This document shows, in pieces, positions 1 to 33,501 of a DNA stretch of 33,501 nucleotides (position 1 is the first letter of the stretch; every line of letters begins with the position of its first letter). Location: positions 1-33,501 of IMG/VR virus record IMGVR_UViG_3300046804_006495. One strand, written 5' to 3'. The translations under genes were made by a program, and so were the position numbers. The DNA is from a virus. The notes under the pieces are model-generated. The model did not search any database. It had not been told where the DNA came from and worked only from the letters and a program-made list of their open reading frames with translations.

Positions 1-2393
1 TACTCGGTGCCATCTCCAGAAGAATTAAATGTTCCTCTTGTATGCGTTAACCTTACGGTTACGCTTGTTGCTGCATTAGCTGAATTACTTGATGCATAGA
101 ACAAACCGTTTGCTGCATCAACACCAGTACGACCTGGCTGTATTACTGTCTCGTCGTCAACAAAGTAAACAGTGTTGTTTTTGTTAGTAACAACTAACCG
201 CAGCGTTTGATCAAAGTATGTATCTTGGCCAGAAACCGCATTGGCTACGACGGATACTGTGTTACCAGCATTCCTAATAACGTTTACGCTTTCCGACGTG
301 ATTACGGCTATTCCAGTTGCTGTCTCGCCAATTAGATTGTGGCCCGACTGTGTTGCTCCCTTCGCAAGAGTAACAGGATAACCCGTTGTATTGCTTAGCT
401 TTATTGCAGTTGTATTTGAAAAACGGACATAGTAATAAGAACCAGAAGTCAATCCACTAACTGCAGTATTGCCTGTATTAGCAACATATAATAGCTTATC
501 ACCAACCTGGAATTTGTTACTTGCTACTGTAATATAATCATCATCACGGGACTTATTTGTTAACGTATGACCTTCTTCACTTGAGCCTGCAGTAAGATCA
601 ATGTTTGCCCCACTAGCTGTGTTGGCAAGACATAGCGTTGTGCTGTTTGCATAAACAACATAATAATTTTCTGTATTAGTCAATCCTGTAACAGCGGTAT
701 TGCCAGCACTTACTGTGTAAGTAACAATATCTCCGTTGACGAACGGATTACTCGAGATCGTAATATAATCTCCAGTATTGCTGACTGCTGTCAACGCATT
801 AAATGTTTTAACAGTAACAGGATTTACATCAGTATTAGCGTTAAATGTAAATGTAGGTGCTGATATTGTTACATCAGGAACAGTGAGATAGCCACTTCCG
901 TTTGCTGTTATGTTGAGGTTGGAAATTCTACCGGTAGTGTTTGCTTGGGCATTTGCTGTAGCCCCACTTCCAGTATTTCCTGCAACTGTCACGGTTGTGT
1001 TAGCAAAATAACCAGATCCTGGATATGTTATTACTAATTGGCCAACTGTACCAGAAGTTCCAACTTCAAATATCCCGTCTACACCAGTAACTGTGATTGT
1101 GTTATTTGTGGAATCGATGTCAGTTATTGTGCCTGTTGCATTTGTGTCAGATTGAGTTACTTCTTGACCAACAGAAAAATCAGATACTTCATGTTCAGGA
1201 GCAATCGTAAGCAGGACGCTTCTATATTGTGGATTTTTCAAGAGTCCAAGAATTCTAAAATCGTTGCTATCTACAATCTTTCCTCCAGAGCTGTTGCTGG
1301 AAAGAGTTGAAGAAATTCCTACCCAATGGGCTCCAAGTTCTTCTGCTTGGTTTTTTCCGTGTCCGCCAGAAGGAGGAAGGACGGCTCTCAATACAGGAGC
1401 AGCTGGCGTATTAGATGATACGGTTCCCTCTACCTCAACGGACGCATAATCATAGCCTGCTCCTCTGCTTGTAACTAAAACGCTTTCAATAGTTTTTGTT
1501 GAGGAGTTTACAACTGCCCGAGCTTGGGCTCCAAGACCGTTACCAGCAATCACAACGTTAGGAACAACGTTATATGTTGTGCTTGTGTTTGATGAATTGG
1601 CAAATGCTGATTCGAGAAGAGCGCGCCTTGTTACACCATCATAATCAACAATCTTTCTTTGATTTCCACCGTTAGCCCCATCCACAATATACAAAACTGA
1701 GCCAGTGTAAATGTCGTTGGTTGCACTTGCATTTGCAGATAATGTGTAAATTAATGTATTGCCACCCACCTCGACATCTTGGAATGTTCCCTCATGGGTT
1801 CCGATGTAACGACGTTCCCCTGATGTGACGACATCAATAACCTCTATCGCTCCTGAGACTGCATTGCTTTCGACGCTTGCATTTTCTACAAACGGAAAAT
1901 ACTCTTGAGTAGCGAACTTTGTTACAGTAGCTGCAGTTACGGAATACATATATTTCCACTGATATCCGTCTGCCGTAATGTAAGATTCGTCGGTAGGATC
2001 TTCGATTACTGGTTCTACTGTTGAATTTGCACCATCGTTATTATTGAGACACTTGAATACAGCGTTATTGCTATTAATTACAAAATATTGTTTTGTTGAG
2101 AGTAGATCGTCTTCATTATCGTAGCGAGCATAGACCGTATTAGCAGTCCAGTCATAGCGCTTGATCATTAAACAAATATCACTCGTAGATAACCTCTTTC
2201 CAAACAACATATTATCGTATACATCATAAACGGTATCACGAGCATTGTCGTACAGTGTTGGAACGTTATTATCGTTTGCGAATGGCTGACTTCTTCCGGC
2301 AAAGAGATAGTAAGTTGATGTATTTGATTCTGAAACAGAATCAACAAAATGTTTTGCTGAAGAGTGTCTAAATTTGTTTGTAACTAGTTTCAT
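1..2393 (-). CDS. 8: gp8-like baseplate wedge protein, extended, truncated by window edge
   Basis: The minus-strand frame starts at ATG 2393 and stays open to base 1, giving 797 codons, so the C-terminus lies outside the window. The first ~150 residues match the T4 gp8 pattern: TNKFR, then a FAGRSQPF segment (T4 TFGRSEPW), then KRYDW (T4 PRRDW) and DGYQWKYMYS. T4 gp8 is a baseplate wedge subunit of 334 aa that dimerises between gp6, gp7 and gp10. This protein is at least 2.4 times longer. The added C-terminal part is Asn/Thr/Gly-rich with GSGY-type motifs and two ~75-residue modules also found in the neighbouring gp7. Its ATG overlaps the gp7 stop by one base (TAATG), so translation is probably coupled. 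The N-terminal family call is firm; the role of the extension is unknown. Confidence 0.85.
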   Translation of the reverse strand, partial: MKLVTNKFRHSSAKHFVDSVSESNTSTYYLFAGRSQPFANDNNVPTLYDNARDTVYDVYDNMLFGKRLSTSDICLMIKRYDWTANTVYARYDNEDDLLSTKQYFVINSNNAVFKCLNNNDGANSTVEPVIEDPTDESYITADGYQWKYMYSVTAATVTKFATQEYFPFVENASVESNAVSGAIEVIDVVTSGERRYIGTHEGTFQDVEVGGNTLIYTLSANASATNDIYTGSVLYIVDGANGGNQRKIVDYDGVTRRALLESAFANSSNTSTTYNVVPNVVIAGNGLGAQARAVVNSSTKTIESVLVTSRGAGYDYASVEVEGTVSSNTPAAPVLRAVLPPSGGHGKNQAEELGAHWVGISSTLSSNSSGGKIVDSNDFRILGLLKNPQYRSVLLTIAPEHEVSDFSVGQEVTQSDTNATGTITDIDSTNNTITVTGVDGIFEVGTSGTVGQLVITYPGSGYFANTTVTVAGNTGSGATANAQANTTGRISNLNITANGSGYLTVPDVTISAPTFTFNANTDVNPVTVKTFNALTAVSNTGDYITISSNPFVNGDIVTYTVSAGNTAVTGLTNTENYYVVYANSTTLCLANTASGANIDLTAGSSEEGHTLTNKSRDDDYITVASNKFQVGDKLLYVANTGNTAVSGLTSGSYYYVRFSNTTAIKLSNTTGYPVTLAKGATQSGHNLIGETATGIAVITSESVNVIRNAGNTVSVVANAVSGQDTYFDQTLRLVVTNKNNTVYFVDDETVIQPGRTGVDAANGLFYASSNSANAATSVTVRLTHTRGTFNSSGDGTE
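328..552 (-). repeat. ~75-residue baseplate module, copy in gp8 (second)
   Basis: The encoded pattern is DDYITVASNKFQVGD, then GNTAVSGLTSGSYYYV, then TAIKLSNT and a closing GHNL. The same order of motifs occurs at 560-785, 2405-2640 and 4375-4595. Boundaries were judged by eye. Confidence 0.75.
560..785 (-). repeat. ~75-residue baseplate module, copy in gp8 (first)
   Basis: The encoded pattern is GDYITISSNPFVNGD, then GNTAVTGLTNTENYYVV, then TTLCLANT and a closing GHTL. It directly precedes the second gp8 copy in reading direction, so the two are in tandem. Confidence 0.75.
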
Positions 2394-5300
2394 TACTCAA
2401 ACCTTATAATAGAATGTCCAGTTTCGTTTCCACTAACAGACAAATTAACGTTACTTGTTGAGTTAGCCAGCTTAACTCCACTAGTATTTGCTAAAACAAC
2501 CGTATAAACGTAATTGTTTACTAATCCTATATCTGCTGTGTTTCCAGTCTCTCTCACATACACGCACGAATCATTATTTGCAAAAATTAGTGTAGCGTTA
2601 GCGTGTTGATTGTTTCCTATGTTAATAAAATCAAGTGCCGCATCTACACTTGTACTATTTGAATAGAAATATCGTTTTATAGCAACTGCTGTTTGGGAAA
2701 CGTTAGCTTGCTGTTTAGTGTCAGCTATAACTTTAATAACGTTACCAAAATACTTCGTTCCTGCAACATGCAACACTTCTTTTAGCACCGAAGAGTACTT
2801 ATCCAGGGAAAGACCAGTCCTTACTTCATACGAAAATTCTTGGTAGTAATTACTATCATGAATATATTTATCAGAGTTTAAAAACCCTTGAGTATTCTTG
2901 AAGAATCCAGTTCCCGTTCCCTGTCTTTCAACATTTACTCGCCCGACCGCAATAGCCCTATCATCTCCTGCTGGTTGTATTGTTACTAACTCATCTTGTT
3001 GATATCCTAAACCAGAATCTATTACATCGGCAGCAACAATTGTTCCGTTTGCCAGGCTTGTATTGGCAATAATGTCTGCATTTAGTCCAATAGGTAGGGC
3101 ACTAGTGACAATAGCAAACGAATTGACTACGGCAGCTGCTTCTGTTGTAAAACCAGCAATTGATACACCAGATGTAATTGGAAGGTTAAACTTTAGCCTC
3201 TTCATGTTCATTGTACCAAAACCGGTGCCTGAATCATAGCTAAACGTTTTTACTTCACCAATAATGCTTGTATTTGTTGTGCGCGTTATTGTACCAAAAG
3301 TTGCTGGGCTTGAACCAAGTGAAGAATCAATAGTTGCGTTTGCATCAGATGTGTATCCAAATCCACCAGCTACGACGTTTACAGATGATATTGTTCCATT
3401 AGCGTGGGTAATAACTTTAGCGTATGCTCCAACACCAGGAGAGTTAGCAAACGTAACAGGATCATTATTTGTAAATCCAGATCCTCCACTTGAAACAGCA
3501 ACTGCAGTTATTGCTCCAGAACTTATTGTTAGCTTTTCTCCAACACTAAACGGCTTGGAAATTGATTGGAGATTTAACACCAGGTCTTTTTTTCCATAGC
3601 CAGCAGTTCTTGGCTCATACACAAGAACAAACGGTGTTATGTTATAATCTTCTCCACGATTAATTTCTGAAAGAACAGCAATCGATCCAATATTAATTGT
3701 CGATCCACTTAAACACTTATCAATAACTGTATTGAGATCGCCTGCTTGAAACTTCGGAAAATCGTATTGTGCAGCATTAAGCTGTAGCGTCAGGTAAGGA
3801 GTGTTGACAGCATTGTTGCCACCAATTAAATCTGTTCGTACATATACTCTGTCGATCGTTTGGACTTCACCAATAGCAAAATTTCCGGCACTACCAAGAT
3901 ATTTTCTTCCCAGCTGGGTTACGGTGTTTGATGTTAAACCAACAACAAAATTGTTCTGCACTCCTGTGTTTGCATAATAATAAACAAACGTTCCGTTTCC
4001 TGTTATTGAATGAACTCCAAGATATGTCGTATTAACCCCAGTAATATAACCATATACTGTAAGATTCGTATTTGTCCATGTGTTGGCGAATGTATTGCCG
4101 CTAGTTGAGTTTGTTCCACGAAGACTTACAACGCTGGCATTACCGTTAAATGCATTACTATCAGAGATTAGTATTAAATTGTTACTTGTGGCAGATACAA
4201 TATATCCGTTTGCAATATCATGCGTTGCATTACCACCAACAACAAGCGTCCCGTTTGCTGGCGTACCGGCCCCCCACAAATTACCAACTGTTACGTAATA
4301 TTGACTTTTGTATTGAGCTACTTGTTCTCTTACTTTGAATTCACCAAGATTTCTATTTGTTGGACCAACCAGATAATGCGTTTCGCTACTACCTGAAGAA
4401 GTCAAATCTCTAGCTGTTCCGTTTGCAGTATTGGCGAGTTTAACTCCTGTAGCGTTTGCATTAACAACATAATAGACGGTATTGTTAGAAAGGCCAGAAA
4501 TAGCTGTATTGGATCTTGTGGTGAAATAACGAACTGTGTCACCGTTGACAAATTGGTTGTTAGCAATTGTAATAAAATCAGATGTATTAGCGACGTCTGT
4601 ACTAGCATCAAACGTTTTAGTTACACGATTAGTCGTGTTCGATATACCAAACATGTTGTTGGCGATGTAAACAGAAGAACCAGCTTCAAGGATAGTACCA
4701 GACCCATCTCTTACGCGTTTAACGTAACCGAACCCACTTTCATCAATTGTAAATGTTAACTGTCCTGTTGCATATCCTATTTCTGCAATACGAGCTTTAC
4801 CATGCCTACCGCGTAGGTCAGAAATTAAAGATACTTCTTCACCAACAACAAAATCGCTGCCTTCATTAACAATTTCAAGCGAATTTAAAGATCCTAAAAC
4901 AGTCGGATTACCTTCTACAGTTCCATTTGCTGTAATAGTTTCTCCAGGCGAAAAACTTCCTCTAATATTTGAAAGAAACACTTGGTCAATTGGAAATCCG
5001 TTATAATAGCGACGAGCAACTAAATCAACGAATGCTTTTGCTCCTGAAGAAACACCAACAATCTCCAACCCCTCAAATGTGAAGGATCTGTCGTTTGCTG
5101 TTAACTCAAGATATTGAGGCTTAACATAAACACCATCAGAAGGCTTAATTACATCGTCCCCAGGATGATAGATCGTGGCTTCTTCACCGTACAACAGACG
5201 CATAACAAGCTTGATTGCTGCTTCTGATCCTTTAGATCTATAGATATCAAGCGATTTCTTTACAATTGATTTTGTATTTGCAAATGATGTTAGGGGAAAG

Positions 5301-5524
5301 TCGACAAGATATTTGTTTTTAAAGTGTACAAGAAACTCGTCGATTGTCTTATCAATATCACGATAATCAATTAATTTTCTTGCAAGATAGTTAATATTGT
5401 CAGATTGCTCTAACCACTCATAGTATGCTTTTACAAACGCAACAAATTGTGCACCCTCGTCTCTGTAAAACGCAGGAAACTGTGTTTCAATTAATGAGGA
5501 AACCTTATCTGGCAAATTACTCAT
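2393..5524 (-). CDS. 7: gp7-like baseplate wedge protein
   Basis: This is a 1043-aa protein, close in length to T4 gp7 (1032 aa), which joins wedge to hub. The recognisable region here is at the N-terminus (about residues 1-125): an FPAFYRDEG / YYEWLEQ segment, then YRSKGSEAAIKLVMRLLYGE. It resembles the C-terminal third of T4 gp7 (SDSNFEAFCEAYIQYL-like, then YSTKGIEASYKFLFKVLY). The T4 N-terminal beta-propeller-like region is therefore missing, and the mass is replaced by long Gly/Asn/Thr beta repeats with GGSGF/GGFGY motifs and two copies of the module shared with gp8. The ATG touches the gp6 stop region (5524) and the stop overlaps the gp8 start. Assignment rests on the helical segment plus gene order gp25-gp6-gp7-gp8 as in T4. 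Confidence 0.75.
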   Translation of the reverse strand: MSNLPDKVSSLIETQFPAFYRDEGAQFVAFVKAYYEWLEQSDNINYLARKLIDYRDIDKTIDEFLVHFKNKYLVDFPLTSFANTKSIVKKSLDIYRSKGSEAAIKLVMRLLYGEEATIYHPGDDVIKPSDGVYVKPQYLELTANDRSFTFEGLEIVGVSSGAKAFVDLVARRYYNGFPIDQVFLSNIRGSFSPGETITANGTVEGNPTVLGSLNSLEIVNEGSDFVVGEEVSLISDLRGRHGKARIAEIGYATGQLTFTIDESGFGYVKRVRDGSGTILEAGSSVYIANNMFGISNTTNRVTKTFDASTDVANTSDFITIANNQFVNGDTVRYFTTRSNTAISGLSNNTVYYVVNANATGVKLANTANGTARDLTSSGSSETHYLVGPTNRNLGEFKVREQVAQYKSQYYVTVGNLWGAGTPANGTLVVGGNATHDIANGYIVSATSNNLILISDSNAFNGNASVVSLRGTNSTSGNTFANTWTNTNLTVYGYITGVNTTYLGVHSITGNGTFVYYYANTGVQNNFVVGLTSNTVTQLGRKYLGSAGNFAIGEVQTIDRVYVRTDLIGGNNAVNTPYLTLQLNAAQYDFPKFQAGDLNTVIDKCLSGSTINIGSIAVLSEINRGEDYNITPFVLVYEPRTAGYGKKDLVLNLQSISKPFSVGEKLTISSGAITAVAVSSGGSGFTNNDPVTFANSPGVGAYAKVITHANGTISSVNVVAGGFGYTSDANATIDSSLGSSPATFGTITRTTNTSIIGEVKTFSYDSGTGFGTMNMKRLKFNLPITSGVSIAGFTTEAAAVVNSFAIVTSALPIGLNADIIANTSLANGTIVAADVIDSGLGYQQDELVTIQPAGDDRAIAVGRVNVERQGTGTGFFKNTQGFLNSDKYIHDSNYYQEFSYEVRTGLSLDKYSSVLKEVLHVAGTKYFGNVIKVIADTKQQANVSQTAVAIKRYFYSNSTSVDAALDFINIGNNQHANATLIFANNDSCVYVRETGNTADIGLVNNYVYTVVLANTSGVKLANSTSNVNLSVSGNETGHSIIRFE
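2405..2640 (-). repeat. ~75-residue baseplate module, C-terminal copy in gp7
   Basis: The encoded pattern is LDFINIGNNQHAN, then GNTADIGLVNNYVYTVV, then SGVKLANS and GHSI. It forms the extreme C-terminus of gp7 and is the most diverged copy. Confidence 0.65.
4375..4595 (-). repeat. ~75-residue baseplate module, central copy in gp7
   Basis: The encoded pattern is SDFITIANNQFVNGD, then NTAISGLSNNTVYYVV, then TGVKLANT and THYL. It is close in sequence to the gp8 copies, which suggests exchange between the two adjacent genes. Confidence 0.75.
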
Positions 5525-7317
5525 TATGCGTAAATACCTCTTACAGAAACATGAATATCTGATTCGCGTGTTTGTAGTATTTCATTAAGAGTGACAGTAA
5601 CATCTTTATTTTCTGGCGTTGCATTAAACGCTATACCTTCACCACTATAGCTTGCTATTCTTAAACTGTCTATAGCAACTACTCCTGTATTGTAGTTTAC
5701 CGAACCAACAGGGAACGTTTTGTCTCCTAAAACAGCATTTAATATGCCTGTGCCGTCGTCTTGGAGGTAAACGTTTCTATAAAGAGTGTTCTGATAGAAC
5801 ATTGTAAAGCTGTCACTAATTACACTGGTTATTGGGTTCGCAAAAGAAAGAGTGGTGTTAAGATTTTCCCGTATAACCATTTGCTCTGGTGTTGGTACAA
5901 GATATCTAATTAACTTAATGGTAGTATCGTTGCTGATAATTCCATCATACGTGTTATCGATAGACGTTGTTAGCTTCGAGAAACGAAGAGTAACATCAAA
6001 ATCGTTAATGTTTGTATTGCAGAACGATTGAACAGTCGTCTTTACAGCTGCCTTAATATCCCCTTCAGCTGCAGTCGATGTATTGATATTATAGACGACG
6101 TTTGATGTAATGTCACAATAGATGAAAGAAGGATTAATAAAGATTGGATCAATTGTTAATGGCATCTTCTCTTTAAGATATTTTTTATACTTCTCAGCAA
6201 GAGTTGGAGGTATGCCATCAGCATTAAACACATCAATCGCTATCATTACCTTGCCATATTGGGGTGGATTGTTTTCCTCCCCACCATACGCATGGACGGA
6301 ATCAATTTCAGGAAAGTTTGCTCTTAATAGTGTTTCATAATCACTTCTTGTAACAGCACGCTCTTGAGTCTGGAAATAACGAGGCGCATTAAAACGAATT
6401 GAGTCAAGTGTCTCAGCAGCTGCTCCAGATTGAGCGGCCTCTACAACAGTAACTGCTACTTGGTCACCCGTGTAGGAACCTGCTGTTCCAACAATAGCAG
6501 CATCGAGTCGAAAATTGTCGGCGCCGTTAGGAAATTCTCCTACAGCAACTCTATACTCGCAAGAGACGATCGCACCATTTTTAGGTTTTTTACCAGTAAC
6601 ATTATTACCAAACACAATTTCATATTGATTGTTTTCAGCACCTTGAACAAAAAATACTTTGTCTGTTGATGTAACATTAAAGAAAGATGATGAAAGAGTG
6701 TAAGATTGAAGCTGCGTATCTCCATCCTCAAGTACGGATACACGAATACTAGAAGTGTCAACATTAGGATTTGAAAGAACAAATCGCTGCGTGGGGTTTG
6801 ATTCATCAACAACAAAGCTATCGGCAACAACAAACCCCTCATATACTTCTACTGTATTACTAAAAAACTCGTTGAGTTGCGTGTTAGAGGTGTTTAACCG
6901 TCTATCCATTACAATTGTTTGATCGGTTGTAAAAATATACGTGTTAGAACCAACCGTGGAGGTAAATGACGCTCCTCTAGGAATTGTTAATGAATCCTCA
7001 TAAACAGTAGGTGTCACCACTATTTTTAATGTGGCAACCGAACTAATTGTAGAACGAGGAGTATAGTTAAGTTCTTTTGCATGACTTACAACACTATCAC
7101 GTAGTAACGCAGTATCCATAAACATCTCGTTACCGATCATGTTTAGGTAAAAGCCGTTGTGATATGTATTATAGGCTAAAATATCTAAAAGAACATTAAT
7201 ATTTGACGCTTCAAAATCGATATCTTGAAACAACGCATTGTTTCTTAAATATTCTTTTAGGTTTGTTTTATACGTTGAGAAGTCTAACGTAACTAGGTTT
7301 GTTGAGGTATTCGCCAT
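5524..7317 (-). CDS. 6: gp6 baseplate wedge subunit
   Basis: This 597-aa protein is slightly shorter than T4 gp6 (660 aa), which forms the inner ring of the baseplate wedges and belongs to the baseplate J-like family. The N-terminus is typical: LDFSTYKTNLKEYLR, then DFEASNINVLLDILAYNT, then MIGNEMFMDTALLRDSV and AKELNYTPRS. A central beta region with the ERAVTRSDYETLL segment is the conserved J-like core. It follows gp25 with a one-base gap and abuts gp7, preserving T4 order. Nothing in it looks broken. Confidence 0.93.
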   Translation of the reverse strand: MANTSTNLVTLDFSTYKTNLKEYLRNNALFQDIDFEASNINVLLDILAYNTYHNGFYLNMIGNEMFMDTALLRDSVVSHAKELNYTPRSTISSVATLKIVVTPTVYEDSLTIPRGASFTSTVGSNTYIFTTDQTIVMDRRLNTSNTQLNEFFSNTVEVYEGFVVADSFVVDESNPTQRFVLSNPNVDTSSIRVSVLEDGDTQLQSYTLSSSFFNVTSTDKVFFVQGAENNQYEIVFGNNVTGKKPKNGAIVSCEYRVAVGEFPNGADNFRLDAAIVGTAGSYTGDQVAVTVVEAAQSGAAAETLDSIRFNAPRYFQTQERAVTRSDYETLLRANFPEIDSVHAYGGEENNPPQYGKVMIAIDVFNADGIPPTLAEKYKKYLKEKMPLTIDPIFINPSFIYCDITSNVVYNINTSTAAEGDIKAAVKTTVQSFCNTNINDFDVTLRFSKLTTSIDNTYDGIISNDTTIKLIRYLVPTPEQMVIRENLNTTLSFANPITSVISDSFTMFYQNTLYRNVYLQDDGTGILNAVLGDKTFPVGSVNYNTGVVAIDSLRIASYSGEGIAFNATPENKDVTVTLNEILQTRESDIHVSVRGIYA

Positions 7318-7318
7318 T

Positions 7319-7753
7319 TTATCTTATTCTTTCAATAACGGTCGAAAAAACGATGCGTTTTTGAAGCGTTGCTAGATTGTAAATTACTGTAATTACGATA
7401 GAGTTTTCATCAGGCGTTCCATCGACCTGAACAGAGTCAATCGAAACTCGAGGTTCAAATGCCGTTACTGCATCGCGGATTAACGTATTTAGCATGTCCA
7501 TGATAATAGGATTCATTGGCTCAAATAATAGTTTCCGTATATCTGTACCAAAATCCGCATTAAAAAATCGCTCTCCTTTTCCCGTAAGAAGGAGGTTCTT
7601 TAACGCTTCATTTACTGCATATTCGTTTACGTGTCTTGCTAAATCGTGTTTTTCAGGATGAATATTGAGATTTTTAAAGAAATCAGAATAAAGAACTTTC
7701 TCAGCTCGACGTTTAGCTTCCGTATTTTTATCGTATTGTTTAACTAACGCCAA
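7319..7753 (-). CDS. 25: gp25 baseplate wedge subunit (lysozyme-like fold family)
   Basis: This 144-aa protein belongs to the GPW/gp25 family (T4 gp25 is 132 aa). It is a wedge component that links to the sheath initiator region. The family signature GERFFNADFGTDIRKLLFEP is present around residues 59-78. The start codon is TTG at 7751-7753, chosen because an AGGAGG ribosome-binding site sits 6 bases upstream at the end of the PAAR gene and no ATG fits. The gp25-to-gp6 gap is one base. Confidence 0.92.
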   Translation of the reverse strand: MALVKQYDKNTEAKRRAEKVLYSDFFKNLNIHPEKHDLARHVNEYAVNEALKNLLLTGKGERFFNADFGTDIRKLLFEPMNPIIMDMLNTLIRDAVTAFEPRVSIDSVQVDGTPDENSIVITVIYNLATLQKRIVFSTVIERIR

Positions 7754-7754
7754 C

Positions 7755-8018
7755 TTATCCTCCTATAAAAACATTTGTTGATCCTGTAGCTTGGTGGCCA
7801 CAAGATGCTTTATGCCCTTTTCTACACACCGGTTTTCCATTGCAAAACACGTTGCCTGAACCTTGAACCATTTTTGCAGCGCTGTGATTAGATCGACCGT
7901 GGGATTCAACACGATCTCCCTTTCGAACTAAGCTTTTACCATTGACAAAAACGTTACCTGAGCCTTCAACAAGCTTTCCACCAGCACTATCTATCTGTTT
8001 TCTCGTAGCCCCCGACAT
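7755..8018 (-). CDS. PAAR-repeat spike tip protein
   Basis: This 87-aa protein is a compact PAAR protein. It shows three repeats of the form GSGNVFVNGK / GSGNVFCNGK / GSTNVFIGG, interspersed with RKGD, H and C residues (residues 39-74) that could bind the metal at the tip. PAAR proteins cap the needle formed by gp5 trimers in T4-type tails. The start is ATG 8016-8018, which overlaps the upstream stop as TAATG. An in-frame upstream extension to 8270 is open only because it runs through the preceding gene. The neighbouring spike gene fits this role. Confidence 0.9.
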   Translation of the reverse strand: MSGATRKQIDSAGGKLVEGSGNVFVNGKSLVRKGDRVESHGRSNHSAAKMVQGSGNVFCNGKPVCRKGHKASCGHQATGSTNVFIGG

Positions 8019-9586
8019 TAGGAATCCGCCCATGCGCCGGCGGTGGCACTGGTTTGGACAAATGTTTTTGTTTTGCCGGTTGCCGAATCTCGCCACAGAT
8101 CTCCAAACTTCGGGTTCAATGGAGGTGTTGCGGAAGTTGTGGAAGTCGGGACGTATTGAGTTGCTGCTGATACGGCTGCTGCCTCTGCAGTTGCGGCTTC
8201 TGCCGCAACTGTAGGATCTACATATCCACCATAATCCTGCCAATCGCAGGGACAACCATCTCCAAACCACTCGTTCATTGCTTTAACATGTTCTGAGACT
8301 TCTTTTATAAACTCGATAAGAGGTTCTTTTTCTCCAAACACTAGGTAATTTGTAAGTGGACATTTTGCTGGTCTAAAAGTTTGACCATCCCAAACGTCCG
8401 CCCACTCTAAGAAAGGAGTATGCTCATCCCCGACCATTGTTTCAGTCACAATTAAACCACTCGGCAATTGTATGTTTACTCCTCGAACATCCTCCAAGTT
8501 TCTCATAATTGAATATCTAAACTCTTCGCCAGAACTATAATTGCCAGCTGTTGTGTCTTCAACCCGAGTTATACCTGTTGGACAATAATCCCAAGAATAT
8601 CTTACTTCGTAATGATTTGCGTCAGGTCGTCGCCCACCACGAAATTTCCTATAATATGCTGGTACTTGAATTTTGTCTTCAAGTCCCCAATCGTGATATA
8701 CCTCATCGTAGCCGTACCATTCTCCTGTGCTTGGATTTATGTCATATCGACTAAATGGGGCGCGTCCCTCTGCCCATATAGCTGCCATTCTATCATATTC
8801 AAATCCAGAATATTGACCACTATAAGCATTTCTCATCATCCACATATAATAGAAACTATCTCCCCTACTTTGACCAAACGGCATTCCATGCGGTATAGGA
8901 TAATCTGCAAGTTCAGGAGGAGGGGGATTCCCTGACACTCTTTCATCTAGAGCATAAAATGCAAAACCAGGTAGCCCTCTATTTGAAAATCCCGTTAATG
9001 CTGTTAAAATATAGGATCTATCACCACCGTATGCGTTAAACAAAGACAACAGCCTGTTTACTGATGGAGCTGTTTCAAATTTTGTAAGCGACGGGTGAAC
9101 GAACGTGTTTGACAGAGGACGGGGCTTAAACGCTGCTCTTTCTTCGGCCGATATTTGAAAAAATGGAGAATTGTTTGCGATTGATTCATTGACGTATTGG
9201 TTTGACGCGTTCTGCATACGCTCATTGACCCACGTCCTACGTCCTTGAGGGTTGCCTATTCCTTCTGGCAAGGTATCTCCTCGACCACTGCCGTAATCCA
9301 AAAACTGCCATTTCCATAAATCACCAGGAATATTTAAATCGCGCGCTGGATTTATTCTACCAGTTGTTACAAGATCACGTATTGAATCAAACGGTTCTCC
9401 TAAACCATATAATCGAGACGGGTCATAGAAAGGAGTTCCTTCTTCTAGTTCATTAATCAATGCTTGTGTGAGACCTATACTTTTTAAAGTTTCGTGGTCT
9501 CCAATTTTCAAATAATCCCCGATGATTTGGGAAATTAAATATGGCTCAGCTGTATTGAAATTGAGGTGTTTCCATCCGTAAGACAT
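8018..9586 (-). CDS. Unknown virion protein between spike and PAAR tip
   Basis: I do not recognise this 522-aa protein. Residues 1-440 are rich in Tyr, Trp, Pro and Gly with no transmembrane segment, and look like a folded structural protein. It has segments such as YPIPHGMPFGQSRGDSFYYM and a Cys-containing GDGCPCDWQDYGGY near residue 445. An Ala/Glu helical linker (AEAATAEAAAVSAA) follows, then a C-terminal NPKFGDLWRDSATGKTKTFV module of a kind common at the ends of tail fibre and adhesin proteins. It has its own GGGAGG ribosome-binding site inside the end of the spike gene. Its place between gp5 and PAAR suggests a hub, tip or short-fibre component; that is inferred from position only. Confidence 0.6.
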   Translation of the reverse strand: MSYGWKHLNFNTAEPYLISQIIGDYLKIGDHETLKSIGLTQALINELEEGTPFYDPSRLYGLGEPFDSIRDLVTTGRINPARDLNIPGDLWKWQFLDYGSGRGDTLPEGIGNPQGRRTWVNERMQNASNQYVNESIANNSPFFQISAEERAAFKPRPLSNTFVHPSLTKFETAPSVNRLLSLFNAYGGDRSYILTALTGFSNRGLPGFAFYALDERVSGNPPPPELADYPIPHGMPFGQSRGDSFYYMWMMRNAYSGQYSGFEYDRMAAIWAEGRAPFSRYDINPSTGEWYGYDEVYHDWGLEDKIQVPAYYRKFRGGRRPDANHYEVRYSWDYCPTGITRVEDTTAGNYSSGEEFRYSIMRNLEDVRGVNIQLPSGLIVTETMVGDEHTPFLEWADVWDGQTFRPAKCPLTNYLVFGEKEPLIEFIKEVSEHVKAMNEWFGDGCPCDWQDYGGYVDPTVAAEAATAEAAAVSAATQYVPTSTTSATPPLNPKFGDLWRDSATGKTKTFVQTSATAGAWADS

Positions 9587-9592
9587 AATTAA

Positions 9593-10504
9593 TTAACCTC
9601 CCCACCGAGAACTATTGACGTTTGGATTAACATAACCAGCATATTTTGATTTGCCTTTTGCTGTAGGTGCAGGAGGCGAATCAGGAGCAATTACTGAACC
9701 CATTCTGTCGGGATTAAGATGAATCTCTGGAGCACTCATCACAATTCTTTTATCTGAAAGAAGATTCATTTCTCCAACAGATTTTATTGAACAATCCCCT
9801 TCCACACGAACAGTAGAGCTTCCTTTGATTAAAACTATTGACTTTCCTTTGATCTCTACAAGACAATCCCCACTAATTAACACATTATCATTTTTGGCCA
9901 CTACCGTATAGTTATCACCAACTATCTTGTCAACGCGATTACCATCCTTGTCTATTTCAACGAACGTTCCTGTTCTATGATAAAGATGCAATCGCTCTTG
10001 ACCTTCTGTGTCGTCCATTTCAACAACGTGGCCACGCTCTGTTCTATAAACTTTGTTAAATGGATACTTTGCAGCGTATGCAGACTGAGGTTCTGTGACA
10101 AGATCGCCCGTTGATCTGCGGCTATTCTTTCCCTCAAGAAGATCGTTTTCTTCACGAGCAAGTTTAGCAACATCATGCTTTGCTATATCGTTATCTGGTA
10201 TTCCAGCAAGCGAACCAATTATTACAGGCAACTGTCCTTCGTTTCCATCCATAAAGAATCCAAAAACAACCGATCCAACTATTGCACCCACAGGCGCAAT
10301 GCCAACCTGATTAGAAGCGGCACTGTACGGAGGCGTTAAGATAGTTGCCCACGGCAACATATTATTTGGGATTCGTCCTTCATCGTCATGCAATCCAAAT
10401 ATACGAACTTTAAGACGGCCAAGTTTTAAAGGATCCTTTTCCCTTTCAACCACCTTTCCTATAAACCACCGAAAACCATTCTGACCCATTGATTTAGTTG
10501 TCAT
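9593..10504 (-). CDS. 5: gp5-like baseplate spike without lysozyme domain
   Basis: This 303-aa protein corresponds to the T4 gp5 spike. Residues ~10-110 form the OB-fold domain (FRWFIGKVVEREKDPLKLGR, then PWATILTPPYSA and VGAIVGSVVFGFF). A linker follows, and residues ~165-260 hold short alternating beta strands typical of the triple beta-helix needle (GDNYTVVAKNDNVLISGD and following). T4 gp5 (575 aa) carries a lysozyme domain between these parts; here it is absent. The start ATG overlaps the gp27 stop by four bases (ATGA). The wall-degrading activity may instead be supplied by the glucosaminidase-like tail protein at 18467-20437. Confidence 0.85.
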   Translation of the reverse strand: MTTKSMGQNGFRWFIGKVVEREKDPLKLGRLKVRIFGLHDDEGRIPNNMLPWATILTPPYSAASNQVGIAPVGAIVGSVVFGFFMDGNEGQLPVIIGSLAGIPDNDIAKHDVAKLAREENDLLEGKNSRRSTGDLVTEPQSAYAAKYPFNKVYRTERGHVVEMDDTEGQERLHLYHRTGTFVEIDKDGNRVDKIVGDNYTVVAKNDNVLISGDCLVEIKGKSIVLIKGSSTVRVEGDCSIKSVGEMNLLSDKRIVMSAPEIHLNPDRMGSVIAPDSPPAPTAKGKSKYAGYVNPNVNSSRWGG

Positions 10505-11775
10505 GATTTCTTTCCTACCTTTACTGCTTCAAGCACCATATCATGCTCGTCAATTGAAAATAAATGTCGTATTTTTGTAATCATATAATTGCCTGAATAC
10601 TTTGCATCCAGTTTGAATTGGGGTCTGTCAAGTTTTGCAGCATCATCTTTTGAGGGAAGCTCGACGTTAATTATTTCTCCGATTGTAACAGAAGTATCTC
10701 CAGCAACTTTAATAATAATTACAGTATCAGCAAATAGTGCAGACGCAATTTCCTTTTCTCCAGCATTTTCTACTATTGTAGGCTTAACATCGACAGATGA
10801 GGGAAGGAAGATAGACCGGCCTGGATCTGAAAACGTATCATATAATTTATCTGGGTACAGCTTACCTTTGCTATCTGTTTGTTGAGGGAGCTTTGCTGTT
10901 TTTACATCATATTTTTTTTGCGTGAAAGATTTTGTAGTAACGTCGAACGAGAATACTTCTAGAGCCATTGCACCACTGGAAATTTTTTCATATGTATTAA
11001 AGCTTTTCACGACTTCATAATCAATTATGTTTCGGTATTGTTGGTTGCGGAGGTTATCATCAAAATCAACCTCAGTAGCTGTTTTTGTTGTGTAGGTTTT
11101 AATATCTTTTTTCTTATTATTATCTATAATATAATCAATGGTTGCAAAATTATAACCGTCCGAGGACTCATAAAACAAATAAGGAGAATTTGGATACCGC
11201 TTACTCACTGCTCTCTTACGAAGCATGTCAATAGTTTTGAATGCGTTGTATCGCGGTACAGTAATTAGAGCAGTATCTTTTGTTTGATCTTCCTTAGTAA
11301 ATTTTTTTGAGGAATCAAGATAATTTTTAATAATGTCTTCAATCATTACTTCAATTTTATCGTTGTATCCTTTCATGACACGCTTTTGAGTATTTTTCAA
11401 ATGCTCTAAGCTAATAGCACGAATAACATACACTTGTCCCATTTCAGTTGGGTTACTACTGTTATTAGTTACACTTACAATACCGAACTCATAGTCTCTA
11501 ATAATTGGTGTGTTTACAGGATCGGAAACTGTAACAACTATAGACTCGGCTCCCTCTAACGCATTTGATGTGTCTTCCTCAGGTTTCGTGCTCCAACTTT
11601 GTAGCAAGTTACCAAAGTCTCTAATTTGAAATTCAGCATACAGAGAAGGCTTTTGAATGTCTTCGTATAAAGAAAACATTACCAACTGAGGTCCAATTGG
11701 TTTTTTAATGTCTGAATTATATTTTTTAAGAAAGAGTTTACTTACTTTACCTTCTCTTGGTTGATTAACTGACAT
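10501..11775 (-). CDS. 27: gp27-like baseplate hub protein
   Basis: This 424-aa protein (T4 gp27 is 391 aa) would form the trimeric ring at the tube end that holds the gp5 spike. The N-terminal hub pattern (PIGPQLVMFSLYEDIQKPSL, AEFQIRDFGNLL) and the C-terminal YSGNYMITKIRHLFSIDEHD followed by MVLEAVKV are typical of gp27/gpD-like hub proteins. Direct coupling to gp5 by a four-base overlap supports the assignment. It lies two bases after gp53. Confidence 0.78.
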   Translation of the reverse strand: MSVNQPREGKVSKLFLKKYNSDIKKPIGPQLVMFSLYEDIQKPSLYAEFQIRDFGNLLQSWSTKPEEDTSNALEGAESIVVTVSDPVNTPIIRDYEFGIVSVTNNSSNPTEMGQVYVIRAISLEHLKNTQKRVMKGYNDKIEVMIEDIIKNYLDSSKKFTKEDQTKDTALITVPRYNAFKTIDMLRKRAVSKRYPNSPYLFYESSDGYNFATIDYIIDNNKKKDIKTYTTKTATEVDFDDNLRNQQYRNIIDYEVVKSFNTYEKISSGAMALEVFSFDVTTKSFTQKKYDVKTAKLPQQTDSKGKLYPDKLYDTFSDPGRSIFLPSSVDVKPTIVENAGEKEIASALFADTVIIIKVAGDTSVTIGEIINVELPSKDDAAKLDRPQFKLDAKYSGNYMITKIRHLFSIDEHDMVLEAVKVGKKS

Positions 11776-11777
11776 TA

Positions 11778-12719
11778 TTAAACTTTCAGTGCTTGGCGAA
11801 GATCGTCGTCTACTCTTGAGGTGTATTCTTTTGTTAACATCGTTATTAGCTGTCGAGATGCATTTATTTCCACTTCAAGATCATAAAATGAAATCGGTTG
11901 CCAATAGCTATATTCACTTAAAGGTATAGAGTAAGATACGACATTACTTGAAGATACAGTTAATGATAGATCTTTATTACGGACCGTCATGGTTCCACTA
12001 ATGCTTGTCGAAGATCCGTTGCTTGAAAAGAAATTGGTATCGGTAACATGTTTAATAAATGCAGCTCCATCGACTAAAGAAGCAACCTCTCCCTCTGCTT
12101 GAAGAGTTCCCCCAACTTTCTTTTGAATAAGATCCCCAACTTCTAAAGTATCATTGCCAGAAGTTGTTGTATAACTTACTTTAGCGACGACGTTGGTTTC
12201 GGAAACCAGAGGAGTTTTTGTAATTTCATAATAAGTAAACTGACTATAATCTCTACTACTTTCCTCTTGCTTCCAATATGTTTCTTCTTGTTGAGGAGTA
12301 GCAAATGATCTCGTCCAATACTTTTTTTGAGCTGTCGTTAATGCGTTGTAAGCAGATTTAGTAATCTTTGCTGTCGTTGTATTTACTCGGTAATAGGCTG
12401 TCTTAGAAACAGCCTCATCAATCGAACCATACTTTCCGATAATGTAATTATCTAACGTTACTGAATCTTTGTACCACTCGAGTAGGGGGTCCATTTGATT
12501 ATTCATCAAATACAACATCCACGTATAGTAAGAATTATCATAAAAGGCGTCACATACGATGTCTGAACGCTCTCCTTCCTTTACATTATAACTATAATAA
12601 CTTAAGGCTTCTTTCTTATAATCTTCAATGACACGAACACGTCTCAATAAATCTATAGCATACACATTGTTATAGGTTATAATAGGAAACTTAGAAAAAT
12701 ATTCTGAACGTGAGCTCAT
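11778..12719 (-). CDS. 53: gp53 baseplate wedge subunit with inserted domain
   Basis: The N-terminal ~130 residues match gp53: DLLRRVRVIEDYKKEALSYY, then a DIVCDAFYDNSYYTWMLYLM segment and MDPLLEWYKD, corresponding to T4 PEELANAIYGNPQLYWVLLM and NYDPYYGW. T4 gp53 is 196 aa and LysM-like. This one is 313 aa, the extra length being a Ser/Thr-rich beta segment at about residues 175-265 before the terminal helix (EVEINASRQLITML). The ATG overlaps the gp48 stop by one base (TAATG). Confidence 0.85.
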   Translation of the reverse strand: MSSRSEYFSKFPIITYNNVYAIDLLRRVRVIEDYKKEALSYYSYNVKEGERSDIVCDAFYDNSYYTWMLYLMNNQMDPLLEWYKDSVTLDNYIIGKYGSIDEAVSKTAYYRVNTTTAKITKSAYNALTTAQKKYWTRSFATPQQEETYWKQEESSRDYSQFTYYEITKTPLVSETNVVAKVSYTTTSGNDTLEVGDLIQKKVGGTLQAEGEVASLVDGAAFIKHVTDTNFFSSNGSSTSISGTMTVRNKDLSLTVSSSNVVSYSIPLSEYSYWQPISFYDLEVEINASRQLITMLTKEYTSRVDDDLRQALKV

Positions 12720-13735
12720 TACTCTCCCTCCCCACCCATGTTAGTTTGGCCTAGAGAGAGCTCGTTGCGTGTAAAGATTTCTGTTTCTTGCATAGAGATT
12801 GAAATGTTTACTTCAAGGGGTTTACCGTCCGTGAAGAAGGCTGGCAACGAACCTGGAGCATAATCCACGTTAAAACTTTCCACAACACAAGGTTTATACT
12901 TAATAATCTCGTTACCTTTAACAACCATTTTAGGAAAGAATCTATACGGGAATGATAAAAAGAACCCCTCTCTTCCAGGATGCATTCCGAAGCGAATAAT
13001 GTTTATTATTTTTTCCATCATCATTGCATCTTCTTTACTGGTAGGAGCAAGACGCCAATTATATGTAAATTTTCTAAACGAGTTTGATTGAAACAACAGT
13101 GCAAGTCCTGGGTTGGGAGTTGCTCCTTGAAATACATCAATAACTCCCTCTGCAGTCTGTCTCTGTACTCCTCCTGTTTCTAAAACAGCTCTTGCAAGAG
13201 ATCTCAACACGTATGGAGCAGCACCCTTACCTATATTTGTTCCAAGTTGTTTACTTTGTTCTTTTTCTGCACTTGTTAGCTCACCAGACGTGGCCCCAGT
13301 AATTCTGTCTCCTAAAGAACCCATCACCTTTTGAAGAGCCGGATCCCCTAAAATAGGACCAAACTGAGCTGAGTTGTAGTTCATGTTAAACCCTTCCGTG
13401 ATGTTACTTGGCAAGGGCAAATAGACAGTTCCTAGAAGAGTGTCTCTTCCTTGTTGATCGGCAGTCGGTTTGCGGTATTCTTTAATATCTAACTTAAAAT
13501 GAGCCAGCTGATCAGGCAAATCTGAAGGAAATACAAGCATTTGACTTGAAGGAACAATTCTTCTATCTGCAAGTGGTTCTGCAATGATTGTCGTCGTTGA
13601 GTTAGTTCGGCTTAGTCCGTTTTTTAGCCCTGGGAGGGATGAATTAAGTTTATTTGCAATACTTTGACCTGCTGCTGTGATTGTTCCTCCTAAGCTTGTA
13701 CCTGTTATAGCTTTGACTGGATCGAAAATAGCCAT
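12719..13735 (-). CDS. 48: gp48 baseplate-tail tube junction protein
   Basis: This 338-aa protein compares with T4 gp48 (364 aa), which caps the hub and starts the tail tube. The C-terminal FNVDYAPGSLPAFFTDGKP, then NISISMQETEIFTRNEL, is the typical tube-like domain ending. The middle segment FRKFTYNWRLAPTSKEDAMM is also characteristic. It is the first gene of the minus-strand structural operon, with an AAGGAG ribosome-binding site 8-9 bases before the ATG and a TATAAATA late promoter 27 bases upstream. Confidence 0.85.
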   Translation of the reverse strand: MAIFDPVKAITGTSLGGTITAAGQSIANKLNSSLPGLKNGLSRTNSTTTIIAEPLADRRIVPSSQMLVFPSDLPDQLAHFKLDIKEYRKPTADQQGRDTLLGTVYLPLPSNITEGFNMNYNSAQFGPILGDPALQKVMGSLGDRITGATSGELTSAEKEQSKQLGTNIGKGAAPYVLRSLARAVLETGGVQRQTAEGVIDVFQGATPNPGLALLFQSNSFRKFTYNWRLAPTSKEDAMMMEKIINIIRFGMHPGREGFFLSFPYRFFPKMVVKGNEIIKYKPCVVESFNVDYAPGSLPAFFTDGKPLEVNISISMQETEIFTRNELSLGQTNMGGEGE

Positions 13736-13762
13736 TCAACTAACTCCTTGTTATGGTATTTT

Positions 13763-13770
13763 TATTTATA
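13763..13770 (-). promoter_or_regulatory. T4-type late promoter for gp48-gp8 operon
   Basis: On the minus strand this reads TATAAATA, exactly the T4 late promoter -10 element recognised by the sliding-clamp/gp33/gp55 system. The gp48 ATG lies 27 bases downstream, the same spacing as at the other NATAAATA sites in the window. No -35 element is expected for this class. Confidence 0.8.
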
Positions 13771-13773
13771 TTG

Positions 13774-13781
13774 ACTAAATA
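13774..13781 (+). promoter_or_regulatory. Possible divergent late promoter for gp4 operon
   Basis: The plus strand reads ACTAAATA, sharing the last six bases with the T4 late element. It lies 25 bases before the gp4 ATG. It sits 3 bases from the minus-strand late promoter in a 71-base divergent gap, and I see no better candidate for the plus-strand operon. Confidence 0.45.
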
Positions 13782-13806
13782 CAATTATTAATATATTCAT
13801 ACTTTT

Positions 13807-14247
13807 ATGTTTTATAAGGGATTTTTCAAGCCAAAGAATCCAGCGAAATACAAAGGGGATCCGACAAACATAGTCTATCGATCATCGTGGGAGCTTAAGC
13901 TAATGATCTGGCTAGACACCCACCCCGATGTTCTTCAATGGGGTAGCGAGGAGCTTGTGATTCCTTATAGGTCACCGATAGATAACAAAATACACCGCTA
14001 TTTCCCTGATTTTTTTGTTCGTAAGCGTAGCCCATCAGGAAAAATAGAAAACGTAGTAATTGAGGTGAAGCCACACAATCAAACGGTTCCACCAAAAGCT
14101 CAGACAAAAAAGACAAAAAGATACCTTAATGAGGTATATACCTGGGGCATAAACAGTTCCAAATGGGAAGCAGCAAGTGAATATTGTAAAGACAGAAATT
14201 GGAAGTTTGTAGTAATGACAGAAAAGGATCTTGGAATAAATGGCTAA
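13807..14247 (+). CDS. 4: gp4 head completion protein
   Basis: This 146-aa protein is near the T4 gp4 length (150 aa). T4 gp4 (gp50/65) is required to complete the head before tail joining. Typical features are GFFKPKNPAKYKGDP, YRSSWELKLM, LQWGSEELVIPY and HRYFPDFFV. E29, PD at 67-68 and ExK at 86-88 (IEVKP) form a PD-(D/E)XK nuclease-like set, in line with the nuclease fold suspected for this family. Its last 8 bases overlap the next gene. Confidence 0.9.
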   Translation: MFYKGFFKPKNPAKYKGDPTNIVYRSSWELKLMIWLDTHPDVLQWGSEELVIPYRSPIDNKIHRYFPDFFVRKRSPSGKIENVVIEVKPHNQTVPPKAQTKKTKRYLNEVYTWGINSSKWEAASEYCKDRNWKFVVMTEKDLGING

Positions 14248-14953
14248 CATTTACAATCCAGCAAATACAGCTACAACAACCATTAGGCAAAAGGACGGAA
14301 TTGCTAACCTTTATAAGCCTTCCAACACTGCTACAACAACAATCAGACCAAAAGAGCTTGGAATTGCTGAGATATACCAGGAAAACCTCAAATCCACAAT
14401 TAAACAAGGTCAAATGTCAAAAAAAATGACAACAGCAAGAATATGGCTACGTGATATTGCGGAATCTGAGGCTAAAGTTAGCACACTCCAAAGTCAAATT
14501 GAATCCAAGACGAAAAGATCGATAGTTGTTGGTAATATGTACATGTTTAATTACAGTCCTAAAACAGCTGCTACACTTCCATACTATGATCAATTTCCTG
14601 TGATTTTTCCTTTCGAAAAAACCAACAATGGGTTCTACGGAATTAACCTCCACTATCTTCCTCACACATACAGAGCCAGATTAATGGATATGCTGTATAC
14701 GTTTGTTAATAATGAGAAATATGATGAGACAACAAAACTACAGGGAATGTCATATAATACATTAAGAAGCATGAGTACGTTCTTCAAGCCATGTGTCAAA
14801 CGCTACCTAAATAAACAGGTTACTTCCAGATTTATACAAGTACACCCCAAACATTGGGAGTTAGCACTATTTCTTCCTCTTGAGCAGTTTGCTAAAGAAA
14901 GTAAACAAAAAGTGCACCAAGATTCTATCAGATTAATAGAAAGAAGTAAATGA
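14240..14953 (+). CDS. Conserved T4-like phage protein of unknown function
   Basis: This 237-aa protein starts with two imperfect copies of an ~18-residue unit ending in NTATTTIR (residues 8-16 and 28-36), then a helical linker. Its core is GNMYMFNYSPKTAATLPYYD followed by FPVIFPF and GFYGINLHYLPHTYRARLMD (residues ~98-155). This pattern is familiar from uncharacterised structural or assembly proteins of aquatic T4-like phages, but I cannot give it a T4 number. It overlaps gp4 by 8 bases and the gp54 start by 4 bases (ATGA), so an assembly role at the neck, tube or baseplate is plausible. No membrane segment is visible. Confidence 0.7.
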   Translation: MANIYNPANTATTTIRQKDGIANLYKPSNTATTTIRPKELGIAEIYQENLKSTIKQGQMSKKMTTARIWLRDIAESEAKVSTLQSQIESKTKRSIVVGNMYMFNYSPKTAATLPYYDQFPVIFPFEKTNNGFYGINLHYLPHTYRARLMDMLYTFVNNEKYDETTKLQGMSYNTLRSMSTFFKPCVKRYLNKQVTSRFIQVHPKHWELALFLPLEQFAKESKQKVHQDSIRLIERSK

Positions 14954-15855
14954 GCATATTAAGTAATCCCAGATTAGCAACAGCAATTGGACTAGGTACT
15001 ACAGCAATTGGTGCTGCAGGCAACGCGCTTGGACAGCTGTTAGGTACAGGCACAAACGGTAATAATACAGCTCAAAATAGAAATACCACGCAGCTAAGAA
15101 CGTTTGGTGGAATGAGGGACAACCTCTTTGCTACGCAGATTGGTCTTCCAGCGTTTCTTTCAAAAGCCAGTTTTCAAGGTGGTGGTATAGGTAAAAATTC
15201 TGTTACAGGTAATAAAGACGAGGGGCTATTAATGCTGTATGCTGAAAGCGTTAATCTTCCAGGCGTGAATATAGGAACTGGTGAAACTCGTCGATATGGA
15301 TTTGGACCAACCGTTCGTTATGCTAAAGATATTTCATTTAACGATATATCGGTAAATTTTATTGGAGATGGTGCAGGAGTAATATTGAAGGTTTTTTCTG
15401 AATGGATGAACGGTATTGTTAAGTTTGATGAGTATCTTTCTCCATCTAACACCGTAGAAAAAGCTCCTTTTTTCTTTAGATATAAAAACGAATATGTAGC
15501 AAACGAATTTTTTATTACTGTCTTTAATGAAAAGAGGGACGAAGTAGCTGTGTATTACTTGGAAGATGCTTTTCCAACATCTGTTAGTGACATCTCGTTA
15601 AACTGGGGCAGTACAAATCAACTAGCAAGATTTAGTGTTAACTTTACTTATACAAGATGGACACACAAGTCTGCTACCGTCGATCTTACGAAGAGCTTAA
15701 ATACTGAGCGTGCAGGAGATCAGAGCGTGCTCAGCATGATTTTCAGGACAGGAACAGCAGCCACCGTTTTAACCTCATTGAAGAAACCCCAGAGCATAGG
15801 AGACGTTGTTAATGTAGTTAACAACGCAAGGCTTGTGTTTGGAGGGGGAATTTAA
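14950..15855 (+). CDS. 54: gp54 tail tube initiator
   Basis: This 301-aa protein (T4 gp54 is 320 aa) has an Ala/Gly-rich N-terminus, then a tail-tube-like fold: LPAFLSKASFQGG, ESVNLPGVNIGTGETRRYGF, FNDISVNFIGDGAGVILKVF and SEWMNGIV. The C-terminal SVNFTYTRWTHKSA is typical of tube-family proteins. gp54 docks on gp48 and nucleates gp19 tube polymerisation. In T4 genes 48 and 54 are adjacent; here gp48 lies at the head of the opposite-strand operon. Confidence 0.82.
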   Translation: MSILSNPRLATAIGLGTTAIGAAGNALGQLLGTGTNGNNTAQNRNTTQLRTFGGMRDNLFATQIGLPAFLSKASFQGGGIGKNSVTGNKDEGLLMLYAESVNLPGVNIGTGETRRYGFGPTVRYAKDISFNDISVNFIGDGAGVILKVFSEWMNGIVKFDEYLSPSNTVEKAPFFFRYKNEYVANEFFITVFNEKRDEVAVYYLEDAFPTSVSDISLNWGSTNQLARFSVNFTYTRWTHKSATVDLTKSLNTERAGDQSVLSMIFRTGTAATVLTSLKKPQSIGDVVNVVNNARLVFGGGI

Positions 15856-15884
15856 TTTGAAACTTAACATAATGGAGAGTCGTT

Positions 15885-16592
15885 ATGCCTTTACCGAAAA
15901 TTGAACACCCAATATATGAATTGACATTGCCCTCAACGGGAAAACGAGTTAGCTTTAGACCATTTCTCGTTAAAGAAGAAAAGATTCTTCTTATGGCAAA
16001 ACAAGGTGGTGATGAGAAGGAAATCATCAAATCTTTGAAGCAAGTTATTAATAACTGTATTGTTGATAGTGATGTGGACGTAGAAACATTTGCAACTTTT
16101 GACATTGAATATTTTTTTCTTAAGCTAAGAAGTAGATCAGTAAACAACATTGTATCTCTATCTTACAAAGACTATGAAGATGAAAAGATATACACTGTTG
16201 ATGTAGATCTTGAAGATGTGGAGATGGTTAGAGATCCTAAGCACACCAACAAAATTAAAATTAATGGTCAGATTGGTGTTGTTATGAAATATCCTTCCAT
16301 CGATGTTTTTAACAAGCTATCTTCTCAAGAGGAAGACGACGCTGCTTTTGAAGTAATTAAAAAATGTATTGATGTTGTTTATGATACAGACAACGTCTAC
16401 AACGCAAAAGATTTTTCCGAGAAAGAAATTGAAGAGTTTGTGCAAAATCTTGATGTAAATTCTTTGGAAAAGATACTTGAGTTTTTTAAAACAATGCCTC
16501 GCCTACATTATGAAGTAAAATATACCAACTCGTTAAATCATGAGCGAGTGGTACCGCTAGACACGCTTACAGATTTTTTTACATTGGGCTAA
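15885..16592 (+). CDS. 26: gp26-like baseplate hub assembly protein (zero-frame product)
   Basis: This 235-aa protein fits the T4_baseplate (gp26) family: LPSTGKRVSFRPFLVKEEKI, then MAKQGGDEKEIIKSLKQVI, NNCIV and a FATFDIEYFFLKLRSRS segment. T4 gp26 (208 aa) is an assembly factor for the baseplate hub, not a well-fixed virion part. An ATGGAGAG ribosome-binding region precedes the ATG. The last four codons before the stop follow a run of seven T at 16574-16580, where a slip into the -1 frame would bypass the TAA at 16590 and add a gp51-like tail. Confidence 0.85.
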   Translation: MPLPKIEHPIYELTLPSTGKRVSFRPFLVKEEKILLMAKQGGDEKEIIKSLKQVINNCIVDSDVDVETFATFDIEYFFLKLRSRSVNNIVSLSYKDYEDEKIYTVDVDLEDVEMVRDPKHTNKIKINGQIGVVMKYPSIDVFNKLSSQEEDDAAFEVIKKCIDVVYDTDNVYNAKDFSEKEIEEFVQNLDVNSLEKILEFFKTMPRLHYEVKYTNSLNHERVVPLDTLTDFFTLG

Positions 16593-16672
16593 ACTACAAT
16601 TCAATCTCCAATTATTATTTTATTAACTTTAGTTTAGCTCAACACCACAAGTATTCTATAGCGGAGATTGAA
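16574..16672 (+). promoter_or_regulatory. Candidate programmed -1 frameshift signal (slippery heptamer plus pseudoknot)
   Basis: The heptamer T_TTT_TTT lies at 16574-16580 in the correct zero-frame phase (GAT TTT TTT ACA). After a 5-base spacer (16581-16585), bases 16586-16596 pair with 16630-16640 in an 11-bp stem with one G.U. Inside its loop, 16600-16609 (TTCAATCTCC) is perfectly complementary over 10 bp to 16663-16672 (GGAGATTGAA), which would form an H-type pseudoknot. Slippage lets ribosomes skip the gp26 stop at 16590-16592 and continue to TAG 16757-16759. All pairings were read by eye. Confidence 0.82.
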
Positions 16673-16759
16673 AATTTAATACCGTTTGAGCGTGATCTTT
16701 ATGTTGAATTGTTACGTGACTATCTTGATAAAGAAGAGGAAAGGTTAAGGACCAGATAG
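16580..16759 (+). CDS. 51: gp51-like domain, expressed as -1 frameshift extension of gp26
   Basis: In the -1 frame, 59 codons run from TAC 16580 to TAG 16757. The protein core is LAQHHKYSIAEIENLIPFER then DLYVELLRDYLDKEEE, closely like T4 gp51 (YHKHSLTDLENMIPFERDVY...). T4 gp51 is a small hub assembly factor encoded next to gp26. Upstream the -1 frame is closed by TGA at about 16540, and there is no ATG or GTG before the gp51 core. Independent initiation is therefore unlikely, and a 291-aa gp26-gp51 fusion is the expected product. Its TAG overlaps the GTG start of the next gene (TAGTG), coupling it to the tail gene behind. Confidence 0.85.
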   Translation, partial: YIGLNYNSISNYYFINFSLAQHHKYSIAEIENLIPFERDLYVELLRDYLDKEEERLRTR

Positions 16760-18465
16760 TGGCCAACAACAAAAAGCAAAACAACGCCGCTCAAATGAAG
16801 GCGCTGAAACAAGGAATACTCAAAAGTGTACAGAATAGACTTGCTCAAGACATGAGCGGTCTAGTCGGCGCAAGTCAAAAGAATAACGCTTTACTCAAAC
16901 AAAGCGTAGAAGCCGTTTCTTCCGTTCGCAGAGAAATGCAGCGTGTTAAAACATTATTACAAAAAAACCAACAACTAATTACTTCTCTATACAAATCTAC
17001 CACCACTTCTCCGTCAGCAGCTCAAAGACTCGTAAGACGTGATAAGATGTTTGGTGCAGAACGTTTGAAAAGTATAGCTAAACGTTATGTGGGGGGAAGA
17101 TTAGTCGAGAAAGAAGGACTGCTTGCCACAGGAACTCGACTCATCAAATCCAAGGTTCTTAAAGCTGGAGCTCAATATTTAAAAAAAGCTGGCATTTCTA
17201 AAGGTTTAAGAAGGACAATATTACAGGCAGGAGGACGGGCTGTAGGACAAGCTGCTACTGGAATGGGGACTAGGCTACTTGCTGCTGGTCCTAAAACTCC
17301 ACAACAAGGCCTTAGTATGGCTGGAATTGCTGCGCTCACTGGTTTGTTATTACCTAAAGACATTAAAGAAATTGTTGGTACTGTAATTGAAAACGTGCTA
17401 AGGGGTATAGGGTTAGACGAGGAATGGGCAAAAACAATTATGGCTCCTTTCAGAGCAATGTCCGATGTCGCTGAGAGAGTGAAGAATGTAGGTAAAGGAG
17501 TTGCTAAAACTCTTTTTACTGAGGAAGGTAGACAAAAAGCAAAGGAAGCTATTGTTGAAACACCAGGCGTTGCTGGCTCCTCTATGGAAAGTGAAACAGG
17601 AGCTACAGCACCCTATGAAGCCCCAGATAGTACAACGCCTGATAAAGGGGCTATAAAAACGTCTCACGATAAAGCAAGAAAAGAGCTTACAGATACATCA
17701 AAAAAAGTTGACGAGAGTGTCACACTATACCAGCGACTAGAAAAAGAATCTTTACCCAGCAATACATCATCAGAACAAAAAACTGATTTTAAAGAAAAAA
17801 TTGGTAGACTCGTAGATGTTCAAACTAAGATAAAAGACCAATTAAAAAAACAACCCTCATCAAAGGGTTATGATTTTGAGATAGAGAAAAATAATATTGC
17901 TAATCTGGCAAAAACAGCTGAGCAAAACATTGGTGATTTGCGACAGACCTTCAAAATGCTTACTGGTACAGGTGGGCAGCGGGTTGAAGCTCCAGTACCA
18001 CAACAAGGAATGGAGTCATATCCACAAACAGCTGGTGGGGCTCCAGTAAGTATGGATCAAACTCCTATGGGTGGTGAGGGAACCCAACAAGCAGCTGGCG
18101 GGGCTCCAGTAAGTATGGATCAAACTCCTATGGGAGGAGAAAGTACCGGACAGATGATGGATCAAACACCAATGGGTGGAGAAATCTCCCCTCCATCACC
18201 CACGCCGTCAGCTTCCTTACAACCAACTCTTATGACACAACCCGTTGCAGAAGAACCAACAACGGGAATGGACATCATGCAGAGAAGTGTTAATGTTGCC
18301 CAGCAATACTACACTCCAAAACAGCCTGATATTAGTACAAACGTTATTGACAACTCTCGAAGCACGAGTGAAGGCTATGAAGATACAGACCTTTCGTATA
18401 TTCCTTCACCTGTTGCTTCAAGAAGTGATCTTGATGTTGATATAGTGTTTACCTCCGTGGCATAA
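16759..18465 (+). CDS. Large tail/baseplate protein, possible tape-measure or gp29 equivalent
   Basis: This 568-aa protein starts at GTG 16759 inside the frameshift product's stop. Residues ~40-75 are a predicted coiled coil (NNALLKQSVEAVSSVRREMQ and following). Residues ~95-180 are Arg/Lys-rich helices, ~184-215 a hydrophobic Ala/Gly/Leu helix, ~300-405 Lys/Gln coiled helices, and ~420-475 a Met/Gly/Pro repeat region with a 21-aa period. The end has an IDNS motif. Its position behind the assembly chaperone pair is where long-tailed phages keep the tape measure, and T4 gp29 is of similar size (590 aa). I see no diagnostic gp29 motif, so this is positional. It resembles the next gene in layout. 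Confidence 0.45.
   Translation: MANNKKQNNAAQMKALKQGILKSVQNRLAQDMSGLVGASQKNNALLKQSVEAVSSVRREMQRVKTLLQKNQQLITSLYKSTTTSPSAAQRLVRRDKMFGAERLKSIAKRYVGGRLVEKEGLLATGTRLIKSKVLKAGAQYLKKAGISKGLRRTILQAGGRAVGQAATGMGTRLLAAGPKTPQQGLSMAGIAALTGLLLPKDIKEIVGTVIENVLRGIGLDEEWAKTIMAPFRAMSDVAERVKNVGKGVAKTLFTEEGRQKAKEAIVETPGVAGSSMESETGATAPYEAPDSTTPDKGAIKTSHDKARKELTDTSKKVDESVTLYQRLEKESLPSNTSSEQKTDFKEKIGRLVDVQTKIKDQLKKQPSSKGYDFEIEKNNIANLAKTAEQNIGDLRQTFKMLTGTGGQRVEAPVPQQGMESYPQTAGGAPVSMDQTPMGGEGTQQAAGGAPVSMDQTPMGGESTGQMMDQTPMGGEISPPSPTPSASLQPTLMTQPVAEEPTTGMDIMQRSVNVAQQYYTPKQPDISTNVIDNSRSTSEGYEDTDLSYIPSPVASRSDLDVDIVFTSVA
18031..18183 (+). repeat. 63-bp tandem repeat in the 568-aa tail protein gene
   Basis: Units start at 18031 and 18094 (63 bp, 21 aa: GGAPVSMDQTPMGGE plus a short spacer), and a third partial copy (MDQTPMGGE) runs to 18183. 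The two full units are almost identical in DNA, pointing to recent duplication. Confidence 0.85.
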
Positions 18466-18466
18466 C

Positions 18467-20437
18467 ATGATTAAAAACATCGTAAGTAATCTCAAACAGC
18501 AAACTAAACAAAACGCTTCTTTGCTAAAGCGACAAGCAGCTTTGTTTACTGAAATTACAAACGAAGTAGTTAGAATTGGCTCTATTATTGAGAAAACAAA
18601 CAAACAATTAGCAATACCATCAAAACAAAAGTTTCAAACTCCTCCTTTTTATAAAATTCCACTAGAAAAACCTAAAAAAGAACAGCGTACAGTTTCTCCA
18701 TCAGCTCCACCTACAGCTGCAACTCCTACCGGACAACGTCCCCAAGAGCAACAAGCTCCAAGTACAGTTGTAGAAAAAGCAAAACGGCAAACACAACCAA
18801 TTGAGCAACAACCTGTCGATACAGCTCAGCCTCTGGAAGAAACAACACCCACTATCCCCAGACAGCAGCCTAAGTCCCAACCCGATTCTAACGTTGTTAA
18901 TTACACAGCACTAGCTGCAGGAGCAGCTCTTTTGACACGAGATGGCGTTGTTCCTATTATGAAAGAGGTGGTTAAAGGTATTTTTGAAGGTATGTTTACA
19001 AAAGATGTTCCTGATCAAATACAAAGGCAAGTTAGCGAAAAAACAAAAGAAATACAAAAGCTTGGTCAAGAGATTGATCAAAAGAAATCTACCGAGGCTC
19101 CTCCAAGTAAAACAGAACCAAAAAAAGAACCTGTTGAACCTACGCCAGCTCCTCCTTCCGAAGCTCCAAAGCCTCCTCCACCAACTCAAACACGTACGGT
19201 ACCATGGGAACGTATACGTCCTGCTGCTCCACCTAGGAAAGAACCAACCGTTACTCCTGAACGAATAGAAGTCACTCCTCTTAAAGAAGAGCCGAAGCTC
19301 GTCGAAGCACCAAAAATTGAACCTAGTAAGGTCCCGGCTAAAGTTTCGGAAGTCTCTCCCCAACGAATAGAAGTTGCCCCTGTTAAAGAAGAGCCAAAAC
19401 TTGCTGAAGCTCCAACAATTGAACCTGGTAAGGTCCCAGCTAAAATTTCAGAAGTTGCTCCCCAACGAGTAGAAGTTCCTCCAACAAAAGTCGGAGTGCC
19501 AACCCTTGCTGAGGCTCCAAGGATTGAAAAGATTCCTGCTCCAAAACCAGCTGCACCAGCTGGACGACCTCCAGCTCCTTCCATTAAACCCGAGGCAGAA
19601 GTTAAACCCTCTGGTGGGGGTATATTTTCTTCACCTGAGGCCTTTGTTAAAGGTCTTACCCCATACGCACAAAAAGTTTCCCAGATGATAGGTGGCAAAG
19701 TACCGCCTGTAGCCATTCTCGGTCAATGGGCAGGAGAGTCAGGATATGGAAAAAGCTTACCTGCTGATTTTAACTATGCAGGCATCAAGTGGTATAAGGG
19801 CAGTCCATACGAAAAAGGCGACTATGTATTAACCGAAGAACGTTATACAGATGCCCAACTTGAACGTGCTAAACAATCAGGAGAAACGCTGCACCGTGTA
19901 CTCAGTCAAGATGATAAAATGAAAAAGAAAGGGCGTGACGTAACAGTCGATGAATGGTATGGAAAAGGTCAATGGCAAGATGCAAAGAATAAAGGTCAAA
20001 ATTGGGTACAGGTGAGAAGCTATTTTGCTAAATTTAAAGATCCAGAAGATTTTGCTAATAGCTTTGCAAAGTTTATATCTTCTTCACGCTACGCTAAAGC
20101 TAGGGAGCAAACTACAGCAGCGGGATTTGGATATGAAATTGCTAAAGCAGGGTATGCTACAGCATCGGCTGAGAAATATAGTGAAAAGATAGCTAGTTTT
20201 GAACAACAATATGGAAATAAAATTCAACCATCAGGGGGTACGATGATTGCTCAGGCTCCCACTACAGGCCAGGCAATGAATCAAGCTTCTGGAGATGTAG
20301 CATTTCAACAAAAACAACAAAGCAAAGAGCCGACCCCTATTATTAATATTGCAGATAACAGCACTATCATACAACGTCGTAAGGGATCGGCTCCTCAGTC
20401 AGACAGCCCTAGGACTGTCAATTCCTCACTTACTTAA
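18467..20437 (+). CDS. Tail-associated glucosaminidase-like protein with Pro-rich repeats
   Basis: This 656-aa protein starts one base after the previous stop. Residues ~10-45 form a coiled coil (QNASLLKRQAALFTEITNEV and following), ~60-140 are Pro/Gln-rich, ~145-180 a hydrophobic helix, and ~210-385 Pro/Glu/Lys-rich with a 34-aa repeat. Residues ~387-600 form a GH73/FlgJ-like glucosaminidase domain: AILGQWAGESGYG (candidate catalytic Glu ~424), FNYAGIKWYKG, then FANSFAKFISSSRYAKA. Such domains cleave peptidoglycan sugar chains. As the gp5 spike lacks lysozyme, this protein is the likely virion wall hydrolase. The C-terminal INIADNS motif echoes IDNS in the neighbour. It ends directly against the convergent gp32 stop. 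Confidence 0.75.
   Translation: MIKNIVSNLKQQTKQNASLLKRQAALFTEITNEVVRIGSIIEKTNKQLAIPSKQKFQTPPFYKIPLEKPKKEQRTVSPSAPPTAATPTGQRPQEQQAPSTVVEKAKRQTQPIEQQPVDTAQPLEETTPTIPRQQPKSQPDSNVVNYTALAAGAALLTRDGVVPIMKEVVKGIFEGMFTKDVPDQIQRQVSEKTKEIQKLGQEIDQKKSTEAPPSKTEPKKEPVEPTPAPPSEAPKPPPPTQTRTVPWERIRPAAPPRKEPTVTPERIEVTPLKEEPKLVEAPKIEPSKVPAKVSEVSPQRIEVAPVKEEPKLAEAPTIEPGKVPAKISEVAPQRVEVPPTKVGVPTLAEAPRIEKIPAPKPAAPAGRPPAPSIKPEAEVKPSGGGIFSSPEAFVKGLTPYAQKVSQMIGGKVPPVAILGQWAGESGYGKSLPADFNYAGIKWYKGSPYEKGDYVLTEERYTDAQLERAKQSGETLHRVLSQDDKMKKKGRDVTVDEWYGKGQWQDAKNKGQNWVQVRSYFAKFKDPEDFANSFAKFISSSRYAKAREQTTAAGFGYEIAKAGYATASAEKYSEKIASFEQQYGNKIQPSGGTMIAQAPTTGQAMNQASGDVAFQQKQQSKEPTPIINIADNSTIIQRRKGSAPQSDSPRTVNSSLT
19261..19530 (+). 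repeat. 102-bp tandem repeat (34-aa Pro/Glu/Lys unit)
   Basis: Units begin at 19261, 19363 and 19465 (period 102 bp; the third is partial). The unit reads RIEVxPxKEEPKLxEAP, then IEPxKVPAKxSEV. It probably forms an extended spacer between the hydrophobic helix and the glucosaminidase domain. Confidence 0.85.
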
Positions 20438-21343
20438 TTACTCTTCTTCAGCAAGCTTCTTGAAGAAATCCATGTTGTCATCGTCTTCTTCAAACGCCTG
20501 ATCAAGTTCCTTAGCAGATTTTGTCGGACGCTTAGGAGCTGCCATTGTATCCTCTTCATTATCTACAGCACGACTAGTCGGCTTTGGTGCAGACCCATCG
20601 AGACACAAAACCTTATGCAGTTTAGCTTTCAGCTCATCGTATGACTTGAAGTTCTTTAGATCAACAAACTCCTGAAGCTGATACTGCTTACTCCACAACG
20701 CTTCGAGTTCCTTGTCATCTTCTGAAATCGGAGCAGGAGAGTCAAACTCAGATTTATCATAGTTACGATATCCTTCAACATTACGAATCTTAATCTTGAA
20801 GTTGGCACCTTCCCACATATCGAACGGATTCAAAGGCTTCTCATCCTCAAATTCGGGATTCATTGCTGCGTTGAGCTTGTCGAAGATCTTCTTACCGAAC
20901 TTGAAGAGAAACACCTTACCCTCATTAGCGGGGTTGGCAGGATCTTTTACAACAAGGATGTTCGAGAAAAAGTTCAAGCGGCGCTTTTGCTTACGGACTT
21001 GCTGCTTGTTTGATTCAATACCGGAATTCCACAGCTGAGAATTGTACTCGGAGACAGGATCCTTCTGACCAAGCGTCGTCAACGACTTTTCAATGTACCA
21101 ACCACCAGGACCTTGGAAACCATGATCCCACACACGGACAAACGGAACATCTTCGCCCGACGGAGCTGGAAGAAAACGAATAACAGCATAACCGTTGCCA
21201 GACTTATCAACTTCTGGATACCAGAAACGATTGTCTTCTTGCTGACCTTGTTGCTGCTTGGCATCGAGCTTGGAGACTTCGGAGACGAGCTTATCGAAAT
21301 TGGACTGACGGGACTTCTTGAGCTGAGCAAAACTTGTAGACAT
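20438..21343 (-). CDS. 32: gp32 single-stranded DNA-binding protein
   Basis: This 301-aa protein is the same length as T4 gp32. The basic N-terminal self-interaction segment (FAQLKKSRQSNFDKLVSEVS), the OB-fold core (NGYAVIRFLPAPSGEDVPFV, WYIEKSLTTLGQKDPVSEYN, KVFLFKFGKKIFDKLNAAMN) and an acidic tail from ~280 (AFEEDDDNMDFFKKLAEEE) are all visible. It coats ssDNA and recruits replication and recombination proteins through the acidic tail. The T4 zinc ligands (one His, three Cys) have no counterpart: there is a single Cys in the whole protein. It has its own sigma70-like promoter at 21425-21453 and a GAGG ribosome-binding site. It converges with the glucosaminidase gene with no base between the stops. 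Confidence 0.92.
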   Translation of the reverse strand: MSTSFAQLKKSRQSNFDKLVSEVSKLDAKQQQGQQEDNRFWYPEVDKSGNGYAVIRFLPAPSGEDVPFVRVWDHGFQGPGGWYIEKSLTTLGQKDPVSEYNSQLWNSGIESNKQQVRKQKRRLNFFSNILVVKDPANPANEGKVFLFKFGKKIFDKLNAAMNPEFEDEKPLNPFDMWEGANFKIKIRNVEGYRNYDKSEFDSPAPISEDDKELEALWSKQYQLQEFVDLKNFKSYDELKAKLHKVLCLDGSAPKPTSRAVDNEEDTMAAPKRPTKSAKELDQAFEEDDDNMDFFKKLAEEE

Positions 21344-21424
21344 ATAATTACCTCGTATGAAAGTATGTTAGTATAACTTCTTATCCACTTAACCATAACA
21401 ACACAACTAGTTTACAGCATTACC

Positions 21425-21453
21425 ATTATATAGTACATCAAAAAATACGTCAA
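21425..21453 (-). promoter_or_regulatory. Sigma70-like promoter for gp32
   Basis: On the minus strand TTGACG (21453-21448) and TATAAT (21430-21425) are separated by 17 bases. They lie 82 bases before the gp32 ATG, leaving a leader that could carry translational control of gp32, as is known for T4. Confidence 0.85.
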
Positions 21454-21821
21454 CGCTTCTTTTTGGCGTATGAAATTTTTGGTTTTGCTTGTTTCTTTCT
21501 TTGAAGATCAGCTTTTAATGTTCTTACTAGGAAAACAAGAGCAACCGAGGCTATGCAAGTATTAAATGCTACTTCACCAACATAACCAAATCTAGAATAA
21601 GAAAATACAAAATCATCTCCAAAAAACAGACCCATTACAATTGTAAAGAATGTGAATAAACTTGCACAACCTGCCCACCACAAGGGTGTAACGTGCCATC
21701 TAGGCATATGCTTATTATGCAATAAGATGTAGAAAGCACCGAGAAATATAACTAAATGAGCAAAAAAATTAACTGGTTGAGCAAAGAAAGTTAGGAAATT
21801 TATAAAATCGGGGGCGATCAT
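21450..21821 (-). CDS. Small membrane protein, unknown
   Basis: This 123-aa protein has about three hydrophobic segments (roughly residues 17-36, 46-66 and 84-101) and a strongly basic C-terminal tail from ~103 (KADLQRKKQAKPKISYAKKK). The first 20 residues are moderately hydrophobic. It overlaps the upstream membrane gene by four bases (ATGA), with an AGAGGG ribosome-binding site. Paired small membrane genes with basic tails could be a holin/antiholin pair, but no family motif supports this. The gene was inserted between gp59 and gp32 relative to T4. Confidence 0.55.
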   Translation of the reverse strand: MIAPDFINFLTFFAQPVNFFAHLVIFLGAFYILLHNKHMPRWHVTPLWWAGCASLFTFFTIVMGLFFGDDFVFSYSRFGYVGEVAFNTCIASVALVFLVRTLKADLQRKKQAKPKISYAKKKR

Positions 21822-22186
21822 TTCTGCTTCCCTCTTCTAGCCTTCGCTACTCTATTTGGTGTTGTTCCTCTTACTTTATTAGCAAGATCAACAATGTCGT
21901 CGTCTTTGTTTTTAGAAAAGAAGTTTGCAACTGCACCTAAAATGGAATAAGCAACAAAACCAACAGTACCACCAGCCATTAATTGCATTTCCCAGTTCGT
22001 TGGGAGACCTAAGCCTACAAGAACAGGTGTCGCAAAGATAATTGCTGCACCAGTCGAAATACCCCCTCTTGCAAATGCCTCACTTATTGTTCTAGGCTTG
22101 ATAAACGACATCATGCTCATACCACCAAACAACCCACCAATTGCAGATGCTATTTTTGCTGTGACGTAAGTAGTGGGATCTCCCAT
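21818..22186 (-). CDS. Small membrane protein, holin-like candidate
   Basis: This 122-aa protein has three Gly/Ala-rich membrane segments (about residues 10-27, 40-60 and 68-90) and a basic, soluble C-terminus (KVRGTTPNRVAKARRGKQK). That topology, small size and a GDPTTYVTAKIAS-type N-terminus resemble class I phage holins. A CATAAATA late-promoter match lies 31 bases before the ATG, and GCGAGG is the ribosome-binding site, so late expression is likely, as expected for lysis genes. The endolysin is 2 kb upstream on the same strand. The holin call is inference. Confidence 0.5.
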   Translation of the reverse strand: MGDPTTYVTAKIASAIGGLFGGMSMMSFIKPRTISEAFARGGISTGAAIIFATPVLVGLGLPTNWEMQLMAGGTVGFVAYSILGAVANFFSKNKDDDIVDLANKVRGTTPNRVAKARRGKQK

Positions 22187-22206
22187 TGCCTCGCCCTTTA
22201 TTATTG

Positions 22207-22812
22207 TTATTGTTTGTTATTTATGAAGCGGTCAATAGTGAGTTGGCGACACTTTTCATTGTTAAATCGCACGAATGGCTTATATTTATCAATTTTATTT
22301 CTCACTTCAGGCCAAACAACGCGATCATCAATATTTTTGTTCCAGTATTTTATAAACGGTGTAATAGTATCAAGGATGATAACTGTTTCAATACACACAT
22401 CTTTTTGAAGATATTTCTTGAGTAAGGACGGATGTTGACCATCAATAACTTCAAAGTTCTTGTTATAGTCATCGTCCAGCCCTATCAATTCATTCTTGTA
22501 GTGATAGGTTATCGACTCCTGACGCTTTAACCACTTTGCATACGTGTTGTTAACTTTCATGTTTTCCATCAGATCCCCGATCCACTGGGAAGGTCCAAGG
22601 TCAACAAAACTTGCAACGAGATATTGTTCTAGATTTTTCTGCTTTGAAAGTTTGTAGAAGAAGTACTTGTCTTTCCGAGTCTCAAAAGTATCTGGCGTGG
22701 CTTTCACTCGTCCCTGGTACTTAAAGTAATCATACTTGGGGTTCGTAAAGTGGCTTTTTAACGCCAGATACTTCTTATACGCTTCAAACGCTTCAGCCAT
22801 TTCAGGCGACAT
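22207..22812 (-). CDS. 59: gp59-like helicase loader
   Basis: This 201-aa protein (T4 gp59 is 217 aa) is recognised by RKDKYFFYKLSKQKNLEQYL followed by SQWIGDLM, matching T4 RRDKYFFQKLSEKYKLKELA...WIGDI, and by the later TVIILDTI (T4 TFILLDSF). gp59 loads the gp41 helicase onto gp32-coated DNA and forks. The gene lies in the T4 33-59-32 order. The ATG used here (22812) overlaps the methyltransferase stop by 11 bases; a second ATG at 22798-22800 directly after that stop is equally possible. Neither has a strong ribosome-binding site. Confidence 0.8.
   Translation of the reverse strand: MSPEMAEAFEAYKKYLALKSHFTNPKYDYFKYQGRVKATPDTFETRKDKYFFYKLSKQKNLEQYLVASFVDLGPSQWIGDLMENMKVNNTYAKWLKRQESITYHYKNELIGLDDDYNKNFEVIDGQHPSLLKKYLQKDVCIETVIILDTITPFIKYWNKNIDDRVVWPEVRNKIDKYKPFVRFNNEKCRQLTIDRFINNKQ
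22218..22225 (-). promoter_or_regulatory. Probable late promoter upstream of holin-like gene
   Basis: The minus strand reads CATAAATA, a NATAAATA match located inside the last codons of gp59. The downstream ATG is 31 bases away, similar to the other late promoters here (27 and 31 bases). It would allow late expression of the two membrane genes independently of gp59. Confidence 0.6.
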
Positions 22813-23434
22813 TAATATTACGGAAAATGAGGCCTTGTTGACGAATATAACGTTGAGCCATTGTAGAGGCCTTACGCATTTCGTTAGTTTCGTTAATTAG
22901 TAACTCAAAACCATTAGCTTCCATTGCACCAACCCAATATTCGGGAGGCATGCAATTGACGTGATGGTGACCGCCTTGACCAGGAAAAGCATGTGTCATT
23001 GTGACGTATTTGCACGTCTTAAACGTTTCGATGAAGTTTGGCATGTACTTCTTTTCCACGTGTTCAACAAATTCGACACACCATGCTAGGTCACGTACAG
23101 GATCGCACTTGTAAGGGCCTACAGTGTAATCATGAATGACCGTTACTTTCTGCACTGATTCTTCACGGGGACATAAGTGATCACCATCAATACCAACCAC
23201 ATCAATACCACGTTGAATAAACTGCTTAACAACGCCTCCAGGTCCGCACCCAATATCAACAGCAGACTTAATATTAAAAGTCTTAATCAAGTAGTCGATT
23301 GCCCCATCGTCTGTGTGAGTCTCAAACCCATGACCGCCCAGATGGGCTGCAAGACCTGGAGTAGAATGGTCAGACGGGGGAACAAAATTATATTCAACTG
23401 GGGCCTTCTCAGGGCCGGCGGCATGTTCGCTCAT
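22802..23434 (-). CDS. SAM-dependent methyltransferase (class I)
   Basis: This 210-aa protein has motif I AVDIGCGPGG at residues 58-67, a motif II-like VVGIDGD around 78-84, and a CVEFVEHV segment around residue 118 in the motif IV position. These are features of small-molecule or sugar-type class I methyltransferases; no DNA-methylase DPPY or PC motif is present. A His-rich segment (GQGGHHHVNCMPPEYW) near 152 resembles methyltransferases of surface-polysaccharide clusters. It overlaps gp33 by four bases (ATGA). In T4, genes 33 and 59 are neighbours, so this is an insertion. Substrate unknown. Confidence 0.7.
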   Translation of the reverse strand: MSEHAAGPEKAPVEYNFVPPSDHSTPGLAAHLGGHGFETHTDDGAIDYLIKTFNIKSAVDIGCGPGGVVKQFIQRGIDVVGIDGDHLCPREESVQKVTVIHDYTVGPYKCDPVRDLAWCVEFVEHVEKKYMPNFIETFKTCKYVTMTHAFPGQGGHHHVNCMPPEYWVGAMEANGFELLINETNEMRKASTMAQRYIRQQGLIFRNINVA

Positions 23435-23712
23435 AATGGTAACTTTCCTGTTCGTGGTAGATAATGAAGATCCTCAGCTTCTTCCTGAATCAACGCCTTC
23501 AGCTTAGGATTGTTTTTAATCAGTGTTCCTGCAACTTCAACTTCCAATCCAGTCGTCTCACAATAATATACTACTGCTTCAATATAAGTCAACCGTTTAT
23601 CGGTTACAACCTTTTCTATTTCCAGTAAAAGGTTTTTGGATGTGTGTATCTGAGCAATTTCTTTTTCTTGCTCAGGGGTCACATGGTAATCATCAAACAA
23701 TACTGTAATCAT
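23431..23712 (-). CDS. 33: gp33-like late transcription co-activator
   Basis: This 93-aa protein (T4 gp33 is 112 aa) has IEKVV...LTYIEAVVYYCE (T4 IEKMVEEFGMSYLEATTAFLE), then LIKNNPKLKALIQEEAEDLH (T4 FIPSGIIEKIQSEAIDENLL). T4 gp33 bridges RNA polymerase and the sliding clamp for transcription from TATAAATA promoters. Its presence fits the exact TATAAATA and NATAAATA sites found in this window. It overlaps genes on both sides by four bases, so it is expressed within one operon with the endolysin. Confidence 0.8.
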   Translation of the reverse strand: MITVLFDDYHVTPEQEKEIAQIHTSKNLLLEIEKVVTDKRLTYIEAVVYYCETTGLEVEVAGTLIKNNPKLKALIQEEAEDLHYLPRTGKLPL

Positions 23713-24026
23713 TTGAACAGAAGTAGCGCAAGGAGTAGGGCTTGAATAATAAAACCAACACCAATACCGGCCGTCATGATGGTGTCTTTCTGCATTAGTG
23801 CCCTACAGAACCACACACTCAATCCTGCCCAGATGAACAGCACAATATCAATTGACGGAAGCTTATCAATTGTTCCGTTCTGAGCTGCAATAAGAGTTGG
23901 AATCGTAGCGAGATGAATAAATATCATTCCAATAATATCTAGGGACCTAATCGTACCAGCAACTAGATCGCTCCACAATTGTTTGAGGTATTGAGAGGAG
24001 AATGACAACCCATTTACTTTATTCAT
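23709..24026 (-). CDS. Small membrane protein next to the endolysin
   Basis: This 105-aa protein has about three hydrophobic segments (residues ~30-48, ~59-76, ~83-104), a short polar N-terminus and almost no C-terminal tail. It overlaps the endolysin stop by 8 bases. Direct coupling to the endolysin makes it a second holin or lysis-accessory candidate besides 21818-22186. No family is recognised. Confidence 0.5.
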   Translation of the reverse strand: MNKVNGLSFSSQYLKQLWSDLVAGTIRSLDIIGMIFIHLATIPTLIAAQNGTIDKLPSIDIVLFIWAGLSVWFCRALMQKDTIMTAGIGVGFIIQALLLALLLFK

Positions 24027-24552
24027 AGAATATATGCCTTCCTATCTTTCCAATTCGCTTTTTCTTCCAGCCAGGATTAACGTAGTCAGCGTGGTAATAC
24101 AACGCATCATGTAAAAGATCCAATCGAAAGTCCTCTAAAAGAACCTTCTTTGCTGCTATGTATGATTCCTCGTACGATTTTGTATTTGTTGGAGCTAAAC
24201 TTGATGGATGAAGACAATACCACGAAAATTGGCATACTGTCTTCGACATCAATGTGTCTTTTTGGTACACAACTCTACAAATGTCATTCGGAAAATGTGG
24301 AGAGTTAGATCTGTTAATTGTAACTTGAGCAACAGCAATCTTTCCCTCAAATGATTCCACACCAGCCTCATGATAAACATTTAATGCAAGACACTTAAGT
24401 TGTCTTTCTCTTTCTGCTGCTGTTATAAACTCCTTGCCTTGATACTTATTGGTGAAACGTGATATAGCAGAATTTGTGGCAACAAATCCAACAAATAGTC
24501 CAATTGCCACACACGCGATTGTAGCAATCGCGCTGACGGTTCTTTGAGACAT
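24019..24552 (-). CDS. SleB/CwlJ-type cell wall hydrolase (endolysin) with N-terminal anchor
   Basis: This 177-aa protein starts at ATG 24552, preceded by AGAGGAAC. The longer frame to 24603 runs back into a terminator and is unlikely. Residues ~5-28 form one hydrophobic helix, suggesting a signal-anchor endolysin exported by the Sec system. The hydrolase_2 domain begins around residue 48: CLALNVYHEAGVESFEGKIA then VAQVTINRS, with the candidate catalytic Glu in YHEA (~62). Family members cut peptidoglycan (lytic transglycosylase or amidase activity has been reported for the family). This would be the lysis enzyme, distinct from the virion glucosaminidase. Confidence 0.85.
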   Translation of the reverse strand: MSQRTVSAIATIACVAIGLFVGFVATNSAISRFTNKYQGKEFITAAERERQLKCLALNVYHEAGVESFEGKIAVAQVTINRSNSPHFPNDICRVVYQKDTLMSKTVCQFSWYCLHPSSLAPTNTKSYEESYIAAKKVLLEDFRLDLLHDALYYHADYVNPGWKKKRIGKIGRHIFYE

Positions 24553-24570
24553 TTTTGTTCCTCTGTTGTT

Positions 24571-24609
24571 AAAAACGAAGGGGATGTTTCTGTTTCCAAG
24601 CACATCCCC
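24571..24609 (-). terminator. Intrinsic terminator after the tmRNA gene
   Basis: On the minus strand GGGGATGT (24609-24602) and ACATCCCC (24587-24580) form an 8-bp stem with a 14-base loop, followed by TTCGTTTTT. It separates the tmRNA transcription unit from the endolysin operon. Confidence 0.85.
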
Positions 24610-24872
24610 AAAAGCTCAGGCAATTGCGCTGTTAGGCAGCAAGAGCCATTTCGTAATCGCTATCATTGGCGTTTACTTGGTTTTGCTCTGCTTACGGCAG
24701 TCGCCTCTCGGGTTGCCATAATGCCATACTCCCTGCCCGTCGAGACCAATTCAGGCCCATCAGAAGCACACTGTCCAGATATTAGTGAGGGCCTCTGTGG
24801 GACAATCAGTGTGCTTTTGGTGGACCTGCCCGGAATCGAACCGGGGTCCGAACAGCTTTCTTTCACTACAGT
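24610..24872 (-). ncRNA. ssrA: Permuted two-piece tmRNA
   Basis: The acceptor piece comes first in the gene. TTCGGAC, a T stem/loop CCCGG-TTCGATT-CCGGG, acceptor CAGGTCC and an encoded ACCA end at 24818. After a 59-base intervening segment, the coding piece begins at 24758 with GGGCCTGAATTGG, TCTCGACGGG. GGGCCTG pairs with CAGGTCC over all seven positions with a G3.U70 wobble, the alanine identity element. The tag reads GCC (resume codon, 24670) to TAA 24632-24634: ANDSDYEMALAA. AAGCACACTG (24816-24807) and CAGTGTGCTT (24773-24764) in the intervening segment pair over 10 bp, extending the acceptor stem as in permuted precursors. The outer ends are approximate; the 5' end may begin just after the upstream small gene. 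Confidence 0.92.
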
Positions 24873-25040
24873 TTACAACCATTCCCACTTCGTTGAGTCA
24901 AGCTCTGTCCGACTATGAGCCCAACTAATAGCTTGATCCTTTGTTTCAAATACAGGACTGGCTAACGTGTCCTCGCTGTTTACAAAATACCAAATGTCAA
25001 CAGCTCCTACACCATCATTATACTTTATTAGTTTTAACAT
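24873..25040 (-). CDS. Small hypothetical protein (55 aa) upstream of tmRNA
   Basis: This short gene runs from ATG 25040 to TAA 24873. The protein starts MLKLIKYNDGVGAVDIWYFV and ends in STKWEWL; a VFETKDQAISWA helix lies in the middle. Its amino-acid composition and the fit between the 178-aa gene and the tmRNA acceptor piece suggest it is real, although the ribosome-binding site is weak. It looks like a small alpha/beta protein with no known motif. Its stop codon is at the likely 5' boundary of the tmRNA acceptor piece. Confidence 0.6.
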   Translation of the reverse strand: MLKLIKYNDGVGAVDIWYFVNSEDTLASPVFETKDQAISWAHSRTELDSTKWEWL

Positions 25041-25068
25041 ATAAGTTCAACATCCATTAATATGTTTG

Positions 25069-25605
25069 TTACTTATCTAAAAGAATTGGTGTAGGGCGTT
25101 TAGACCATTTAGCGAGGTGATCTTTACCATATCTGTAGTAGTTGTGATATGATCGTAAAGAATCTCCTTCTACCTTGTATTCGTCGGGCATAGCAGGTGT
25201 TGGCTCTGTAAATTGCCCGATTTTAATATTTCCAGGTAGAAATTTTAAATACTCAATCAGCTCGCTTGTCTTGTGCGTCCGACCATACCGATAGCTATAC
25301 TCATCGATCAAATTGCAAAACAATGTGTATAACCACGAATAGTTCTTATCACACTGCCTCGTCCATATCGCAGAAGGATGCTTAACGTGTGCAGCTTGAT
25401 ACAATACATCCTCTCTATAGTCCGACAGCTTCCACCTGACAACCTTACGACCATTAACGTTTGTAGTTAAGTATTGGTCTCCATCTAAGATTCTATGAGT
25501 AGTAGAGAGTAACTGAGCATACTCAACAATCATCTTCACACAATGCTTGTCGTTGTGCATACGAGCACATGCAACAGGATCAAGGTGAAGATAAAAAATA
25601 TTCAT
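25069..25605 (-). CDS. Conserved phage protein of unknown function
   Basis: This 178-aa protein has the pattern MNIFYLHLDPVACARMHNDK, H, KMIVEYAQLLSTTHR near the N-terminus, HPSAIWTRQ around 77 and YRYGKDHLAKW at the end. Similar His/Lys-rich small proteins occur in many large tailed phages without assigned function. The conserved His and Lys residues could be catalytic, but I cannot name a reaction. It overlaps the 63-aa gene by four bases (ATGA), and the pair belongs to the transcription unit that also holds the tmRNA. Confidence 0.65.
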   Translation of the reverse strand: MNIFYLHLDPVACARMHNDKHCVKMIVEYAQLLSTTHRILDGDQYLTTNVNGRKVVRWKLSDYREDVLYQAAHVKHPSAIWTRQCDKNYSWLYTLFCNLIDEYSYRYGRTHKTSELIEYLKFLPGNIKIGQFTEPTPAMPDEYKVEGDSLRSYHNYYRYGKDHLAKWSKRPTPILLDK

Positions 25606-25793
25606 GCTGTTAGTTCTAAATTAAACTTGTCGGCCTCAGAACCAGAAACGTAACGACCATCGACATACGAATTCCAAAACATTCTAGGTTTAGAAAGTTC
25701 TTTGAAATACATATTCTCATTCCACCGACGGATCTGATATGTGTTAAAATCTTCGTCTGGATAGCGAGCTGGATTAAACGGATGGGTCTTCAT
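25602..25793 (-). CDS. Small hypothetical protein (63 aa)
   Basis: The protein is polar and aromatic (YQIRRWNENMYFKELS, FWNSYVDGRYVSGSE), with no membrane segment or known motif. It has a strong AGGAGG ribosome-binding site 4 bases before the ATG and is the first gene behind the sigma70-like promoter at 25827-25855, so it is probably expressed early. Confidence 0.65.
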   Translation of the reverse strand: MKTHPFNPARYPDEDFNTYQIRRWNENMYFKELSKPRMFWNSYVDGRYVSGSEADKFNLELTA

Positions 25794-25826
25794 ACTACCT
25801 CCTATAACTTTTCCCTGACAGCAGGA

Positions 25827-25855
25827 TTATATTGAGCTGCAAAAATAAAGTCAAC
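25827..25855 (-). promoter_or_regulatory. Sigma70-like promoter of the tmRNA operon
   Basis: On the minus strand TTGACT (25855-25850), 17 bases, TATAAT (25832-25827). The -35 box directly follows the T-run of the preceding terminator. It is the only clear promoter in front of the 63-aa, 178-aa and 55-aa genes and the tmRNA. Confidence 0.85.
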
Positions 25856-25856
25856 A

Positions 25857-25886
25857 AAAAAAGCCACGCGCCTTTCGACGCGTGGC
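25857..25886 (-). terminator. Intrinsic terminator after the DUF932 gene
   Basis: On the minus strand GCCACGCG (25886-25879), an 8-base loop, CGCGTGGC (25870-25863), then six T. It is GC-rich against the AT-rich background. Confidence 0.92.
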
Positions 25887-25899
25887 AATGTTACTACAA

Positions 25900-26859
25900 T
25901 TAAGCCGCGTTAGCGTACTCGACTGCAGTTTCGAGAGCTTTGATCTTGAGGTTACGGTTCTGACCAAACCAAGCAGACTTGATACGAGTGTCATTTGTAC
26001 GACCAATCTCGTGGTCAGTCAGGAACGTGACAGCGTTAAACGCGTTCCACCACGTGCCACGAGCAAACTCAGCACCAGGTTGCGCTTCAACGATCTCAAG
26101 AGCACGAACAGCAGACTTCGACAACTCCTTCTTGCTGTTCTCCTTCTGAGTAATCACAGGGAACACATTACCCATGTATTCCTTGAGCTTCTGCTCGGTA
26201 TACTTTTTGACACCGAGGAACTCAGCCATTTCCTTATACTTGGCGAGCTTGCGGGTTGCGATGCCGAGAGTCTCCTTAGCAGTGTCAGCATCAAAAGCAC
26301 GACGGTGAGACTGTTTGAACACTTGCTCAGACTTAGAGTTAATAGCGAGTGTTAGGGTGTTGTTGCACACAACACGGATCGGAGTGAAACGAATGTCGAT
26401 CCCTTGACCAAATTTGTGCGGGTTCGTGAACAGGAGATATGACTCAACGGTATCCTTCTTGAACACGGTGAACCCATCATTGACCTTGGCAAGCGCCCAC
26501 ACGATACGACCACCATCAAGCGAACCAGCCGTATGCATCTGCATGTCACCAGCTTCAACGAACTCACGGAAGAACTCGAACGCTTCCTCGTTCTGCACGG
26601 GGTTCCACTCGTTCGACACAACGCCAAGAACCTTATGATCGGTCATACGAGTGAGGGCAGACCAACCGACAGAAACCTTCTTACCATCGATTGTTGAGTA
26701 CGCGGGGATCTTTTCAACTTGCCAATCAAGGTCTGCCGCTTTCAACATCTGGTCAGTAGACAGATCAGCAGGGACTTCCTTGCCAAGGCCATGCCACGGC
26801 AATTCGCCGGCGTAGGCCATCTTTGCAACACCATTTACAATTTCAATATTGTGTGCCAT
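25900..26859 (-). CDS. DUF932 / phage-plasmid-like protein
   Basis: This 319-aa protein matches the phage/plasmid-like (TIGR03299-type, DUF932) family: GELPWHGLGKEVPADLSTDQ, then a VVSNEWNPVQNEEAFEFF segment, ALAKV, RVVCNNTLTLA (residues ~168-178) and GTWWNAFNAVTFLTDHE near the end. The family is widespread on phages and plasmids and its function is unknown. It has its own promoter (26900-26928) and terminator, so it is a single-gene unit, probably early and strongly expressed. Its codon use looks slightly more GC-rich than the structural genes. Confidence 0.88.
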   Translation of the reverse strand: MAHNIEIVNGVAKMAYAGELPWHGLGKEVPADLSTDQMLKAADLDWQVEKIPAYSTIDGKKVSVGWSALTRMTDHKVLGVVSNEWNPVQNEEAFEFFREFVEAGDMQMHTAGSLDGGRIVWALAKVNDGFTVFKKDTVESYLLFTNPHKFGQGIDIRFTPIRVVCNNTLTLAINSKSEQVFKQSHRRAFDADTAKETLGIATRKLAKYKEMAEFLGVKKYTEQKLKEYMGNVFPVITQKENSKKELSKSAVRALEIVEAQPGAEFARGTWWNAFNAVTFLTDHEIGRTNDTRIKSAWFGQNRNLKIKALETAVEYANAA

Positions 26860-26899
26860 AATATAATCTCCAGTTGTTTATCAATTCACTACATTGACA

Positions 26900-26928
26900 A
26901 TTCTAGACTTTTTATGAAAAAAAGTCAA
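26900..26928 (-). promoter_or_regulatory. Sigma70-like promoter of the DUF932 gene
   Basis: On the minus strand TTGACT (26928-26923), 17 bases, TAGAAT (26905-26900), about 40 bases before the ATG, which has a GGAG ribosome-binding site. Confidence 0.8.
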
Positions 26929-26935
26929 CCCGCTA

Positions 26936-27697
26936 CTAAATTGAATAAGAACCACTTATCTGAGCATAATGTATTGTAATTGGTTCGTTGTTGCTCCACC
27001 CACTATCAAGATTAACGTTCATATTAATTGATAACATGTGGTCTGTTCTAGATATTTTGCCTGTATTCCACTGGCCTGTGTATCCCCAACTCCATCCACC
27101 AGTATCACCAAGCGATACAGCATTTGATAGTGAATAGCTTTGTGTTACTGTGCCTGTTTTTATACGGCTACCGCTATAAGATCCACTGTCTAGAGATATT
27201 AGACCGTTCTGATTACTATAGTCACTAAATGATTGAAACGGATAGCCGGCTGGCTTGATACCAAAAATCAAACCAAAATTAGTGTCTATTCCATCTACCT
27301 TATAACTATCCCAGGTTAGACCGATTGTTAGTGTTAAATTTTGTGTTTGAATGCTAGCGTTGGCATATGCCGTTGTATCATAGATGTCAACATCGAGAGA
27401 TCCACAGTTGTACTGCAGATCATCAACAACTCTAGGAACATAGTACGACGTATTTCCCGACCATTTGATAAACTCTGTGGAGAACCCTATCGATCGGCTA
27501 CGCGACGGAACGACTTGTCCGCTGTTGTAGGTTTTTGTCCTGCTTTTGTTGCGAAGATTGTCAAACGTTACTGTGCCTGATGTTTGGTCTGCCAGACGTC
27601 GTACTTTTTCTTCGTTGAGAGACATCGAAGCTGTAGATGACCTGCCTAACTCCGTGTTAACATCGCCTGCTGTTATTGTGCTTGAAGGGGTAGTCAT
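26936..27697 (-). CDS. Putative virion/fibre-type protein
   Basis: In this 253-aa protein the N-terminal 50 residues show the pattern ITAGDVNTELGRSSTASMSL, VRRLADQTSGTV, F.NLRNKS, which recurs in phage tail fibre and minor structural proteins. The rest is Ser/Thr/Gly/Tyr-rich, probably all-beta, with a C-terminal SINMNVNLDSGW segment. It sits away from the baseplate operon among accessory genes, so it could be a receptor-binding, decoration or head-fibre protein. The gene has an AGGAGG ribosome-binding site that can be sequestered in a hairpin (27702-27728). Confidence 0.55.
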   Translation of the reverse strand: MTTPSSTITAGDVNTELGRSSTASMSLNEEKVRRLADQTSGTVTFDNLRNKSRTKTYNSGQVVPSRSRSIGFSTEFIKWSGNTSYYVPRVVDDLQYNCGSLDVDIYDTTAYANASIQTQNLTLTIGLTWDSYKVDGIDTNFGLIFGIKPAGYPFQSFSDYSNQNGLISLDSGSYSGSRIKTGTVTQSYSLSNAVSLGDTGGWSWGYTGQWNTGKISRTDHMLSINMNVNLDSGWSNNEPITIHYAQISGSYSI

Positions 27698-27701
27698 AAG
27701 T

Positions 27702-27728
27702 CCTCCTAATTTTTAGGTATTTAGGAGG
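27702..27728 (-). promoter_or_regulatory. Hairpin that hides the ribosome-binding site of the 253-aa gene
   Basis: On the minus strand CCTCCTAA (27728-27721), an 11-base loop, TTAGGAGG (27709-27702). The 3' arm is the AGGAGG ribosome-binding site placed 4-5 bases before the ATG, and the 5' arm is its perfect complement. There is no T-run, so it is not a terminator. CTAAATA at 27724-27718 overlaps the 5' arm and weakly resembles the late promoter. Confidence 0.65.
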
Positions 27729-27736
27729 ATTTGACA

Positions 27737-28024
27737 CTAAGGATAAACTTGTTCTAACAATTTACCGAGAACTTTACGGGTTTCGCGATCATTAGCACCA
27801 TACACACTAAACGTTTCCATCAAATCATCCATAAAGTTTGATAACCGCTCTTTGGTCATGCCTTGATTATAGCCTTGATTGAAACGATTGTTGAGGTAAG
27901 AAGCCACCTTTTCAATTGTGTGGCGAGGAAATGATTCTGTATACAGATCCCATTGTTGAGCTGACAAATTAACATTAACGGCTGAAGAAATACGAACGTT
28001 CGGATCAAGATTAAAGATGTTCAT
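27737..28024 (-). CDS. Small hypothetical protein (95 aa)
   Basis: The protein is soluble and mostly helical (HTIEKVASYLNNRF, TKERLSNFMDDLMETF, RETRKVLGKLLEQVYP) with no known motif. An AAGGAC ribosome-binding site precedes the ATG. It lies 3 bases after the membrane protein gene and belongs to the unit started by the 28253-28281 promoter. Confidence 0.65.
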   Translation of the reverse strand: MNIFNLDPNVRISSAVNVNLSAQQWDLYTESFPRHTIEKVASYLNNRFNQGYNQGMTKERLSNFMDDLMETFSVYGANDRETRKVLGKLLEQVYP

Positions 28025-28027
28025 AAT

Positions 28028-28219
28028 TTAGTCCTTTTTATTCCATAAACGAATAAACGCGAGCCCTGCATACGTAGCTCCAACACTAAAAGAGATCAGA
28101 TCATACCAGTAATGATACCATTCATAGAACACAATATCCACAGCAACTTGAACAAACGAATATGTAAATGCAAAAACAGCAAACCAGTGTAACCACAACC
28201 AGACAATCCTGCTGTTCAT
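28028..28219 (-). CDS. Small membrane protein (63 aa)
   Basis: The start is placed at ATG 28219 because AAGAGGATA lies just before it; a longer frame to 28267 overlaps the promoter -10 box. The protein has two hydrophobic segments (about residues 3-27 and 37-57) rich in Trp, Tyr and Phe, and ends in KKD. No family is recognised. It is the first gene behind a sigma70-like promoter. Confidence 0.65.
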   Translation of the reverse strand: MNSRIVWLWLHWFAVFAFTYSFVQVAVDIVFYEWYHYWYDLISFSVGATYAGLAFIRLWNKKD

Positions 28220-28252
28220 ATTATCCTCTTTAAGGTTTCGAGCAACATCAAC

Positions 28253-28281
28253 ATTGTAACATGACAATGAAAATATATCAA
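28253..28281 (-). promoter_or_regulatory. Sigma70-like promoter of the small-protein unit
   Basis: On the minus strand TTGATA (28281-28276), 17 bases, TACAAT (28258-28253). It lies directly behind the terminator at 28286-28310 and about 34 bases before the membrane-protein ATG. Confidence 0.7.
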
Positions 28282-28285
28282 CAAT

Positions 28286-28310
28286 AAAAAAGGCCCCGAA
28301 GGGCCTTTTT
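28286..28310 (-). terminator. Strong intrinsic terminator (bidirectional)
   Basis: On the minus strand GGCCC-TTCG-GGGCC, flanked by A5 and T6 runs that extend the stem. It ends the heptose/secreted-peptide operon one base after the 64-aa gene. The symmetric A/T tracts would also work on the plus strand. Confidence 0.93.
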
Positions 28311-28311
28311 G

Positions 28312-28506
28312 TTACTTCTTTGGTTCTTCCTTCTTCACTTCCTTCTTTGGCTCTTCTTTCTTAGCCGGCTCTTTTTTAGGAGCATCCTTCTTCGCTTCAA
28401 CTTTTGGAGGCTCAGGCTTCTTCACTTCCTTCTTTGGTTCTTGACCAAAAACAGGAATGGTAAGACCTAACGCAACAGCACCAGCAATAAGCATATTCGA
28501 CTTCAT
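28312..28506 (-). CDS. Secreted or periplasmic Lys/Pro/Glu-rich peptide (64 aa)
   Basis: Residues 1-22 form a clear signal peptide (MKSNMLIAGAVALGLTIPVFGQ). The remaining ~42 residues are only K, E, P, V, A and D in repeats of the type KKEPKKEVKKEEPKK. An AAGGAG ribosome-binding site precedes the ATG. Such a chain is unstructured, with long alternating charge. It is the last gene behind the heptose operon, just before the terminator. It could bind LPS, peptidoglycan or DNA in the periplasm; no function is known to me. Confidence 0.7.
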   Translation of the reverse strand: MKSNMLIAGAVALGLTIPVFGQEPKKEVKKPEPPKVEAKKDAPKKEPAKKEEPKKEVKKEEPKK

Positions 28507-28517
28507 GTTTTTCTCCT

Positions 28518-29504
28518 TTAGCAGTTTGTTACAACTTCACTTCCTTTTTCGTAAAATTGAAAATCATATATTTTACACTCAGTACCTTCTGTCACAGCAC
28601 TCATAACATCACTACGCTTATCTTTTTTAACGTAAAAGATAAAAAAACCGCCTCCGCCAGCACCTAACAACTTACCACCCAAAGCGCCAGCTTCAATAGC
28701 CTTATTATAAACACTATCAAAATAATCATTACTAATAGACTCTACAATTGTTTTCTTAGTTTGCCATCCCTCATGAAACAGATGACCAATGTCATCAAAC
28801 TGTCCATGCAGAATACTATTGTAGGCTTGATACGCTTTGTCTCTATTAGCCCTAACCTTATCAAACTTGCTTTTATCTGCAAGTGAGTCACGTTGCTTTT
28901 GAAGAATACTGTTTGCTGCCCTTCCTCTACCACTATAAACAAGAAGTAGGTTTTGATTTAATTCAAACATCTTCTGATCATTAAGATTGATAGGTGTATG
29001 ACTTACGGTATTGTCTGGATGAAATTCGAAAAGATTCATACCACCGTAAGCAGCAGCATACTGATCTTGTTTGCCAATTGGATAACCACAACGATCAATT
29101 TCAATTTCACATGCAACGTCAGCTAGGTATTGCTTTGTAATGTGGCCCCAACGAAGTGTGGCAAGGGCATTAACAAGTCCTACCGTAAAGGTTGAAGAAG
29201 AACCAAGCCCGGATCCCTTTGAAAGGATATCTGATATTGACGCGACAGTAATTTCTTTCTTGTAATTAAAGTACGTAAATGCCTCTTTAGAAATTTCGTG
29301 TTGCATCGTCTCAACATCAGGCGTCTCTTCAATCTTATCGTACATTGCCTTGATTCCGAGGTGAGGAGTGCGATGTACACAAACATATACAAACTTGTCG
29401 ATAGTAACTGACAGAGCTGCTCCTTTTTCTTTCTCATAGAAAGAGCTCATATCACTGCCTCCACTAAAGAGGCTCATTCGGAGAGGTGTCTTAGTGACTA
29501 TCAT
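28518..29504 (-). CDS. hddA: HddA-like GHMP kinase (heptose-7-phosphate kinase)
   Basis: This 328-aa protein belongs to the GHMP kinase superfamily. The N-terminus TKTPLRMSLFSGGSDMSSFY, the ATP-binding loop GSGLGSSST at 97-105 and the C-terminal GALGGKLLGAGGGGFF are all typical of D-glycero-D-manno-heptose-7-phosphate 1-kinases. HddA makes heptose-1,7-bisphosphate, the substrate of GmhB-type phosphatases. Context strongly supports this over fucose/galactose kinases, because the same operon has GmhA and GmhB homologues. It overlaps the transaldolase by four bases (ATGA). Confidence 0.85.
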   Translation of the reverse strand: MIVTKTPLRMSLFSGGSDMSSFYEKEKGAALSVTIDKFVYVCVHRTPHLGIKAMYDKIEETPDVETMQHEISKEAFTYFNYKKEITVASISDILSKGSGLGSSSTFTVGLVNALATLRWGHITKQYLADVACEIEIDRCGYPIGKQDQYAAAYGGMNLFEFHPDNTVSHTPINLNDQKMFELNQNLLLVYSGRGRAANSILQKQRDSLADKSKFDKVRANRDKAYQAYNSILHGQFDDIGHLFHEGWQTKKTIVESISNDYFDSVYNKAIEAGALGGKLLGAGGGGFFIFYVKKDKRSDVMSAVTEGTECKIYDFQFYEKGSEVVTNC

Positions 29505-30238
29505 AGGGTGATCTTAAATCCTGACTTGACAGCATCATTGTAAAACATCTCTACTGTTTCATGAGAATATTCTTCAAGATCTTTACCAAACATATCAAGT
29601 TTTTTAATCATCTGAGGTGTCATTGTAATGATATCGCAACGACATTGTTCTGCTTGAATATAGTTGTATGGCTCACGAGCGGATGCCCACAAAATTTTGA
29701 CTTTATGAGAAAGAAATTTTACATGACCAAGTAATGCGGCGCCATGGCGTACCACTTCCACAGGATCGACTCCAGCGTCAGCAATTCGTCCAGCAAAAAT
29801 AGAGATTATGCCATGAGTGTCGGGGTTAAGTGCTCGAGTAACTTTTTCTACTTGTTCTTTTGTAAAAACAGCAGTGACGTTGCAATTAACATTAATGTCA
29901 GACAATCGACGCACGAGATCATATGTTGGAACTTTTTTTGTGTTCATTACAGGGATCTTAACAAACACACGATACCTCTTCATTGCTCCCCACGATTGAA
30001 TTTTAATTGCTTGATTATACATCCCTTCAATATCATCATCAAACACCTCAAGACTCAAACACGTCTCGGGACGTTTAGCAGCAAGATATTCAATACACTC
30101 TTTAGCAAACTTCTCGTAGTCAGTAACACCAGCCTGTCGCATCAGAGTTGGGTTAGTTGTAAAGCCAGCAATCCTCGGATTGTCTGCAGCCTCTTTGATA
30201 CCCTGCATGTCAGCGCCGTCGGCGAACAATTTAATCAT
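29501..30238 (-). CDS. Transaldolase-family protein
   Basis: In this 245-aa protein the LFADGADMQGIKEAADNPRI start, GFTTNPTLMRQAGV (24-37), FVKIPVMN with Lys94 as the candidate Schiff-base lysine, NCNVTAVFT and ISIFAGRIADAGVDP are all transaldolase/fructose-6-phosphate aldolase motifs. Transaldolase can form sedoheptulose-7-phosphate from fructose-6-phosphate and erythrose-4-phosphate, the direct substrate of the GmhA homologue two genes upstream. Cyanophages carry a TalC of similar size for redirecting pentose metabolism, but here the heptose operon suggests feeding heptose synthesis. It overlaps GmhB by 8 bases. Confidence 0.85.
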   Translation of the reverse strand: MIKLFADGADMQGIKEAADNPRIAGFTTNPTLMRQAGVTDYEKFAKECIEYLAAKRPETCLSLEVFDDDIEGMYNQAIKIQSWGAMKRYRVFVKIPVMNTKKVPTYDLVRRLSDINVNCNVTAVFTKEQVEKVTRALNPDTHGIISIFAGRIADAGVDPVEVVRHGAALLGHVKFLSHKVKILWASAREPYNYIQAEQCRCDIITMTPQMIKKLDMFGKDLEEYSHETVEMFYNDAVKSGFKITL

Positions 30239-30773
30239 AACTAGACTCCTTTTGATTTATTATATAGCATGCTTCAAGTGCATTGGCAACGATGTAATCT
30301 GGTTTTATTGATTTAAATTCCTCTGGGGGTGTGTATGGACCGTTGCTAACATAAAACGTAGTTAGTCCACTTCTGTACCCGCAAACAACATCACGCCAAC
30401 TATCTCCAATAAAAAAACTTTGGTGTCTGTCAATATTGTGTCGTATACAAAGGTCGTCGACCATTCCTGAGTTAGGTTTGTATCCTCTCGAACCACGTTC
30501 CTTGCAATAGGAAATTGAGTCAACACCCAATCGCTCATTAAGAATGGAATGCATCTCGTTAAGTGCTTCTTGTGTCATTAGCTTATCGAGAATATCGGGT
30601 TGGTTAGTAACAACATGAGCTTGATATCCCATTGACTTACATAGCTCTACAGCTGCTTTTGCCTCGGGGAGTATTTCAAATTCTTCTACAAGCCAAGCAG
30701 CCGTATATCGGTCGCCGTGCTTAACCATTTTAGCTAGCACACCATCACGATCAAAAAAGATAGCTTTTACCAC
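30231..30773 (-). CDS. gmhB: GmhB-like HAD phosphatase (heptose bisphosphatase)
   Basis: This 180-aa protein is a HAD hydrolase: FFDRDGVL (Asp8 nucleophile, Asp10 acid/base), VVTNQPDI (motif II), a Lys in RGYKPNSGM (motif III) and FIGDSWRDVVCG (motif IV). It matches the D-glycero-D-manno-heptose-1,7-bisphosphate 7-phosphatase subfamily. The Cys/His zinc loop of E. coli GmhB is not apparent, as only one Cys is present near residue 99. The start is GTG at 30773, overlapping the GmhA stop by 7 bases. Histidinol-phosphatase activity is an alternative, made unlikely by context. Confidence 0.85.
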   Translation of the reverse strand: MVKAIFFDRDGVLAKMVKHGDRYTAAWLVEEFEILPEAKAAVELCKSMGYQAHVVTNQPDILDKLMTQEALNEMHSILNERLGVDSISYCKERGSRGYKPNSGMVDDLCIRHNIDRHQSFFIGDSWRDVVCGYRSGLTTFYVSNGPYTPPEEFKSIKPDYIVANALEACYIINQKESSYD

Positions 30774-31351
30774 GTTGTTTTTTTAGACTGCAGTTTGGGA
30801 TGAGAAACAATGCTATGCCATACAACAGCTTGAAACGCTTCGCTGTGGGGTGTAACCCTTTCAGGAAAGAGCTCGGGCACTACAACAACATGATCACCAT
30901 TGAGTGCTGTGTACCCTGTGCTTTTACCAACAACGCCACAAACGGTCGCTTGTTGTTGCTTTGCATACTTAATTGCATTAATTAGATTGAGAGAGATTTT
31001 GCGTTCTTCAGAACCTCCTCCAACAGAAAAGATTAACAAACAATCGCTAGCAGTAAGATTGCTGGTTCGAAGATAAGCCTCAAAAATTGTTTCGAAACCA
31101 TCATCGTTAGTCCGTGCTGTAAGTTCAGAAACGTTGTCTGTAGGAGCATAAGCTTCGATACCACATAGCTTACGAAAATCATTAACAGCATGAGAAGCAT
31201 TGCCTGCTGATCCGCCGACACCTAAAACGAACAATCGTCCCTTTCGAGTCCGAACAAGTGATAAAGCGTCAACAATGCTTTCTATTTTTTCTTTGGATAT
31301 TGTTTTTGCAATTTGGGCAACTTCAGTAAAAAATTGTTCGCTAAAGCTCAT
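30767..31351 (-). CDS. gmhA: GmhA-like sedoheptulose-7-phosphate isomerase
   Basis: This 194-aa protein (E. coli GmhA is 192 aa) is an SIS-domain protein with GVGGSAGNASHAVNDFRKLC (44-63), LLIFSVGGGSEERK and a C-terminal HSEAFQAVVWHSIVSHP, all conserved in GmhA. It converts sedoheptulose-7-phosphate to D-glycero-D-manno-heptose-7-phosphate. It is the first gene of the heptose operon, with GCGAGG as ribosome-binding site and a late-promoter-like element 75 bases upstream. Confidence 0.87.
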   Translation of the reverse strand: MSFSEQFFTEVAQIAKTISKEKIESIVDALSLVRTRKGRLFVLGVGGSAGNASHAVNDFRKLCGIEAYAPTDNVSELTARTNDDGFETIFEAYLRTSNLTASDCLLIFSVGGGSEERKISLNLINAIKYAKQQQATVCGVVGKSTGYTALNGDHVVVVPELFPERVTPHSEAFQAVVWHSIVSHPKLQSKKTTW

Positions 31352-31482
31352 AGTAACCTCGCCGTTTCATAAAGGAGTAAGGGAGTCTATCTCACGACAG
31401 TCTCCCTTTGACATGCGTGCGCGTATATTTATAGAGCTGTCGCACCCCAGCTCACGTTAGAGTATATTACTCTAACTCATCC
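31352..31482 (-). promoter_or_regulatory. Regulatory leader of heptose operon: late promoter and three hairpins
   Basis: This 131-base gap holds TATAAATA on the minus strand at 31433-31426 and three inverted repeats. They are 31456-31464 with 31468-31476 (9 bp perfect, loop TAT), 31434-31439 with 31448-31453 (6 bp, GAGCTG/CAGCTC), and 31381-31388 with 31399-31406 (one mismatch). None has a T-run, so these are not obvious terminators. The gmhA leader downstream of the promoter is unusually long for this phage (about 70 bases against 27-31). Confidence 0.65.
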
Positions 31483-32265
31483 TTACTTAGTAAGGCCAGC
31501 ATCCCTACGAGCAAGATACACGTACGTATAAGCATACGACTTGCTAATTTGCAGATCTTGCATCACAAGAGCAACAATGTCACTGGTCTTCTTATCCTTG
31601 TTGGCTTCAAAGATTGTGTTGACGCGCGAACGGTTAGTTACACGCTTTTCCTTAGGAGCCTTGATACCAGTCATGCTAACAACTTCAGTTTGATTTTGAA
31701 CAACAGCAGCCATTTTAACACCTCCATTAATAAAGTTTACTCGAAGATCGCGATAGATTTCCTTCCACAACGCACCGTGGCCGCGATCATCATCATCACC
31801 GTGCGCATACTTTGTACTAGAACGAGAAACAACTTTTGTAATTAATGACCACTGAACGCAGTGAGACAGTTCGTGAGCAACAAGAGCCCAAATACACTGC
31901 TCTCTTGAAGCGCCAGTCGGCAAGTTACCAATTTCTCGATCATCTGCAAATTCACTATATTCATGAAAACAGTCACTATTATTCTCCAAAAAGTAAATTC
32001 CTGCAAGTGACATCCAAGGCTTATATTCCCATTCCTTCTTATAATACCTTACACCACCATACGAACGCCGCCGACGTTCGCTAAAAGAGATAGAGACGGT
32101 CGGTGTCCAGCTTTCATCCCCAATTTTCTTACGAATTGCTGGAACCATAGCACTACAAGCATTGTGAACAATAGAACGAACGGTCTTTTTTTCATTCTCA
32201 AGCCGTCGAAACGTCTTGGGCCTGTAGCTCATCAACCATTTGTCAAGTGAATTCATAAATCCCAT
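31483..32265 (-). CDS. Zinc-metallopeptidase-like (SprT-type) protein
   Basis: This 260-aa protein has WALVAHELSHCVQW, an HExxH motif at residues 131-135, followed by RGHGALWKEIYRDLR with the probable third ligand His163. That arrangement is typical of SprT-like peptidases. The C-terminal ~70 residues (VNTIFEANKDKKTSDIVALV, then ISKSYAYTYVYLARRDAG) look like a separate helical, possibly DNA-binding domain. The N-terminus is basic. The first ATG (32265) and a second at 32256, preceded by TGGGAT, are both possible. It lies behind tRNA-Leu and is likely co-transcribed from the 32394-32422 promoter. The target is unknown. Confidence 0.7.
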   Translation of the reverse strand: MGFMNSLDKWLMSYRPKTFRRLENEKKTVRSIVHNACSAMVPAIRKKIGDESWTPTVSISFSERRRRSYGGVRYYKKEWEYKPWMSLAGIYFLENNSDCFHEYSEFADDREIGNLPTGASREQCIWALVAHELSHCVQWSLITKVVSRSSTKYAHGDDDDRGHGALWKEIYRDLRVNFINGGVKMAAVVQNQTEVVSMTGIKAPKEKRVTNRSRVNTIFEANKDKKTSDIVALVMQDLQISKSYAYTYVYLARRDAGLTK

Positions 32266-32299
32266 TGTCTATAAATGTCTAAATTAGGTCAACTCATTT

Positions 32300-32384
32300 T
32301 GGTGCCCGAGGCGGGACTCGAACCCACAAGGCCAACGGCCGGCAGATTTTAAGTCTGCTGTGTATACCATTCCACCACTCGGGC
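32300..32384 (-). tRNA. tRNA-Leu (UAA)
   Basis: This is an 85-base class II tRNA with acceptor GCCCGAG/CTCGGGC, anticodon arm GCAGA-CTTAAAA-TCTGC with anticodon TAA, a variable arm GGCCGTTGGCC, T arm GTGGG-TTCGAGT-CCCGC, discriminator A and an encoded CCA. It would read UUA codons, which are frequent in AT-rich genes. Confidence 0.95.
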
Positions 32385-32393
32385 ATTTGAATC

Positions 32394-32422
32394 ATTATAA
32401 TATAGTGACAAAAATATGTCAA
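32394..32422 (-). promoter_or_regulatory. Perfect consensus sigma70 promoter for tRNA-Leu
   Basis: On the minus strand TTGACA (32422-32417), 17 bases, TATAAT (32399-32394), 10 bases before the tRNA 5' end. It probably also serves the metallopeptidase-like gene. Confidence 0.93.
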
Positions 32423-32433
32423 CCCATGAGAAG

Positions 32434-32441
32434 TATAAATA
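32434..32441 (+). promoter_or_regulatory. T4-type late promoter
   Basis: Exact TATAAATA on the plus strand, 31 bases before the ATG at 32473 and back-to-back with the sigma70 promoter of the tRNA. Early and late transcription would diverge from this 50-base gap. Confidence 0.82.
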
Positions 32442-32472
32442 AATCGTTAAATGTCAATTTACGGGGCTTTTG

Positions 32473-33489
32473 ATGTCGGAAAAAATTAATCAGTATGTGA
32501 AATTTATACAAAATGAACAAAAAAGGCTTTCAAGTTCAACTGTTGTAGCTGCAAGAAAGGCTACAGATAATCAGCAGTTGAACGAAATGGCTCCCTTAAT
32601 GGCATTAGCAGCCCGCGTTGTAGCCCCAGCAGTGCGTACCGCTGCAACACAAATGGCTGTGGATACAGCAGCTGAAACAGCAAGCAAGCTTCTAACTAAA
32701 AAAAAGCAAAAACAAGAAGAACCCGAATCCGAGGAAGTGCAGAGTGAAGGAGTGTTGCAAAAACTCGGCTCTTTTGCAAAGACATATGCAAAAGATGTTG
32801 GCCAAGAAGTTGGCCACAGATTTGTTCAGAATGTTGCTGGTACAAGAGCACTAACTACAGCAAGAAAAGTAGGCTTGCTTAAGACGCCTTCTCGCGATGT
32901 TGATATTCTCCAGCCAAAAGATCGTCCGGAACCTGTAAAAGCTCAAAATCCTGAAGATGGTAAGCCAGAGTTTCGTCGAGCTGCTGAACCACCAAAACCA
33001 GCCTCAACTACTTCACCATCTGCACCAGCACCCACAGCTTCTAAGCCGAAACCAGCACGGCCAGCACCAACTACTTCGCCATCTGCACCAGCAGTTTCTA
33101 AACCGGAGCCGAAACCAGAACCAACACCTAGTGTAAAGCCTCGAGTTAAGATGAAGCCAAAGAAAGAGGTTCTCGAGCGTTTTAGTAATTTTCGAAAACC
33201 TCATATACCAAGTATTTCAGAACAAGATGTAGTCAAAGCTGAGCCTATTAAGGCCAAGCCTGCAGCACAAACAAAGCCTATGTCTCAGCAAGATGATTCA
33301 CAGCTTGAAGATGAACCAGGGATTGATCCAAAAGAGCATGGCGCAAAAATGCAGCCCATGGTAAGGAGTCCTGAATACATGGACTATGTAAGACAAAACC
33401 AGGACAAGATTCGTGCTAAAAAAGCCCAGTCTGATCCAGTTCAGTCAGCCACTTCAACAAGCACTTCAGTTGATGTAGACGCTCTTTAG
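32473..33489 (+). CDS. Pro/Lys-rich late protein, unknown
   Basis: This 338-aa protein starts at ATG 32473 with GGGG 8 bases upstream; an in-frame TTG at 32470 is less likely. Residues 1-45 are a polar helix (INQYVKFIQNEQKRLSSSTV), ~45-75 an Ala-rich amphipathic helix (MALAARVVAPAVRTAATQMA), ~95-130 another helix, and ~150-240 Pro/Ala/Lys/Ser-rich with a 21-residue repeat. The remainder is acidic and polar. No family is recognised. The exact late promoter suggests a virion or assembly role, and the composition resembles the two Pro-rich tail proteins at 16759-20437. Confidence 0.6.
   Translation: MSEKINQYVKFIQNEQKRLSSSTVVAARKATDNQQLNEMAPLMALAARVVAPAVRTAATQMAVDTAAETASKLLTKKKQKQEEPESEEVQSEGVLQKLGSFAKTYAKDVGQEVGHRFVQNVAGTRALTTARKVGLLKTPSRDVDILQPKDRPEPVKAQNPEDGKPEFRRAAEPPKPASTTSPSAPAPTASKPKPARPAPTTSPSAPAVSKPEPKPEPTPSVKPRVKMKPKKEVLERFSNFRKPHIPSISEQDVVKAEPIKAKPAAQTKPMSQQDDSQLEDEPGIDPKEHGAKMQPMVRSPEYMDYVRQNQDKIRAKKAQSDPVQSATSTSTSVDVDAL
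33006..33115 (+). repeat. 63-bp tandem repeat in Pro-rich gene
   Basis: Two adjacent units (starting 33006 and 33069) encode TTSPSAPAPTASKPKPARPA and TTSPSAPAVSKPEPKPEP. The first 20 bases of each are nearly identical. Confidence 0.75.
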
Positions 33490-33501
33490 AATCTTACAGA
33501 C

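Follow-up and report, generated by a model that had tools for sequence, protein, structure and literature searches.

The window, as we call the whole 33,501-nucleotide stretch of the IMG/VR virus record IMGVR_UViG_3300046804_006495, belongs to a T4-like myovirus carrying gp32, gp33, gp59, and a gp6-like baseplate wedge protein, with its gp32 being nearest (~55-58% identity) to those of cyanophages, pelagiphage HTVC008M, and uncultured marine viruses. Its minus strand holds, at 24931-24556, a complete permuted gene (ssrA) for tmRNA, which rescues stalled ribosomes. Downstream on the same strand lie a cell-wall hydrolase or endolysin (PF07486; 24019-24552) that directly follows the tmRNA, a small protein, a gp33-like late-transcription coactivator (PF16805; 23431-23712), a methyltransferase-like protein, the gp59 helicase loader (22207-22812), two small proteins, and the gp32 single-strand DNA-binding protein (20438-21343). 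Upstream, a 55-codon ORF (24873-25040, minus strand) has its stop codon within the conserved GGUUGUAA at the tmRNA start, and because it ends inside the first bases of the tmRNA, production of the latter would cut its message. A protein 62% identical to its product is found at the same place in a related locus (L089); as a general feature the overlapping ORF was rejected, being recognisable only in the window (L001), L008, and L089, and weakly in L195. Elsewhere on the minus strand (28518-31351), a run of sugar genes resembles a heptose pathway, its members including a HAD phosphatase and a SIS-domain isomerase and, as judged by eye, kinase-like (GHMP type) and transaldolase-like proteins.

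Covariance models matched this gene over their full length and not at the T arm only. The permuted tmRNA model RF04321 scored 140.2 bits at 24880-24632 (cut-off 47, E 9e-28, model positions 1-213 of 213), and the beta-type model RF01850 scored 108.3 bits at 24931-24556 against a curated cut-off of 84, such that the match to tmRNA cannot be put down to chance. Within the Rfam clan the beta model was the best, with the alpha, cyanobacterial, and standard models scoring lower or falling below their cut-offs, and ARAGORN likewise called a permuted gene (tmRNA* at 24541-24910) with the tag ANDSDYEMALAA. A preliminary description made from the letters alone had proposed a phage-encoded, permuted two-piece tmRNA at 24610-24872, and these searches, together with the relatives described below, bear it out; the locus was right and the span slightly short, as the core extends over 24632-24880, the beta model ends at 24931 and 24556, and a 3' hairpin occupies 24609-24580.

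Read along the minus strand, the T arm, the 3' half of the acceptor stem, and an encoded CCA come first, followed by a spacer and then by the 5' half of the acceptor stem and the tag frame. The acceptor piece (24818-24880) starts with GGUUG, the pairing partner of CAACC in the 5' piece, and contains GGAC (24849-24846) just before the T arm CCCGG-UUCGAUU-CCGGG (24829-24845, from sequence and the Rfam alignment), the acceptor 3' half CAGGUCC (24822-24828), and, after 24822, the discriminator and the CCA, which ends at 24818. A 59-nt intervening segment (24759-24817), predicted to be absent from the mature RNA, separates it from the acceptor 5' half GGGCCUG (24752-24758), where RNase P would be expected to cut at G1 (24758). 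All 7 acceptor pairs form, including G3.U70, and the tag frame ANDSDYEMALAA with its UAA stop (24632-24670, located by both ARAGORN and Rfam) is preceded by GUAAAC. The pairing, the G3.U70, the CCA, and the tag stop that had been proposed are thus all present in the minus-strand bases, and the processing points that had been suggested, 24818 and 24758, coincide exactly with the CCA end and G1. With its score, the 3'-before-5' order with 7-bp pairing, the G3.U70 and CCA, and a tag that carries a hydrophobic degron and a stop, the gene has the sequence features of an RF04321 member. The mRNA-like piece ends in the hairpin GGGGAUGU...ACAUCCCC followed by UUCGUUUUU (24580-24609), which possibly serves as a terminator and was not among the calls of a terminator scan. 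The precursor RNA of the window folds better than shuffled sequences (z -3.0).

Scanning IMG/VR with a pattern for the tRNA-like domain, with gp32 and hydrolase proteins, and with two tag patterns revealed permuted tmRNAs called by ARAGORN at 186 loci, a number that takes in the window and the control phage Melnitz (L002), plus one dubious standard call. This count depends on ARAGORN alone, as for 15 of 82 and 33 of 116 of the loci retrieved by pattern, some of them cut at contig ends, the program reported nothing. Among loci first found by tag pattern, which does not require permutation, every ARAGORN call was permuted save one dubious extra call, and a 20-locus sample run against Rfam was mostly of beta type, with two of alpha type. 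In L089 the hydrolase is 97% identical to that of the window and the tmRNA region (tag ANEDTYLMAA) 80% identical, from which this segment would appear to change fast or to recombine.

These relatives revealed that both the spacer and the acceptor stem are under constraint. The 10-bp intervening helix that had been noticed in the window, AAGCACACTG/CAGTGTGCTT, is present at 24816-24807 with 24773-24764 within a spacer that folds at -16.2 kcal/mol, and its end helices are kept in relatives. Across 90 distinct viral spacers the closing helix averaged 9.6 bp versus 4.9 bp in shuffles that preserved single-base composition only, usually with 0-1 nt between the CCA and its start and 4-5 nt between its end and G1, and bacterial permuted spacers also possess a closing helix (mean 8.0 bp). 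The helix is a conserved device that presumably aligns the cut sites or aids processing. Among the 128 viral loci in which both acceptor halves could be located, 126 had all 7 pairs, with the complete stems comprising 14 different sequences that arose by compensatory change, and pair 3-70 was G.U in 126.

Gene order around the tmRNA is fixed where the neighbours were found, running tmRNA, endolysin, gp33, gp59, and gp32 on one strand. In a set partly retrieved via the gp32 or hydrolase proteins themselves, the hydrolase was on the tmRNA strand in 135 of 135 loci where found and downstream in 133 of them, and gp33 (107/107), gp59 (105/105), and gp32 (87/87) were always downstream on the same strand; among loci with MALAA tags and at least 5 kb of downstream sequence, 26 of 28 had the hydrolase and 21 of 28 had gp33, gp59, or gp32. 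Starting instead from the 36 gp32 loci whose upstream sequence reached 4.5 kb or more, the tmRNA was present at 13 and ARAGORN called none upstream in the other 23, so that the gene is dispensable in part of the phage group. A T4-type late promoter, TATAAATA, occurs upstream in 14 of 176 relatives versus 3.4 expected, with none near the gene of the window.

Prophages often integrate at ssrA (cited in PMC9004378), and the gene might then be a non-functional remnant, or a copy from an attachment site, of a host ssrA that was acquired through imprecise excision. We regard such an origin as highly improbable, since the gene is whole with both halves and the tag, its relatives show compensatory acceptor-stem changes and a fixed place in a T4-like late and replication gene block, viral tmRNA genes mostly cluster apart from the sampled bacterial ones, and no integrase was seen in the ORF list of the window (33.5 kb of the genome). 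The narrower candidate of an integration-site fragment, a partial 3' copy beside an integrase, was rejected on the completeness of the gene and the same ORF list. Deep support in the tree of tRNA-like parts is weak, so the capture of the gene from a host cannot be dated from it, and monophyly of the MALAA tmRNAs was not supported. DNA-similarity matches to mycobacteriophages were likewise discarded, being T-arm matches only, with no tmRNA found at the locus checked.

We consider it probable, at about 0.78, that the window gene encodes a functional tmRNA of an aquatic T4-like phage lineage that borrows host machinery. The sequence itself shows the anatomy, the covariation, the conserved locus, the spacer helix, and the tag frame, and from these we infer how the RNA would be processed and charged, which protease would act on its products, when it would be made, and what the phage would gain. 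In the folded transcript, the spacer helix would bring the CCA end and G1 together, and host tRNA-processing enzymes, including RNase P, would excise the spacer to leave two pieces that stay paired through the acceptor stem and the helix of GGUUG with CAACC. Host AlaRS would charge the RNA via G3.U70, and host SmpB and EF-Tu would deliver it to stalled ribosomes; the SmpB of the host would be needed because 12 related phage records, some of them >150 kb and up to 245 kb, yielded no gene for SmpB. The ribosome would resume at GCC, adding A-ANDSDYEMALAA, and the tagged chain would be destroyed by host ClpXP, with SspB probably helping. The likely benefit would be that ribosomes stay free for use as mRNAs are cleaved in the course of infection. 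That the phage supplies its own ribosome rescue had been proposed at the outset, and it stands as the best explanation, with sequence as its basis.

A related explanation holds that the gene is a counter-defence, replacing rescue capacity lost to defence or phage shut-off through RNA-cleaving toxins or RNA decay. Cultured phage-host pairs in which the phage encodes a complete RNA of non-host form fit this explanation, as its differing form and sequence could evade nucleases aimed at the host RNA, and tRNA genes adjoin the tmRNA in several phages. No link to a defence system was found. Counter-defence is compatible with the rescue reading and does not exclude it; we take it to be a rather unlikely account of the gene in its own right.

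Evaluating the tags revealed a repertoire largely distinct from that of the sampled bacteria. Viral tags took 80 forms, only 3 of them in common with 23 sampled bacterial forms, although that bacterial sample is largely from one order and was partly picked by a 10-residue pattern. Among 22 tags that had not been selected by tag pattern, 19 had an aromatic residue at position 7 (the numbering includes the alanine that the charged tmRNA supplies) and 21 ended in AA, and some viral tags end in LMAA, LAAA, or RLVA. Identical tags in different phages use several synonymous encodings, 9 in the case of ANDEQFALAA, a pattern consistent with selection acting on the peptide. The class of the window, ANDxx[FY]xMALAA preceded by TAAAN, was found in 84 viral contigs and in none of 84,980 prokaryote species genomes. 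Once the TAAAN context was dropped, 1 of 369 Gammaproteobacteria genomes was found to have a one-piece tmRNA with ANDENYSMALAA, so the MALAA ending is not strictly phage-only and an absolute claim of that kind was rejected. Bacterial permuted tmRNAs retrieved with the tRNA-like-domain pattern carried 10-residue tags, such as ANDERFALAA and ANDEQFAIAA, bar three Stenotrophomonas loci.

Such differences could mean that the phage tmRNA mainly reprogrammes proteolysis, with an altered tag shifting the fate of tagged chains or sending host proteins to degradation to supply amino acids, as suggested for Melnitz; the few shared forms, the altered endings, and phage tags unlike those known from the host genus Stenotrophomonas are in line with this. 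We judge it improbable. tmRNA acts on stalled ribosomes and does not choose host proteins, the bacterial sample behind the comparison is narrow as noted, and the window tag and most others retain ALAA and the AND..aromatic part. In Escherichia coli, AANDENY is the SspB module and ALAA a separate ClpX module, and a 4-residue insert between them is harmless to degradation (PMC8512704); in the window tag A-ANDSDYEMALAA, AAND, the aromatic residue, and ALAA are all retained, with two extra residues in between. The preliminary description had raised redirection of degradation by the tag, and the retention of AND, the aromatic position 7, and the C-terminal ALAA argues instead for ordinary ClpXP targeting. 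The peptides we name for a ClpXP/SspB comparison are AANDSDYEMALAA, AANDERFALAA, and AANDENYALAA. Beyond the rescue reading, we offer only tentatively that a large aquatic T4-like clade may have kept ssrA at a fixed locus and evolved its own tag repertoire, tuning how tagged chains are degraded in infection. One class of this repertoire, the 12-residue AND-xx-[FY]-x-MALAA, would preserve both the SspB- and the ClpX-binding part and separate them by two more residues.

The two-piece tmRNA of a phage is not itself a first, as phage Melnitz and many aquatic phages are already known to carry one (PMC9004378). The same study found tmRNA in 402 of 18,146 phage genomes, with 53 of 133 unique forms being two-piece and 50 of these aquatic; in view of these numbers and of the 186 viral contigs found here, the earlier remark that tmRNA is rare in phages needs qualifying. 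Melnitz (a Methylophilales phage, MZ577097) is, like the virus of the window, T4-like and aquatic, with a permuted tmRNA that precedes gp33, gp59, and gp32 on their strand, and its tmRNA end, ACUUGUAAACAGAAACAUCC, is similar to the 3' hairpin end of the window. It differs in its alpha type (106.7 bits), its tag ANDNYVPVDYALAA, its 142-nt spacer, and a glutamine riboswitch that follows the gene, whereas the window has a beta type, a 59-nt spacer, and an adjoining endolysin. A Melnitz-type arrangement was therefore rejected for the window, in which the beta model wins and a search of 24300-25900 gave no riboswitch match up to E 1, the same search recovering both the alpha-type gene and the riboswitch in Melnitz. 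The Stenotrophomonas menderaviruses Moby, Marzo, and Yut2, cultured lytic phages that are likewise T4-like, also carry a permuted tmRNA, which is annotated, but theirs lies between tRNA-Leu and tRNA-Thr near nrdAB with the tag (VA)ANDDSYTVRIAA. Betaproteobacterial two-piece tmRNAs (RF01850; Rhodocyclaceae and one Cupriavidus) share the permutation, the beta-model match, and a similar spacer helix, and differ in their uniform 10-mer tags (ANDERFALAA, ANDEQFAIAA) and spacers of ~28 nt. The tmRNA of mycobacteriophage DS6A is tagless (CDS-less) and inhibits the host tmRNA (PMC11915505), in contrast to the full tag frame of the window. In the literature accessible to us, mostly without subscription papers, we found no account of the fixed locus in this phage group, of spacer-helix conservation in phages, or of the tag diversification. 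With >100 phage tmRNAs of varied tags at a conserved locus forming a natural set, why phages carry a ribosome-rescue RNA becomes testable by swapping or deleting one gene.

We also evaluated whether the gene points to the host group, as had been supposed, and find this unsafe. Stenotrophomonas genomes had a one-piece tmRNA in 31 of 31 cases, with tags such as ANDDNYALAA, whereas in the Stenotrophomonas phages Moby, Marzo, Yut2, and QDWS359 the tmRNA is permuted, with the tag (VA)ANDDSYTVRIAA or ANDSVYAQAIAA, and the alpha-type gene of Melnitz does not match the lineage of its host (PMC9004378). The form and tag of a tmRNA thus do not give the host, and we caution against their use in phage host assignment; the beta type of the window only hints at a betaproteobacterial host. 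The host search yielded no bacterial genome with the tag class of the window in its TAAAN context, and in the tree even the closest bacterial sequences lie far from its tmRNA. Three Stenotrophomonas genomes (L271, L283, L298) hold permuted tmRNAs with the unusual tags ANQVDYHQARIAA and ANADYYDQDEEVILRVA, copies that are plausibly prophage-borne. In the Burkholderiales, Cupriavidus numazuensis G001 (L275, L495) and G160 (L496, L497) each have a one-piece and a permuted tmRNA on separate contigs, with one-piece tags ANDERYALAA and ANDEKYALAA and permuted tags ANDERFALAA and ANDENFAMAA, the second copy of which could be mobile or contamination. Finally, ARAGORN calls permuted tmRNAs that are unannotated in the records of Xanthomonas phages Rb1 (L462) and X1 (L463) and Stenotrophomonas phage QDWS359 (L461), the last of which has a hypothetical protein annotated antisense over the gene.
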